This document shows positions 1 through 64,000 of a stretch of 64,000 nucleotides of DNA, piece by piece (positions within the stretch are counted from its first letter, which is position 1; every line of letters starts with the position of its first letter). The notes under the pieces were generated by a model. The model was given only the letters and a program-made list of their open reading frames with translations. It made no database searches and was not told the origin of the DNA. A program made the translations under genes and the position numbers. Source of the DNA: SAR202 cluster bacterium (GTDB lineage: Bacteria; Chloroflexota; Dehalococcoidia; Lucifugimonadales; UBA2985); NCBI GenBank assembly GCA_009391535.1, contig VFHP01000012.1, forward strand, positions 1 to 64,000. The letters run 5' to 3'.

Positions 1-2411
1 GCATAATAAAAGATGTTCCAAATGATTACCATGATTTAGAAGGTCGTACGGTCGTTGAGTCCGTTTCGGATGACAACGGGAAGTCGATCGTTAGAAGAGG
101 TAAAAAAATTACTGCCGCGGCAACTAAGAAGATAGCGGCCTTAAAACCTCGTTCCATAAGTATACTTCCTTTCGCATCTTCACTAGACGAAGATATAGTA
201 TATCTCTCAGCTGATGAAGAAGAAAAATTCCCGATCGCTCAAGCACACTCACCTTTAGACGAAAAAAACCAATTCACAACAGACAGAGTCGAAATAAGGA
301 GAGGCGAAATCTTTTCACTTGACACTCCAACTAATGTATCCTACATGGATATATCCCCAATACAAATTGTTAGTGTCTCGGCTGGTTTGATACCTTTCCT
401 TGAACATGACGATGCCAACAGGGCATTGATGGGGTCCAACATGCAAAGGCAAGCAGTGCCGCTCTTAAGAACCGAATCACCGTTAGTGGGTACCGGAATG
501 GAGAAGAGGGTAGCGATGGACAGTGGTCAAGTTGTGATATCACGACAGGATGGTGTTGTCAGTAGTGTTTCTGGAGAACAAATAATTGTTAAAGACCATA
601 ATGGAAAATCCCATAAATACCCTTTGATTAAGTTCCTCAGGAGTAACCAGGGTACATGTATAAGCCAAAGATCCATTGTAGCAAAGGGTGATCCAGTCCA
701 GAAAGGACAACCACTTGCAGACAGCTCTTCTACTGAAAATGGCGAATTGGCTCTGGGTCAAAACGTACTGGTTGCCTTCATGAGTTGGGGTGGATACAAC
801 TTCGAAGACGCCATAATATTGAATGAAAACCTCCTCAGAAAAGATAAATTCACATCCATACATATAGAGAAATATGAGGTGGAGGCAAGGGACACGAAAC
901 TTGGGGCCGAAGAGATAACTAGAGATATATCTAATGTGGGAGAAGATGGTCTTAGGAATTTAGATGAATTCGGTGTTATATATCCCGGGGCAGAAGTAGG
1001 ACCTGGGGATATTCTAGTGGGCAAAATTACCCCAAAGGGTGAAACTGAGTTGACCGCCGAAGAAAAATTGTTGAGAGCTATTTTCGGAGAGAAAGCCAGA
1101 GATGTTAAAGATACCTCTTTGAGGGTACCTCATGGGGAAAGAGGTAAGATAATAGAGGTAAAAGTTCTTTCCCGAGAAGAAAAAGATGAACTACCTCCTG
1201 GAGTGAACACCCTTGTACGAGTCTGGATAGCTCAAGCACGGAAAATTACTGAAGGAGACAAAATGGCGGGTCGGCATGGCAACAAAGGTGTAGTAGCCAG
1301 AGTACTGCCTGCAGCCGACATGCCGTATCTCGAAGATGGAACTCCTGTAGACATTATACTTAACCCGATTGGCGTACCTTCCAGAATGAATTTGGGACAA
1401 TTACTGGAAACTCATCTGGGACTGGCTGCACATGGGATGGGATTGAAGGTAGTTACACCAGTTTTTGACGGAGCAGATGACACATCTATAGAAGATGCTT
1501 TGGCCAAGGATTGGATGATTAAAAAATCTGGTGCAATATCTCAAGATAATGAAGATAAACTTCCTACTCCTGACATGAACATAGTTAAGGAATGGTTAGA
1601 CACGAAGGGTTTCGACGGCAAACAGATTCTGGATGAAGACAATAGAGGAATGGCTCGAAATGCCTGCCTTAAGATATGGTTGGATGAAGAATCTGATATA
1701 TCAACAAGTAACTTATCGGATGAACAAATTTATGAGACAGCCATAAACATAAGTAAGAACTCGGCGTTGTCTGCTCCAATATTAGGAAAGAGTGTTTTGT
1801 ACGATGGGCGAACCGGTGATAAATTTGATCAGTCAGTAACCGTAGGGTACATATACATGATGAAACTAATACACTTAGTTGAAGACAAAATTCACGCTAG
1901 ATCCACTGGCCCTTACTCACTTATAACCCAACAACCACTTGGGGGTAAGGCCCAGTTTGGTGGCCAACGGTTCGGAGAAATGGAAGTCTGGGCTCTTGAA
2001 TCATACAGTGCGGCGTACAATTTACAGGAAATGTTAACGATAAAATCCGATGATGTGGTTGGAAGAGTAAAAACATATGAGGCCATAGTTAAGGGCGAGG
2101 AAGTTGTTCAACCTGGAGTTCCTGAGTCTTTCCACGTCCTAGTAAAAGAACTTCAAAGTCTGGGACTGTCAGTTGAACTACTACAAGAAGACGAAGCTCA
2201 ACCGATGCTAGAGGAAAGCAGCGATACAAATAACATAGACAGTGATGTAATAGAGGAATTTGAAGGCATGGTTGTAGAAGACATAGAAGCATCTACGGTT
2301 GCAAAGATAGAAGAAGAAATGCAAGATCCAGATGACGACATATTGTCCTCAATCATGAGTCAAATAGAGGAAATAGAAGATACGGAGGAACCTGAAAATG
2401 GTCAAGAGTAG
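1..2411 (+). CDS. rpoB: RNA polymerase beta subunit, C-terminal part (5' truncated by window)
   Basis: This is the beta subunit of DNA-dependent RNA polymerase. The reading frame is open from the first bases of the window (frame starting at base 3), so the gene begins upstream and the first ATG at 345 is internal. Visible family motifs are GGYNFEDA, the catalytic-centre stretch [12 protein letters not shown], and [20 protein letters not shown] near the C-terminus. The N-terminal lobes and rifampicin region lie outside the window. After the conserved core comes an acidic tail of about 75 residues rich in E and D, which is not part of the usual beta core. The stop codon overlaps the rpoC start by 14 bases, so the two are probably translationally coupled and co-transcribed. 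Identification is certain; only the tail is unusual. Confidence 0.98.
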
Positions 2412-5400
2412 AGCAGAATTCGACGCTATACGTCTTTCGATAGCTTCCCCCGAACAAATAAAGGGTTGGTCATTCGGAGAAGTAACCAAGCCAGAAACTA
2501 TAAACTATCGCACACTTAGACCCGAAAAGGACGGTCTTTTTTGCGAACGAATATTCGGACCTACAAAAGACTGGGAATGCTTCTGTGGCAAATATAAAAA
2601 GATCAGATATAAGGGAGTTATATGTGACAGATGTGGAGTAGAGGTCACACGTTCGAAGGTTAGGCGTGAGAGAATGGGTCATATCCAACTTGCCGCGCCA
2701 GTAGCTCATGTTTGGTTCTCCAAAGGTATACCTAGTAGGCTCGGCCTTCTCCTAGACATGTCACCTCGAAACCTAGAGAGAGTTCTCTACTTTGCAAAAT
2801 ATGTCATAACGAGAATTAACGAAGAAAACAAATCACAGATTATAGATTCGCTTAATTCCTCTCTTCAACAATCTGAGGACTTAGAATCTGAGAGCCAAGA
2901 GAACCAAGAAAATCACGAGCCGGAGAGTAGTCCCTCTATAGAAAACAAAAAGGATTCTGTACAACAAAAAATCGATGAGATCGAATCTATACAAACATTG
3001 CAACTCCTAACGGAAGCCCAATACAGGGATCTCAGAGACAAGTATCATAATTTGTTCGATGCATCCATGGGAGCCGAAGGAATAATGGCAATACTGAAAG
3101 ATTTTGACTTGGATGCCGTCCGTGCAACTCTCCAGGAAGAAATAATATCCACGTCAGGGCAAAGAAGGAAAAAAGCCATTAAAAGATTGAGGATAATTGA
3201 ATCCTTGATAAAAAGTGGCAACAAGCCTGAAGGCATGATCCTGTCCATACTACCAGTCCTCCCACCTGACTTAAGACCTATGGTGCAACTAGATGGAGGT
3301 CGGTTCGCAACAAGTGATTTAAATGACCTATATCGAAGAGTTATAAACCGCAACAATAGGCTTAAGCGTCTATTGGAACTTGGTGCCCCTGAGATAATAA
3401 TCAGAAATGAAAAACGAATGCTGCAAGAGGCAGTTGATGCCCTAATCGATAATGGCAGAGTAGGAAAGGCAATTTCCGGAACTCACAATCACAAACTCAA
3501 GTCCCTTGCGGATCTGCTTCGAGGAAAACAAGGGAGATTCCGGCAAAATCTCCTCGGCAAACGAGTCGACTACAGTGGAAGATCCGTCATTATAGTTGGT
3601 CCTGAATTGAATCTAAACCAATGTGGCCTCCCTAAACGAATGGCCTTGGAACTTTTTAAGCCCTTTGTAATGAATAGACTCATCCTAGATGGACATGTTC
3701 ACAACATAAAGAGCGCCAAGAGAATGGTAGAAAGAGTAAGCCCAGAAGTGTGGGACATATTGGAAGAAGTTATAACTAAAAGACCAGTTCTCTTGAATCG
3801 AGCTCCAACTTTACACAGGTTGGGCATTCAAGCATTTGATCCAGTACTTGTAGAAGGTAACGCCATAAGACTTCATCCTCTTGTATGTACTGCATTTAAT
3901 GCTGACTTTGACGGTGATCAAATGGCAGTACACGTCCCACTTTCAAAAGAAGCAGTCCAAGAAGCCAAGAAGTTGATGCTAAGCACCCAAAATATGCTGT
4001 CGCCAAGTTCTGGAGAACCAATCGTAGCCCCTACACTAGACATGGTATTTGGTTGTTATTACCTAACCACCGAAATACCCGACTCCTTAGGTGCAAACTT
4101 GAAATTCAGCAGTATAGAAGAAGCCAGATTAGCTTTCGAATCCAGAGCTATAGACCTTAGGGCACCAATATCAGTAAAACTAGGTAACGAAGCCGAAACT
4201 TCAGACAAATGGATAGTTACCACAATGGGCAGAATAATATTCAACGAGGTCTTGCCAGAAGGATTCGAATTTCAAAATACTGTAATGGACAAAAATATGC
4301 TAAAAGACCTAGCAGCAGAATGTTATCGAACCAAAGGAAACGATACTACTGCGCAAGTTTTAGATCGGATTAAGAACCTAGGCTTCCATTATGCTGAGAA
4401 ATCCGGTACCACAATAGCAATTAACGATATAAAGGTTCCGTCGGAAAAAAGCGACTTGATAAACAGCGCAGATACCAAGATAGATGCACTAGAGGAACAA
4501 TATCAAAAAGGGCTTATAACCGAAGATGAGCGATACAATACTGCAGTCAGAATATGGACAGATACTAGTGATAGGATGACTCAATACATCGAAGAACAGT
4601 TGCCAAATTACGGCGGAGTCTACCTTATGGCTGTATCAGGTGCCAAAGGTAATATAGCTCAAATAAAGCAAATGGCTGGCATGCGGGGACTCATGAGTAA
4701 CCCAAGAGGTAAAATTATCGAACTACCTATCAAATCCAGTTTCCGAGAAGGACTGAGTGTCTTAGAATATTTCATCTCCACACATGGAGCCAGAAAAGGT
4801 TTGGCTGACACAGCCTTAAGGACTGCAGATAGTGGATACCTGACACGAAGACTAATAGATATATCACAAGAAGTCATAGTATTGGAAATGGATTGTGGAA
4901 GCACATTGGGCATAAAAATAGAATCTTCCCCTGATAAACCTATGGTTGCCTCTATGGCTACAAGAGTATTGGGTAGAACCACAGCTGCGCCAATACTCAA
5001 CCCTGAGACTAACGAAACCATTGTGCAAACCAACAAAATCATAGGAGAGCATGAAGCCCAACAAATAGAATCCTTAGAAATAACTGATATATTCGTCAGA
5101 TCTGCCCTAACATGCCAAGCACGTAACGGCATATGTAGCTTATGCTATGGAAGAAATCCCGCAACTGGCCAACAAGCCATCTTGGGCGAAGCGGTCGGCG
5201 TTATGGCGGCACAGAGCATTGGAGAGCCCGGTACTCAGTTAACAATGAGAACATTTCACACAGGGGGCATAGCAGGTGCAGATATTACAAGTGGTCTTCC
5301 AAGAGTAGAGGAACTTTTCGAAGCTAGGTCACCAAAGGGACAAGCTTTCTTAACAGAAATAGACGGATTTGTAGAAGTAATAGAAGGGTTAGAAGAGAGA

Positions 5401-6309
5401 AGAGTTAGAATAACAAACTCCCAAGAATACAAAGAGACTCACCGAATTCCGAAGGGTTACAGAGCTACAGTTAAAACTGGTGACTGGGTAGCACTGGGAA
5501 CACCTTTAGTTGAACCCAAAGATGGTTCCAGTAAAGACAGTGTTGACTTGAGTGAACTAACCATCACTGCTAACAATGCAGGGCTGATCAACGCTACAAG
5601 TAAAACAATAACCCTGACTGGTGAGGAAAATGAAGAGAGGCTCTATATTATACCGCCAGCAGCATATATGCTCGTTCATGATGGTTCCGAAGTGTCGGCA
5701 GGTGATCCTCTTACAGCTGGGCCACTAAATCCACAAGACATACTGCGAATCAGAGGTAGAGAAGCTGTACAACAATATTTAATAGATGAAGTCCAAAATG
5801 TATACAGATCACAAGGTGTAGAAATCAACGACAAACACATAGAAGTCATAGTAAGACAAATGCTAAAAAAAGTGAGGATTGAAGAGACTGGAAACACAGA
5901 ACTACTCCCAGGAGAACTAGTAGACAGAACGGTTTACGAGGATAAAAATCAAGACATAATATCGCAGAACGGGCATCCAGCCACTGCTTCTCCAGCACTG
6001 CTGGGCGTGACACGAGCTTCACTTAATACAGACAGTTTCCTAGCCGCTGCAAGCTTCCAAGAAACAGCAAGAGTTCTCACTGAAAATAGTTTAAGTGGGT
6101 CTGTAGACCAGCTTAACGGATTAAAGGAAAATGTCATAATAGGTCGTCTTATACCAGCCAACCTACATACATCCGAAGAAGGAAGAGCAAGGTTGGGGAT
6201 ATCCGATCAACCGTTTGATGACGACGGAACACAACTCACCCTAGAGTCTGAAGCTATACACCATGTTATTAATGACAACACAGACGACAAAATAGAGGAA
6301 CTTTCATAG
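2398..6309 (+). CDS. rpoC: RNA polymerase beta' subunit
   Basis: This 1303-residue protein is the beta' subunit of RNA polymerase. It shows the N-terminal zinc-binding motif (CFCGKYK followed by CDRCGVEV), the absolutely conserved [12 protein letters not shown] loop that holds the catalytic magnesium, the trigger-loop region [17 protein letters not shown], and the second zinc site with [15 protein letters not shown] low-complexity E/S/N/Q-rich stretch of about 50 residues sits near residues 145-200, between the clamp segments; it looks like a lineage-specific insertion. The ATG start overlaps the rpoB stop by 14 bases. The ORF is full length for the family. No terminator is evident before the tRNA gene 28 bases downstream, so the tRNA may be read through from the rpo operon. 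Confidence 0.98.
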
Positions 6310-6337
6310 AAACACGGCTGCAGGTAGCTAATATCTG

Positions 6338-6414
6338 GGGCGGTTAGCTCAGTTGGTTAGAGTGTTGCCTTGACATGGCAGAGGTCAGTGGTTCGAGTCC
6401 ACTACCGCCCACCA
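6338..6414 (+). tRNA. tRNA-Val(GAC)
   Basis: The sequence folds into a full cloverleaf. The acceptor arms are GGGCGGT and ACCGCCC, followed by discriminator A and an encoded CCA. The D arm is GCTC/GAGT, the anticodon stem TTGCC/GGCAG has loop TTGACAT (anticodon GAC), and the T arm AGTGG-TTCGAGT-CCACT is perfect. GAC reads valine codons GUC and GUU. The gene lies 28 bases after rpoC and just before the TatD-type gene, on the same strand. Confidence 0.95.
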
Positions 6415-6435
6415 CATATCTTAGAGATAATGTAA

Positions 6436-7257
6436 TTGAAACTACTAGATTTACATACCCATATATACGAATACCCAGAAACCGAAATCAAACAAATACT
6501 CGATAGAGCCAATCGAGTTGGAGTCGCCGGGGCTATACTGGCCGGAACCACAGTTAAATCCAGTAATAAATGTGTGGCATTGGCTAATGCAGATGACCGT
6601 TTATTTGCAAGTGTTGGCATACATCCCATGGAGATCCCCTTAACGGACATAGAAAACCATATTCAAGCCATCAAAGAACTCGCTTTGACTCCCCAAGTAG
6701 TGGCTATAAGTGAAATAGGACTGGATAAAATGCTTGGAGCTCCTGACTTTAGAAAGCAGGAGGACATTTTTAGAGCACACATACAACTAGCCAAAACCAC
6801 AAACTTGCCTATAATCTATCACTCCCGTGAATCCTACCCATATATATTGGATGTACTAGAAGACGAAGAAGCTTACAAAGTTGGTGGAGCTGCTCATTAC
6901 TTTCAGGGAGACATATCAACAGCGTTTCGCTGCATTGAATTAGGCTTTCTTATTTCTATAGCAAAACCAGTGTTGCGCATCCCACAATTGCAAGAAGTTG
7001 TTAGTAAAATCCCTCTTGAGAATATATTAATAGAAACAGATTCTTTTCCACAACCATTCAAGAAAAACAGAAAAGCGTGGACTGAACCAAGACATCTGGT
7101 AGACATAGTAGCCAAAATAGCAGCCATTAAGGGCACAACTACCACCGAAGTCAGTATACAACTGCACTCTAATCTTATGAAACTGTTCAAGGATAAATCT
7201 GGAGCTATGGACAAAATATTGAATGCGCATTCCGTGAATTCTATTGAATTTGATTAG
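6436..7257 (+). CDS. TatD family metal-dependent hydrolase / DNase
   Basis: This 273-residue protein belongs to the TatD family of TIM-barrel metallohydrolases, which act as 3'-5' DNases or related phosphoesterases. The metal ligands are visible in the expected order: HTH near the N-terminus (LDLHTHI), a glutamate in ISEIGLD, the histidine of IYHSRES, a histidine in AAHYFQGD, and the aspartate in LIETDSF. Length is normal for the family. The start is TTG at 6436; the only nearby ATG is out of frame and followed directly by a stop. No strong ribosome binding site is seen. It follows tRNA-Val and precedes moaD in the same direction. The substrate within the family is uncertain, so no gene symbol is given. 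Confidence 0.88.
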   Translation: MKLLDLHTHIYEYPETEIKQILDRANRVGVAGAILAGTTVKSSNKCVALANADDRLFASVGIHPMEIPLTDIENHIQAIKELALTPQVVAISEIGLDKMLGAPDFRKQEDIFRAHIQLAKTTNLPIIYHSRESYPYILDVLEDEEAYKVGGAAHYFQGDISTAFRCIELGFLISIAKPVLRIPQLQEVVSKIPLENILIETDSFPQPFKKNRKAWTEPRHLVDIVAKIAAIKGTTTTEVSIQLHSNLMKLFKDKSGAMDKILNAHSVNSIEFD

Positions 7258-7304
7258 CACAAACTTAAACGTATATACTGTATAAAAATATCCAGGCAGC
7301 TACA

Positions 7305-7565
7305 TTGAGAATCACAGTTAAATTATTCGCTACATATCGTGAAATAATGGGCACATCTGTGCTAGAGTTAGATATACCCGACGGGTCGAATACCCGCTCT
7401 TTGCTAGCTATCCTTAAGCAGAAAAATAAAAATGCACCAACCGACTACGCCATTGTTGCATTAAATTCGGAATACGTTGGTGAAAACGCTATTATTAAAG
7501 ATGGAGATGAGGTGGCAATAATACCACCGGTCAGTGGAGGACAACATGATACACATAACCAGTGA
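7305..7565 (+). CDS. moaD: Molybdopterin synthase small subunit MoaD (ThiS/ubiquitin fold), with extra C-terminal tail
   Basis: This 86-residue beta-grasp protein carries sulfur as a C-terminal thiocarboxylate for conversion of cPMP to molybdopterin. The family pattern is clear: an N-terminal strand with KLFATYRE, a central VALNSEYV, and the ending DEVAIIPPVSGG. Known MoaD proteins end at the Gly-Gly; here the frame continues for seven residues (QHDTHNQ) before the stop. The codons for Gly-Gly (GGAGGA) also provide the Shine-Dalgarno sequence of moaE, and the tail overlaps the moaE start. The start is TTG at 7305. Together with moaE it forms the two-subunit synthase. The tail would have to be removed before adenylation, or the protein works differently. 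Confidence 0.85.
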   Translation: MRITVKLFATYREIMGTSVLELDIPDGSNTRSLLAILKQKNKNAPTDYAIVALNSEYVGENAIIKDGDEVAIIPPVSGGQHDTHNQ

Positions 7566-7989
7566 ACCCTTAAATCCTGAACATATTACCAATATAGTGA
7601 AAAAGAACAGTAACGGTGCAGTGCTAACTTTTCTAGGAACCACTAGGGGTTTTTCCGAAGGACGAAATGTTTTATACCTGGAATATGAAGCGTATCAACC
7701 AATGGCGCAAAATATGTTATTACAAATAAAGTCAGAGGTTAATGCCCAGTGGGATATAGAAGATATGGCTATAGCACATCGTATAGGACACTTAGACGTT
7801 GGGGATATCAGTCTTGTTGTAGCAATTGGTTCACCACATAGAAAAGAAGCTTTAGAAGCCTCAGAGTATGCCATAGACAGAATAAAGCAAATAGTACCGA
7901 TATGGAAAAAAGAGGTGTTCGAGGGTGGGGAAGAGTGGCTGGGAGATGAGGATAAGAGAAAAGAATTCTTGAAGACTCTATCAGATTAG
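7546..7989 (+). CDS. moaE: Molybdopterin synthase catalytic subunit MoaE
   Basis: This 147-residue protein is the large, catalytic subunit of molybdopterin synthase, which transfers two sulfurs from MoaD thiocarboxylate to cPMP. Typical segments are GAVLTFLGTTRG near the N-terminus, YLEYEAY, AIAHRIGHLDVGD, and the lysine-containing active-site region PIWKKEVFEGGEEW. The ATG at 7546 is chosen because GGAGG at 7536-7540 lies five bases upstream; a GTG at 7534 is in frame but would put that ribosome site inside the gene. It overlaps the end of moaD by 20 bases, so coupling is likely. Its stop codon overlaps the stop of the convergent minus-strand gene by four bases. Confidence 0.92.
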   Translation: MIHITSEPLNPEHITNIVKKNSNGAVLTFLGTTRGFSEGRNVLYLEYEAYQPMAQNMLLQIKSEVNAQWDIEDMAIAHRIGHLDVGDISLVVAIGSPHRKEALEASEYAIDRIKQIVPIWKKEVFEGGEEWLGDEDKRKEFLKTLSD

Positions 7990-9011
7990 ATCGACATCAA
8001 ACTTTCAACCAAGTTACCATACCCATTTTGATCTATAAGTTCATCAAACTGTTTCCTCTTGATCGGATGCCCAAACACGGATTTTTTCTGTAGGGATTCA
8101 AGAACCATCGTGGTATTAATGGTGTCGCCTTCCACTTTAATTATAGGTACCTCTTCTTCTTGGGCTTCATATTCTACATACTGTATAGGATCGTGTCCGC
8201 CAGTTAGAACTAGACAACTCGTGTCCGTTTGTAATGCCGCCATTTGTATGTCTGGCCTATCACCCCTTACAATAACAGCTTTGTTTAGATGTCGTTCGAA
8301 ATATAGAACCCCCCAATCCAAGACCATACCACCTATAAGATAATTGTCTACAAAATTATCCCCTTTTTCCTTCCAGCTAATTATTTCTCCATTCAGGTGT
8401 TCGGCTAATTCACTAACAGTAGTACCTAATAATTTCCGATCTTCCGGTATCAACGCTAACACCGATATACCTTCTGATTCTATCTTTGGAAGCATAACTC
8501 TTTTGGCTTCTCTTATTTTATATCTAGTAACCCCGTTAATAATCACACCACACAACCTATCTCCAAACAGGGACTTTGCATCAATAGCCGCTCCAATTAT
8601 TTCTGATTCTTCGTATCCTAGAACAACCACAACTCTAGCATTCAGATTTTCAGCAATACGCTTCGAAGCTTTACCAACATCAGCCGTAAGTCCACTCAGA
8701 CCCTCTACTATGGAAAACACTGATGAATCGATTTCATTCACAAGCTTGATTCCAGAATCCAGTTGGTCTACATGATCATCAATGTTGGATGAAATCATAA
8801 TAGGCCAATCACCAGCATTAATAGAATCATTACTATTCGCATCCCGCAGAATATCCCTATCCTTATCATCCTTAACAGAGCCATCTCTTATTGAGATTGG
8901 CTTGATAAGCACGGCTTTTTGTTCTGATTGCGATAATCTAGTTGCAACACTTATAGCAACCGATGTCTTACCAGATCTAGGTTTGTCCGAGGCTATATAT
9001 ATACGAGGCAT
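7986..9011 (-). CDS. BioD-like P-loop ATPase with DRTGG domain (phosphotransacetylase N-terminal-like)
   Basis: This 341-residue protein has an N-terminal dethiobiotin-synthetase-like P-loop domain (SDKPRSGKTSVA, residues 8-19; then LIKPI and a VEGLSGL strand) and a C-terminal DRTGG domain (LVLTGGHDPI). The same two-domain arrangement forms the N-terminal half of long phosphotransacetylases and also occurs as a stand-alone family in Chloroflexota and archaea, where its role is unclear. No catalytic PTA domain is present, so it is not acetyl-transferring by itself. It may be regulatory or act in CoA/acetyl-phosphate or cobyrinate-like amidation chemistry, but this is unresolved. It is convergent with moaE (stops overlap by four bases) and divergent from leuS. 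Confidence 0.8.
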   Translation of the reverse strand: MPRIYIASDKPRSGKTSVAISVATRLSQSEQKAVLIKPISIRDGSVKDDKDRDILRDANSNDSINAGDWPIMISSNIDDHVDQLDSGIKLVNEIDSSVFSIVEGLSGLTADVGKASKRIAENLNARVVVVLGYEESEIIGAAIDAKSLFGDRLCGVIINGVTRYKIREAKRVMLPKIESEGISVLALIPEDRKLLGTTVSELAEHLNGEIISWKEKGDNFVDNYLIGGMVLDWGVLYFERHLNKAVIVRGDRPDIQMAALQTDTSCLVLTGGHDPIQYVEYEAQEEEVPIIKVEGDTINTTMVLESLQKKSVFGHPIKRKQFDELIDQNGYGNLVESLMSI

Positions 9012-9049
9012 AATAAATTCACTGGCTGTCCAACAAAAAATTGACCTAA

Positions 9050-9078
9050 ATTATATCATATACAATTATGTTTTTAAA
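9050..9078 (-). promoter_or_regulatory. Candidate sigma-70 promoter for the DRTGG-domain gene
   Basis: On the minus strand a TATAAT -10 (bases 9050-9055) lies 17 bases from a TTTAAA -35-like element (9073-9078). It sits about 40 bases upstream of the ATG at 9011. The region is very AT-rich, so chance matches are likely. Confidence 0.4.
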
Positions 9079-9178
9079 TTAATATTCAAATCCCACGCAC
9101 GAAAAGTTTTTACGCATTTACCTTGTAGTAAACCTGCAATTGAAACTATAATAAACTCCAGTTTCAAGGAATACATCA

Positions 9179-11650
9179 ATGGTAAATCAAAATATAAACA
9201 GATATTATTCTCAGGACATAGATATCAAATGGCAGAATCGCTGGTCTGAAGATAAAATCTATCTTGTAAGCGAACAAAACACTAAACCAAAGTGGTACGA
9301 ACTCACTATGTATCCTTATCCTTCTGGAGATCTACACATTGGACACTGGTATGCTATGGCTCCGGCAGATGCCCACGCCCGATTCAGACGAATGCAAGGA
9401 TACAACGTGCTTCACCCAATGGGATTTGATGCCTTTGGTCTCCCGGCTGAAAATGCTGCTATAAAAAGAGGAATACACCCTTACAAATGGACTATGAATA
9501 ACATAGAAAATATGCGGGGTCAACTAAAATCAATGGGCACCATATATGATTGGGAAAGAGAAATTATATGTGCATTGCCTGAATATTATAAATGGAGCCA
9601 GTGGTTATTCCTAAAACTCTATCATGCAGGACTAGCATATCGAGGTAGCGCACCAGCAAACTGGTGTCCATCATGCCAAACTGTCTTGGCTAATGAACAG
9701 GTAAAAGAAGGCCGATGCGAACGATGTGATGCTGCTGTAATAAGAAAGGATTTGGAACAGTGGTTCTTCCAAATAACCAAATATGCGGATGAATTGATGG
9801 ATTTTTCTGGTCTAATTGATTGGCCGGAAAAAATTAAGACTATGCAAACTAATTGGATAGGACGTAGTGAAGGAGTGGAAATAGAATTTGATATATCTGG
9901 GGCACAGTTAGAAGAAAGTACAATTAAGACATTTACAACCCGAATAGATACCATATTCGGAGTAACATTTATAGTGATGGCTCCCGAACACCCTTTGGTA
10001 GCAAACCTGGTTACTGAAAAACATCGAAGAGAGGTTGAGGATTACATAGATCAGGCCAGAAGACAAACAGAAGTAGAAAGGCTATCAACGGAACATGAGA
10101 AAACAGGTGTATTTATAGGAGCATATGCCACAAACAAACTAAACAATCAAAATGTACCTATCTTCATAGCAGACTATGCTTTGCTTAGTTATGGCACAGG
10201 TATAGTAATGGGAGTACCCGCGCATGATCAACGAGACTTCGATTTTGCAAAAAAGTATAACCTTCCTATCAAATTAGTTGTTAGCCCAGAAGGAAATCCA
10301 GAACAAGAACCACAAAAAGCTTATACCGATGAAGGCATTTTGGTAAATTCCGACCAGTTTAATGGAACTTCGTCTAAAGAAGCGAAGGTTAATATATCTA
10401 ACTACGTAGAATCTCAAGGCTTCGGCAAGAAAACACACTCCTACAGAATCCGTGACTGGCTGATTTCCAGGCAAAGATATTGGGGTACACCAATCCCAGT
10501 AGTATATTGTGACGATTGTGGTATAGTCCCAGTTCCTGAAGACGATCTACCAGTCCTACTACCGGAAGATGCCCAATTCAGACCCACTGGAGAATCCCCA
10601 TTGAAGTACCATACAGGATTCTTACTGACGAAATGCCCTAAATGTAAACACGACGCCCAAAGAGAAACCGATACTATGGATACATTTGTGGATTCCTCTT
10701 GGTACCATCTTAGATATATTGATCCTAATTACAGTCAAGGTCCAATTGATAAAGAGTTAGAAAAAAAATGGCTACCTGTAGATCAATATACCGGAGGGGC
10801 TGAACATGCCGTAATGCACCTGCTATATGCAAGATTCTTTAATAAAGCAATGCGAGATATCGGTTTAGTCAACTATAACGAACCATATCTTCGATTATTC
10901 AATCAGGGCACAATAATAGCCCAAAAAGCCAAAATGAGTAAATCAAGAGGTAATGTAATAGCTCCAGACCCATATGTGAAAGAATTCGGAGCAGATGTAG
11001 TTAGGACTTATTTGATGTTCCTAGGACCATGGGATCAGGGTGGTGAGTGGTCCGATACAGGTATTAACGGAATGGCTAGATGGTTAAATAGGGTATGGGA
11101 ATTAGCTACACATTCAATCGAAAACAACGGTAATGAAGATGAATTATCTGAAAACGATCATGCCCTACTACAGAATACCCATAAAACCATTCGGAGGGTT
11201 CACGGTGACCTAGACAGATTCAAGTTCAACACAGCGATAGCCGCAATGATGGAATTAACAAATTTCATGGGCAGAGTACGCGACCATAACGATATCAGCG
11301 GACAAGTTTGGAACCAGACAATAGAAAAATTGCTCTTAATGTTAGCACCTATAGCCCCACATCTCGCTGAGGAACTCTGGGCTGTTACCCAACATTCGTA
11401 TAGTATCCACAATGAACTTTTTCCTGACTGGGACGACGATATTGCGAATGATCAAGATATAACCTTAATTATTCAAGTAGATGGGAAGTTGAGAGACCGT
11501 ATAGAAGTTCCTAGCACCATAGAAGAGTCTGATGCTAAACAACTGGCAATTTCCAGCCCGAAAATAGTGAATCACATCGAAGGCAAAACCATCAAACATA
11601 TAATTTATGTCCCTGGTCGATTAGTAAATTTGGTGTTGAATGCAACTTAA
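9179..11650 (+). CDS. leuS: Leucyl-tRNA synthetase
   Basis: This 823-residue class Ia synthetase charges tRNA-Leu. The HIGH signature is in DLHIGHWYAMAP near residue 52, the zinc module has CPSC and CERCD near residues 160-182, and KMSKS occurs in QKAKMSKSRGN near residue 584. The CP1 editing domain lies between them and contains TRIDTIFGVTF and the acidic GVPAHDQRDFDFA segment that discharges mischarged tRNA. The C-terminal anticodon-binding domain follows. Length is normal. The ATG at 9179 has AAGGA (9166-9170) eight bases upstream. No T-box-like leader (no TGGNACCGCG-type sequence) was seen in the 167-base upstream gap. It converges with the glycosyltransferase gene. Confidence 0.97.
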   Translation: MVNQNINRYYSQDIDIKWQNRWSEDKIYLVSEQNTKPKWYELTMYPYPSGDLHIGHWYAMAPADAHARFRRMQGYNVLHPMGFDAFGLPAENAAIKRGIHPYKWTMNNIENMRGQLKSMGTIYDWEREIICALPEYYKWSQWLFLKLYHAGLAYRGSAPANWCPSCQTVLANEQVKEGRCERCDAAVIRKDLEQWFFQITKYADELMDFSGLIDWPEKIKTMQTNWIGRSEGVEIEFDISGAQLEESTIKTFTTRIDTIFGVTFIVMAPEHPLVANLVTEKHRREVEDYIDQARRQTEVERLSTEHEKTGVFIGAYATNKLNNQNVPIFIADYALLSYGTGIVMGVPAHDQRDFDFAKKYNLPIKLVVSPEGNPEQEPQKAYTDEGILVNSDQFNGTSSKEAKVNISNYVESQGFGKKTHSYRIRDWLISRQRYWGTPIPVVYCDDCGIVPVPEDDLPVLLPEDAQFRPTGESPLKYHTGFLLTKCPKCKHDAQRETDTMDTFVDSSWYHLRYIDPNYSQGPIDKELEKKWLPVDQYTGGAEHAVMHLLYARFFNKAMRDIGLVNYNEPYLRLFNQGTIIAQKAKMSKSRGNVIAPDPYVKEFGADVVRTYLMFLGPWDQGGEWSDTGINGMARWLNRVWELATHSIENNGNEDELSENDHALLQNTHKTIRRVHGDLDRFKFNTAIAAMMELTNFMGRVRDHNDISGQVWNQTIEKLLLMLAPIAPHLAEELWAVTQHSYSIHNELFPDWDDDIANDQDITLIIQVDGKLRDRIEVPSTIEESDAKQLAISSPKIVNHIEGKTIKHIIYVPGRLVNLVLNAT

Positions 11651-11674
11651 GATACCAGTTACCCAAAATCGAAT

Positions 11675-12409
11675 CTAGCCATTTATTTCTCTCACAGCCC
11701 TAGCCAAACCTCCAAACCTTAACCTGAACAAGCCCCGTAGGTCATCTTTAGCAGTCTTAATTACATTAACTCTACTGTCCGGATCGTCTACCCATGTAAC
11801 AGGAATGTCTTTTATTCTAAACCCGCATTTTTCAGCCACAATCAAGAGTTCCGAGTCAAAAAACCAACCATTGTCGTGTATCTTGGGTAACAGTATTCTA
11901 GCAGATTTAGTTGTCATAGCTTTAAACCCGCACTGGGCATCTGAGAATTTGTTTAAAAACATAGATTTAATTATCATGTTGTAGCATCTGGAGGTAATTT
12001 CTCTCTTGACTGTACGTTTTCTGACTAAAGAGCCCTTCATCAAACGTGATCCAATTGCCAAATCAAAGTTTTCCTCATCTAGAGACCTTACTAAAGCTGG
12101 AAATGAACTAAGGTCGGTTGAAAGATCCACATCCATATACGCAACGATGTCAGCTGTACTTGAAAGCCATGCCTGCTTCAAGGCTCTACCTCTACCTCTG
12201 GCCTCTATTCTCATCCAAGAAACTTCCTGGTTCTCCTTAGATAGGTATGATGCGATTTCTGGCGTTCTATCAGTTGAACCATTATCCGCTATCATAATAC
12301 GACAAGAATATGGACAGTCTACAGACAAGAACTTCTTCAGCGTATCTAGGCATACTGGAAGAGCTTTCTCTTCATTAAGTACTGGTATAACGATATCCAC
12401 TAACGGCAT
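11675..12409 (-). CDS. Glycosyltransferase family 2 (dolichyl-phosphate glucosyltransferase-like)
   Basis: This 244-residue protein has a GT-A fold signature: IPVLNEEKALP at the N-terminus, IADNGSTDRTPEI, a DxD-type metal motif in AYMDVDLSTD, then SDAQCGFKAM and GWFFDSELL. This pattern is closest to the ALG5 / dolichyl-phosphate beta-glucosyltransferase-like subgroup that glycosylates polyprenyl-phosphate carriers. There is no C-terminal membrane segment. It is the last gene of the minus-strand purine cluster, 34 bases after purH, with no Shine-Dalgarno visible before its ATG. The acceptor is unknown; a role in envelope glycan or lipid-linked sugar synthesis is an inference. Confidence 0.8.
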   Translation of the reverse strand: MPLVDIVIPVLNEEKALPVCLDTLKKFLSVDCPYSCRIMIADNGSTDRTPEIASYLSKENQEVSWMRIEARGRGRALKQAWLSSTADIVAYMDVDLSTDLSSFPALVRSLDEENFDLAIGSRLMKGSLVRKRTVKREITSRCYNMIIKSMFLNKFSDAQCGFKAMTTKSARILLPKIHDNGWFFDSELLIVAEKCGFRIKDIPVTWVDDPDSRVNVIKTAKDDLRGLFRLRFGGLARAVREING

Positions 12410-12443
12410 AATATTTTAATCTGTTGACTTAATCTGTAAAAGG

Positions 12444-13964
12444 TCAGTGGCGAAAATGACGAACTCCTGTAAATACCATAAATAATCCAAGCCTATCGGC
12501 GGCCGCTATTACCTCATCATCCCTAATAGATCCTCCTGGCTGAACAACTCCTGCAATACCTCCTTCTGCACCTGCTTCCACACCATCCGCAAACGGAAAG
12601 AATGCATCAGAAGCTAATATAGAGTCTTTGGAGGCATCCCCTGCAGCCTTAATAGCAAGATGTACGCTATTAATACGATTTGGCTGACCTGCACCCATAC
12701 CTAACAACATTTCATCTTTGACTAATACTATCGCATTTGATTTAACATGCTTGACTGCCTTCCAAGCGAAAGCCATGTCTTCCAACTCCTTATTATTAGG
12801 TTTTCTCTTTGTTACCACCCGCCAAGAAGTCGGATTTTCCTCCAATATATCTTGAGTCTGTATAAGCATGCCACCAGAAACTTGTCTGGTTTCTAATGCA
12901 TTATTGTGACCACCATTATTACTATCTTCTGAAACAGCCAGAATTCTTAAATCACGTTTTTTCTTTAACAACGCCAGGGCTTCCACTTGAAAATCCGGAG
13001 CTATCACTATTTCATAGAACACCTTGCCCATTGCTCTCGCAACTTCAAGAGTTACCTGACGATTAAATGCTACAATGCCGCCAAATGCTGAAACTGGATC
13101 TCCTTCAAAAGCTCTATTGTAAGCGTCTAATTGACCATCATGAGATGCCAATCCACAAGTATTCGTGTGTTTTATAATTGCTACCGCATTTTTTTTCAGA
13201 TCTGTAACTGCACGCCAAGCCGCATCTGCATCCAATATATTATTATATGACAATTCCTTACCATGTAATTGACTAGCTGAAGCAATACCGGAGCTTGAAG
13301 AGTCTGAATAGAATGCAGCCTTTTGATGCGGGTTTTCCCCGTATCTTAAATCATAAAGTTTCTGATAGGCAAATGTTGTTTCTTCAGGAAAATCTCCATC
13401 CATTAAGTAACCAGATATAGCAGTATCATATACAGCTACATGCTGGAATGCTTTAAAGGCTAAATGCTTCCTGTCTTCATTTGAAACAGTCTGAGACAAT
13501 ATTTTTTCCGACACCCAGCCATAGTCAGACGGATCAACTATTACAACAACAGATGGAAAGTTTTTCGCAGCTGCGCGAATCATCGTCGGGCCACCAATGT
13601 CTATATTTTCTAAAGCATCATCCAGTGTAACATCGGGTTTGGAGATAGTCTCGACAAAAGGATATAAATTTACTACCACTACATCTATAGTATCCATATC
13701 GTGAGATTTCAGTTCTTGTAAGTGTTCTGTTTTATTTCTTCTAGCGAGAATACCTCCATAAATCACCGGATGCAACGTTTTCACCCTGCCCCCAAGAATT
13801 TCAGGAGATCCTGTGACGTCAGCGACCTGTTTTACCGGATATCCTGCAGCCTTTATGGATTCATAAGTACCACCAGTACTAATTAACTCAAACCCAGCTT
13901 CACACAACTTACTGGCAAGTTCAGTTACATTAGTCTTATCATAAACACTGAGCAAAGCTTTCAT
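12444..13964 (-). CDS. purH: Bifunctional AICAR transformylase / IMP cyclohydrolase
   Basis: This 506-residue enzyme catalyses the last two steps of IMP synthesis. The N-terminal methylglyoxal-synthase-like domain (about residues 1-190) is the cyclohydrolase, with GFELISTGGTY, GRVKTLHP and VVVNLYPF. The C-terminal AICAR transformylase domain carries the Lys-His motif in AIIKHTNTCGLA and ends with HFRH, as in the family. Length is normal. It lies just after purM in the same direction (nine-base gap) and is part of the purF-purM-purH operon. Confidence 0.97.
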   Translation of the reverse strand: MKALLSVYDKTNVTELASKLCEAGFELISTGGTYESIKAAGYPVKQVADVTGSPEILGGRVKTLHPVIYGGILARRNKTEHLQELKSHDMDTIDVVVVNLYPFVETISKPDVTLDDALENIDIGGPTMIRAAAKNFPSVVVIVDPSDYGWVSEKILSQTVSNEDRKHLAFKAFQHVAVYDTAISGYLMDGDFPEETTFAYQKLYDLRYGENPHQKAAFYSDSSSSGIASASQLHGKELSYNNILDADAAWRAVTDLKKNAVAIIKHTNTCGLASHDGQLDAYNRAFEGDPVSAFGGIVAFNRQVTLEVARAMGKVFYEIVIAPDFQVEALALLKKKRDLRILAVSEDSNNGGHNNALETRQVSGGMLIQTQDILEENPTSWRVVTKRKPNNKELEDMAFAWKAVKHVKSNAIVLVKDEMLLGMGAGQPNRINSVHLAIKAAGDASKDSILASDAFFPFADGVEAGAEGGIAGVVQPGGSIRDDEVIAAADRLGLFMVFTGVRHFRH

Positions 13965-13973
13965 TAAAAACCT

Positions 13974-14990
13974 CTATATAATGATTTCTTGTTCTGCAAT
14001 AACTTCCCCAATAATCATACACTCAGGTACAAGACTACAAATATCTTGTACTTTACTGGGATCACAGACCAACACCATACCGATACCCATGTTGAAAACT
14101 CTAAACATCTCGGCTTCTTCAACATTGCCTGTTTCTTGAATCAAGTTGAATATAGAAGGAACAGTCCAAGTAGATTTATCAAATCTTGCTCCGAGACCGG
14201 AAGGTAGTATTCTGGGCATATTTTCAGGTATGCCACCTCCCGTAATATGGGACATACCTTTTATGAGGGGCAAAACTGGTTCCAACAAAGGATAATAACA
14301 TCTATGGGGCTCCATTAAACTCTCACCCAAACTCCTATCGAGATTCCCAATCTTGCCATTCAAAACAGATGGATCCGCTTCCAAATTGAACACTTTTCTT
14401 GCCAAGGAATATCCATTTGTGTGCAGACCTGAAGACACTAATCCCAACAATACATCACCTGGTAAAATATCAGATCCATTGATTATTTTGTCTTTTTCAA
14501 CCACACCAACTGCGAAACCGGCCATATCGAACTCATTACCTGTATAAATACCCGGCAATTCCGCTGTTTCACCCCCAATCAAAGAACATCCTACTTCCTG
14601 ACAAGCTTTTGCTGCACCAGCTACAAGATCCTCAACTTTTTTTGTGTCGAGACTGCCCACACCTATATAGTCAAGAAAAAATATTGGTTTTGCGCCTGAG
14701 ACAAAAACGTCATTGACACAATGATTAACTAAGTCAACACCAACTGTGTCGAATCTGCCAGTCAAGTTGGCAATTCTTAATTTAGTTCCAGGTGAATCTG
14801 TACTGGATACCAATACAGGTCTATTATATCCTTGAAGTTCATACATGCCGCCAAAGAAACCAACACCTCCCACAACCTCTTTCTGAAGTGTTTTTGAGGC
14901 TATGTCAATTATGGATTCTTTTGCAGCTTGGGCAGCATCTCTATCTACCCCTGCCGAAAGATAAGTGTCACGATTCATAAAGCATCCCAA
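13974..14990 (-). CDS. purM: Phosphoribosylformylglycinamidine cyclo-ligase (AIR synthetase)
   Basis: This 338-residue ATP-dependent enzyme forms aminoimidazole ribonucleotide from FGAM. Typical PurM segments are DTVGVDLVNHCVNDV, the conserved IGGETAELPG, and HITGGGIPENMPR. Two possible ATGs are close together (residues 1 and 5); the start at 14990 lies six bases after the purF stop codon, so coupling with purF is likely. The product acts between PurL and PurE in purine synthesis; those genes are not in the window. Confidence 0.97.
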   Translation of the reverse strand: MGCFMNRDTYLSAGVDRDAAQAAKESIIDIASKTLQKEVVGGVGFFGGMYELQGYNRPVLVSSTDSPGTKLRIANLTGRFDTVGVDLVNHCVNDVFVSGAKPIFFLDYIGVGSLDTKKVEDLVAGAAKACQEVGCSLIGGETAELPGIYTGNEFDMAGFAVGVVEKDKIINGSDILPGDVLLGLVSSGLHTNGYSLARKVFNLEADPSVLNGKIGNLDRSLGESLMEPHRCYYPLLEPVLPLIKGMSHITGGGIPENMPRILPSGLGARFDKSTWTVPSIFNLIQETGNVEEAEMFRVFNMGIGMVLVCDPSKVQDICSLVPECMIIGEVIAEQEIII

Positions 14991-14996
14991 TTATAA

Positions 14997-16406
14997 CTAT
15001 GTTGTAGTTTCCAATGCCAATTTATGCATGGATAATTGAACGGGAACAGGGTGGTTGCCAGTAAAGCACCCCAAACAATGGTTAGTACCATTGCCTCCTA
15101 CAGATTCTATAAGACCCTCAACACTAAGGTATCCCAGGGAATCTGCCCCAACAAAATTCTTTATCTCCTGTATAGTCTTGTTCGCGGCTATCAATTCATT
15201 ATAAGAAGCCATATCCACTCCTAATTGACATGGGTGTTTGATAGGGGGGGCACAAACCCTCAGATGAATTTCTGTCGCTCCAGCCTTCCGAAGCAGACTT
15301 ACCACATGCGGCGTGGTAGTTCCTCTAACAATACTGTCATCTACAACCACAAGCTTCTTACCTTCAACCACTTCCGGAAGTGTGTTGAACTTTAACCTAA
15401 CCCCCAAACCTCTGACTCTTTGATCTGGTTCTATAAAGGTTCTGCCTACATATCTATTCTTGAGTAGACCTTCACTGTAAGAAATGCCAGACTCCTGGGC
15501 ATATCCTACAGCGGCAGCAGTAGCTGAATCTGGTATTCCTATTACCACATCTGCGTCTATAGGGTGTTCTCTAGCCAATTGGGCGCCCATCGATTTCCTT
15601 ACTGAATACGTGAGTTTGCCATCTATCAGACTGTCCGGCCTCGCAAAGTATATTTGTTCAAAGATACAAGATGATACTTTGCTCTGTTTACTCTTATGTA
15701 AGGTTCTCAGTCCATCGTTATCTATTATAATCGCCTCTCCGGGTTCTATATCTCTAACCAAATCAGCACCGAGATTATCTAACGCACAACTCTCAGATGC
15801 CACTATCCAGCCCCCATTTATAGTGCCGATACACAATGGTCTAACTCCAAGAGGATCCCTGACAGCTATCAAAGAATCCTCTGTTAATATGGTTAAAGAA
15901 TAGGCACCCTGCACTCTTCTCATAAGATATTGTATCCTCTGCTTCCAGTCAGATACGGGCGCATTAGTCAGTAATTGAGCTATGATTTCTGTGTCTGTGG
16001 TAGATGAGAAGTTACAGCCCAGTGTCTCCAATTCCTTCTTCAAATCAAGAGCATTAACAACATTACCATTATGTGCCAAAGCCAAATCGACATTGGGACC
16101 ATTTATTACAATTGGCTGTGCGTTACATAACAAACTCGACCCTGATGTTGAATATCTAGTGTGACCAATAGCGATGTGTCCTGATAACCTTGCAAGATCT
16201 TCTTCTTTAAAAGCTTGGGTTACCAGACCCATCGAAGTGACAGAATGAATAGCATTGCCATCTGACACACTTATTCCTGCACTTTCTTGACCCCTATGCT
16301 GCAACGCAAACAGAGCAAAGAAAGTCAGCCTTGCAACATCTTCATTAGGTGCATATACGCCGACAACCCCACAACTCTCTTGAGGTATATCATCGTCGTC
16401 TTCCAT
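14997..16406 (-). CDS. purF: Amidophosphoribosyltransferase
   Basis: This 469-residue enzyme makes phosphoribosylamine from PRPP and glutamine, the first committed purine step. The N-terminal nucleophile cysteine is residue 12 (QESCGVVGVYAP), so an 11-residue acidic propeptide would be removed, as in Bacillus PurF. The PRPP-binding loop VVVDDSIVRGTT is intact. Cysteines in SSCIFEQIYFARPDS, HPCQLGVDM and NHCLGCFTG match those of the [4Fe-4S] PurF subclass. The ATG at 16406 has no Shine-Dalgarno; a strong AAGGAGG lies about 30 bases upstream. It heads the purF-purM-purH-GT2 operon. Confidence 0.96.
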   Translation of the reverse strand: MEDDDDIPQESCGVVGVYAPNEDVARLTFFALFALQHRGQESAGISVSDGNAIHSVTSMGLVTQAFKEEDLARLSGHIAIGHTRYSTSGSSLLCNAQPIVINGPNVDLALAHNGNVVNALDLKKELETLGCNFSSTTDTEIIAQLLTNAPVSDWKQRIQYLMRRVQGAYSLTILTEDSLIAVRDPLGVRPLCIGTINGGWIVASESCALDNLGADLVRDIEPGEAIIIDNDGLRTLHKSKQSKVSSCIFEQIYFARPDSLIDGKLTYSVRKSMGAQLAREHPIDADVVIGIPDSATAAAVGYAQESGISYSEGLLKNRYVGRTFIEPDQRVRGLGVRLKFNTLPEVVEGKKLVVVDDSIVRGTTTPHVVSLLRKAGATEIHLRVCAPPIKHPCQLGVDMASYNELIAANKTIQEIKNFVGADSLGYLSVEGLIESVGGNGTNHCLGCFTGNHPVPVQLSMHKLALETTT

Positions 16407-16467
16407 GGATGGAAACGGAGAAAAGGCTACTTTGATAAAGAGCCTCCTTCAAAGGTATTATGGGTAA

Positions 16468-16496
16468 ATTTTATGCTGTCAAACGATGCCAGTCAA
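16468..16496 (-). promoter_or_regulatory. Promoter of the purF operon
   Basis: On the minus strand TTGACT (16491-16496) and TAAAAT (16468-16473) are separated by exactly 17 bases. This gives a predicted leader of about 55 bases before purF. The leader contains AAGGAGG at about 16437-16443. An inverted repeat GTTCG-CT-CGAAC lies upstream at 16515-16526 and could be an operator. Confidence 0.65.
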
Positions 16497-16572
16497 TCCC
16501 TGTAGGCCTGCAAAGTTCGCTCGAACAGTCCATCAGTTTTGATATAAAACATTATTTGTTCAACAAGACATG

Positions 16573-16601
16573 TTGACATGTATTATCCAAAACTTTAAAT
16601 T
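16573..16601 (+). promoter_or_regulatory. Candidate promoter of the FmdB-like gene
   Basis: TTGACA (16573-16578) is followed after 17 bases by TAAATT (16596-16601). The -35 overlaps two copies of the palindrome ACATGT spaced by TG, which could be a repressor site. The gene start is about 70 bases downstream. Confidence 0.5.
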
Positions 16602-16669
16602 ACCTTTATCCATTTTTAAAACAATAGCTAACCTATATACAAATGTGGTTTTGCGATATCGGAGGACAA

Positions 16670-16948
16670 GTGCCAATCTACGAATATTATTGTTCCAGCT
16701 GTAACAGCAACTTTGAACTAAAACAAAGTTTCGAGGCAGACACTGTGCAGCCTTGCCCTAACTGTAAAACGTCGTCGCAAAGAAATTTCAACGTGCCTAC
16801 CGTGATCTACAAAGGTAGTGGGTTCTATACGACAGACTATGCACGAAAGAATACGCCTCCTACCAACACCACCAACACTACTACTCCCAAAACAGAAACC
16901 TCTAGCGAGAAAAGTGAAAGTAAAACTGAAACAAATACCAAAGAATAA
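16670..16948 (+). CDS. FmdB/CxxC_CxxC family zinc-ribbon protein
   Basis: This small 92-residue protein begins with PIYEYYCSSC and has a second CPNC pair about 26 residues on, the four-cysteine zinc ribbon of the FmdB regulatory family (PF09723). The C-terminal half is low complexity, rich in T, N, S, E and K, and probably disordered. GTG at 16670 is chosen as the start because GGAGG (16661-16665) lies four bases upstream and because family members begin with M-P-x-Y-E-Y; an ATG at 16643 is in frame but lacks a ribosome site. It lies 17 bases before dtd. Its function is unknown; family names derive from a formamidase operon in Methylophilus. Confidence 0.85.
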   Translation: MPIYEYYCSSCNSNFELKQSFEADTVQPCPNCKTSSQRNFNVPTVIYKGSGFYTTDYARKNTPPTNTTNTTTPKTETSSEKSESKTETNTKE

Positions 16949-16965
16949 TTCAAAGGTTTTGTCAT

Positions 16966-17463
16966 TTGAGAGCTATAGTTCAAAGAGTGTCTAAAGCTTC
17001 CGTTACGGCTTCTTACCACGCTACTTCGAACTCCCTTAAGCCCGGTGCGGCCAGGTCCCGTGGGGAGCAGAAATCCATAGGAAGAGGCCTTGTTGTACTG
17101 GTAGGCATAGAAGTTGGAGATACAGACGATGATGCGATTTACATAGCCGACAAAGTGACAAATTTAAGGGTATTCGAAGATACAGAACAAAAATTCCATT
17201 ATTCTGCGAAACAATTGGCCTTGGATATTTTAATTGTAAGCAATTTTACATTGATGGCAGAAACCAGGAAAGGTAGGAGACCTTCTTTCAGTAGGGCCGC
17301 TACTTCAACATTAGCTGATCCAATTTTTACTAATATTGTAGAGAAGTTTGCAGAGACAAAGCTAAACATCGTTACCGGCTACTTTGGACAAAACATGTCT
17401 TTAGAGATTCACAACGATGGACCAGTGACAATACTAATTGATAGTAGAAAAAGAGGTCTATGA
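16966..17463 (+). CDS. dtd: D-aminoacyl-tRNA deacylase, with a 15-residue insertion
   Basis: This 165-residue enzyme hydrolyses D-aminoacyl-tRNA (and Gly-tRNA-Ala) to protect translation. The two active-site motifs are present: SNFTLMAETRKGRRPSF and the Gly-cisPro loop in NDGPVTILIDS. Family members are about 145-150 residues. Here the short turn between SVT and IGRGL, usually about 8 residues, is replaced by 23 residues (15-37) encoded at 17008-17076. The core of this stretch (17041-17070) is 24/30 G+C, unlike the AT-rich surroundings. The start codon is TTG at 16966. Whether the insertion is tolerated or functional is unknown. Confidence 0.92.
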   Translation: MRAIVQRVSKASVTASYHATSNSLKPGAARSRGEQKSIGRGLVVLVGIEVGDTDDDAIYIADKVTNLRVFEDTEQKFHYSAKQLALDILIVSNFTLMAETRKGRRPSFSRAATSTLADPIFTNIVEKFAETKLNIVTGYFGQNMSLEIHNDGPVTILIDSRKRGL

Positions 17464-17514
17464 CATTTCCCCTGGGAGACATGTCTCACGTCAGTCGTAA
17501 ACCATCACAAATGC

Positions 17515-17544
17515 TTGTCTAGATCAATGCTTTTCTGATATAGT
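17515..17544 (+). promoter_or_regulatory. Promoter of tRNA-Ser
   Basis: TTGTCT (17515-17520) and TATAGT (17539-17544) are spaced by 18 bases. The tRNA begins 13 bases after the -10 element, consistent with a short 5' leader. Confidence 0.55.
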
Positions 17545-17556
17545 ATCTCGCACGCA

Positions 17557-17648
17557 GGAGGGATCGCATAGAGGCCTAGTGCGGCCGCCTGCTAAGCGGT
17601 TAGGGGGCGAAAGCTCTCTCATGGGTTCGAATCCCATTCCCTCCGCCA
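17557..17648 (+). tRNA. tRNA-Ser(GCT)
   Basis: This is a class II tRNA with acceptor arms GGAGGGA and TCCCTCC, discriminator G and encoded CCA. The anticodon stem CCGC/GCGG has loop CTGCTAA, giving anticodon GCT for serine AGU/AGC codons. A long variable arm (TTAGGGGGCGAAAGCTCTCTC region) and a T arm with GGTTCGAATCC are present. Confidence 0.95.
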
Positions 17649-17714
17649 AAACTCAAATGCGATTCATATAACCAAATAGAGTACCCACAATTACCACCTC
17701 AGTGAAGCAATTTA

Positions 17715-19046
17715 ATGACTAACTCCAATGAAAATAATTATTATATTTGGACGATAGGTTGTCAGATGAACACTGCTGACTCCGAAAGATTGTCAAGCAT
17801 CCTGAGCGGTCTTGGATTCAGTGAATCTAAAAACGCCGATGATGCCAACATTGTAGTCCTCAATAGCTGTGTGGTTCGGCAAAGCGCCGAAGACAAAGTT
17901 ACTGGCATGCTAACCTCTTTGAAATCCCTGAAACAAAGATCCGAAGATACAATAGTGGCACTCATGGGCTGCATGGTCGGACCTAAAACCAAAGCCTTAG
18001 AAACAAAGTTCCCCTATGTTGACGTGTTTATGAAACCCCAAGAATATGAACCGTTGATTAATCTTATTGAATCACAAATGGGCATAGATACAACTGGCTG
18101 CCTAAGTAACTTACAGCCTGTAAAGCCTCATATATCCACCCACGTCCCCATAATCCACGGATGCGACGAGTTTTGTTCTTTTTGTATAATTCCGTACAGA
18201 AGAGGTAGACAGGTTAGTAGAGAAATCAATGACATCGTCGACGAGATAACGCTCCTGACAAAAAGAGGAGTAAAAGAAGTGACTTTATTAGGACAAACAG
18301 TAGACGCTTATGGACATGACTTAGCATCAAGCACGGATCTGTCAGAGCTTCTACAGTCAGTGAATCGAATAGACAAATTAGAAAGAATCAGATTCCTTAC
18401 ATCTCACCCTATATATATGAGCAACAAGATAATCGATTCTATAGCAAACCTTAGTAAGGTTTGCGAACATATACTTTTACCGTTTCAAGCCGGAGCCGAC
18501 TCAGTTCTAAAAAACATGAGAAGAGGGTATACCAAACAAGAATATATAAATTTGGTCAACAAAATCAGGTCACAGGTGCCTAATGTTTCTATGAGCACCG
18601 ATGTAATAGTCGGATTTCCAGGTGAAACACAAGCAGATTTCGAATCCACCATGGATATCCTTGAGCAAATAAAGTTCGATAAAGTACATATGGCGGCTTA
18701 TTCTCCTAGACCTGGAACAATAGCACACCGTACAATGGATGACGATGTGGATCTGACAGAAAAGAGAAAGAGACTAAAATTAGTAGAACAATTACAAGAA
18801 AAAATATCTAAAGAGATAAATGCTTCTCTAATAGGTCAATGTTTTGATATACTGGTAGAAGGAAAACATAGAAACAGGTGGTTTGGCAGAACAAGAACTA
18901 ATAAACTTGTCTATTTTGATAGTGAAGATGATATGGCTGGTAACGTTGTGAAAGCACATATATATGAATCCAGTCCTTGGTCTCTAAATGGACACGTGCA
19001 AGATTCTGAACCCGACGCAATCAGAGGTGAACAGCATGGCTACTAA
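17715..19046 (+). CDS. miaB: tRNA-2-methylthio-N6-dimethylallyladenosine synthase
   Basis: This 443-residue radical-SAM methylthiotransferase adds the 2-methylthio group to i6A37 of tRNAs. The N-terminal UPF0004 domain has the three cluster cysteines in GCQMN, NSCVVR and MGCMVG. The radical SAM motif CDEFCSFC lies near residue 150, and a TRAM domain with FDILVEG forms the C-terminus. These fit MiaB rather than RimO or MtaB, though subfamily assignment rests on overall pattern. The stop overlaps the chosen nadA start by 11 bases. No obvious Shine-Dalgarno precedes the ATG. Confidence 0.92.
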   Translation: MTNSNENNYYIWTIGCQMNTADSERLSSILSGLGFSESKNADDANIVVLNSCVVRQSAEDKVTGMLTSLKSLKQRSEDTIVALMGCMVGPKTKALETKFPYVDVFMKPQEYEPLINLIESQMGIDTTGCLSNLQPVKPHISTHVPIIHGCDEFCSFCIIPYRRGRQVSREINDIVDEITLLTKRGVKEVTLLGQTVDAYGHDLASSTDLSELLQSVNRIDKLERIRFLTSHPIYMSNKIIDSIANLSKVCEHILLPFQAGADSVLKNMRRGYTKQEYINLVNKIRSQVPNVSMSTDVIVGFPGETQADFESTMDILEQIKFDKVHMAAYSPRPGTIAHRTMDDDVDLTEKRKRLKLVEQLQEKISKEINASLIGQCFDILVEGKHRNRWFGRTRTNKLVYFDSEDDMAGNVVKAHIYESSPWSLNGHVQDSEPDAIRGEQHGY

Positions 19047-20241
19047 ACAAAAATTGCCGTTTATACCGCTAACAGAGTCACAGCAATCTGCTTTTTGTAG
19101 AACAGACGAGAATCTGCTAGTTAAACCGCTGGCCGAAGAATTCTCTGCTGTTGTAAGTTGGCAAGACATACCGGAAAAATACCACCACATGCCTGGAGAG
19201 GAACTATCAACCCGTATCTCCCTAGCTAGACAGGAATTAGGAGAGAAATTAGTGATACTGGGACATCACTACCAAAGAGATGAGATAGTTCAATTCGCTG
19301 ACTTCCGAGGCGATTCACTAAAACTGTCTCAACAAGCAGCAGGGCAAGAAAAAGCAGAATTCATTGTGTTTTGCGGCGTCCATTTTATGGCCGAAACTGC
19401 AGATATATTGAGTGCATCGCATCAACAAGTTATATTACCAAACATCACCGCGGGTTGCTCGATGGCGGATATGGCTCGTACAGATGATGTCTTGGATTGC
19501 TGGGATGATATACAACAAATTCTGGGCGATGAAAAAATTATCCCGATAACCTACATGAATTCAACAGCAGCAATAAAAAGTCTTTGTGGTAAGAATAATG
19601 GCATAGTATGCACTTCGTCTAATGCAAAGGCTGTATTCGAATGGGCATTCGAAAGAGGCAACAAAGTTATATTTTTCCCTGACCAACACTTGGGGCGTAA
19701 CACAGGCTTGAAGCTCAACATACCAATAGACCAGATGTTAGTATGGAACCCTTTCAAACCAATGGGTGGCCACGACGATGAAAAGATCAGAGACGCGAGA
19801 GTCATTCTCTGGCAAGGTCATTGCTCTGTACATACCAGATTTAATGTAAGGCAAATCGAAAAGGCTCGCAGCGAACATCCGGATATAAATATTATAGTCC
19901 ACCCAGAATGCACCATGGATGTAGTAGAAGCGTCTGATCTTGACGGATCAACCGAATTCATAATAGACAAAATAAATAATGCACCACCTGGAAGTAAGTG
20001 GGCGGTTGGAACCGAGATAAGCTTAGTTAATCGTTTGTCACAAGAAAACCCTGACAAACTGATATTCTGTTTGGACTCTATAGTGTGCCCTTGCTCAACA
20101 ATGTACCGTACTCATCCTGCATACCTCCTTTGGTCGTTAGAAAAACTGTTAGAGGGTGAGGTAATCAACCAAATCACCGTTGATGAAGAGACAGCGAAGT
20201 ATGCTAAACTGGCACTTGACCGCATGCTACATGAAATTTGA
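19036..20241 (+). CDS. nadA: Quinolinate synthase A
   Basis: This 401-residue [4Fe-4S] enzyme condenses iminoaspartate with dihydroxyacetone phosphate to quinolinate in NAD synthesis. Characteristic segments are ILGHHYQRDEI, VFCGVHFMAETA, NITAGCSMADM, VHPECTMDVVEASD and the C-terminal CLDSIVCPCSTMYRT. The ATG at 19036 is preferred: AGAGGTG lies about six bases upstream, within the end of miaB. An in-frame ATG at 18988 would overlap miaB by 59 bases. nadB is not in the window, and nadC follows 99 bases downstream. Confidence 0.95.
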   Translation: MATKQKLPFIPLTESQQSAFCRTDENLLVKPLAEEFSAVVSWQDIPEKYHHMPGEELSTRISLARQELGEKLVILGHHYQRDEIVQFADFRGDSLKLSQQAAGQEKAEFIVFCGVHFMAETADILSASHQQVILPNITAGCSMADMARTDDVLDCWDDIQQILGDEKIIPITYMNSTAAIKSLCGKNNGIVCTSSNAKAVFEWAFERGNKVIFFPDQHLGRNTGLKLNIPIDQMLVWNPFKPMGGHDDEKIRDARVILWQGHCSVHTRFNVRQIEKARSEHPDINIIVHPECTMDVVEASDLDGSTEFIIDKINNAPPGSKWAVGTEISLVNRLSQENPDKLIFCLDSIVCPCSTMYRTHPAYLLWSLEKLLEGEVINQITVDEETAKYAKLALDRMLHEI

Positions 20242-20340
20242 TTCTCACCAGAATCAAATGCCAATTATGTAAAGGTGTTTCCCCTCTACACAAATAAGGA
20301 ATAAATTATATTATAAGTCAGGCACATCGAAGTTGATCAT

Positions 20341-21192
20341 ATGTCCGAATTAAGCATCTCAATCAAGCAGCTCATAAGCAGATCCATACAGGAAGATATC
20401 AGCCATGGCGATATAACAACCGATTCATTGATACCGCCCGACAGTAATGGGCTTGCCGTGATCATCGTCAAAGACTCAGGAATATTGGCCGGAATACATA
20501 TGGCCGTAGAAGTTTTCTTTCAGATAGATCCTGAAATTACCTGCAACATCTTTGTAAACGACGGAGATCGGGTCAAAAACGGAGATATAGTAGCAGAGTT
20601 AAAAGGCAAAACAAAATCGCTGCTTAAAGCTGAAAGGTTGGCACTGAATTTTTTACAGAGAGCCAGTGGTATCGCCACAGAAACTGGAGAGTATGTAAAA
20701 AAGATACAAGGCACAAGCGCTCGCATAATTGATACTAGGAAAACAACCCCCGGGCTCAGAGAAATAGAAAAATATGCTGTCACGGTTGGAGGGGGCCATA
20801 GCCACAGATTTAACTTATCCGACGGTGTATTAATTAAAGACAACCATATATCAAGCTTGCGTTCGGATTTAACACTTCGAGATATAATATCAAAAGCTAG
20901 ACAGAATACTCCACATACACTAACTATAGAAATAGAAGTAGAAAATTATGATGACGCTAAAGAAGCATTTGAAGGCAAGGCAGATATCATACTACTAGAT
21001 AATATGACACCAGAAGAAATGAAAAGAGTTGTACAATTAGTTGATGGGCAATGCCTATTAGAAGCATCCGGTGGCATAAATATCAACACCGTACGCCTAG
21101 TTGCTGAGTCGGGAGTCGACTTGATATCCGTAGGGTCAATAACGCATTCCGCCAAATCCCTAGACATTAGCCTAGATTTCAGGTCGGCATAA
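20341..21192 (+). CDS. nadC: Nicotinate-nucleotide pyrophosphorylase (quinolinate phosphoribosyltransferase)
   Basis: This 283-residue enzyme converts quinolinate and PRPP to nicotinate mononucleotide. The family pattern is complete: ERLALNFLQRASGIAT, DTRKTTPGLR, VGGGHSHRFNLSD, LIKDNHI, and the C-terminal EASGGINI and GVDLISVGSITHS. Length is normal. It follows nadA in the same direction, so the pair makes nicotinate mononucleotide from iminoaspartate. The 99-base gap between them holds only AT-rich sequence without a clear promoter or terminator. Confidence 0.96.
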   Translation: MSELSISIKQLISRSIQEDISHGDITTDSLIPPDSNGLAVIIVKDSGILAGIHMAVEVFFQIDPEITCNIFVNDGDRVKNGDIVAELKGKTKSLLKAERLALNFLQRASGIATETGEYVKKIQGTSARIIDTRKTTPGLREIEKYAVTVGGGHSHRFNLSDGVLIKDNHISSLRSDLTLRDIISKARQNTPHTLTIEIEVENYDDAKEAFEGKADIILLDNMTPEEMKRVVQLVDGQCLLEASGGININTVRLVAESGVDLISVGSITHSAKSLDISLDFRSA

Positions 21193-21242
21193 TATCAGAG
21201 TTCCTTATACCGAATTAATTTACCCGTAAAAGATGCGTCATC

Positions 21243-21271
21243 TTGCATCGCTTTTGTATTTGTGAGATACT
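21243..21271 (+). promoter_or_regulatory. Candidate promoter of the rpsB operon
   Basis: TTGCAT (21243-21248) and GATACT (21266-21271) are spaced by 17 bases, about 60 bases upstream of the chosen rpsB start. A small inverted repeat (GATGC/GCATC) lies just upstream at about 21232-21249. Confidence 0.45.
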
Positions 21272-21329
21272 CTGCGACGTGGATCCGAATAGGGTCTCTT
21301 TTTTTCTAGACAGATTGGAAGTAAAGTTT

Positions 21330-22241
21330 ATGGTATCACCAGCAGAAAAAGAAACAACTCAAGACACGTTGACAATGAAATCCTTGCTCGAAGCAGGGCT
21401 CCATTTCGGGCATCAAACACAAAGATGGCATCCCCGAATGAAGCAATATATATTCGCTCAGCGTAATGGCATTCACATAATAGACCTCCAGCAATCAATG
21501 TCTCTACTGGAGAGGGCATCCGCTTTTGTCTCTGACCTCGTTGCTAGCGGGCAAACAATACTGTTTGTAGGCACAAAAAGACAAGCCCAAGATTCTATTG
21601 AACAGGCCGCCACTCGCTGTGAAATGTTCTACATCAAAAACAGATGGTTAGGCGGAATGCTTACGAATTTCAGTACCATACAAAAGAGAATAGATTACCT
21701 GATTAATCTTGAAACCGAAAAGGACAAAGGGTTGTTCAACGTCCTAACTAAAAAAGAAGGACTCAAGAAGCAAGAGGAATTAGATCGATTGAACAGAAAT
21801 TTCGGCGGTGTTAAGAGTATGAGAAACTTGCCTGGGGCTCTGTTTGTTGTAGATATAGGACTGGAAAACATAGCAGTAGAAGAAGCAAGAAAAATGAACA
21901 TACCAATAGTTGCAATGGTAGACACGGATTGTGACCCAGACCTTGTAGACTACCCTATAGCAGCGAATGATGATGCAATTAGATCTATCGGACTCACGGT
22001 GAATTGTATGGCCGATGCTGTTATCGAAGGCATGGCGAGAAGGGAACAACAATTAGAATCTCAACAAGGAACAACAGATACAGCTGACGCTGAAACCAGC
22101 AATATGGGCAATGATGAACCTATAGGAACATTGGATGCCGAACCAACAACGAATGACAGCGAAGATACAACAGAAACAATAGAGGGGAATGAGCCTCCGT
22201 CAGCAGAAAATGTTGACAGTAACAACACAGAAAGCAATTAA
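21330..22241 (+). CDS. rpsB: 30S ribosomal protein S2 with acidic C-terminal extension
   Basis: This is ribosomal protein S2, recognised by [42 protein letters not shown] and [14 protein letters not shown]. The start at 21330 is chosen because family members begin shortly before the SLLEAG motif and a GGAAG lies about nine bases upstream; an upstream in-frame start at 21243 would add 29 unconserved residues. After the conserved core there is a tail of about 70 residues (from about 235 to 303) made mostly of E, D, T, N and S. It is followed three bases later by tsf. Confidence 0.95.
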
Positions 22242-22244
22242 GAT

Positions 22245-22751
22245 ATGGCCGATATCTCTGTAGAAACAATAAAAGCCTTGAGAGAAGAAACTAGTGCAGG
22301 GATAATGGACTGTAAAAACGCTTTAGCAGAGTCCAATGGAGACCTGACAAAGGCCGCCGAAATACTCAGGGAAAAAGGACTCTTGACCGCTAGTAAAAAA
22401 TCCTCTCGGGAAACCTCAGAAGGTATTATTGACTGCTACATTCACACTGGTGGTAGAGTGGCTGCAGTGGTAGAATTAAATTGTGAGACAGATTTCGTTG
22501 CCAGAACCACGGAATTCAAGGATTTGGCACATAATTTAGCGATGCAAGTTGCTGCGATGGCTCCAACTTATCTCGACAGTGAATCCGTGCCAGAATCTGA
22601 AAATATAAACCCTGAAGAATCTTGTCTGATGGAACAGTCTTTTATAAGAGACCCATCAACCACCATCAGAGATCTAGTAAACGAAACAGTCGGTAGAGTT
22701 GGTGAAAACATTAGAGTTAGAAGGTTTCAAAGATTCTCCCTTGGAGAATAG
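22245..22751 (+). CDS. tsf: Elongation factor Ts, short form
   Basis: This 168-residue protein is the nucleotide-exchange factor for EF-Tu. The N-terminal UBA-like domain reads VETIKALREETSAGIMDCKNAL, followed by AAEILREKGL and the core signature VAAVVELNCETDFVARTTEF, ending with VGRVGENIRVRRF. It is the short form lacking the coiled-coil insertion and second subdomain of the E. coli protein, which is common outside Proteobacteria. It starts three bases after rpsB and is probably coupled to it. In most bacteria pyrH follows; here the next gene is frr after a 144-base gap. Confidence 0.95.
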   Translation: MADISVETIKALREETSAGIMDCKNALAESNGDLTKAAEILREKGLLTASKKSSRETSEGIIDCYIHTGGRVAAVVELNCETDFVARTTEFKDLAHNLAMQVAAMAPTYLDSESVPESENINPEESCLMEQSFIRDPSTTIRDLVNETVGRVGENIRVRRFQRFSLGE

Positions 22752-22895
22752 CGAAACACAGCCAAAAGAATCATGTGCTCAGATTAAACTAATGGACATT
22801 CACACACAATGTTGTGCCAGACTCTCGTATCTCTTCAGTATACGCTGTGAGCGTCACGAACCTACAACTGCATAATACTAATATTGGAGTTAAGT

Positions 22896-23459
22896 ATGGG
22901 TACTATCCAGGAAGCCATAGATCAAAGCGAGAAAAAAAACACTAACTCGACAGAGGCCCTGAAAAGAGAACTGAGTAGCGTCAGGACCGGGAGAGCTAAT
23001 CCTGCAATACTGGACGGAGTAATGGTAGACTACTACGGATCATCTACACCGTTAAACCAAATAGCGTCAATATCTGCCCCAGAGGCTAGGCTTCTAGTTG
23101 TACAGCCGTGGGACCCTCAGAGTATACCGTCAATAGAAAAAGCAATCCAACAAATAGGAACTGGCATTAATCCCGCTATTGACGGTAATATACTAAGACT
23201 TCCAATCCCTGCTTTGACTGAAGACAGACGGAAAGATATGGTAAAACAAGTTAGGCAAAAGATAGAAGAAAGCAGAATATCTGTTAGGAACAACAGAAGG
23301 GATTCCATAGAACAAATAAGATCCTTGGAAAAAAATAAGGATATATCTCAAGACGAAAGCAGAAGAGCACAAGATCAGATACAGAAGATAACTGACTCAT
23401 ACATAAATGAAATAGACCTTTTGGGGATAGAAAAAGAGAAGGAAGTAATGGAAGTTTAA
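22896..23459 (+). CDS. frr: Ribosome recycling factor
   Basis: This 187-residue protein splits post-termination ribosomes with EF-G. Signature segments are RTGRANPAILDGVMVDYYG, PLNQIASISAPEARLLVVQPWD, LPIPALTEDRRKDMVK and the C-terminal coiled-coil helix. Length is normal. The ATG at 22896 is preferred because GGAG (22886-22889) lies six bases upstream; an in-frame TTG at 22884 overlaps that site. It is followed 17 bases later by uppS. The upstream 144 bases lack a convincing promoter but contain short inverted repeats (CACAA/TTGTG at 22805-22816 and CGTAT/ATACG at 22826-22844). Confidence 0.96.
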   Translation: MGTIQEAIDQSEKKNTNSTEALKRELSSVRTGRANPAILDGVMVDYYGSSTPLNQIASISAPEARLLVVQPWDPQSIPSIEKAIQQIGTGINPAIDGNILRLPIPALTEDRRKDMVKQVRQKIEESRISVRNNRRDSIEQIRSLEKNKDISQDESRRAQDQIQKITDSYINEIDLLGIEKEKEVMEV

Positions 23460-23476
23460 CCCATTACAGGAATAAA

Positions 23477-24244
23477 TTGGACTTGGGGTCTAGACCGTTA
23501 GAAATGAGACGCACGAACAAAGATTCACTCAACAAGAATGTTAGCCACAATGGAGTCCTTACTCATTTGGCTATAATTATGGACGGCAATGGTCGCTGGG
23601 CGGAGAGCAAGAGCCTGCCAAGGCTAGCCGGCCATCGAGCCGGAACAGAAAACATACGCAGCATAATCGAAGAATCTGCAAAACATGGTATCCAACACCT
23701 AACTCTGTTCGCATTCTCAACTGAAAATTGGCGACGCCCATCAAGTGAAGTTGAAGGGATAATGAATCTTCTCAAAAATGTCATTAACAGTGAAACATCT
23801 CCCCTGCATCAAAAAGGTGTAAAAATATCGCATATTGGTTCTCTAGAAGGCCTGTCAAAAGAATTAAAGGAAGCCATATCGTACGCTACAAATCTAACTC
23901 GCAACAATAAAGCTATCTGCCTAAACATAGCATTTAATTACGGAGGAAGAGCGGAAATATTAGAAGCCGCAAAAAAGATATTAACAGACGATATATCTGT
24001 TCGTGATCTTGACGAAAAAACTTTTTCCAGTTACTTAGACACATCAGGAATACCTGATCCGGACCTAATAATTAGAACAGGAGGAGAGATGAGACTGAGT
24101 AATTTCTTAATCTGGCAGTCAGCTTACAGCGAATATTATAGTACAACCAAGTTCTGGCCGGATTTTAAGAAAAGGGATCTACGTAAAGCATTAGACACCT
24201 ATAAACAAAGAACTAGACGTTTTGGAGAAATAAGTACTGGTTAA
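23477..24244 (+). CDS. uppS: Isoprenyl transferase (undecaprenyl diphosphate synthase)
   Basis: This 255-residue cis-prenyltransferase makes the C55 carrier lipid for cell-envelope glycans. The catalytic aspartate is in IIMDGNGRWAE, with AFSTENWRRP and the C-terminal LIIRTGGEMRLSNFLIWQSAYSE. The TTG at 23477 is chosen because AGGA lies six bases upstream; an ATG at 23504 is in frame without a ribosome site, so the first nine residues are uncertain. Its neighbours cdsA, dxr, rseP and ispG give the usual envelope and isoprenoid cluster. Confidence 0.94.
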   Translation: MDLGSRPLEMRRTNKDSLNKNVSHNGVLTHLAIIMDGNGRWAESKSLPRLAGHRAGTENIRSIIEESAKHGIQHLTLFAFSTENWRRPSSEVEGIMNLLKNVINSETSPLHQKGVKISHIGSLEGLSKELKEAISYATNLTRNNKAICLNIAFNYGGRAEILEAAKKILTDDISVRDLDEKTFSSYLDTSGIPDPDLIIRTGGEMRLSNFLIWQSAYSEYYSTTKFWPDFKKRDLRKALDTYKQRTRRFGEISTG

Positions 24245-24262
24245 TCCGGTTGTGGGAACCTG

Positions 24263-25090
24263 ATGCAACTCCGAATAATAACTGCGACTCTTGGCATACC
24301 GGTTGTCTTTTTAATACTTTGGGCTGGATACCCATGGATCTGGATAGCATTCAGTATCGTATCGACTATTGCAATCTTAGAGTTTTATAACTTAAATCCC
24401 AATAATTGCCCAATTATAGTAAAAATCATTGGTGTTTGTTGGCTCAACATGCTTCTATCCAATGGTTATATTTTACATCTTGCACAAATTGATATTCTTA
24501 TGTTGGGATTGGTTGGGATACCTACCGTAAACTTTCTTTTACAAATCATAGTTTTCTGTAAAAACAAATTCAATCAACCTTTTGAACTAAAACAACCATC
24601 CTTATATTCTCTCCATACTCTAATAGGAATCATATATATTGGTATACCTGTTTCTTTATCGTTAAGCATTCGCAATGAAGCCAACGGGTTTGAGTTATTG
24701 GCAATAATAATATTTGGAGTATTTGTTACAGATACATTTTCATTTCTTACGGGTAAACTTATTGGAACCCGCAAATTGGCCCCGACCATTAGTCCAGGCA
24801 AAACTTGGGAAGGGGCAGTAGGAGGATTCTTGTTTGGCTCCAGTTTTACTATCTATTTAACACATACTTTGGCTGTGTTTAACAATTTTCAGCTTATTCT
24901 GCTTCTTGGGTTTGCTTTGGCGATATCGGCCCAAATTGGCGACTTACTTGAATCTAAACTTAAGAGAATAGCTAAAGTTAAAGACACTGGAAATCTAATA
25001 CCCGGTCATGGCGGAGTGCTGGACAGAATGGACAGCATCATATTGACTATCGTAGTTTTATATCCTCTAATTAAATGGGGAGTAGAATGA
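24263..25090 (+). CDS. cdsA: Phosphatidate cytidylyltransferase
   Basis: This 275-residue integral membrane protein makes CDP-diacylglycerol, the precursor of bacterial phospholipids. About seven hydrophobic segments are visible. The C-terminal signature of the family is intact: SKLKRIAKVKDTGNLIPGHG followed by GVLDRMDS. The stop TGA overlaps the dxr ATG (ATGA), indicating translational coupling. Its product is also the substrate for the inositol-phosphate lipid synthase encoded at 47.4 kb. Confidence 0.94.
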   Translation: MQLRIITATLGIPVVFLILWAGYPWIWIAFSIVSTIAILEFYNLNPNNCPIIVKIIGVCWLNMLLSNGYILHLAQIDILMLGLVGIPTVNFLLQIIVFCKNKFNQPFELKQPSLYSLHTLIGIIYIGIPVSLSLSIRNEANGFELLAIIIFGVFVTDTFSFLTGKLIGTRKLAPTISPGKTWEGAVGGFLFGSSFTIYLTHTLAVFNNFQLILLLGFALAISAQIGDLLESKLKRIAKVKDTGNLIPGHGGVLDRMDSIILTIVVLYPLIKWGVE

Positions 25091-26214
25091 AAAAAATAGT
25101 AATACTTGGATCTACTGGATCAGTCGGGCAGCAAACATTGTCCGTAATAAGGTTGTTTCCTGACGAATTGCAAGTAGTTGGATTAACAGCCGGTGACAAT
25201 ACAGAATTGCTTTTAGAACAAATGCAAGAATTCCAACCCAAATTCATTGGATGCAAAAACCCCTCGGTGCTTCCTAAGGAAGCACTGATTGATAATTGCC
25301 AGATTCTATCTCCAAAAGAAATGGTGCAACTAGATGAAGTTGACTGTGTAGTAGCCGCAACGGTCGGTACAGCAGCGTTACATCCGATAATCAAAGCAAT
25401 AGAGTCCGGAAAGGACATAATTTTATCCAATAAAGAATCTATAGTCATGGCTGGTGCTTTAGTAACTTCACTAGCAGAAAAGCATAATGTTTCCATACTG
25501 CCTGTAGACAGTGAACCAAGTGCAATATGGCAATGTCTTCGTGGAGAGGATAAAGAAATATCTCGCATAATAATAACCGCCTCTGGAGGAGCTCTTCGAC
25601 ATAAATCTTTGGACGATCTCCATACCGTTACTCCTGAAGAGGCATTAAAACATCCCACATGGACTATGGGGAAGAAAATAACTGTAGATTCCGCGACTTT
25701 AATGAATAAAGGGTTTGAAGTAATAGAGTCAAAGTGGTTGTTTAATGTACCTTGGGACAAAATAGAAGTCGTAGTTCATCACCAAAGCATAATACATTCT
25801 ATGGTCGAATTCATAGATGGATCGGTTAAGGCTCAAATTAGCCCTCCAGATATGCGTCTTCCAATCCATTATGCCCTATTCTATCCAAAACGAGTTGAAA
25901 ATTCTGTCATAGAAAAATTCAATCCTAGTGTAACGAAATCACTAACTTTTGAAGAGTTGGACCACGGAAGATATCCATGTTTTGACATCGCCATAGAGTG
26001 TGGTACGAAAGGACACACATATCCATCAGTATTAAACGCTGCAGACGAAATAGCAGTAGATCTTTTCCTGAAAAACCAAATAAGGTTTACTGACATTCCA
26101 TTACTAGTGGAGTCCGTAATATCTAAACACAATCCCACGTCTGATCCAAATATTGAAGAAATAATGATGGCTGATGCATGGGCTCGTAATCTTGCTCGTG
26201 AATGGAAAAGTTAG
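25087..26214 (+). CDS. dxr: 1-deoxy-D-xylulose 5-phosphate reductoisomerase
   Basis: This 375-residue NADPH-dependent enzyme makes MEP, the committed step of the non-mevalonate isoprenoid pathway. Motifs are ILGSTGSVGQQTL, LSNKESIVMAG, PVDSEPSAIWQ, ITASGGALR and MNKGFEVIESKWLF. The ATG at 25087 is chosen over an in-frame ATG at 25075 because GGGGAG sits just upstream and the conserved NADPH-binding strand starts three residues later. The last codon is followed directly by the rseP start. Confidence 0.96.
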   Translation: MKKIVILGSTGSVGQQTLSVIRLFPDELQVVGLTAGDNTELLLEQMQEFQPKFIGCKNPSVLPKEALIDNCQILSPKEMVQLDEVDCVVAATVGTAALHPIIKAIESGKDIILSNKESIVMAGALVTSLAEKHNVSILPVDSEPSAIWQCLRGEDKEISRIIITASGGALRHKSLDDLHTVTPEEALKHPTWTMGKKITVDSATLMNKGFEVIESKWLFNVPWDKIEVVVHHQSIIHSMVEFIDGSVKAQISPPDMRLPIHYALFYPKRVENSVIEKFNPSVTKSLTFEELDHGRYPCFDIAIECGTKGHTYPSVLNAADEIAVDLFLKNQIRFTDIPLLVESVISKHNPTSDPNIEEIMMADAWARNLAREWKS

Positions 26215-27333
26215 GTGCTGGGAGGCGTTCTGGTCATACTGGGTTTCATAGTGATACTAATGGTCCACGAAGGAGGTCACTTGATATCAGCGAAACTCTT
26301 GGGTATCAAAGCAACTCAATATTTCCTAGGTTTCGGTCCTACTATATGGTCATTCACAAAAAATGATACTGAATATGGTATAAAAGCAATACCAGCCGGA
26401 GGATACGTTCGTATCATAGGAATGAATGATTTAGAGAATGTTGACATAAACGATGAATATACTACATACAGGTCAAGACCGTTCTGGCAAAAATCGCTTG
26501 TAGTAATGTCTGGTATCGGTACTCATTTTGTACTTGCATTCATTATACTTTGGTCAGCCAGTGTGATAATAGGAGCACCGGACACAAATAAACCATCATT
26601 AGAAATTGCAAGAATAATACCTCTAGACAATGAAGGATATCCGAGTGCCGCTAAGTCTGCTAATATGCTGCCTGGTGACATCATACTGGCCGTGAACGGC
26701 TCTTCTATATCCCAATGGTCAGAATTAGCAAACACATTATTGCAAAATCCTCGCAAATCCGTATCAATCACGCTTTCCAGGAATGATGAAATAGTTAACT
26801 TAGATACTGTGTTGGGAGCGAAAAAAGATGACGTATCGGGAAAAGATGTAGGGGTTTTAGGTATAACGCCAAAATTTGGTAAAACAAGAGAAAATCCGGT
26901 TTCAGCTATAATCAGTTCCCTAAAACATACAGTAACCCTCACTAAGTTAAGTGCTTTAGGCATATGGGAATTTGCCACTAATTTCAATCGCTTCGTAGAC
27001 GCTGCAATAAACAATAACCCCGAACTGAACGAAATCAGACCAGTCAGTGTAATTGGAATAACACAATTTGCTGTTGCTAGCCAACAATCGGGTATATTCT
27101 TTACTTTCAACCTTATAGCATATATAAGTATCTTCATAGGTATTGTTAATGCCATACCTCTATACCCTTTCGATGGCGGCCATTTTGCTGTGGCTTTATA
27201 TGAGAAAATAACCAGTAAGAAATTGGACATACGAAAATTAATGCCAATAGGTTTTTTGTTTTTTTCCTTAGTAGTGTTGATAAATATAGTCGGAATATAC
27301 TATGACATAGTAAATCCTATAGATTTAACCTGA
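26215..27333 (+). CDS. rseP: Site-2 metalloprotease, RseP/YluC family
   Basis: This 372-residue intramembrane zinc protease carries HEGGH in its first membrane segment (VILMVHEGGHLIS), matching HExxH. One PDZ domain follows (LPGDIILAVNGSSI near residues 155-165). The C-terminal third ligand region reads NAIPLYPFDGGH, where the usual LDG is FDG but the aspartate is kept. The start is GTG at 26215, immediately after the dxr stop. The RseP family cleaves anti-sigma factors and signal peptides; the substrate here is unknown. Confidence 0.92.
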   Translation: MLGGVLVILGFIVILMVHEGGHLISAKLLGIKATQYFLGFGPTIWSFTKNDTEYGIKAIPAGGYVRIIGMNDLENVDINDEYTTYRSRPFWQKSLVVMSGIGTHFVLAFIILWSASVIIGAPDTNKPSLEIARIIPLDNEGYPSAAKSANMLPGDIILAVNGSSISQWSELANTLLQNPRKSVSITLSRNDEIVNLDTVLGAKKDDVSGKDVGVLGITPKFGKTRENPVSAIISSLKHTVTLTKLSALGIWEFATNFNRFVDAAINNNPELNEIRPVSVIGITQFAVASQQSGIFFTFNLIAYISIFIGIVNAIPLYPFDGGHFAVALYEKITSKKLDIRKLMPIGFLFFSLVVLINIVGIYYDIVNPIDLT

Positions 27334-27403
27334 CTTTGATCATTGACCCTTTATCTGCTTTGGAATAGACTTACCCCAATAATAGACCTGAAAGAAAAAC
27401 GAA

Positions 27404-28537
27404 ATGCTGCCTAGAAGAATATCCAAAACAATACAGGTGGGAGATGTAAAAGTTGGCGGATCTTCCCCTATAACGGTCCAATCAATGACAAAAACTGACA
27501 CTAGAGATGTCAAAGCAACTGTCAGACAAATACACGAATTAGAAGAGGCTGGATGCGACATTATAAGGCCAGCGGTACCTGATATGGAAGCGGCTAAAGC
27601 CCTCAAAGATATCGTCAAGCAAGTTAATATACCCGTTATAGCAGACATACATTTTCACTATCAACTAGCTTTAGAATCAATAAAGTCTGGTGTAGATGGG
27701 CTAAGACTGAATCCGGGTAACATCAGGGACAAGGAGAAAGTAGAACAAGTTGTACGTGCAGCGAAAGAGAGGCAAATACCGATTAGAATAGGCGTGAACT
27801 TTGGCAGCTTACCTCCTGTCGGAATGATAGGCAAATTCGGTGGTTTACAGAGACATACAGATGGAGTAAACAAACTGGCCAAAGAAGGCGAGGATCAAAC
27901 AGGCAAGATTTCAGTAGTAGACCACATGGTAGCAACAGCTCTTTGGGAGATTAGTATACTTGAGAATTTAGATTTTGATCAGATCAAAATATCCATGAAA
28001 GCTTTCGATGTTCCCACAACCATAGAAGCGTATAGGAAGTTAGCCTCTATGGTCCCATATCCGTTACATCTTGGAATAACAGAATCTGGAACCGCACGGG
28101 CTGGTTCAATAAGAAGTTCTGTTGGATTGGGATACCTCTTATACGAAGGTATAGGGGACACAATAAGGGTATCCTTGAGCGCAGATCCAAAAGAGGAAAT
28201 TATTGCCGGTTATGAAATATTAAAATCTCTAAATTTGAGGCAGAAAGGCACCACTTTAGTTGCCTGTCCATCCTGTGGAAGAGCAGATGTGGACGTTATA
28301 AAACTGGCTAATACTGTAGATAGTCTACTCCAAGAAAAAGACTACAACGTCAAGGTTGCGGTAATGGGCTGCGAAGTAAATGGTCCCGGAGAAGCAAAAG
28401 ATGCCGACATTGGCATAGCAGCTGGAGTAGGACGAGCCATAATATTTCGCAAGGGTCAAAAGTCACGCATAGTAGAGGAATCGGAAATGCTATCCGCCTT
28501 AATGGAAGAGATAGAACAAGTTGCAACAAATAAATAA
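27404..28537 (+). CDS. ispG: 4-hydroxy-3-methylbut-2-enyl diphosphate synthase
   Basis: This 377-residue [4Fe-4S] enzyme of the MEP pathway converts MEcPP to HMBPP. It has an N-terminal TIM barrel (SPITVQSMTKTDTRDV, LRLNPGNI, IRIGVNFGS) and the C-terminal cluster domain with CPSCGR and MGCEVNGPGEAKDADIG, which supplies the three cysteines and the glutamate ligand. Length matches the short bacterial type. It ends the plus-strand isoprenoid cluster and converges with the YyaL-type gene after 30 bases; no terminator hairpin is visible there. Confidence 0.96.
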   Translation: MLPRRISKTIQVGDVKVGGSSPITVQSMTKTDTRDVKATVRQIHELEEAGCDIIRPAVPDMEAAKALKDIVKQVNIPVIADIHFHYQLALESIKSGVDGLRLNPGNIRDKEKVEQVVRAAKERQIPIRIGVNFGSLPPVGMIGKFGGLQRHTDGVNKLAKEGEDQTGKISVVDHMVATALWEISILENLDFDQIKISMKAFDVPTTIEAYRKLASMVPYPLHLGITESGTARAGSIRSSVGLGYLLYEGIGDTIRVSLSADPKEEIIAGYEILKSLNLRQKGTTLVACPSCGRADVDVIKLANTVDSLLQEKDYNVKVAVMGCEVNGPGEAKDADIGIAAGVGRAIIFRKGQKSRIVEESEMLSALMEEIEQVATNK

Positions 28538-28567
28538 GCTCGTCAGTCTAGTTTAGTTCCGCAGCAT

Positions 28568-30631
28568 TCACATCACCCAGCTTCTGCTTTCCAATTGAGA
28601 TATCAAATCTCTAACATCAGTAACTGGTTTCTGACAAACGTATCCCCTACATAAAAAAACAGTACTTTGTCCATCCACTGTAAATTTATGGTTCAAAGCT
28701 GGTATATCCATTGAAGTAATAATGGATTCCGGATTCTGAGCAACCAAAATCATATTTGGAAGATAAAAAGAATTGACAACTTTTAACAATCTATGTGTCT
28801 CTTCAGAATCTAATTGTCCGATTAAGGCAACTTCTACTCTATCTCCTAAAATGAAATCCACGGAAGCCAACCAATTGCCAGCTCCATGAGGTGCCCTGAA
28901 CATGTAATTGCCAACGGATTCTATATTCACCACGGATTTATTCCAATATTTATCGTCACCCGTGAAAACACCCAGCCTCAACAATACATAGGAAGCCATA
29001 GATCCCCCGCAAGGCATAGCCCCATCACCAACATCTCGAGGTCTAACTAACAAATCCTCATGATCATGCCCAATATCGTAAAACATATTTTCTGCGTCAT
29101 CCCAAAACAGATCTATCATTTTGTCACTCAATTGCTGAGACATATTAAGCCAGTAAATATCTAATGTAGCTTCATATAAAGACATTATTCCATTAATGAA
29201 ACAACCGTAATCCTCCAAGCATCCTAGTAGTTTAGCGTTGCCATCTTTATAGGTTCTGAGCAATCTATTCCCTTGATTCATGTTATCCAAGATAAAATGG
29301 GCATTTTTTATGGCAGCATTTAAATAGTCAGGTCTATCCAACAAAACAGATGCCTTAGATAAACTCTTGATCATCAAACCATTCCAAGCAGTTAGAACTT
29401 TGGTGTCAGTATTCGGTGGAATCCTATTGTCCCTCACTGCCTTAAGCTTATATTTGCTTTCCTGCAGCTTTTCCTGCATTTCTGTCAAACTAATACCTAG
29501 ATGATCAGATGCCTCTTTGTCAGATCGTGGTTTATACAATATGTTTCTATCATCAAAATTTCCTTCGTGTGTAACACCGTAATATGTTTTTATGAGATTA
29601 GAACAGTCTGCACCTAAGATTCTGTCCAGTTCTACCGATGTCCAAACAAAAAATTTTCCTTCTTCTCCCTCGCTGTCAGCATCTTGAGCAGAATAGAATC
29701 CTCCTGTTGGTGATGTCATTTCCCTCAATACATAGTCTAAAGTTTGCTGAACTATATCAGAGTAGAAAGGATTCTTTGTTATTCTATAGACTTCGGAATA
29801 TAGATCAGCCAACAATGCATTATCATATAGCATCTTTTCAAAGTGTGGTACTAACCAAAACGGATCAGTTGAATATCGATGAAACCCACCACCTAACTGA
29901 TCGAATATCCCGCCATTTGCCATTTTCATAAGTGTTAATTCCAACATCTCCAAAGAGGTTTCATCAGAAGTCCTAAAATAATCTCTTAACAACACATCCA
30001 AAGTCATTGGCTGGGGAAATTTTGGAGCTACTCCAAAGCCTCCGTACTTGTCATCAAAATCCGATTTTAGAATATCAACTGTTTCTTTTAATTTGTCTGC
30101 ATCCACCTGGGTGCCGTCTCGCCGACTCTGATTATTAGCTTGCAAAATATTCGTTATTTGGTCGACCGAGTTTATGATCTCAGGCCGCCTGTTCTTGTAA
30201 GCATCACTTACTGCTCCCAGTATTTCTTTAAAACCAGACATGCCATGCCTCGCATATGGTGGGAAATAAGTGCCCCCATAAAAAGGTTCGCAATGAGGTG
30301 TCAAGAAAACAGAGAGAGGCCATCCGCCGTGACCAATCATAGATTGCACTGCCATCATATAGATGTGGTCGATTTCTGGCCTCTCCTCTCTATCAACCTT
30401 AATATTCACAAAATTGTCGTTCATAACCGAGCTAATATCACTGTTTTCAAATGATTCCTTCTCCATTACATGACACCAGTGACATGCCGAGTATCCTATA
30501 CTGAGGAATATTGGCTTATCCTGTTTAAGCGCTGCATCTAGTGCTTCTTTTCCCCACGGATACCAGTTAACTGGATTATCCGCGTGTTGCAACAAATATG
30601 GACTTGATTCATTAATAAGTTTATTAGCCAT
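28568..30631 (-). CDS. YyaL/DUF255 family thioredoxin-domain protein
   Basis: This 687-residue protein matches the conserved YyaL / spermatogenesis-associated protein 20 family. The N-terminal DUF255 thioredoxin-like domain has [19 protein letters not shown] and the redox-type motif CHWCHVME. The rest is an alpha/alpha-barrel resembling N-acylglucosamine epimerases or glycosidases, with [13 protein letters not shown] and LTAWNGLMI. No function is established for bacterial members. The ATG at 30631 is chosen because GGGGG precedes it; an in-frame upstream ATG gives four extra residues. It diverges from coaE. Confidence 0.9.
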
Positions 30632-30726
30632 AAACCCCCACAACGAACAAAAATTTGGATTTCATCATAGACTATATTTTCCCAGATTTTGCACCTATTT
30701 GAAATCCTCTTTGAAGCTATTTTATC

Positions 30727-30753
30727 TTGACCATGCATACCTTCTAGTATAAA
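30727..30753 (+). promoter_or_regulatory. Candidate promoter of the coaE operon
   Basis: TTGACC (30727-30732) and TATAAA (30748-30753) are separated by 15 bases, a short but workable spacing. The coaE ATG is 33 bases downstream with GGGGGG in between. Confidence 0.45.
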
Positions 30754-30786
30754 ATCCCGAAGAGGTCAGACAGGGGGGAATTGGTA

Positions 30787-31410
30787 ATGTTGGTAATAGG
30801 GCTTGCGGGAGGCATCGGCTCAGGTAAAAGTTCAGTGTCTAGTATGCTAAAGAACCTTGGTGCCGTTATAATTGACGCAGACAAACTAGGACACGAAGTA
30901 TATCTTCCAGGCACAGAAGGATTAAGAGAAGTAGTATCGGAATTCGGAAAAGATATACTATCCTCCGATGGAGAAGTAGACAGGCGCATTCTGGGAAGCA
31001 AAGTATTCGGTAGCCCGGAAGCAATGGCTAAATTAAATTCCATCGTCTGGCCCCGGATCAAGAATAAAGTCACCGAACTTATAGAGGAGAACTCGCAGTT
31101 AGGAACAGAAGTATTAGTTCTAGATGCTGCCGTACTTATAGAAGCAGGTTGGACTAGTGTGGTTGACGAAACTTGGGTAGTGACAGCGCCAATAGATCAG
31201 ATAATAAGTAGGTTAGAGTCCAGAAATGGTATTACTGAAGAACAAGCAATGTCCAGGATTAACTCACAAATGACTACAGAGGAACGTATGGAATATGCGG
31301 ATATTGTAATAGAAAACGACGCCAGCTTGGACGAACTGATGTCTTCAGTCCAGCAGATTTGGGAAAAAACACTATCAAACAAGGGTTTAGCGGGGAGACA
31401 AAATGGCTAA
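30787..31410 (+). CDS. coaE: Dephospho-CoA kinase
   Basis: This 207-residue P-loop kinase phosphorylates dephospho-CoA, the last step of CoA synthesis. The N-terminal [14 protein letters not shown] is the Walker A motif, followed by [13 protein letters not shown] and a [10 protein letters not shown] segment. The ATG at 30787 is chosen because GGGGGG (30773-30778) lies eight bases upstream; the in-frame TTG at 30781 is too close to it. The gene overlaps the following AAA+ ATPase start by eight bases, so the two are coupled. Confidence 0.95.
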
Positions 31411-32281
31411 CAAAGACACTTATACCTCTTACCAGACAGAAGAATACTACATCAAAGAAGAACCTTTTTATTTGCCTGTCGCTGACGAAGTCGAACTTTT
31501 CGAAGTAGCTTACTCACAACAAATGCCTATTCTTCTTAAGGGCCCGACAGGAACAGGTAAAACACGATTCGTTGAATACATGTGCTACCGTCTAGGTAAA
31601 CCCCTTACCAAGATAACTAAGAAATCCCAACCAACATCTACTACATCTATACCATTAATGACCATAGCCTGCCATGAAGATCTGACTGCAAGCGACCTTG
31701 TTGGTAGATATCTCCTACAAGGTGACGAAACCAAATGGATGGATGGACCACTTGCGAGAGCCGTAAAAGTCGGCGCTATATGCTATTTGGACGAAGTAGT
31801 TGAGGCCAGAAAAGATACTACTGTACTGATCCACCCTCTGACTGACCATAGAAGATATCTCCCCATAGATAAAAGAGGAGAAGTTATCGAAGCTCATAAG
31901 GATTTCTTAATGGTTATCTCATACAATCCTGGCTATCAAAGCGCCCTAAAGGACCTGAAGCACAGTACACGCCAAAGATTTATGGCTTTAGAGCTTAATT
32001 CACCTCCTCCCGACATTGAGGCTAAGATTATCGAACATGAGAGCGGTGTGTCGCCTGAAATATCTCTATCCTTAGCTAGATTAGGTGAAAAGACGCGAAA
32101 TCTTAAAGACCATGGCCTCAACGAAGGAGTTGGCACACGACTTTTGGTATATGCGGGGAAATTGATAAAAAATGGGATAGCCCCTAGGAGAGCATGTCAA
32201 GTAGCCGTGTCTTGGGCTCTTACCGATGACTTTCAAGTGCAACGCAGTATTGATGAAGTTACCCACTCCATATTTGAATAA
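31403..32281 (+). CDS. MoxR/CbbQ-type AAA+ ATPase
   Basis: This 292-residue ATPase belongs to the CbbQ/NirQ/NorQ branch of MoxR AAA+ proteins, which work with VWA-domain partners to remodel or activate target enzymes. Walker A is GPTGTGKT (residues 47-54). Walker B is [14 protein letters not shown], with sensor-1 asparagine in ISYNPGYQ and an arginine finger candidate in [10 protein letters not shown]-terminal CbbQ-type helical domain follows. It overlaps coaE by eight bases. The matching VWA protein is two genes downstream, separated by a Nudix gene. No RuBisCO or NO reductase gene is in the window, so the target is unknown. Confidence 0.9.
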
Positions 32282-32374
32282 CAAAAGCATGTAATTTAAA
32301 CAGGTTACACCTTTTATGATTAGTGTGTTTGAAACGGCATTTTATGAATAGCGAATTAGCTGCTATTGAATCAT

Positions 32375-32992
32375 ATGGATAAAACATACGCAAATATGAT
32401 TGATTTATATCACGTTAAAAAGAACCTAGAATCATACCGTCCTGTAATACACTCAAGCGAAAACCCAAAAATACCAGCCATAAATGCAGCTGTTATAGCT
32501 TTCATCTATTACAAAAAAGAGGATCTCTGCATTTTACTAAATAAAAGGTCCCTGTTAGTGGAACATCATAAAGGTGAGATCTCATTTCCTGGTGGTGTCA
32601 TGGACTGTACAGATAAGTCCATATTAGATACTGCTCTTAGAGAAGCAGAGGAGGAAATGGGAATTCAGCCTGCTCACGTTGATATCATATCTCAACTTAG
32701 CAGTATAACCACTCGAACTAATTTTTTAATAACGCCATTCGTTGGAATAATACCTGAGGGCTACCCTTTCAATATAAACAAAGAAGAAATAGACCAAATA
32801 CTAGAAATTCCATTGACGAATTTGATAAAACAGCTTGAACAGCAAATAAGTTCAAAAAATACCCGAATCCCAGAAAACAGCTTCCATTACAGTTACGAAA
32901 ATCATATTATATGGGGTGCAACCGCTAACATACTTTCGGAGCTTTTATTCGCTGTCTCTAAAACTAAACTACAAGAGGATATCAAAACTTGA
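32375..32992 (+). CDS. Nudix hydrolase, CoA diphosphatase (NudL-like) type
   Basis: This 205-residue Nudix protein has the UPF0035-type sequence LLNKRS...HHKGEISFPGG directly before the Nudix helix ALREAEEEMGI. That combination marks the CoA-pyrophosphatase branch, which cleaves CoA to 3',5'-ADP and phosphopantetheine. The ATG at 32375 is chosen over an in-frame TTG at 32366; neither has a clear ribosome site. Its stop overlaps the start of the VWA gene by four bases (TTGA). Position between an AAA+ ATPase and its VWA partner, downstream of coaE, is unusual. CoA as substrate is an inference from motif and context. Confidence 0.82.
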   Translation: MDKTYANMIDLYHVKKNLESYRPVIHSSENPKIPAINAAVIAFIYYKKEDLCILLNKRSLLVEHHKGEISFPGGVMDCTDKSILDTALREAEEEMGIQPAHVDIISQLSSITTRTNFLITPFVGIIPEGYPFNINKEEIDQILEIPLTNLIKQLEQQISSKNTRIPENSFHYSYENHIIWGATANILSELLFAVSKTKLQEDIKT

Positions 32993-35900
32993 AATATTCT
33001 GAAGATTTCAAAAAATTCCCGAAAGAGCTATCGGACTCATACAATACAGTACAAAGCGTAGCTTCTAGGGTCCTCACTGAAGAAGAATTCTTGGCATGGG
33101 AAGAATCAGGGTTAAACATTGCTAACAGAGGAGCGCGGGCATGGGAATCAGCGGTGGAATATTTTAGAGCCACTCCAGACATTCTAAACAAACTACCATT
33201 TGTGCATCTTAAACAGTGGGCATACTGGGGAAGTTTAATAGCAGAAGAATCTCATTTTGCATCGATAGCCTACTTCAAAGCCAGCAGACATGTTAGTGAT
33301 CAGATAAAACCTTGGGACGTTGCAGATTGGGCTCAATTAGGTAAAAAGCTCCTTGGAAAAGATTCGCGGTCTGGAAAATTAAGTGTCTCATATTTCGAAA
33401 ACAGCGCAGAGATCCTCAAGGTTTTAACATTCAGCGAGTTCAAGCAAATAATATTACTGGTAGAAACAATATCTGAACACAACACTGACGAGGCTGCTAA
33501 ATTCATCGACTGTGCATCAGAAGTTTTACCCGTTCTTAAAGAAGATACACGACCTTGTTTGTCATTGATATCGAATCTTGTGAGAAACCATTGGCAACAG
33601 TCTACGAAATGTCTGTCCATGATGAGTAGTGTGCTTGCCAGAATAGACACCGTAGAAAGATCTCGGTTTTTGTCTTTATCAGCACGCATTTCTGAAGAAC
33701 AAAATACTGACGTCGTAAGTTTCTTACATGAAAGCTCATTGGCTCTTGGTTCAGTAGACAATTACGTACACGTCAATATCTTAAACATGGCTGATAGATT
33801 GTCCAGAACTAACCCCAACATAGTATTAAACTACTTAAAAGGTGTGCCTAAAGCGCTTAGGAGAATAAGCATAAACCAGTTGGAATTATGGTATGACTTG
33901 GGTATGTCTATACTTAAAGACAATGAAACAGCCGGAATAGCATTTTTTAGTGGAGAGTCTTCCCGTTCAGAAGACATGCTGGAGAAACTATCAGTGGGAG
34001 TAGAACTGTCTAAAGTGAAAGACATAATGCGACTATACTGTAGAGCATTGTCCGCTATAGACATTGACATTTCACCTGAAGAACAAGGTGACGATGCTCA
34101 TGGAAAGAGCTGGGTGCCAATGGATCAGATGCTGGCTGAAGGAGCAAACATATATTTGCCATTTGTATCTGAGCAGTTCGATACGAAAGATGAAAATTTT
34201 GATTGGTTCAAAGTCATGGCTACCCATCAAATAGCCCATCTGGAATTTAAAAGCTTTCAATTCTCTTTTGATACTCCATCAACGCAATACCAAGACATCA
34301 GGGATGAACTTGCCCCAAGCATGAGCGATTTAATATCGGAAGTTGAAATGGCCGACTTCGCTTTGGAAAACGAACAGCAGGGAACTCAACAAGATTTCGG
34401 CATGACGGAAATACAGAGGTTCTTTGCTATATTCAAAGATAGACCACTAGCTCGAGACATATTCACAGCAGCAGAAGATTACAGACTAGATCATAGAGTA
34501 ATGGTTGACTATCCTGGCATAGCTTCATCCTATAAAAGGGTGCAGTTACAATCAATATCCAACCGACTCCCCTTGTCTGAATTACCTTCTCAAGAAGCAT
34601 TAGTCGAAATATTAATAAGATTCAGTCTTCAACAAACTGGAACACTGCAAATCCCACAGAAATACATCCAGTTAACATCTGCTATGTGGAAAATAATTAG
34701 ACCCTTGTCGACTAAAGGATCCATCGTAGAAGACAGTGCAGAAGCTACCATACGGCTCTACGAAATTATTTCAAATATGAGCAACCAAAAACCTAACGAA
34801 GAAGATGAAGAACAAGACTTTGAAATGGACCCATCGGATGGAGAAGGTGACAATGAAGATTCCGAAGATGAATCCACCTCCAACTCTTTAGATTCTGAAA
34901 CTGAGGAAGGATCCGATAACATACAACAATATCAATCACCACAACAAGTCGACTATAGAGGAGAATTCAAACCTGAGTTGATGCAAGCGATATCCATGAT
35001 AAAAGACTACCAAAAAGAACACGAATCTACCGAAGATGGCATATCTAAAGAGAAGATAGAGCAAATCTTATCAGAAGCCGATTCTCCTCCATCTGAAGCA
35101 GAAAAGATTGATCCAGATGCCAAGGGTACGTTCGTAAGTGAAATGGCACAAGACTTGGATTCTAAAGGTAACCCACAAGCCGTGTTGCAACAAAGTTCAT
35201 ATGCTTATGATTCGACCTACGATGATGAAGACCGAAGAGGTCCGCTAGAAGCTAATGATCCGGATTCATTTCTGTACGACGAATGGGACTATCGCATATC
35301 GGACTACAGAAATCGTTGGTGCCTCTTGAGAGAAAAGGAAATGGCAGAAGGGGATTCAGCATATTTCACTACTACATTAGACGGATATTCAAGCCTCGCG
35401 GGCCAAATTAGACGCCAATTTGAATTGATGTCCCCACAAGGACTACAGAAGATGAAAAGACAACAAGATGGGGATGAATTGGAATTGGAAGCGGTGATAG
35501 AAGCTATGGTTGATAAAAAATCAGGTAGTACCCCTTCGGAAAAAGTCTATCTGCGCCGTAACAAAGTCCAAAGAGATGTGGCTGTAGTGTTTCTCTTGGA
35601 CATGAGTGCGTCGACTGCCGAGGCAATAGACGAAACAAGAAGATTAGCTGATGAATGGGATGCCCCCGACGACCCTTTAGAGTATATGTTCTGGCTCAGA
35701 AGCAGACGGGGTGAAGGAATGCGAAGAAGCTACAAGAGAATCGTAGACCTAGAAAAGGAAAGCATAGTACTACTAATTCACGCACTAGAAACTATAGGTG
35801 ATACGTATGGTATTTATGGTTTCTCAGGTTATGGTAGAGAAAACGTGGATTTTTTCGTTATAAAAGATGTCCAAGAAGCCCTTAGCGAAAGAGTAAAACG

Positions 35901-36261
35901 AAGAATAGACAAAATATCTCCCCTACAAGCCACTAGGATGGGACCCGCAATACGCCATGCAACTAGCAAGCTGGCTGGTATAGATGCTAGAACGAAATTT
36001 TTGGTACTAATCAGTGATGGAAGACCCCAAGATAGGGGATATAGCAGAGAAGGTGTTGAAAAAGAATATGCCATACATGACACCAGAATAGCGTTAACAG
36101 AAGCCCGGAGAGACGGCGTCACACCGTTTTGCCTAACTGTAGACAAAGAAGGACATGACTATCTAAGGGCTATGTGCCAAGATATGGGATACGAAGTCTT
36201 GGCTGATATTAACAACCTACCTAGAAGATTACCTACTCTATACAGACATCTGACAGTTTAA
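32989..36261 (+). CDS. Large VWA-domain protein, CbbO/NorD-like, with N-terminal helical repeats
   Basis: This 1090-residue protein is the likely partner of the CbbQ-type ATPase. Residues about 30-350 form imperfect helical repeats of about 40 residues with a recurring pattern of tryptophan/glycine, alanine and aromatic positions (for example WAYWGSLI...AYFKAS and WAQLGKKLL...SYFENS). A THQIAH sequence at residues 412-417 sits where CbbO/NorD proteins usually have HExxH-like THEGAH. An acidic low-complexity linker spans about 600-660. The C-terminal VWA domain has an intact MIDAS: DMSAS at 871-875, TRMGPA and ISDGRPQD. The start is TTG at 32989, overlapping the Nudix stop. Confidence 0.85.
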   Translation: MKYSEDFKKFPKELSDSYNTVQSVASRVLTEEEFLAWEESGLNIANRGARAWESAVEYFRATPDILNKLPFVHLKQWAYWGSLIAEESHFASIAYFKASRHVSDQIKPWDVADWAQLGKKLLGKDSRSGKLSVSYFENSAEILKVLTFSEFKQIILLVETISEHNTDEAAKFIDCASEVLPVLKEDTRPCLSLISNLVRNHWQQSTKCLSMMSSVLARIDTVERSRFLSLSARISEEQNTDVVSFLHESSLALGSVDNYVHVNILNMADRLSRTNPNIVLNYLKGVPKALRRISINQLELWYDLGMSILKDNETAGIAFFSGESSRSEDMLEKLSVGVELSKVKDIMRLYCRALSAIDIDISPEEQGDDAHGKSWVPMDQMLAEGANIYLPFVSEQFDTKDENFDWFKVMATHQIAHLEFKSFQFSFDTPSTQYQDIRDELAPSMSDLISEVEMADFALENEQQGTQQDFGMTEIQRFFAIFKDRPLARDIFTAAEDYRLDHRVMVDYPGIASSYKRVQLQSISNRLPLSELPSQEALVEILIRFSLQQTGTLQIPQKYIQLTSAMWKIIRPLSTKGSIVEDSAEATIRLYEIISNMSNQKPNEEDEEQDFEMDPSDGEGDNEDSEDESTSNSLDSETEEGSDNIQQYQSPQQVDYRGEFKPELMQAISMIKDYQKEHESTEDGISKEKIEQILSEADSPPSEAEKIDPDAKGTFVSEMAQDLDSKGNPQAVLQQSSYAYDSTYDDEDRRGPLEANDPDSFLYDEWDYRISDYRNRWCLLREKEMAEGDSAYFTTTLDGYSSLAGQIRRQFELMSPQGLQKMKRQQDGDELELEAVIEAMVDKKSGSTPSEKVYLRRNKVQRDVAVVFLLDMSASTAEAIDETRRLADEWDAPDDPLEYMFWLRSRRGEGMRRSYKRIVDLEKESIVLLIHALETIGDTYGIYGFSGYGRENVDFFVIKDVQEALSERVKRRIDKISPLQATRMGPAIRHATSKLAGIDARTKFLVLISDGRPQDRGYSREGVEKEYAIHDTRIALTEARRDGVTPFCLTVDKEGHDYLRAMCQDMGYEVLADINNLPRRLPTLYRHLTV

Positions 36262-36284
36262 TCAAAAAAGTGTTCTTCATCAAA

Positions 36285-37514
36285 TTAATTAGCTACCAAT
36301 TTTAGAAGTGTCATGAGTGCCTCATTGGTGGCTCTTTGTTTCACCAAAAGCCTTTCCTGAGGTAAATTCAGTTCCTTAACGTGAGTACCATCGGTAGATG
36401 ATATACCTATATACACTTTGCCCACAGGTTTATCTTCAATAGTTGACGGGCCTGCCACACCGGTAGTTGATATACCAATATCAGAGCCTACAAGGTCTCT
36501 AACTGATCTTGCCATATCCGCTGCAACTTCTGGGCTAACAGTCCCGAATTTATGTATCAAATTACTGTCGACACCAAACGTTTGTTTTAAGACTCCAGAA
36601 TAAGCCACCATACCACCTTTGAAATAACCTGAACTGCCGGGGGGTTGTGTTAACGCATTGGATAATAAACCTCCCGTACAGGATTCCATAACAGCGACCG
36701 TAAGATTGTTGTTTAATAGATTGCTCGCTAGAACACTCTCAACAGTATCTTGATCAAACCCCCATATAAAATCTCCAATAGATCCATCTAATGCTACTTC
36801 CAGTTTATCGAGCGATGACTTAGCCTGCTGTTCGCTCTCTGCGGGAACTCTAATCCTCACGTCTACACCAAGGGGTTGGGCATACATCCCCCACTCAAAG
36901 CCAAAAGAATCAATAATTCCCGATATCTTCTCATTCAAAAGGGATTCACCCAAACCATAGGTCCTTATATTCCTAGTGTATATTAATGAGTTGTTGTACC
37001 TCTCAAGTAAAGAAGGAAGTACTTCATGTTGCCACATTCTGTGCATCTCTCTTGGAGGACCAGGCATAACAATCAAGTTCTTGTTATCTATATTTACCCA
37101 CCAACCCGGGGCTGTACCCACTTCATTCTTTATGCCACAGGCAGAAGGAATCAAATTAGCCTGTTTTATATTTGTATCAGACATATTTATTCCTCGTCTG
37201 ATGAATATTTTTCTCATGTCTTCAAGAGATTCTTGATCTATGTACATGGATTCATTTAACAATTGAGATATTGATTCTCTGGTGATATCGTCATCGGTAG
37301 GCCCAAGCCCTCCCGTTGTTATTATTATATCTGAACGGTTAACGGCTTCTTTCAGGACAGATACAAGCTCTTCCTGGTTATCCCCAACCTGAGAAATGCG
37401 AACCAATGTAATGCCAATCCTTGGTAATTCTTTTGCAATATAGTTAGAATTGGTATCTACCAGTTCCCCCATAAGAAGTTCGGACCCAATAGCTATGATG
37501 TCTGCTCTAAAAAT
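36285..37514 (-). CDS. cinA: CinA family nicotinamide-nucleotide amidase, apparent ATT start
   Basis: This 409-residue CinA protein has an N-terminal MoeA-like/COG1058 domain (IIAIGSELLMGELVDTNS, ITTGGLGPTDDDIT, VMPGPPREM) and the C-terminal NMN amidase domain (ESCTGGLLSNAL, GGMVAYS, STTGVAGP). It recycles or cleans up nicotinamide nucleotides. The first ATG (37472) lies after the conserved ADIIAIGSELL strand. In frame, an ATT codon at 37512-37514 preceded seven bases upstream by GAGGGGG gives the full N-terminus; an in-frame TGA is at 37527-37529 and no ATG, GTG or TTG lies between. It ends the minus-strand ABC/DUF4340 cluster. Confidence 0.88.
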   Translation of the reverse strand: MFRADIIAIGSELLMGELVDTNSNYIAKELPRIGITLVRISQVGDNQEELVSVLKEAVNRSDIIITTGGLGPTDDDITRESISQLLNESMYIDQESLEDMRKIFIRRGINMSDTNIKQANLIPSACGIKNEVGTAPGWWVNIDNKNLIVMPGPPREMHRMWQHEVLPSLLERYNNSLIYTRNIRTYGLGESLLNEKISGIIDSFGFEWGMYAQPLGVDVRIRVPAESEQQAKSSLDKLEVALDGSIGDFIWGFDQDTVESVLASNLLNNNLTVAVMESCTGGLLSNALTQPPGSSGYFKGGMVAYSGVLKQTFGVDSNLIHKFGTVSPEVAADMARSVRDLVGSDIGISTTGVAGPSTIEDKPVGKVYIGISSTDGTHVKELNLPQERLLVKQRATNEALMTLLKLVAN

Positions 37515-37540
37515 ATTTAAGCCCCCTCACATAGCAACAA

Positions 37541-38545
37541 TTATTCGAAGTATTCGGCAGAAGCGGATTCTATCCCTTCAACCCATTCAACGTTTACTGT
37601 AAATACATCTGCAATTATGTATTCACCTCTTTCAGTTTGAACGAAATAATTATCTCCGCCTTCAGTCTTATCACCTATTCTAAATCTGTATTGTGAAACT
37701 TCGACTGCCTCTTCAAGTTCGTCTTCATCAGTATCTAGTCTTTCAGTTTGAACGAACACTACCATGGAAGGATTCTCTAATCCATATTGAGCAACTCCTA
37801 TTGGTTCATATGCTTCTAGGACCTGAGTGGGCGTCTCAAAGGCACTCAAGACTTTTAACATGGATGTTTCTTCAATTTCAATAGGCTGATTGTCTTTACC
37901 CAAGAATTGCCATGAATTGGCTTCTTTATCCTTGAAAAACGCAATACCTTTGTAACCTTCATCTGGATTCCCTCTAGTTATCTTGATTTGCGTAATTGTT
38001 TCTATTTCGATATCGTATAACCATTCAGGATAAGGTGGTTCCTCCAACAATCTGGTCATCACTTCTTCCCATCCAGAAAAGATAGTGAACACTTCATTAG
38101 TGTTATCGATCTGAACATAAGTGTTTTCGCCATCTGGTGTATAAGATCCGATAAGTATTCTTATATCATTACCATTTTTCAACCCTATAGCTATATTTAA
38201 GTTGGGATCAGCCAAACCATATTGAGATAAGTCACTTGGATTAGGGTCAATTAATCTCCGACTCTTCGGACCACTGAGTAGAAGATCCACTCCTATCCAA
38301 CGATCCAGACCCACAGGATATCCATCAGATTCACCTATGTGCCAATGTTTATCATCACCTAACGAGAATTTTGCCTTCTCTCCTGTTCTATCAATTTCTA
38401 TGGTGCTTATATCTGCCATATCAACACTGTAGAACCATGGAGCATCAACCTTAGTTTCTGGTTGGACTTTGGCCTGAACAAAAAACACATAACCTGCAAC
38501 CATTAAAAGCAGCACGACTAGAATGATGGAAGTGCGAATGTTCAT
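37541..38545 (-). CDS. DUF4340 domain protein
   Basis: This 334-residue protein begins with one hydrophobic segment (about residues 6-25), so it is probably anchored with its bulk outside the membrane. The rest matches DUF4340 repeats: paired segments of the type WFYSVDMADISTIEI / LSQYGLADPNLNIAIGL and LYDIEIETITQIKI / QYGLENPSMVVFV, so two homologous halves are visible. No catalytic residues are recognisable. DUF4340 genes usually follow GldG-like genes, as here (nine-base gap), and may form part of the exporter complex. Function is unknown. Confidence 0.82.
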   Translation of the reverse strand: MNIRTSIILVVLLLMVAGYVFFVQAKVQPETKVDAPWFYSVDMADISTIEIDRTGEKAKFSLGDDKHWHIGESDGYPVGLDRWIGVDLLLSGPKSRRLIDPNPSDLSQYGLADPNLNIAIGLKNGNDIRILIGSYTPDGENTYVQIDNTNEVFTIFSGWEEVMTRLLEEPPYPEWLYDIEIETITQIKITRGNPDEGYKGIAFFKDKEANSWQFLGKDNQPIEIEETSMLKVLSAFETPTQVLEAYEPIGVAQYGLENPSMVVFVQTERLDTDEDELEEAVEVSQYRFRIGDKTEGGDNYFVQTERGEYIIADVFTVNVEWVEGIESASAEYFE

Positions 38546-38554
38546 AAGTGAGTT

Positions 38555-40246
38555 TTATCTTCTCCGCCACCAAGCTATAACAGCCAGCATGATTATCCCG
38601 CTTGGAACCAAAAACCAACTAGAATACCGTATAAAGTCAAATTCCTTGGGGTCTATCACTAATTGGCGGAAGGCCTGGGGTTTTGCTCTGATTGATATTA
38701 GATCGTAGTTCTGGGTTAACCAGTCAATGGAGTTCAAAAAGAAATCTCCATTATTTAATGCCCTGTAATATTTATTAGAAGCAAAATCCGAATCACCGAA
38801 AACTATTATGTGAGTTGTAGGTATTTCCTCACCAATATCCACTTTTGGAGCCTCTTGTCCAACCATAGCAATAGATTCTATAGCCATAGCAAGAGGGAAA
38901 GGTCCGTTTATGACAGCAGGGTCAGAACAATCCATATCATCTTGTTTCATAGATATACAGCTAACCAAAGAAGTTGCCGCCAAGGGGGTATGTGTTATAT
39001 TAATTTCATCTGGGTTAGGTGGTAGTCCTTCAGGTGCACGTTCTATCACATCTACAATACCCGTTGCTTCAACAAAGAATGTATCGTCCAGAGGTTCTGT
39101 AATTTGATGACCTCCAAGATAATTAGCTCTTCTAACTATGGGGCTTCTGGGGTCACTGTTCGCTGAACTTAACTCATCAATTATGGTTCCATTTGGCAAA
39201 TGTATGCCCCACTTATTAAGCAATTGGTTCATCTGAGAATCAGCGGCATCGTCTATCAAAAACATTGCCCTTCCACTATTGGCCAAATACGCCTCTATCT
39301 TTGCCCTCTCATCCGTGAGGATACTACTGCTTGGTCCAGCTACTACAAGAACTGCAGCGTCATCAGGAACAGACTCTGATTGCTTCAAATTGAGAGACTT
39401 GACTATGTAGTTGTCACCAACTAATCCGGCCCTAGCTAAACCAAAACCTTCGCTCTCTATATCACCGTCATTGATATTTTTTTCCCCATGGCCAGTAAGC
39501 ATGTAAACGATTTTCTGTTTTTGCCCTGTGGCTATCAAGACGGCACTAACTAAATCCTGTTCCGACAACACTAGATTTTCCCCAAAACTTGTAGGTGATA
39601 AGATGTGGGGGTTCGATTCGGAATCAGGAACCTTGAAAACTATTGACGGATATTCTTTAACTCCATCTCTCCTGGCTAAAGAGGGTTTTAAATCAGGATC
39701 CACAAATTGGAAAGTGAAGTCTTTATTCCTTTTATTGAATTCAAAGAAGAAATTATCTGCCTGTATCCTTATTTGCTCCTGAATGACCTGCTCTGGATCT
39801 GAGTAAACAGTCGCTTGCACTGGTTTCTTTAATTCCTTCAACACTTTCAGAGTCTGAGGAGCTAATGTAAATTGTTTAGTGGCCGTAAGGTCTACTCTTA
39901 CTGAGTTTTGCAAAGAAATATATCCTAATAACATCAAAATAGCCCCAAAAGCGAATACCATTACCAGAGTGTTTATAGTATATCGCCCCGTTCTTGCAAC
40001 CACCGCGTTTTTCACTTGTGAAAGATGGGTTAACGTAGATACTGTGAGCATCAATAAAGAGAGAATAATGAGAGCTTTACCAGCGGTCTCTAAATCAGGT
40101 ACTGCCAAAAGTAGCAGTACTCCAACAGCCAATATAACCAAACCAGACAAAGACAAAACGGCACCAGAAGAAACTATCCAATCAATCACCTTATTGTTGC
40201 TGTCAGAGTCTGTCTCACTGTTATTTCTTCTTCTGTCTACGCTCAT
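38555..40246 (-). CDS. GldG-like ABC transporter auxiliary protein
   Basis: This 563-residue protein has two N-terminal hydrophobic segments (about residues 30-75), a third near residues 90-110, a large soluble domain with LKELKKPVQATVYSD, VYMLTGHGEKNI and AMFLIDDAADS, and a C-terminal membrane anchor ending in WWRRR. This is the layout of GldG / ABC-type uncharacterised transport auxiliary proteins. It follows the permease directly: the permease stop and this ATG are adjacent. A doubled GGAGGTGGAGGT precedes the start. In Bacteroidetes GldG pairs with GldF and GldA in gliding; in this lineage the substrate is unknown. Confidence 0.84.
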   Translation of the reverse strand: MSVDRRRNNSETDSDSNNKVIDWIVSSGAVLSLSGLVILAVGVLLLLAVPDLETAGKALIILSLLMLTVSTLTHLSQVKNAVVARTGRYTINTLVMVFAFGAILMLLGYISLQNSVRVDLTATKQFTLAPQTLKVLKELKKPVQATVYSDPEQVIQEQIRIQADNFFFEFNKRNKDFTFQFVDPDLKPSLARRDGVKEYPSIVFKVPDSESNPHILSPTSFGENLVLSEQDLVSAVLIATGQKQKIVYMLTGHGEKNINDGDIESEGFGLARAGLVGDNYIVKSLNLKQSESVPDDAAVLVVAGPSSSILTDERAKIEAYLANSGRAMFLIDDAADSQMNQLLNKWGIHLPNGTIIDELSSANSDPRSPIVRRANYLGGHQITEPLDDTFFVEATGIVDVIERAPEGLPPNPDEINITHTPLAATSLVSCISMKQDDMDCSDPAVINGPFPLAMAIESIAMVGQEAPKVDIGEEIPTTHIIVFGDSDFASNKYYRALNNGDFFLNSIDWLTQNYDLISIRAKPQAFRQLVIDPKEFDFIRYSSWFLVPSGIIMLAVIAWWRRR

Positions 40247-40960
40247 TTACCTCCACCTCCTAGATTCCAATGAACGTATAGTCAAAAACAACATGAAGGA
40301 AGTGAACACAAAGTAATACACAATATCATGAGTATCTATTACACCTCTGGCAAAACTTTCTAAATGATTAGTAAGAGATATATGCATAACCATGTCGGCA
40401 ACCGTACCTGTCAAATAAGTAGATGCCAAATCAATTATTGATAATATAAGAAGTACTCCCATGGCAAGCACTGCTGCAACAATTTGGTTGCCTGACAAAG
40501 AAGACGCAAAAATACCGACCGACAATGTAGCCATTCCATACAAAATCAACCCTATATATCCACTAAGTATAGGGCCCATATCTGGTGATCCAAACCAAGT
40601 CAAAATTAACACTAAGTAAAGAGTCGGTATCAATATAGAGAGTAGACTTGCCATGGATGCTATAAATTTCCCGAGAATTATTTCATAATCCCTTACCGGC
40701 GATGTCATTAGGAGTTCTAATGTGCCTAGTTTTTGCTCCTCAGAAAGGAGTCTCATAGTTAATATGGGAGAAAGCAAAGTAAATATGAGTGTGCTCGGAA
40801 ATATAAATCCCCTTATGGTGGCCTCAGGCAATACCCCGCTTACACTCGTAACAAAATAATACGCTGCCAATGCCGAGTACACAGCCATTATTATATATGC
40901 CATGGGTGAAACGAAATATATCTTTATTTCCTTCCAAGCAATAGTCGTAGTGTTTTTCAT
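40247..40960 (-). CDS. ABC-2 type permease, GldF-like
   Basis: This 237-residue membrane protein has six hydrophobic segments and the ABC-2 coupling sequence LLSEEQKLGTLELLMTSPVRD, typical of GldF/NosY-type permeases. Its ATG overlaps the ATPase stop by four bases (ATGA) and its stop abuts the GldG-like start, so the three are one translational unit. Confidence 0.88.
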   Translation of the reverse strand: MKNTTTIAWKEIKIYFVSPMAYIIMAVYSALAAYYFVTSVSGVLPEATIRGFIFPSTLIFTLLSPILTMRLLSEEQKLGTLELLMTSPVRDYEIILGKFIASMASLLSILIPTLYLVLILTWFGSPDMGPILSGYIGLILYGMATLSVGIFASSLSGNQIVAAVLAMGVLLILSIIDLASTYLTGTVADMVMHISLTNHLESFARGVIDTHDIVYYFVFTSFMLFLTIRSLESRRWR

Positions 40961-41922
40961 TTAGTTCCAGGCTCCATGTCAGTTAATCTTAAGAAAATTT
41001 CCTCTAAGCTCATCTGGATTGGCTGAAGCCGCAGTAATCCCCATCCACGTTCATGAACTAAATTTGATATTCTTTCTCTTAAATCCGCCCCGTGCGGAGT
41101 TTCAATCAAATAGATGCCAACTCCATCTCGATCGACTCTATTAACTTCTAGAACTCCCTCCATATTCCTAATCGCAGGCATTACTGCAGATGCCGGCCCT
41201 CGGATATCTACCTCCAGTTTTTCTGTAGCCCTTAACCTTTCAGACAAATTATCTGGTCTATCTATAGCTACAACCTGGCCTTCATGTATGATTATGACCC
41301 TACTACAAACCATGCTTACCTCTGGCAATATATGCGTACTAAGTATAACTGTTTGATCACCACCAAATCCTTTGATCAAATTTCTGGTTTCTACTACTTG
41401 AATTGGGTCTATGCCTACCGTTGGTTCATCCATTATAAGAACATCAGGTTCGTGAAGTATAGCTTGGGCAATACCAGTCCTTTGCCTGTAACCTTTGGAC
41501 AATTTGCCTATCAAAGTATTTTGATACTCCTCTAGTCTGCAAATGGCAATCACATCGTCTATCCTGCGTTTTAACCATTTTGAATCCATACCACGAATAC
41601 CACCCATAAAAGCCAAATAATCTTCTACACTCATTTCGGTGTACAGAGGGACAGTTTCTGGAAGATATCCGATATGCTTTCTGACTTCCAAAGAATCGTC
41701 AACAACATCCAGTCCAGCTATCTTCACAGATCCATGGGTTGGAGGCATGAACCCTGTCAAAATCCTCATTGCTGTAGTCTTTCCTGCCCCATTTGGTCCC
41801 AAAAATCCTAAAACTTCACCTTTACCAACGGTAAAGTTGATGTCTTCTATAGCAGGAAAGTCACCATAATATTTGGTGAGACCTGTCACTTCTATCATAG
41901 GTGTACTGTTAGGATCTTCCAT
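40957..41922 (-). CDS. ABC transporter ATP-binding protein, GldA-like
   Basis: This 321-residue ATPase has Walker A GPNGAGKT (residues 42-49), the signature LSKGYRQRTGIAQA, and Walker B VLIMDEPTVGIDP with the H-loop STHIL. A C-terminal domain of about 90 residues, typical of ABC-2 exporter ATPases, ends with LQPIQMSLEEIFLRLT. It heads the minus-strand operon ATPase-permease-GldG-DUF4340-cinA and is divergent from the (p)ppGpp synthetase gene. An AAGG-type ribosome site precedes the ATG. Confidence 0.92.
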   Translation of the reverse strand: MEDPNSTPMIEVTGLTKYYGDFPAIEDINFTVGKGEVLGFLGPNGAGKTTAMRILTGFMPPTHGSVKIAGLDVVDDSLEVRKHIGYLPETVPLYTEMSVEDYLAFMGGIRGMDSKWLKRRIDDVIAICRLEEYQNTLIGKLSKGYRQRTGIAQAILHEPDVLIMDEPTVGIDPIQVVETRNLIKGFGGDQTVILSTHILPEVSMVCSRVIIIHEGQVVAIDRPDNLSERLRATEKLEVDIRGPASAVMPAIRNMEGVLEVNRVDRDGVGIYLIETPHGADLRERISNLVHERGWGLLRLQPIQMSLEEIFLRLTDMEPGTK

Positions 41923-42044
41923 AATCTACCTTTCGGGTGTAGCCGACTATTGCTGATAAAACATGATGGATTATATTGCAATGGTTTTGTCTGTTCAAGT
42001 ACCAAAGAATTATGACACACATCAATAGCTTAGCAAATCTATAA

Positions 42045-42073
42045 TTGCAGTACTGTAAACTCTTGGATATAAT
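42045..42073 (+). promoter_or_regulatory. Promoter of the (p)ppGpp synthetase/hydrolase gene
   Basis: TTGCAG (42045-42050) and a perfect TATAAT (42068-42073) are spaced by 17 bases. The ATG lies only 11 bases after the -10 element, so the transcript would have a leader of only a few bases. Confidence 0.65.
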
Positions 42074-42084
42074 CGGTGGTAATC

Positions 42085-44268
42085 ATGTATGACTTGATAG
42101 ATAAAGCCAAAAAATATATTCCCATCGACAATATACCAATAATTGAAGAGGCACTAAATTTTGCCTCAAACGCTCATCATGGACAAAAACGATTGTCTGG
42201 AGAGCCTTTTATTGAACACCCCATCAAAACTGCAATGTTCCTAGCAGATCTAAATCTGGATGCCCCCACACTTACAGCGGCCATTTTACATGATGTTATA
42301 GAAGACTGCGATGTGGATATATCTGAGATCAAAAACAGATTTGGCTCAGACGTTAGTGCACTTGTAGACGGGGTTACGAAACTAAGCAAGATAGAGACTC
42401 TGAACAATGAACATGTCCGTTCTAACAACTACGATAATGGGCAATCTGAAAATATCAGAAAAATGCTGGTGGCCATGGCAAAAGACATTAGGGTTGTACT
42501 TATAAAACTTGCGGACAGACTTCACAATATGCAAACCTTACATGCACACGAAGAAGCAAAAAGGAAAATAATAGCTCAAGAAACTCTGGAAATCTATGCC
42601 CCATTAGCCCATAGATTGGGAATGTGGGATATAAAGTGGCAGTTAGAGGATCTATCCTTTGAACACGTTGCTCCTAATGACTACAAGAACATGGCTGACC
42701 TTGTTGCATCAAAACGCGAAGAAAGGGAAAGATTTATCACTGATAAATGTAACATCATCTCAAGAAAGTTAAACGAGGCTGGTATAAACGCAGAAGTTTC
42801 GGGTCGACCTAAACACCTTTATAGTATCCATAAGAAGATAGAAAAATATATCAGCCAAGGTAAGGAATTTAGCCAAATTTACGACCTGTTGGCTATAAGA
42901 ATATTAGTAAAGGATTTGCAAGAATGTTACAGTGCACTGGGTGTGGTACACAGCATATGGCACCCTATTCCCGGAGAGTTTGATGACTATATAGCCAATC
43001 CAAAACAAAATTATTACATGTCACTGCACACCACAACTATGATGGATGGGAAAACACCTCTGGAAATACAAATTAGAAGCCATGACATGCATCAGGTTTC
43101 CGAATATGGAGTAGCGGCTCATTGGAAGTACAAAGGCAACCAAACCAAAGATATGGTATTTGAAGAGAAAATGTCCTGGATGCGCCAGTTATTGGAGTGG
43201 CAAAGAGAAGTTTCTGGATCAGATGAATTTATGGAGTCAGTGAAGACAGACATATTCCAAGATCAAGTTTTCGTATATAGCCCCAGAGGTGATGTACTCG
43301 CATTGCCTGCCACAAGTACTCCAATAGATTTTGCGTATCACGTACACACAGACCTTGGCCATAGATGTATTGGAGCTAAAGTTAATGGAAAACTGGTTCC
43401 TCTGTACACCATTCTCAACAACGGTGACACCGTAGAAATAATAAGAAACAAGACCAGTAGAGGTCCTAGTTTAGATTGGTTAAACACAAACTTAGGGTAT
43501 GCCAATACCGCAAACGCCAGATCCAAGATACGCTATTGGTTTAGGAGGCAAGAGAGGGATGCTAACATTCAAAGAGGAAAGGATATCCTTTCCAAGGAAA
43601 TTAGAAGATTAAGCATTAAAATGGACGAAGAGGAAATAACTAAACTCTTAAGATTTGACTCTTCTCTCGATCTGCTTTTGTCCCTCGGCAACGGTAGTTT
43701 AAGTTCATACCAATTGGCAACGCGCCTAACTTCTAATGACATAAAAACGGTTGAAGAAGTAACTGAAAACCCCATAATAACCTGGCCATCATCTGGTATA
43801 GAAGTACTTGGAGTTGGGGACCTCTTGACACGTGTGTCTCAGTGTTGTAGTCCTATACCAGGTGACAAAATATCTGGTTATATAACGAGAGGAAGAGGGG
43901 TTTCTGTCCACAAATCTAATTGTTCAAACATAACGAATGAAACAGAAAAGGAAAGAATCATTGAAGTAGGGTGGGCTAATAATGTCAAACGATACCCAGT
44001 AAGATTAAGAATAGAAGCTTGGGATCGAGTAGGGTTGTTACGGGATATAACCAATATAGTATCTCAAGAGAAGATTAATATAGCTTCTGTCACCACAACG
44101 GAACACGAATATAGTAGCTGCTCCATATATCTGACCATACATACCGAAGGGGTAAGCCAGTTAAGCAGATTGTTTTCTAGACTCGAAGCAGTAGAAGCTG
44201 TATACTCAGTAACCCGTAGTAATTCTAGGGGAGAAAGTTCCGAGAACAAGAAAGTATCAACAGGATAA
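42085..44268 (+). CDS. RelA/SpoT bifunctional (p)ppGpp synthetase/hydrolase
   Basis: This 727-residue protein is a long RSH enzyme. The N-terminal HD hydrolase domain is intact (AHHGQKRLSGEPFIEHP and HDVIEDC, then KLADRLHNM). The synthetase domain has GRPKHLYSIHKK and YDLLAIRILV. A TGS domain (VFVYSPRGDVLALP), a cysteine-containing middle region (QCCSPIPGD) and a C-terminal ACT domain (IEAWDRVGLLRDI) follow. It should both make and degrade (p)ppGpp. GTG at 42076 and ATG at 42085 are in frame; ATG is chosen. rpsT follows within 15 bases, linking stringent control and ribosome synthesis. Confidence 0.95.
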   Translation: MYDLIDKAKKYIPIDNIPIIEEALNFASNAHHGQKRLSGEPFIEHPIKTAMFLADLNLDAPTLTAAILHDVIEDCDVDISEIKNRFGSDVSALVDGVTKLSKIETLNNEHVRSNNYDNGQSENIRKMLVAMAKDIRVVLIKLADRLHNMQTLHAHEEAKRKIIAQETLEIYAPLAHRLGMWDIKWQLEDLSFEHVAPNDYKNMADLVASKREERERFITDKCNIISRKLNEAGINAEVSGRPKHLYSIHKKIEKYISQGKEFSQIYDLLAIRILVKDLQECYSALGVVHSIWHPIPGEFDDYIANPKQNYYMSLHTTTMMDGKTPLEIQIRSHDMHQVSEYGVAAHWKYKGNQTKDMVFEEKMSWMRQLLEWQREVSGSDEFMESVKTDIFQDQVFVYSPRGDVLALPATSTPIDFAYHVHTDLGHRCIGAKVNGKLVPLYTILNNGDTVEIIRNKTSRGPSLDWLNTNLGYANTANARSKIRYWFRRQERDANIQRGKDILSKEIRRLSIKMDEEEITKLLRFDSSLDLLLSLGNGSLSSYQLATRLTSNDIKTVEEVTENPIITWPSSGIEVLGVGDLLTRVSQCCSPIPGDKISGYITRGRGVSVHKSNCSNITNETEKERIIEVGWANNVKRYPVRLRIEAWDRVGLLRDITNIVSQEKINIASVTTTEHEYSSCSIYLTIHTEGVSQLSRLFSRLEAVEAVYSVTRSNSRGESSENKKVSTG

Positions 44269-44282
44269 AAGGAGGTGCAGAT

Positions 44283-44540
44283 TTGCCTAGTGACAAATCG
44301 GCCAGAGTTTCAGAAAGAAAAAGTTTAAGAAATAAACCAATTGTGGCATCTACACGCACGCTGATCAAGAAAGCCGAGTCCCTAATCGAACAGGGTGATA
44401 TTGAAACCTCTGTAGAAGCAACTAGAGATGCTCTCCATCATCTGGACAAGGCTGCAACAAAAGGGGTTATACACAAAAATAATGCCGCAAGACGAAAATC
44501 TCGCTTGGTATCCAAACTCAACAAACTTCAATCCCCATAG
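44283..44540 (+). CDS. rpsT: 30S ribosomal protein S20
   Basis: This 85-residue basic protein matches S20: ERKSLRNKPIVASTRTLIKKA near the N-terminus and GVIHKNNAARRKSRLVSKL at the C-terminus. The start is TTG at 44283 with a near-perfect AGGAGGTG (44270-44277) five bases upstream. In other bacteria S20 also uses non-AUG starts (UUG in E. coli), which aids autoregulation. It lies 14 bases after the (p)ppGpp synthetase gene. Confidence 0.95.
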   Translation: MPSDKSARVSERKSLRNKPIVASTRTLIKKAESLIEQGDIETSVEATRDALHHLDKAATKGVIHKNNAARRKSRLVSKLNKLQSP

Positions 44541-44545
44541 TAACT

Positions 44546-44944
44546 ATGGACCCCAAAGATATACCTGCTAAGCCCCCTGTTCAAGATTCAGCCGGACTGA
44601 TCAAACGACATCGGTGGTCCGGGCTTTGGATGGGCTGTGCTAGCGGATGGGGCTTGGCTTGGTTATTATGGGGCATACCATTAGGCCTATTCCCTCTGTT
44701 TCTGGGCATTACAATGGAAGTCATTGCCAGACGTCGTCTACCCGAAAATGCAGATCCTAAAACCAGAAATCACCGATGGTCAGCATTCTGGAATGGTGTG
44801 GTTATAGGAATGGGTTTGGGATGGATACTCGTTCCAAAAGTAGAAGGTAATTCTTCAACTATAATCATAATGGGCTGCTTCCCTATAATTTTGGGGGCAA
44901 TAATGGAAATAATAGGCCACCGCAGGATAGACAAAGGAGACTAA
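44546..44944 (+). CDS. Small membrane protein of unknown function with internal duplication
   Basis: This 132-residue protein is not recognised. It consists of two similar halves: HRWSGLWMGCASGWGLAWLL...LFLGITMEVIARRR and HRWSAFWNGVVIGMGLGWIL...IILGAIMEIIGHRR. Each half starts with a basic HRWS, has two hydrophobic segments and ends with a MEVI/MEII-RR box, giving four predicted membrane segments. It begins five bases after rpsT without its own ribosome site, suggesting coupling. Conservation and length support a real gene; function cannot be stated. Confidence 0.75.
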   Translation: MDPKDIPAKPPVQDSAGLIKRHRWSGLWMGCASGWGLAWLLWGIPLGLFPLFLGITMEVIARRRLPENADPKTRNHRWSAFWNGVVIGMGLGWILVPKVEGNSSTIIIMGCFPIILGAIMEIIGHRRIDKGD

Positions 44945-44990
44945 TTCACATCTGATTCAACACTTGTCCTTGAAAATTTCTGATACTGGC

Positions 44991-45019
44991 TTGTAGATGA
45001 TATGGAAAACTGCTAATAT
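44991..45019 (+). promoter_or_regulatory. Candidate promoter of ino1
   Basis: TTGTAG (44991-44996) and TAATAT (45014-45019) are spaced by 17 bases, about 58 bases before the gene start. A second -10-like TATAGT at 45054-45059 is too close to the gene to leave its ribosome site on the transcript. Confidence 0.4.
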
Positions 45020-45076
45020 GCTGAGCGTTATAAAGGTGTAACACTAATTATATTATAGTGTGAGAGGTACGGTAAT

Positions 45077-46147
45077 TTGTCAAAAATCAATGTCGCTATC
45101 ATAGGAGCAGGCAACTGTGCTTCTTCTCTAGTCCAGGGAGTTTATAAATACCAAGAAACTGCAGAAGATGAATTCATCCCCGGGCTTATGAACCCGACCT
45201 TGGGAGGCTATCACATATCCGACATAAACTTTGTGGCAGCTTTCGATATAGACAACAACAAAGTCGGCAAGGACCTATCAGAGGCAATATTCACTTCTCC
45301 AAACAATACCGTCAAATTCACAGAAGTGCCAAACATGAATGTTCCAGTAGAGAGAGGTATGACACATGATGGATTGGGTAAATACCTGTCTCAAGTTATC
45401 GTCAAGGATTCCAGTTCCACCGCAGATATAGTAAACATTTTGAAGGAACGAAAAGTAGATGTGGTAATCAACTACTTACCAGTTGGTAGTGAAGAGGCTA
45501 CAAAATGGTACGTTGAACAGGTCTTGGCTGCCGGCTGTGGCTTCGTAAATTGCATACCAGTTTTTATTGGCAGAGAAGACTATTGGCAAAAACGATTTCA
45601 AGACAAGAATCTCCCTATAATTGGTGACGATATAAAGTCACAGTTCGGAGCAACTATAACGCATAGAGTCTTGACGAGATTAATGAGGGAAAGAGGAGTG
45701 AAATTAGAAAGAACTTATCAGCTAAATTTCGGTGGTAACACCGACTTTTACAATATGTTAGAACGAGAAAGACTAGAATCCAAGAAAATCTCCAAAACCA
45801 ATGCGGTTACTTCTCAATTAGATTACGATCTGGGTGCCGAAAACGTCCATGTAGGCCCTAGTGATTATGTCCCGTGGCTAGAAGATAGGAAATTTTGCCA
45901 CATACGTATGGAGGGTCGCACATTTGGCGATGTACCCATAAACTTAGAACTGAAATTGGAAGTTTGGGATAGCCCTAACTCAGCTGGAGTAGTGGTAGAC
46001 GCGGTAAGATGTTGCAAGATAGCACTGGATAGAGGAGTTGGAGGCAACTTGACTGGCCCTTCTGCCTATTTCATGAAATCCCCTCCAATACAATATTCTG
46101 ACGACGAAGCTCGCCAGATGGTTGAAAATTTTGTGGATCAGAACTAA
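45077..46147 (+). CDS. ino1: Inositol-3-phosphate synthase
   Basis: This 356-residue NAD-dependent enzyme converts glucose 6-phosphate to inositol 3-phosphate. The N-terminal Rossmann motif is [11 protein letters not shown], with [43 protein letters not shown] and [12 protein letters not shown], as in the actinobacterial/archaeal short form. The start is TTG at 45077 with GAGAGGT about eight bases upstream. It heads a three-gene set with a PimA-like mannosyltransferase and a phosphatidylinositol-phosphate synthase, pointing to inositol phospholipid synthesis. Confidence 0.95.
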
Positions 46148-46181
46148 TAAACTCTAGTTTTTGGAATCGGGGTAATCCCAA

Positions 46182-47321
46182 ATGAAAATCGGCCTAGTTT
46201 CCCCCTACGACTACGCTTATCCTGGGGGCGTTATGGCACACATCTATCATCTAAAACATGGCCTAGAAAACTCTGGCCACCAAGTTAAAATTGTTGCACC
46301 TCTATCCGGTCCTCCTCCCGATTATTCTAGTAATCCAGGCCTGATCCCTCTGGGTAAATCAGTGCCGGTACCTACTGGTGGATCTACCGCTCGTATATCT
46401 TTATCCGTATGGTTGCAACCTAAAGTCAAAGAGTTGCTTAACCAGGAGGGGTTCGATGTTATACATTTGCATGAACCACTGGCCCCTATAATACCTCTAC
46501 TTGTTCTACATCTATCTCAATCGGTTAATGTTGGGACTTTCCATGCATTCCACGGTAGCAGCAAAACCTATTTTCTTAGCAAGTATTTTCTTAGAAAATG
46601 GCACAATAAACTAGATGGTAGAATCGCCGTATCACAACCAGCTTTAGATTTTGTGAATAAGCATTTCCCTGGAACCTACGAAGTTATACCCAATGGCATA
46701 GATTTCAATAGATTTGCGAACCCTAAGAGGAAGATAGAAGATTACCAAGATGGCAAATTAAATATATTGTTTGTAGGCAGAATGGAAAAGCGCAAAGGAT
46801 TAAAATATTTGTTAGGAGCGTACGCTAAATTCAAATGGGAACATCCAAATAGCCGACTTATAGTGGTCGGACCAGGAAATCCTGAACCTGACTGTTACAG
46901 ATTAATTGCTGAACGCAATATAGAAGACGTCGTCTTCGTCGGTGGAGTGTCTTCGGAAGATCTGCCTAGATATTATCAAACAGCAGATATATTTTGTTCC
47001 CCAGCAACCAGTGGGGAAAGTTTCGGCATTGTATTATTGGAAGCAATGGCATCTGGTAAACCTATAATAGCCTCTAATATAGAGGGATATTCTTCGGTAA
47101 TGTCCAATGGGTATGAAGGACTCTTGGTTCCACCGAAAGATGAAGACGCGCTCACAGAAGCCTTGTTGAATCTAGCAAAAGATCCATCCCTAAGAGAAAC
47201 ACTTGGCACCAATGGACTCTTGAAAGCACCAAATTATGATTGGTCAGTCATAACAGAAAAAATCTTGGATTACTATGATTTATCCTACAAAAATAAGTTC
47301 GGGAATGGCAATATTACTTAG
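46182..47321 (+). CDS. GT4 glycosyltransferase, phosphatidylinositol mannosyltransferase (PimA)-like
   Basis: This 379-residue GT4 (GT-B fold) protein resembles PimA: VSPYDYAYPGGVMAHIYHL at the N-terminus, VPVPTGGSTARISLS, a VIHLHEPLAPIIPLL strand, VGTFHAFHG, and in the C-terminal half VIPNGIDFNRF, VGRMEKRKGLKYLL and the nucleotide-sugar motif SGESFGIVLLEAMASG. Its place between ino1 and the PIP synthase supports transfer of mannose to phosphatidylinositol. GT4 specificity cannot be proven from sequence; another lipid or sugar acceptor is possible. Confidence 0.85.
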   Translation: MKIGLVSPYDYAYPGGVMAHIYHLKHGLENSGHQVKIVAPLSGPPPDYSSNPGLIPLGKSVPVPTGGSTARISLSVWLQPKVKELLNQEGFDVIHLHEPLAPIIPLLVLHLSQSVNVGTFHAFHGSSKTYFLSKYFLRKWHNKLDGRIAVSQPALDFVNKHFPGTYEVIPNGIDFNRFANPKRKIEDYQDGKLNILFVGRMEKRKGLKYLLGAYAKFKWEHPNSRLIVVGPGNPEPDCYRLIAERNIEDVVFVGGVSSEDLPRYYQTADIFCSPATSGESFGIVLLEAMASGKPIIASNIEGYSSVMSNGYEGLLVPPKDEDALTEALLNLAKDPSLRETLGTNGLLKAPNYDWSVITEKILDYYDLSYKNKFGNGNIT

Positions 47322-47324
47322 AAT

Positions 47325-47346
47325 ACTACGAATGTAGTCTTTGTTA
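47325..47346 (+). terminator. Weak hairpin with T-rich tail
   Basis: ACTAC-GAAT-GTAGT (47325-47338) is followed by a T-rich run. The stem has only five pairs, so termination here is doubtful and would only be partial, because the next gene starts 13 bases later. Confidence 0.2.
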
Positions 47347-47358
47347 TTTTAATAAATT

Positions 47359-47958
47359 ATGATGAAGTCTTGGCAAGAATATAGAGAACTTAGCAGGTCC
47401 TTTCTTTCAAACTATGTAGAAAGGCCAATTGCGCGACTTTTTAATCGGCTTGGCTTCTCCCCTAACAAGATAACCGTCCTTGGGTTAATACTTAATATAG
47501 TTACAGCTCATCAAATCATCGTTGGCAACTTCTTTCAATCTGGCATTCTACTTGTCATCGCTAGTTCATTAGACATGGTTGATGGATCACTAGCCAGAAT
47601 GCAAAATAAAGTCACCAAATCGGGAGCATTGCTAGATTCGTACGTAGACAGGTTGTCCGAAGCTCTCATATTTTTTGGTTTATTGATTTACTACTCGAAT
47701 CATCACACAGAAACATACATAATATTCTTGATCTACATATCTGTTGTAAGTTCATTTATGGTGAGCTACCTAAGGGCACGAGGTGAAGGTTTAGGGGTAG
47801 ACTGTAAGGTTGGATTTATGACCAGGCCTGAAAGGATACTAGTTATGACCTGTGGCCTTTTGTTGAATCAAGTTGTAGTCGCACTAATTATAATTGCTGT
47901 TTTGTCTACAACTACTTCTTTACATAGATTTTGGCATATCAAGAACAACCTGGATTAA
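47359..47958 (+). CDS. CDP-alcohol phosphatidyltransferase, phosphatidylinositol-phosphate synthase type
   Basis: This 199-residue integral membrane enzyme has the full CDP-alcohol phosphotransferase signature D72-x2-D75-G76-x2-A79-R80-x8-G89-x3-D93-x3-D97. The later SYLRARGEGLG and TRPERILVM match the actinobacterial phosphatidylinositol-phosphate synthase, which joins CDP-diacylglycerol with inositol 3-phosphate. That fits ino1 two genes upstream. Phosphatidylglycerol-phosphate synthase is the main alternative, but the RPER sequence and context favour PIP synthase. About five membrane segments are visible. No Shine-Dalgarno is seen before the ATG. Confidence 0.88.
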   Translation: MMKSWQEYRELSRSFLSNYVERPIARLFNRLGFSPNKITVLGLILNIVTAHQIIVGNFFQSGILLVIASSLDMVDGSLARMQNKVTKSGALLDSYVDRLSEALIFFGLLIYYSNHHTETYIIFLIYISVVSSFMVSYLRARGEGLGVDCKVGFMTRPERILVMTCGLLLNQVVVALIIIAVLSTTTSLHRFWHIKNNLD

Positions 47959-48055
47959 CCAGTCATGGTTTTCAGATAATATCTGTGATATATCCAGTAT
48001 CCCTGAGACAATTAGCAATATCAGTCTTAAACCCTGATTATCAACAATCAACCCG

Positions 48056-49154
48056 TTAATCAGATATAGAAGATTTAAGATAAGCCCGTAATAACGGGGT
48101 TAGCTCTCCATCTAATACCCCAGAAGTATCAGAGGTTTCGTACCCACTTCTATGATCCTTTATCATTTTGTACGGATGCAAAACATAGCTTCGTATCTGA
48201 TTGCCCCACCCTGCAGCAACATGTTCACCTTTCAATTTAGCCTGTTCATCATCCCTCTTCTTTGATTCAAGCTCCATGAGTCTCGCCCTCAGAACTTTCA
48301 TGGCATATTCCTTATTTTGAAATTGGGAACGTTCGTTTTGACAACTAACCACAATACCAGTCGGATTATGAGTTATCCTCACTGCTGTAGAATTTTTCTG
48401 TACGGATTGACCCCCATGTCCACTAGCTTTAAAAACATCTATTCTTATATCATCTGGGTTTATGACGATATCTATTTTATCGTCTGCCTCGGGTAAGACC
48501 TCTATCAACGCAAATGATGTATGCCGTGCATGATCAGAATCGAAAGGTGATATGCGCACTAACCTGTGGACACCTCGGTCGGCTCTTAGATAGCCGTAAG
48601 CATATTTGCCTTCAACGCTTATGTAAGCGCTCTTAATACCAGCTTCGTCGCCGGGTGAGGTATCTATAATACTAGCAGTATATCTTGCCCTCTCAGCCCA
48701 TCTCAAATACATTCTGAGAAGCATTTGGGCCCAATCCTGAGACTCAGTGCCTCCAGCACCGGCATGAACTGCCAATATAGCATTTCTGTCGTCATTTGGC
48801 CCTGAAAGGAGTAAATCAAATTCCCTGTCGGACAATTCTTGATCAATATCACTAATGTCTGAGGTTAGAGAATCTATAAGTGAATCGTCTTCTTCGTCCA
48901 GTGCCAATTGCGCTAGTTCTCTTAAATTATTTGATCTATCAGCCAAACCAGTCCAAACTTGAATCACTTGCTTCAATTCAGAGAGTTCCATCATTATAGA
49001 TTGGGCTAGTTTGGAGTCATCCCAAAAGCTTGGATCACTTGCCTGCATTTCAATGTCTGATATTTTAGTTCGCTTTCCAGATACGTCAAAGTCGCACCAT
49101 AATATCAGAAATACGATCAACTAACTCTTGTGATCGAGCATTCAAGTCTTGCAT
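48056..49154 (-). CDS. prfB: Peptide chain release factor 2, with programmed +1 frameshift
   Basis: RF2 recognises UAA and UGA stops. The ATG at 49154 (AGGGAG about seven bases upstream) opens a 22-codon frame ending MVRL-TGA; the remainder is in the +1 frame, beginning DVSGKRTK. The shift site reads CTT-TGA-C, the classic prfB sequence, so the full product is about 365 residues. The stop-recognition tripeptide SPF and the peptidyl hydrolysis motif GGQ (in SGHGGQSVQKN) are present. It is convergent with the PIP synthase gene and divergent from thrS. Confidence 0.95.
49085..49100 (-). other. prfB programmed +1 frameshift site
   Basis: Read on the minus strand the site is ATG GTG CGA CTT TGA C. 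The slippery CTT (49089-49091) precedes the in-frame TGA (49086-49088); slipping by one base reads CTT then GAC. The internal Shine-Dalgarno-like element is only GGTG, three bases before CTT, weaker than the AGGGGG of the E. coli gene. RF2 scarcity promotes the shift, giving autoregulation. Confidence 0.9.
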
Positions 49155-49216
49155 ACAAAATCTCCCTTTTCTCAACGAAATCTTTAAGGGCTTAAACAAA
49201 AATATTATTTACCATT

Positions 49217-49246
49217 AAGATACATCCTTAGGAATGCGCCAGTCAA
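49217..49246 (-). promoter_or_regulatory. Candidate promoter of prfB
   Basis: On the minus strand TTGACT (49241-49246) and TATCTT (49217-49222) are spaced by 18 bases, about 60 bases upstream of the prfB ATG. Confidence 0.5.
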
Positions 49247-49276
49247 ATTTTTGGTGAATACAAACAGGAGAAAGTA

Positions 49277-49318
49277 ATGGCAGTAACACCCCTTGCCTAT
49301 CTATTAACATATCTGTAG
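49277..49318 (+). CDS. Possible 13-residue leader peptide upstream of thrS
   Basis: An ATG at 49277 is preceded by AGGAG (49266-49270) at six bases and opens a frame for MAVTPLAYLLTYL ending in TAG. It ends 18 bases before the thrS ATG, which has no ribosome site of its own. Two of 13 residues are threonine. It may feed ribosomes to thrS by reinitiation or act as a leader peptide. No attenuator hairpin is evident. Confidence 0.4.
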   Translation: MAVTPLAYLLTYL

Positions 49319-49336
49319 ACTAGCGAACTAATTAAT

Positions 49337-51094
49337 ATGACCATAAATGATTCTGACACCAATAAAGAATTGAAGTTTCTTCGTGAGCGAATGCGCCACT
49401 CCGCAGCTCATATAATGGCTGACGCCGTGTTGAAACTATTTCCAAATGCCAAACTTGCCATAGGTCCGCCCACAGAAGACGGTTTCTATTATGATTTTCA
49501 ATTGGAAAAACCATTCACACCAGATGACTTGGATGATATACGTAAATATATCAAAGAAGTCATAAGTATGGAGTTACCATTCGCACCCACTAACATCACC
49601 CGAGAAGAAGCATCATCTATGTTTTCAGATCAACCATTCAAACTAGAAATCATTAATGATATACCAAGTGATGAAAGTATAAGCATATATAGTCACGGAC
49701 ACTTCTCCGACCTTTGCAGGGGCCCTCATTTAGAACACACAGGACAAATTATAGCCTTTGAATTATTGAGTGTGGCCGGGGCCTATTGGCACGGAGATGA
49801 AAAAAGGCCAATGCTACAAAGAATCTATGGCACAGCGTTTGAATCCCAAGAGGCCCTGCAAGATCATCTACTGAAACTTGAAGAAGCTCAAAAAAGAGAT
49901 CATCGAAGACTCGCAAGAGAATTAGATCTTCTATCTTTCCACGAGCAATATGGACCTGGGTTAGCATATTGGCACCCTAAGGGCGGACGAATCAGAACCA
50001 TTATAGAAGATTTCTGGCGCAAAGAACATTTTAGAGCAAATTACGAAATAGTTTATTCTCCACACATAGGACGCTCTGCTCTTTGGGAAACAAGTGGCCA
50101 TCTGAATTTCTATACAGAAAATATGTATTCACCTATGGATATAGATGGACAAGATTATTATGTTAAACCGATGAACTGCCCCTTCCACATACAGATATAT
50201 AAGAGCTCTCTCAGAAGTTATAGAGAACTTCCTATAAAATTAGCAGAACTGGGAACCGTATATCGTTACGAAAGGTCAGGTGTACTACACGGTTTATTAA
50301 GAGTACGAGGATTCACACAGGACGATGCCCATATATTCTGCACTCCATCCCAAATCAAAGAAGAAGTAGAAAAGTGTGTGGATTTTATGCAATTCTTTCT
50401 GAATTCATTTGGGTTCACAGAGTTTCGGGTATATTTGTCCACACGAGATAAAGGTGGAAAGTTCGCTGGGTCTCTTGAGGACTGGGACATGGCCACAAAT
50501 GTACTAAGGGATGTGATCAAAGAACATAATCTACCTTATGAAGAAGATGAAGGGGGTGCCGTGTTCTATGGGCCGAAAATTGATGTGAAGATGGTAGATG
50601 CCTTGGGTAGAGAATGGCAATGTACTACTATACAATTTGATTTTAACCTACCCGAACGGTTTGACGTAAGTTACATCGGCGAAGACGGACAAGAACATAG
50701 ACCGTATATGGTACACAGGGCTCTCTTAGGATCAATAGAACGCTTCTTTGGTGTATTAATAGAGCATTACTCAGGGGCTTTCCCCACGTGGCTTTCTCCC
50801 GTACAAGCCATAGTTATACCAATAGCAGATAGGCACCTAGAATACGCAGAAAAAGTAGCCATTAGACTGCGTTCCAAGGATATAAGAGTAAATGTTGACA
50901 AAAGAACTGACAGAATGAACGCTAAAATTAGGGATGCTCAAATGCAAAAAATACCCTACATGCTAATTGTGGGTGACAGAGAAGTAGAATCCGACGAGGC
51001 TTCGCTAAGAACAAGATCAGGTGAAGATCTAGGTAGCAAAACTGTAACTGACATTATGGATGTAATAGAAGAATCCGTCACCAACTTGACCTAG
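49337..51094 (+). CDS. thrS: Threonyl-tRNA synthetase lacking the TGS domain
   Basis: This 585-residue class II synthetase charges tRNA-Thr. The editing domain comes first, with HSAAHIMADAV (HxxxH zinc/editing motif) and DLCRGPHL. The catalytic core has MNCPFHIQIY, RYERSGVLHGLLRVRGFTQDDAH and GALVHRALLG-type VHRALLGSIERF. A C-terminal anticodon domain follows. Typical bacterial enzymes are about 640 residues and begin with a TGS domain, absent here. The ATG at 49337 lacks a Shine-Dalgarno and follows a short leader ORF. Confidence 0.95.
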   Translation: MTINDSDTNKELKFLRERMRHSAAHIMADAVLKLFPNAKLAIGPPTEDGFYYDFQLEKPFTPDDLDDIRKYIKEVISMELPFAPTNITREEASSMFSDQPFKLEIINDIPSDESISIYSHGHFSDLCRGPHLEHTGQIIAFELLSVAGAYWHGDEKRPMLQRIYGTAFESQEALQDHLLKLEEAQKRDHRRLARELDLLSFHEQYGPGLAYWHPKGGRIRTIIEDFWRKEHFRANYEIVYSPHIGRSALWETSGHLNFYTENMYSPMDIDGQDYYVKPMNCPFHIQIYKSSLRSYRELPIKLAELGTVYRYERSGVLHGLLRVRGFTQDDAHIFCTPSQIKEEVEKCVDFMQFFLNSFGFTEFRVYLSTRDKGGKFAGSLEDWDMATNVLRDVIKEHNLPYEEDEGGAVFYGPKIDVKMVDALGREWQCTTIQFDFNLPERFDVSYIGEDGQEHRPYMVHRALLGSIERFFGVLIEHYSGAFPTWLSPVQAIVIPIADRHLEYAEKVAIRLRSKDIRVNVDKRTDRMNAKIRDAQMQKIPYMLIVGDREVESDEASLRTRSGEDLGSKTVTDIMDVIEESVTNLT

Positions 51095-51111
51095 TTTCCA
51101 AAAAACCATTC

Positions 51112-53340
51112 TCAATCCAGTAACTGTAGGTTAGCATAACCTAACAACAAATTCCTGACCCCCCCATCAGCCTTAAATGCAACCGTTACTTGGTAATCAT
51201 ACCCAATAGCAGTACATGACACGACTATCCCATCTCCAAATCTATCATGCCTAACTTTTTGTCCGACTTCCATGGGGCTTGTCTCTGTGGCATGGTCCGA
51301 TAAATCGGAAGCGCCAGATTGTTTTATTACATCCGTCACCACCGAACCAATAGGAATGGATCGGCTTGAAAAATGCGACATTAACGCACTTGGTATATCC
51401 ATCAAAAACCTAGAGGCAACGTTGCTGACTCCATTACCCATATATCCTCGTCTAAATGAACGAGTGATGTATAAACATTCCTTTGCCCTGGTCATACCCA
51501 CATAAAAAACTCGTCTTTCCTCTTCCATTTGATCCGCATAATCAAAAGATCTTATATGAGGCAATAAACCTTCTTCTAACCCTACTATAAAAACTGCCGG
51601 GAATTCTAAGCCTTTCGCCTGATGCAACGTAATGAGTGCAATGGAATCTTGGGAATCATCAAGAGAATCTATGTCTGATACCAACGCTATCCCTTGCAAA
51701 AATTCAATAAATCTATCCTCAGGATCAACATTTTGAAATTTATTAGCAGTCACCTTTAATTCTTCTATATTATCCATTCTTTCGGTCCCTTGGTCTCCTT
51801 GATCTTCCAGGTAAACTCGATATCCGGTCATTTCAAGAATTAGATTTATAATACTAGTAGGATCTAATCCATCACTGTCATGAATAAGATTTGTTACGAG
51901 GTCAACAAATTTTGATATTACCCTATGTGATCTACCACTTCTCTTGGAATCTTCGACAAATTTTGCATTAGCAGCAAGCTCCATAGCTGCATATATGGAT
52001 ATTTTGTTTTTATCTGATAACTCCGCAATTTCATCAATTGTTTTTTGACCGATACCTCTCGGCGGGGTGTTAATTATTCTCAACAAACTAACATTATCAT
52101 GCGGATTCACAATCACCCTTAGATATGCTATTAAATCTCTGACTTCCTTACGTTGATAAAACCTGAGACCACCAATCAATTTATATGGTATGCTATTCCT
52201 CAAGCATCCCTCTTCAAGTGCACGTGACTGTGAATTGACTCTATACATAACAGCGAAGTCATTATATAAGTAACCCCTCTCAACTCTTAATCGATTGATC
52301 TCTTTCATAACTAATTGAGCTTCTTCTTCTGGGTTATAGGCCTCACCCACAAATATTGGATCCCCTTTAGGATTACTAGTTGTTAACTTTCTTTCTATCC
52401 TCTGAGTGTTCTGTGATATAACCCCGTAAGCTCCGTCAAGTATTGTTGAGGTAGATCTATAATTTTCGTTCAGACTTATCACTTTACATTTCGGATAATC
52501 TTCCTGAAACGAAAGTATATTTCTAATGTCAGCGTTCCTCCAAGAATATATTGATTGATCTGGGTCTCCAACTACACAAATGTTTTCGCGTTTCCCGGCT
52601 ATTTTGGTTGCTAAATTGTATTGAGCCATATTCGTATCTTGAAATTCATCTATCATTAGATATTGATACCTGTCTTGATATTTTTTCAATATAGAAGGGT
52701 TGTTGTTGAACAACAAGTTAGTCTTCAATAAAAGATCGTCAAAATCCACTCCTTTGCTTTGTTCTAACAAATTTTGATAACTTTTGTAGACCACTTCTAT
52801 TATCCTGTCCATCGGATTACCAGTTTGAGCATTATAATTATCTGAAGTAATCAATTTACTCTTACTAGATGAAATGATGTCTAATATAGCTCTATTGGAA
52901 AAACGCTTAGGATCTATTTCCGATATTTCCATGGCTTTGGTCACAAGTGTAAGTTGATCATCCCTGTCATATATGACAAAGTCTTTTGCCAATCCCATGA
53001 GACTACCATCTAAACGAAGAATCAAAGAACATAAGGAATGGAATGTAGAAACCGTAAAATCTCTCTGGTTCGGAACGTGACCCAACAAACCCAAGGAATC
53101 TCCGAGTTCATCTGATCCAAACAACCTTTGTCTCATCTCAGATGCAGCCTTATTTGTAAACGTAACGGCAGCAATATTGTAAGGACGTACTCCACACTGA
53201 TTTATCAGATGTGCTATACGATGAGTTATTACTCGAGTTTTACCACTACCTGGGCCAGCCAAAATAAGAACAGGGCCAGACACGTATTCGACAGCTTCCT
53301 TCTGTTCCTTGTTCAGTGACACCTTTATGTTGGATTCCAT
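51112..53340 (-). CDS. pcrA: ATP-dependent DNA helicase, UvrD/PcrA family
   Basis: This 742-residue SF1A 3'-5' helicase acts in nucleotide excision repair and replication restart. The Q motif and Walker A read LNKEQKEAV and LAGPGSGKTRV; motif Ia is AVTFTNKAASEM; motif II MIDEFQDTN; motif III VGDPDQSIYSWR; then LNENYRST, LITLHQAKGLEFPAVF and VGMTRAKECLYI. The C-terminus ends in a Tudor-like PcrA domain (GQKVRHDRFGDGIVV). The ATG at 53340 is favoured; an in-frame GTG at 53364 would add eight residues. A TATAAT lies six bases upstream of the ATG, suggesting a leaderless message. Confidence 0.94.
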   Translation of the reverse strand: MESNIKVSLNKEQKEAVEYVSGPVLILAGPGSGKTRVITHRIAHLINQCGVRPYNIAAVTFTNKAASEMRQRLFGSDELGDSLGLLGHVPNQRDFTVSTFHSLCSLILRLDGSLMGLAKDFVIYDRDDQLTLVTKAMEISEIDPKRFSNRAILDIISSSKSKLITSDNYNAQTGNPMDRIIEVVYKSYQNLLEQSKGVDFDDLLLKTNLLFNNNPSILKKYQDRYQYLMIDEFQDTNMAQYNLATKIAGKRENICVVGDPDQSIYSWRNADIRNILSFQEDYPKCKVISLNENYRSTSTILDGAYGVISQNTQRIERKLTTSNPKGDPIFVGEAYNPEEEAQLVMKEINRLRVERGYLYNDFAVMYRVNSQSRALEEGCLRNSIPYKLIGGLRFYQRKEVRDLIAYLRVIVNPHDNVSLLRIINTPPRGIGQKTIDEIAELSDKNKISIYAAMELAANAKFVEDSKRSGRSHRVISKFVDLVTNLIHDSDGLDPTSIINLILEMTGYRVYLEDQGDQGTERMDNIEELKVTANKFQNVDPEDRFIEFLQGIALVSDIDSLDDSQDSIALITLHQAKGLEFPAVFIVGLEEGLLPHIRSFDYADQMEEERRVFYVGMTRAKECLYITRSFRRGYMGNGVSNVASRFLMDIPSALMSHFSSRSIPIGSVVTDVIKQSGASDLSDHATETSPMEVGQKVRHDRFGDGIVVSCTAIGYDYQVTVAFKADGGVRNLLLGYANLQLLD

Positions 53341-53346
53341 AGTTAA

Positions 53347-53352
53347 ATTATA
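53347..53352 (-). promoter_or_regulatory. -10 element of a possibly leaderless pcrA transcript
   Basis: A perfect TATAAT on the minus strand ends six bases before the pcrA ATG, so transcription would start at or next to the A of ATG. No matching -35 and no Shine-Dalgarno were found. Confidence 0.4.
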
Positions 53353-53417
53353 CAACAAGTCCACGCCAAATTAGGTCCGTATCCCCCTTGAAAACCATCA
53401 AAATTAGTGTGTATTCA

Positions 53418-53447
53418 TGGACTTAATACCAATGCAATTGCTATACT
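53418..53447 (+). promoter_or_regulatory. Extended -10 promoter of the DUF1015 gene
   Basis: TGCTATACT (extended -10; TATACT at 53442-53447) is preceded 18 bases upstream by TGGACT (53418-53423). The gene starts 35 bases downstream. Confidence 0.55.
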
Positions 53448-53482
53448 GACAATAGCGACAACAATCATGTTGAGAGGTTTTA

Positions 53483-54760
53483 ATGGCTGATGTACAACCG
53501 TTTAGAGGGTTAAGGTATCGAACCGAGGATTTGGGAAAAGAATTATGTCCACCATATGATGTAATATCCAGTGATGAACAGTCAGCATTATACGAATTGA
53601 GCCCAAATAACGCCATAAGACTCGAACTAGGCATATCAGATGCCTCAGATTCAGACTCTGACAACCGGCACACCCGAGCTGGCACATTATTGGCAGACTG
53701 GCTCAGCCGAGGCGTCTTAATTAGAGATCATGCTCCTAACATTTACGTTATCAGAGAAAACTTTAACCATGAGGGAATTCAAAAAAGTAGAAGATCTATA
53801 TTCGCAAGGGTCCGTCTGGAAGAATTCGAGAGGGGCATTGTTCTTCCACATGAAGAAACCTCTTATGGCCCTAAAAGAGACCGCCTTGGTCTAATAAAAG
53901 AAACTAATGCTAATCTTAGCCCTATAATGGGTATTTACAGGGATAATACAGGAAACATAAGCGATTTACTGAGTGAGACAATACAGCAAACACCAAATGT
54001 CTCAGCCAATTACAATCAAGGTAAAATAGAGTTGTGGACAATAGAAGATACCAAGATCAACCAACAAATTACCAACTGCCTAAAGAATACCTCCATATAT
54101 CTGGCAGATGGTCATCACAGATATGAGACTTCTTTGGATTATATGAAGTATCAAAACAAACTGTCACCTCTCAATGAAAATGACCCTTGTAATTTTATAT
54201 TGATGTGCCTTATAGAAATAGAGGATCCAGGCTTAATAGTCTTGCCTTACCACCGAATCATGAGGCATCTTTCAGATGCTCAGTTTGATACTATGCTGAA
54301 CCTGATAAGAAGCAATTTCAAAGTCCGAGAATTTAATTTAGCGGAGATATCTGACCCTATTCACAAGATACAAATTATGCAAGGACAGGATCAATCATGT
54401 TTGGGATTAGTAGCAAATCAGACTAATACACTCTATATACTCAACCGAAACAGTGATACTGAAAATCACATCTCACCACTGGAAAAGTGCATGACCCAAT
54501 TTCTTGGCAAACAAGTGATAGAGCCTGTAGTAGGAAGCCAACAAGAAGCAGTTGAAAAAGGGATGCTTACTTATACTCATGACTCCGACGAATTGAAAAG
54601 CCTCGTTCTCACCGGCGAGTGGCAATCTGGATTTGTACTACCGCCTTTGTCATTAGACTTGTTTGAATCTGTTGTTAGTGATGGACAGAGGTTGCCAATA
54701 AAGTCAACTTATTTTAGCCCAAAACTACCAACTGGTTTAGTTATAAATCAATTAATATGA
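53483..54760 (+). CDS. DUF1015 family protein
   Basis: This 425-residue protein matches the DUF1015 family: VQPFRGLRYR and CPPYDVISSDEQ at the N-terminus, then LPHEETSYGPKRDRL, the most conserved YLADGHHRYETSLDY, and the C-terminal FVLPPLSLDLFESVVSDGQRLP followed by KSTYFSPKLPTGL. The DGHHRYE sequence and the final K-S-T-x-F-x-P-K suggest an enzyme with phosphate or metal chemistry, but no activity is assigned here. The ATG has GAGAGG five bases upstream. It lies between pcrA (divergent) and ligA (same strand). Confidence 0.88.
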   Translation: MADVQPFRGLRYRTEDLGKELCPPYDVISSDEQSALYELSPNNAIRLELGISDASDSDSDNRHTRAGTLLADWLSRGVLIRDHAPNIYVIRENFNHEGIQKSRRSIFARVRLEEFERGIVLPHEETSYGPKRDRLGLIKETNANLSPIMGIYRDNTGNISDLLSETIQQTPNVSANYNQGKIELWTIEDTKINQQITNCLKNTSIYLADGHHRYETSLDYMKYQNKLSPLNENDPCNFILMCLIEIEDPGLIVLPYHRIMRHLSDAQFDTMLNLIRSNFKVREFNLAEISDPIHKIQIMQGQDQSCLGLVANQTNTLYILNRNSDTENHISPLEKCMTQFLGKQVIEPVVGSQQEAVEKGMLTYTHDSDELKSLVLTGEWQSGFVLPPLSLDLFESVVSDGQRLPIKSTYFSPKLPTGLVINQLI

Positions 54761-54810
54761 TCTCTGCAACACATCCTCACATCCATTACAAACTAACAAT
54801 ATTTGGTTAG

Positions 54811-56847
<2,037 letters not shown>

Positions 56848-56901
56848 GTATTTCAGCTTCGGATCAAAAGTAGCTGGCTCACGCACATTGAGAAATGAAA
56901 C

Positions 56902-57459
56902 ATGAAAATAATAATTGGAATAGGTAATCCAGATAGCAAGTATGAGAATTCCAGGCATAACGCCGGTGTTATCTGTTTAGATGAAATATCAAGAACTACA
57001 GGAATAACATTCTCGGAAAAGAAAGATCTAGCCTCGATCGGCCGCGGCTACATAAATAACGAAACTGTAATATTAGCCAAATCTAGATCCTACATGAATA
57101 ATAGTGGAGACACGATAAAATATTTACGCGACAGGTTCGGTATTGAGGTTGTAGATCTATTAATAATATACGATGATATGGACCTACCCTTGGGTAAAAT
57201 TAGAATAAGAACTTCTGGGACACACGGAGGACATAAAGGTATTGAATCTATTATAAATGCTCTGGGCACTTCCAATATACCCAGGTTGCGGGTGGGCATC
57301 GGAAGACCTGAATCCGAAGACGATAGTATTCTCCATGTTTTAGGAGCATTCAAAAAAGAAGAAAAGTTGCTTTTAGCAGAAACATGCGGAACTGTAACCG
57401 AGGCCACATTGAACATACTAAAGCATGGTATAGAATGGTGCATGAACCGATACAATTAA
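56902..57459 (+). CDS. pth: Peptidyl-tRNA hydrolase
   Basis: This 185-residue enzyme releases tRNA from prematurely dropped peptidyl-tRNA. Motifs are IGIGNPDSKYENSRHNAGV (with the catalytic histidine), SRSYMNNSGD, LLIIYDDMDLPLGKIRIR and GTHGGHKGIESII. Length is normal. It lies 54 bases after ligA and 70 bases before lexA on the same strand; lexA has its own promoter and operator. Confidence 0.95.
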   Translation: MKIIIGIGNPDSKYENSRHNAGVICLDEISRTTGITFSEKKDLASIGRGYINNETVILAKSRSYMNNSGDTIKYLRDRFGIEVVDLLIIYDDMDLPLGKIRIRTSGTHGGHKGIESIINALGTSNIPRLRVGIGRPESEDDSILHVLGAFKKEEKLLLAETCGTVTEATLNILKHGIEWCMNRYN

Positions 57460-57465
57460 ACAATG

Positions 57466-57492
57466 TTGACACCTCTAAGCGTAGATGATAAT
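57466..57492 (+). promoter_or_regulatory. Candidate promoter of lexA
   Basis: TTGACA (57466-57471) and GATAAT (57487-57492) are 15 bases apart. The LexA box lies directly downstream, over the predicted start region, where it could block the polymerase. Confidence 0.45.
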
Positions 57493-57501
57493 CTTTTTGT
57501 A

Positions 57502-57513
57502 GAACATGTGTTC
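57502..57513 (+). promoter_or_regulatory. SOS box (LexA operator)
   Basis: GAACATGTGTTC fits the GAAC-N4-GTTC operator of Gram-positive-type LexA/DinR. It lies 16 bases before the lexA ATG, as expected for autoregulation. No second clear copy was noticed in the window by eye. Confidence 0.85.
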
Positions 57514-57529
57514 CATTATTAGTATATAG

Positions 57530-58168
57530 ATGTCTAACAAAAAACTTAAACCAAGGCAATATGAGATATTGGAATTTATAAAACAATTCCGAGATATCAA
57601 AAGGTACCCTCCAGCAATACGGGATATTCAATCCGCATGTAAACTAAGTTCTACTTCTGTCGTAGATTATAATCTTAAAATACTAGAGAAGGCCGGTTAT
57701 ATAAAAAGAGACAAAACCGTATCCCGAAGCATAGAAATAGTACAATCGGATAGTTCAGATAATACTATAGCAGTACTAGGTTATATAGCAGCTGGAGAGC
57801 CTCTTCCTCTTCTCACAGAAGATCATTGGGGGTCGATAGAGCCACTGGAGATGCTAGATTTACCAAAAGCATTCCTCAAGGATAACAGTGAAGCTTATGC
57901 CTTAAAAGTTAAAGGCACGTCAATGATAGACGCGTTGGTTGATGATGGGGATATTGTAATCATCAAACCAATTCACACAGTCCGAGATGGAGACATGGTA
58001 GTTGCATGGTTACAAAGAGAAAATGCCGTTACGCTTAAGCGTCTGTTTCGTGAACCTGATCGAGTAAGATTGCAACCAGCGAACGTTAATATGCTCCCGA
58101 TATATGTAGACCCTGAAAACATACAAGTCCAAGGCAAAGTAATCGCGGTTATAAGAAAAACTGAGTAG
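57530..58168 (+). CDS. lexA: LexA repressor
   Basis: This 212-residue SOS repressor has a winged-helix DNA-binding domain (PRQYEILEFIKQF, YPPAIRDIQSACKLSSTSVV) and an S24 autoprotease domain. The self-cleavage site is Ala88-Gly89 (GYIAAGEPLP), with catalytic Ser131 (KGTSMIDA) and Lys170 (VTLKRLFRE). A GAAC-N4-GTTC box upstream supports autoregulation. No Shine-Dalgarno precedes the ATG. Its presence near pcrA and ligA fits a DNA-repair neighbourhood. Confidence 0.95.
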   Translation: MSNKKLKPRQYEILEFIKQFRDIKRYPPAIRDIQSACKLSSTSVVDYNLKILEKAGYIKRDKTVSRSIEIVQSDSSDNTIAVLGYIAAGEPLPLLTEDHWGSIEPLEMLDLPKAFLKDNSEAYALKVKGTSMIDALVDDGDIVIIKPIHTVRDGDMVVAWLQRENAVTLKRLFREPDRVRLQPANVNMLPIYVDPENIQVQGKVIAVIRKTE

Positions 58169-58238
58169 CAGATCAAATGACCTTGAAAAATATCTGCCCA
58201 GAGAACTGGGTACTAAAATACCAATTGGAGTCTATTTA

Positions 58239-58703
58239 ATGGCTAGAGGAAAAACCTACTGGATGGTTGCTAGTTCCTTGAAAAATTTCAATATCACTAA
58301 AGATATGGGGTTTAGATCTCAAGGTTTGATGTCAAGGCAACGAAGAAAAGCTCAAAGAATGGAACCGGGTGACAGATTAGTGTTCTATATAACCGGTATA
58401 AGAAAATTTGGCGCAACTGCCACTGTAATATCCAAGTGTATTGAGGATCACTCCCAAGTCTGGGAAAGTGAGGGAAAACCTGAAGATTTCCCATGGAGAG
58501 TTGCAATCAAACCGGAAGCGGTGTTGAATGAGGAAGATTTCTTAGATGCCAATCAAATAGGCCCTAGAATGGAGCATGTTAAAAAATGGCCGCCGGAATA
58601 TTGGCCCTTAGCTTTCCAAGGCAATTTACATATACTTCCTAAAGCAGACCTTGAGTTCTTGGAACAAGAAATGGTCAAAATATTGTCTAAAAGACCCGTT
58701 TAA
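58239..58703 (+). CDS. EVE domain protein
   Basis: This 154-residue single-domain protein matches the EVE fold (PUA/YTH superfamily): YWMVASSLKNF at the N-terminus, RMEPGDRLVFYITGIRKFGATATV and a later WPLAFQGNLHILPKAD. EVE/YTH-like domains bind modified bases in DNA or RNA. No fused nuclease or partner gene is adjacent, so it may work alone in tRNA or modified-DNA recognition. The ATG has GGAG about nine bases upstream. It sits between lexA and proS on the same strand. Confidence 0.85.
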   Translation: MARGKTYWMVASSLKNFNITKDMGFRSQGLMSRQRRKAQRMEPGDRLVFYITGIRKFGATATVISKCIEDHSQVWESEGKPEDFPWRVAIKPEAVLNEEDFLDANQIGPRMEHVKKWPPEYWPLAFQGNLHILPKADLEFLEQEMVKILSKRPV

Positions 58704-58755
58704 TGAATACATCCATTAAGCAAAACACAAAATTCATTGTGGGATAAACCTATAT

Positions 58756-60453
58756 ATGAGAATGACAAAATCATTTATAAGAACCCTGCGCGAAGATCCA
58801 ACAGAGGCAGAAAGCAACAGTCATAAACTGATGTTGCGTGCCGGTATGATCAAGCAAATTGCCTCCGGCATATATAGCTATATGCCGATTTGCTGGAAAT
58901 CTATTCGAAAAATTGAATCCATTATCAGGGAAGAGATGGATCTTGTTGGAGCACAAGAATTAAGAATGCCCACCTTGCATCCAATGGATATATGGGAAAA
59001 GTCGGGAAGAGTAGAAGCAATGGGGGAAACCTTGTTTAGATTGTCAGACAGGAGAGAAAGAGATCTAGTAATTGCTCCCACACATGAAGAAGTAATAACT
59101 ATGATGGTTAAAGAATACTCTCAAAGTTATAGAGATTTACCACTTATCTTGTATCAAATTCAAACCAAATTTCGAGATGAGGCTAGACCTCGTGCAGGAC
59201 TCCTGAGAGTAAGGGAATTTGACATGAAAGACGCCTACAGTTTTCATGTCGACGAAGACAGTCTAGACGAAGATTATCAAAAAATCGCAAAAGCATATTC
59301 GAATATATACTCCCGTTGTGGAGTCCCTGCAATACAAGCGGAAGCCGATAGCGGAGCAATAGGTGGCAAGGATTCACATGAATTTATACTACCCGCCGAA
59401 ACTGGAGAAGATACCGTTTTCATATGCGATCATTGTGGTTATGCAGCAAATATTGAAAAAGCCCAAAGCGTAAAACCCAAGCCCACGATAGATGTTGAGG
59501 CAAACATTGAAGAAATATATACACCTAGCATAAAAACAATAGACCAATTAACTTCACACTTGGCAATAGCCGACTATAACACACTGAAAACAGTCCTTTA
59601 CAATTCAGATGGAGAAATAGTACTAGTAACATTGAGAGGAGACCTAGAAGTAAATGAGGTCAAATTGAAGAATCTTTTGCATTCACATGTGTTGCAACTT
59701 GCAACTGAAGAAGAATCAATTAATGCTGGCCTGCACCCTGGTTACGTATCTATCTTAGGCATAAAAAACCTTACTACTGTGGCAGATAATTCAATAAGTT
59801 TGGGAGCAAATTTCGTGGTGGGAGCAAATAAACCAGATTATCACTTGACCAATGTGAACTACCCCAGAGATTTTACTCCTACGTTAATGGCAGACATTGC
59901 TACTGCTCAAGATAGTCACGCTTGTATACACTGTAACAACCAACTAAGAAGTTGTAAGGGGATAGAAATAGGACATATTTTTAAGCTCGGTACGTTCTAT
60001 GCCGACCAATTCGATGCATCATTCTTGGATCAACACGGCGCTCAGCGAGATATCATCATGGGATGCTACGGAATAGGAATAGGGCGGTTGTTGGCAGCTT
60101 CTATAGAATGTAACAATGACGAAGATGGCATAATATTCCCCAAATCAATAGCCCCCTACCAAGTACATTTGCTCGCGTTGAATACTCAAGATGAAGACGT
60201 TACAAAAGTCGCCACGTCGATATATAATGATATGCTCGCGAAAGGAATTGAAGTGCTCTATGACGACAGACCAGAAACAGCAGGTGTAAAGTTCAAAGAC
60301 GCAGACTTATTAGGATTCCCATTCAGAGTAGTAGTAAGTAATCGAAACCTCAAGGAAGGCGCCGTAGAACTCAAAAACCGAGCATCAAAATATACAAGCC
60401 TACAGACCATAGAATCTTTAGTTTCAGTTGTAGAACAATTAATAGCCAGCTGA
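58756..60453 (+). CDS. proS: Prolyl-tRNA synthetase, bacterial type
   Basis: This 565-residue class IIa synthetase charges tRNA-Pro. Class II motifs are RAGMIKQIASGIYSYMP, the motif 2 region QTKFRDEARPRAGLLRVREF and motif 3 GCYGIGIGRLLAASIE. The stretch of about 150 residues between motifs 2 and 3 is the INS/YbaK-like editing domain that removes alanine, marking the long bacterial type. A C-terminal anticodon domain has YDDRPETAGVKFKDADLLG. Length is normal. It converges with acpP. Confidence 0.96.
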   Translation: MRMTKSFIRTLREDPTEAESNSHKLMLRAGMIKQIASGIYSYMPICWKSIRKIESIIREEMDLVGAQELRMPTLHPMDIWEKSGRVEAMGETLFRLSDRRERDLVIAPTHEEVITMMVKEYSQSYRDLPLILYQIQTKFRDEARPRAGLLRVREFDMKDAYSFHVDEDSLDEDYQKIAKAYSNIYSRCGVPAIQAEADSGAIGGKDSHEFILPAETGEDTVFICDHCGYAANIEKAQSVKPKPTIDVEANIEEIYTPSIKTIDQLTSHLAIADYNTLKTVLYNSDGEIVLVTLRGDLEVNEVKLKNLLHSHVLQLATEEESINAGLHPGYVSILGIKNLTTVADNSISLGANFVVGANKPDYHLTNVNYPRDFTPTLMADIATAQDSHACIHCNNQLRSCKGIEIGHIFKLGTFYADQFDASFLDQHGAQRDIIMGCYGIGIGRLLAASIECNNDEDGIIFPKSIAPYQVHLLALNTQDEDVTKVATSIYNDMLAKGIEVLYDDRPETAGVKFKDADLLGFPFRVVVSNRNLKEGAVELKNRASKYTSLQTIESLVSVVEQLIAS

Positions 60454-60535
60454 AGCTACGTTAGCAATCGACACTGGTAGCTCCACAAGCCCATAGTTAT
60501 GATGCATTTATAGAACTAAAGGATCGTTTCAATTA

Positions 60536-60793
60536 TTAGTCTGAAACACCCTTTCCTTTAAGATAATCTATTGCGTCTTGAACCTTTAACAAGGTCTCAG
60601 CATCTTCATCAGATATTTCTACCGGATTCTCATCTGTACTGAATTCATCTTGAAAAGCTAGAATTAAATCCACCAGATCCAGAGAGTCCGCTTCTAAGTC
60701 TTCAGTAAAAGACTTCTCAGGGGTCACAGACGCCTCATCTACTCCTAATCTTTCCGCCACAATAGTTTGTACACGTTCTAAAACAGTAGCCAC
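60536..60793 (-). CDS. acpP: Acyl carrier protein
   Basis: This 85-residue acidic protein carries fatty-acid intermediates on phosphopantetheine. The attachment site is Ser37 in [11 protein letters not shown]. Helices and length are typical. GGAGG lies just before the ATG. It is the last gene of the minus-strand operon DUF177-rpmF-fabD-nusB-acpP, grouping fatty-acid synthesis with ribosomal and transcription factors. Confidence 0.96.
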
Positions 60794-60832
60794 CGGTTCC
60801 TCCTATAAAATAACTAAACTTAATTTACAATA

Positions 60833-61282
60833 CTAGGTATTAATTTTATCAGACTCAAACACAGAACCCAAAACACCATTTATGAATTTAAATGAACTTT
60901 CTCCTCCATACATTTTTGCAAGTTCAACCCATTCGTTTATAACCACTTTAGGTGGGGACAATTGCCAGAGCATTAATTCATATATTGCCATACGCAAAAC
61001 ATTTCGTTCAATTATCCCTAGTTGAGAAACGGGCCAAGCTGGAGCAAATTCAGATATAGTAGTGTCAATGATGATTTTGTTCTCCAAAACACCCTCTATT
61101 AGGCCAACCGTAATAAAGACAATTTCTTTAGACACGCCTTCGTCTTCAAAGTATCTATCTTTGATCTGGTCCAGTGGATGATCAACGCTATCCAATTCAT
61201 ATAAAACTTTCAGGGCCATAGTCCTAGCCTGCCGACTATCACTCGCTGAACCAAGTCTAGATGTTTCTATAGGTTTTGCCAA
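60833..61282 (-). CDS. nusB: Transcription antitermination protein NusB
   Basis: This 149-residue all-helical protein binds boxA with S10 in rRNA antitermination. Typical segments are [37 protein letters not shown], and [30 protein letters not shown]. The start is taken as TTG at 61282, because AGGGAG lies seven bases upstream; an in-frame TTG at 61312 would place that ribosome site inside the gene. It lies 39 bases before acpP. Confidence 0.9.
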
Positions 61283-61358
61283 TAAAGTATCTCCCTTATG
61301 CAGTGATGGCAATTACGAATACAAATTAACATATAATAATTGCAGTGAGCATTACACT

Positions 61359-62306
61359 CTACTCTACCAACGAATTGATGTTCTCCAATTGTTCTATATT
61401 CGTTACGTCTGTATCTGGTGATATGCGAGTCACCATTCCAGATAAAGCCTTGCCTGGCCCAATTTCATAAATCGATTGGACTCCGCCTGTTGCCACCATA
61501 TACTTTACGGAGTCTCTCCACCTTACCGGCGAACACAAACTGTCGCTAAGTTCTGATTTTATTTCTTCGCTATTGGTCAATGGTAACCCAGTAGAATTAG
61601 CTACTATCGGTATTCGTGGATCACTTATAACTACATTGTTTATTGCCATATCCAATCCTTCTTGAGCCGGCTTCATAAGCCGAGAATGAAAAGCTCCTGC
61701 TACCGGCAGTGGAATAGCTCGCCTCGCACCTCTTTCTGTAGCCAAGGTAACAGCTTTATCAATGGCTTCAGACGTACCGCTTATAACAGTTTGACCTGGG
61801 GCATTTAGATTCGATATCTCTGTACCAGTCTCTGAACAAATATCTTCTATAACGGAATCTTCCATTCCTATCAACGCTGCCATTCCTCCACTATTCAACT
61901 CAGCCGCATATTGCATTAATCTGCCTCGTTCTCTAACCAATAATGCAGCGGCAGAAAGACTCATAGAATTACTAGCGATCAACGCCGTATACTGTCCTAA
62001 ACTATGCCCAGCTACAAAAGACGGAGAAGGCATGAGATCTCCTAATATTTCCTCCATTGCCCTTAAACAAGCTATGCTCATAGTTAATATGGCCGGTTGA
62101 GTGTTCATAGTGTTTTTCAAATCCTCTTCTGGTCCTTCGAACACTATTTTTGACAGATTTATGCCAAGAGCTTCGTCAACTTCATCAAATACCAACTTGG
62201 CTGCTTTAGATGAAGCCACCAAATCCAATCCCATACCTACTTGCTGAGCCCCTTGGCCAGGAAATACAAATGCACATCTTGCATCATTCACAGAATTGTT
62301 ACTCAA
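61359..62306 (-). CDS. fabD: Malonyl-CoA:ACP transacylase
   Basis: This 315-residue enzyme loads malonyl groups onto ACP. The motifs are FVFPGQGAQQVGMG, the nucleophile elbow FVAGHSLGQYTAL, and the catalytic histidine in PVAGAFHSRLM. The start is TTG with AGAGGTG upstream. It is followed by nusB and acpP, the latter being its substrate protein. Confidence 0.95.
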   Translation of the reverse strand: MSNNSVNDARCAFVFPGQGAQQVGMGLDLVASSKAAKLVFDEVDEALGINLSKIVFEGPEEDLKNTMNTQPAILTMSIACLRAMEEILGDLMPSPSFVAGHSLGQYTALIASNSMSLSAAALLVRERGRLMQYAAELNSGGMAALIGMEDSVIEDICSETGTEISNLNAPGQTVISGTSEAIDKAVTLATERGARRAIPLPVAGAFHSRLMKPAQEGLDMAINNVVISDPRIPIVANSTGLPLTNSEEIKSELSDSLCSPVRWRDSVKYMVATGGVQSIYEIGPGKALSGMVTRISPDTDVTNIEQLENINSLVE

Positions 62307-62337
62307 AGCGCACCTCTACTATAAAATCTGAAAACCT

Positions 62338-62544
62338 TTAATTGTTTTCCGAACCAGTTGGTGTCTCAGTCTTTGTTATTACTTCTCTGCCATTGTAATA
62401 CCCACAGGAGGAACACATATGATGCGGTCTTACGGGATTTTGGCATTGATGACACCTGCTGACGGAAGGTGTTTTCATAACATAAGAGGATTGTCGATTG
62501 CCTCTTCTAGCCCTAGTTCTCTTTTTCTTCGGTAAAGCTCCCAT
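62338..62544 (-). CDS. rpmF: 50S ribosomal protein L32
   Basis: This 68-residue protein begins with ALPKKKRTRARRGNRQSSY and has a four-cysteine zinc motif (CHQCQ...CSSCG), the C+ form of L32. The ATG at 62544 is chosen because it matches the family N-terminus and has GGAG about eight bases upstream; a longer in-frame ORF to 62604 overlaps the preceding DUF177 gene. The DUF177-rpmF pairing is widespread in bacteria. Confidence 0.95.
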   Translation of the reverse strand: MGALPKKKRTRARRGNRQSSYVMKTPSVSRCHQCQNPVRPHHMCSSCGYYNGREVITKTETPTGSENN

Positions 62545-62558
62545 ACTAATGACTCCAT

Positions 62559-63095
62559 TTAAATATCTTCTTTTACTCCGAGAAAATTCCTTAGTGGACT
62601 CCATCTAACATCACCTTTGTCCACACAGAAACATTTATTAATATTCAGATTAATACCACAAATACCACAAAGACCGGCACAGTTTTCTCGACAGAGTGGA
62701 TTAATAGGAATGTTTATAATAGCATATTGCCTTATAGTTTCGGTAAGATCAAGTGTATGATCCCCATCCAGTGTAAATTTACCCTCTTCAATATCCAATT
62801 TGTCTTGTTGATTTAGATCTAAATTGTTTCCCATATCTACAGTTTGGAGGTATTCTTCACTAAACTCGAAAGCTAACTGTCTGGCACAGAGCTCAACGCA
62901 TCTACCACATTCCAACGAAACGTTAGTTTCAATCTTTCCTGAAACCCAAACTCCCTTGTCCATTCTAGTAGCAATTATATCACCACTAACGATGTCAGCT
63001 CCGACTTCAGGTATTAGTTCAAACGTCTCTGAAAAAGAATAGACGCGTTTTACTCCAACATTTTCTTTTAATAATTGAGACAGGTTAAAACGCAT
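62559..63095 (-). CDS. DUF177 (YceD) family protein
   Basis: This 178-residue protein matches DUF177, usually encoded directly before rpmF. It starts MRFNLSQLLKENVG, has ETNVSLECGRCVELC, and a C-terminal cluster with PLCRENCAGLCGICGINL, so several cysteines may bind metal. YceD family members have been linked to ribosome or 23S rRNA maturation. The ATG at 63095 is preferred over TTG at 63110. It is the first gene of the operon behind an exact consensus promoter. Confidence 0.88.
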   Translation of the reverse strand: MRFNLSQLLKENVGVKRVYSFSETFELIPEVGADIVSGDIIATRMDKGVWVSGKIETNVSLECGRCVELCARQLAFEFSEEYLQTVDMGNNLDLNQQDKLDIEEGKFTLDGDHTLDLTETIRQYAIINIPINPLCRENCAGLCGICGINLNINKCFCVDKGDVRWSPLRNFLGVKEDI

Positions 63096-63136
63096 ATCAT
63101 ATAGCCGCAATCAGTCATATATTACAAGCGAAAGCG

Positions 63137-63165
63137 ATTATAAATGTCAGGAATCCTACTGTCAA
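63137..63165 (-). promoter_or_regulatory. Perfect sigma-70 consensus promoter for DUF177-rpmF-fabD-nusB-acpP
   Basis: On the minus strand TTGACA (63160-63165), exactly 17 bases, then TATAAT (63137-63142). The predicted leader is about 35 bases. This is the only exact match to both hexamers with optimal spacing noticed in the window. Confidence 0.8.
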
Positions 63166-63194
63166 GAATGATAAGAGAACTAGAGCGTACGACC

Positions 63195-63223
63195 TTTAAG
63201 CTCCACGGGGAAACCAGTATAAT
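63195..63223 (+). promoter_or_regulatory. Candidate promoter of the small membrane protein gene
   Basis: TATAAT (63218-63223) is preceded by TTTAAG (63195-63200) at 17 bases. The gene starts 27 bases downstream and has GAGG before its ATG. Confidence 0.5.
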
Positions 63224-63250
63224 GAATATGTACTAAGCTTGAGGATACCT

Positions 63251-63658
63251 ATGCCTAAGAAGTATGAACGTGAAATAGAAGAACTATTAACCAATAAATC
63301 AGATTCGAATACCGATAATAAACATTCAACTGTCATACAATTGGCAAAGTTAATTAACAATCGACTATCCCAAATCGGAAGTTTAACTGGTTCCTTACTA
63401 TCACATCCAAGAAACAGACTGTTGACAGTATTGTTGTCAACAGTATCATTGATAGTCCTCACCACGATGCTGTCAGGTATCTTTAGCTCAGTTTTATGGA
63501 TAGTGTTGATAATATTAATAATGAAATTCGGATTAAATTTACCCGACCGAACATCCCCTTACGAAAGAAGATGGCGGGGCAGGATCATTGAATCTGAACC
63601 AAAAGAGAATTTCATAAGCAAATTCACCAAAAAATTCAACACATGGAATAAGCCGTAA
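63251..63658 (+). CDS. Small membrane protein of unknown function
   Basis: This 135-residue protein starts MPKKYEREIEELLTN, followed by a polar region, two hydrophobic segments at about residues 58-98 (RLLTVLLSTVSLIVLTTML and VLWIVLIILIMKFGL), and a basic C-terminus with YERRWRGRIIE. Proteins with the same PKYEREIEE head and YERRWRGR box are, to my recollection, common in Chloroflexota, but no function is known. The ATG at 63251 has GAGG about seven bases upstream. It diverges from the DUF177 operon and converges with the reductase gene. Confidence 0.75.
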   Translation: MPKKYEREIEELLTNKSDSNTDNKHSTVIQLAKLINNRLSQIGSLTGSLLSHPRNRLLTVLLSTVSLIVLTTMLSGIFSSVLWIVLIILIMKFGLNLPDRTSPYERRWRGRIIESEPKENFISKFTKKFNTWNKP

Positions 63659-63710
63659 GAGTTGAGTTACGTTACCAACAAATCTGGATATACCAAGTCC
63701 ACATTGTCAG

Positions 63711-64000
63711 TTATATTGCGCACTCTCCCTCGCCTCTTTCGACCTTGTAAAGTACCGTTTTGTTCCAGTCCATATATGTATCTATATTATCTCTGTTGAG
63801 TGGACCGGTGTCCCTGAGGCTTGTCATTATCTCCTCAAACGGCTCTACTCCCACTCTATCAACAAAATTGTTGAATTCTTCGGACTCCACTCGATTAGCC
63901 TGATAATATTCCAGCACCTTTTTTATAACAACTGGTACTCTTTTCGCTGGAACCTTACCTTTAGGTCTCAGCCCAATACGTGCATCCGTCTGACTGCTCA
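63711..64000 (-). CDS. Nitrite/sulfite reductase, C-terminal end (5' beyond window)
   Basis: The frame is open from the window end down to the stop at 63711, about 96 residues. It reads ARIGLRPKGKVPAKRVP, then VLEYYQANRVESEEFNNFVDRVGVEPFEEIM, which matches the C-terminal tail of ferredoxin-type nitrite/sulfite reductases (typical x-E-x-F-x-x-F-x-x-R-x-G ending). The sirohaem and [4Fe-4S] cysteines lie outside the window. Which of sulfite or nitrite is used cannot be told. Confidence 0.75.
   Translation of the reverse strand, partial: SSQTDARIGLRPKGKVPAKRVPVVIKKVLEYYQANRVESEEFNNFVDRVGVEPFEEIMTSLRDTGPLNRDNIDTYMDWNKTVLYKVERGEGECAI

Follow-up and report, generated by a model that had tools for sequence, protein, structure and literature searches.

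A cinA gene of an uncultured Chloroflexota bacterium, in the 64,000-nucleotide window (the whole stretch of DNA analyzed here), has no canonical start codon and is probably started at ATT. Comparison with related genes suggests an ordinary cinA whose TTG start has been lost or misread. The inherited start was most likely the TTG at 37511-37509, now TTT after one G-to-T change at 37509 (in minus-strand reading), and the ATT one codon upstream is the most likely point of initiation, a reading in which we place somewhat more confidence than doubt. A regulatory reading of the ATT is unsupported. The features concerned are collected in Table 1.

Table 1. Features of the cinA start region and its neighborhood (positions in the window)
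Feature	Position	Strand	Remarks
Probable near-cognate start ATT	37512..37514	minus	Codon -3 before conserved Ala; residue 5 of open frame
TTT at aligned start position	37509..37511	minus	Codon -2; residue 6 of open frame
First in-frame canonical codon, ATG (Met19)	37470..37472	minus	Internal, inside conserved LLMGEL motif
ATG directly before in-frame TGA	37527..37532	minus	No usable open frame
Strong Shine-Dalgarno-like TGAGGGGG	37522..37529	minus	Overlaps in-frame TGA; -11.3 kcal/mol
cinA open frame	37526 down to 36285	minus	413 codons, intact
cinA CDS if read from ATT	36285..37514	minus	Stop TAA 36285-36287; from open frame, family models, and Pfam domains
DUF4340 gene, upstream of cinA	37541..38545	minus (same strand)	Stop 26 bases before ATT
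vWA-domain gene, downstream of cinA	32989..36261	plus	Convergent; Pfam

The window lies on contig 12 of a 1.36-Mb assembly (26 contigs, ~90% complete), and its nearest named relatives in a search of genome contigs are metagenome assemblies of Dehalococcoidia, Chloroflexi, and SAR202. Its GC content is 41%, versus 57-65% in three relatives of the same family; the lineage is AT-drifted. The cinA frame scores 419.7 bits with NF001813 (cut-off 379) and 365 bits with TIGR00200 (cut-off 243.15), and the three CinA domains follow one another in order, all above their cut-offs: MoCF_biosynth (PF00994), CinA_KH (PF18146), and CinA (PF02464). The conserved CinA motifs that we checked are intact. The order DUF4340-cinA with a convergent vWA gene is kept at L002, L003, and L004, which indicates that the window locus is orthologous, and in the tree the window CinA groups with its family with support of 100/100. 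By these measures the gene is a full-length cinA of the ordinary kind, in synteny with its counterparts in related Dehalococcoidia; its family name implies a putative NMN deamidase activity.

Read on the minus strand, the frame runs TGA (37529-37527) GGG GGC TTA AAT ATT (37514-37512) TTT AGA GCA GAC ATC ATA GCT ATT GGG, and the translation after the in-frame TGA is G G L N I F R A D I I A I G S E L L M. The initial annotation had described a gap in canonical codons between this TGA and the N-terminal strand, and had placed the strand ahead of the first ATG. Both descriptions are exact on re-reading: taken directly from the frame, the interval up to the conserved cinA N-terminus contains no ATG, GTG, TTG, or CTG, and ATG 37472-37470 encodes residue 19. 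No near-cognate codon other than the ATT lies between this TGA and the conserved strand; a near-cognate codon is expected by chance at any one given position with a frequency of ~8% (hand calculation for DNA of 40% GC). When the NF001813 match is extended to profile position 1, residue 1 falls on the TTT and not on the ATT.

Two other openings of the frame were rejected. A start at ATG 37472 would cut the first conserved strand, and its Met is invariant within LLMGEL in four family sequences. Reading the TGA as a sense codon, with ATG 37532 as the opening, is at odds with the 12 of 51 window ORFs that end in TGA and with the presence of prfB (RF2). The ATG-TGA at 37527-37532 overlaps the cinA Shine-Dalgarno sequence, has none of its own (+0.1 kcal/mol), and is probably a chance occurrence. 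The prfB gene (48056-49200, minus strand) has an apparent ATG start upstream of the listed ORF and a CTT TGA C site, which we take to be a programmed +1 frameshift site.

Among the genes of the contig, cinA stands alone in this respect. Curated NCBIfam models were scanned against 49 of the 51 window ORFs and 20 ORFs from the rest of the contig (the vWA gene was assigned by Pfam only), and a gene was counted if its model match began at profile position 5 or lower; ORFs without an N-terminal model were excluded, as was prfB, with a match from position 15 onward. Of the 48 genes so counted, 47 carry a canonical codon no later than the modeled N-terminus, cinA being the only exception. TTG is the first start codon in 17 of the 51 window ORFs.

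Of 250 genomes in the order, 142 have cinA at an E-value of 1e-75 or better. N-termini were read in 90 of these 142 genomes (the own genome, L002-L030, and 60 stretches) and at 27 genome-contig loci, some of them from the same genomes. The 117 loci gave 99 distinct recognized N-termini, 98 besides that of the window; L144 (TTG at codon -2, read separately) and L051 (match beginning at residue 63) were not recognized. Codon -2 before the conserved Ala is ATG in 47 of the 98, TTG in 39, and GTG in six, so that 92 of the 98, or 93 of the 99 other cinA genes with L144 included, have a canonical codon at this position. The six exceptions (L006, L007, L009, L087, L088, and L108) have one somewhere between codons -1 and -8, and the window is the only case that lacks any. 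By this comparison the ATT is not a conserved regulatory start: either it is a lineage-specific stand-in backed by a strong Shine-Dalgarno sequence, or the TTT beside it is a consensus error or a strain variant.

The three same-family genera with cinA read TTG AAG, TTG AGA, and TTG AAA, against TTT AGA in the window. The initial annotation had held that an ATG in place of the ATT in all close relatives would refute it. This applies by half: the same-family genera do start at a canonical codon, TTG, but the codon that differs is the adjacent TTT. At L003 the sequence is ATC TTG AGA where the window has ATT TTT AGA, and this near-cognate codon ahead of a TTG means that the ATT by itself proves little. 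In a fourth same-family genome (G002), we detected no cinA of comparable score and no vWA neighbor. A search for same-species copies found none in viral contigs, and the genome contigs gave only same-family and more distant kin.

If the base is real, ATT is a better candidate than TTT, since AUU is a documented weak start codon and we know of no documented UUU start. The ATT start of the initial annotation survives in part: it is the best remaining start if the base is right, but it is not conserved, and relatives start one codon later. Initiation would have moved one codon upstream to the ATT, where fMet-tRNA would pair at the first two positions only. The strong Shine-Dalgarno sequence UGAGGGGG would support this weak codon, and so might ribosomes that terminate on the DUF4340 gene, 26 bases before it. 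The product, beginning fMet-Phe-Arg-Ala-Asp, would exceed that of most relatives by one residue and be synthesized at a low level. We infer from the sequence that the base is real, that the ATT is decoded with low yield, and that it is subject to the IF3 discrimination expected at any near-cognate start. Against an ATT start, a single wrong base would explain the whole case, the nearest cinA among the compared genomes being 52% identical, and switches to AUU are very rare in evolution. In a survey of close genomes, such switches number one among 61,358 AUG starts, one among 5,080 GUG starts, and none among 2,468 UUG starts (PMC5622118).

The pairing of UGAGGGGG with the anti-Shine-Dalgarno sequence (-11.3 kcal/mol) exceeds in strength that of all but one of 45 window genes, the anti-Shine-Dalgarno sequence being assumed canonical, as the 3′ end of the 16S rRNA was not found in the assembly. 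The sole 16S rRNA match (L062 and L063; G000:C18:1-1350) is in two pieces and ends at model position 1387 at a contig end. When the upstream bases of cinA were shuffled, 70 of 5000 shuffles reached -11.3 kcal/mol. The GAGGGGG that the initial annotation placed seven bases before the ATT is exactly there, at 37528-37522, and in the predicted fold the ATT and most of the Shine-Dalgarno sequence are unpaired. From the duplex, the gap is six bases to the ATT and nine to the TTT, spacings that other window genes also show, and 11 of 92 cinA relatives with ordinary starts have an equally strong Shine-Dalgarno sequence. The strength of this element therefore does not single out the ATT. In the three same-family genera, the values are weaker: -5.7, -4.3, and -2.9 kcal/mol. 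Among cinA relatives, the median is -8.5 kcal/mol for TTG-started genes and -6.3 kcal/mol for ATG-started genes (P = 0.0002, rank test, uncorrected for kinship), in agreement with the compensation reported in PMC5622118.

The main competitor of the ATT start, clearly the less likely of the two but a real possibility, is that codon 37511-37509 is TTG in the natural population, as in its relatives, and serves as an ordinary start; the T at 37509 would then be an error in the consensus of the metagenome assembly or a minority strain variant, and the ATT incidental. The TTT differs by a single base from the TTG seen in the three same-family genera, NF001813 residue 1 lies exactly on the TTT codon, and 37509 ends a run of five T; yet the window is free of ambiguous bases and its long essential genes are intact. 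The frequency of TTG starts in the window also suits an error or variant, as does the ATC before the true TTG at L003, which suggests that a near-cognate codon preceding the start is nothing special, while the canonical starts kept by the other 47 genes tested and the AT drift, under which real G-to-T changes are favored, point the other way. Either event is rare; long divergence, AT drift, and the undamaged genes of the window favor a real change over an error.

A start lost without efficient replacement, with cinA in the first stage of decay and only trace initiation at the ATT or TTT, seems improbable. The gene appears dispensable in the order: genomes such as G019, G031, and G040 (95-97% complete) keep the vWA gene and have no cinA of comparable score. 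Since cinA appears dispensable, weak initiation at the ATT would also be tolerated. The window frame and its checked motifs are intact, however, and the Shine-Dalgarno sequence is strong. The CinA branch of the window is long (1.37, versus 0.13-0.26 in sister genera), but so is that of LigA (0.83, versus 0.14-0.25), and the acceleration is thus not specific to cinA. Relaxed selection confined to cinA was looked for through identities and trees: LigA is accelerated like CinA, InfC is not, and Dxr is intermediate; purH was left out as a tree control (50% identity in two of three family genomes, perhaps another version of the gene). A long branch common to CinA and LigA gives no clear sign of cinA decay. 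Across several near-complete genomes, the vWA gene is present without a cinA of comparable score, and cinA has apparently been lost repeatedly.

The infC gene of the same genome served as an internal control. It lacks a canonical start, its sequence there being ATA CCA AAA GAA TAT; the ATA, at about 1495-1500 of L061 (G000:C23 near 85677), is the likely start. We sampled infC in 25 genomes of the order, two of which gave no infC match, and one of the 23 loci (L069) was unreadable. The start position is near-cognate in all 22 readable genomes (ATA in 17, ATT in two, ATC in two, and GTA in one), and in 19 of the 22 genes the nearest 14 codons, or those as far as the stop, include no canonical one. 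Near-cognate starts are therefore probably used in this organism, and the method recognizes a conserved one. By the same comparison, the cinA ATT does not resemble a conserved near-cognate start as seen in infC. Window cinA and infC have in common the lack of a canonical start, a near-cognate codon behind a Shine-Dalgarno sequence, and an expected sensitivity to IF3; the difference is that the near-cognate position of infC recurs throughout the readable genomes, whereas the ATT start of cinA occurs in one genome only.

This bears on the hint of infC-type control by IF3 in the initial annotation, which finds no backing in the comparison: the ATT is not conserved, and three same-family genera use TTG at the next codon. 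Control of cinA by IF3 is possible, though nothing specific points to it. It is very unlikely that in this AT-drifted lineage cinA has passed from TTG to a true ATT start, compensated by a strengthened Shine-Dalgarno sequence, and that CinA output thereby tracks the level of free IF3 through the discrimination that governs infC.

Least probable, and very unlikely, is a base missing from the G run (37526-37522) that hides an upstream TTG at 37540-37538 or 37537-37535, a frameshift that the initial annotation had raised against the ATT: that frame is stop-free from these TTG codons to the conserved strand, but it needs an extra G, would give a protein about ten residues longer than in nearly all relatives, whose start is codon -2, would place the strong GAGGGGG inside the gene and not as a Shine-Dalgarno sequence, and supposes an indel in a G run, which is unusual in short-read consensus.

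An ATT start of cinA would be a rare event of a known kind, and it is no new mechanism. The pcnB gene of Escherichia coli is said to begin at AUU, in a 2002 study by Binns and Masters that is experimental by its title. Like cinA, it is a nonribosomal gene in which the AUU is expected to limit translation, whereas the cinA case is known from sequence alone. Near-cognate starts of infC include AUA in Staphylococcus aureus (PMC13009471) and ATT in E. coli (PMC5472188). In the former paper, the S. aureus genes cvfC1 (AUU), ccpN (AUA), and citZ (AUA) reach ~10% of the AUG level (reporter, poor medium) and combine a near-cognate start with an extended Shine-Dalgarno sequence, as cinA does (PMC13009471). 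The citZ AUA is restricted to one strain lineage, like the cinA ATT, whereas conservation across species is seen for cvfC1 and ccpN; these starts were mapped by Ribo-Ret, with reporter measurements of yield, in contrast to the ATT of cinA, read from sequence. The GTC start of sigR in Streptomyces, repressed through IF3, is likewise an unusual chromosomal start missed by gene callers, but it is found in 32 of 34 species and has a demonstrated regulatory role, neither of which applies to the cinA ATT (PMC5472188). A literature search found no case of cinA with an ATT or AUU start, and a search on Dehalococcoidia start codons found no such cinA either.

If the ATT start is true, window cinA shows in nature how a gene can outlive the loss of its start codon by way of an adjacent near-cognate codon. 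A gene caller restricted to ATG, GTG, and TTG would truncate the window CinA, and it would mis-start infC, with its mostly ATA starts, across the order. A second start-codon shift at the cinA locus is seen at L108 (genome G083), where codon -2, the usual start position, is ATT and an ATG two codons upstream is served by a Shine-Dalgarno sequence of its own; L022, L102, and L106, from the same genus, have ATG at codon -2.
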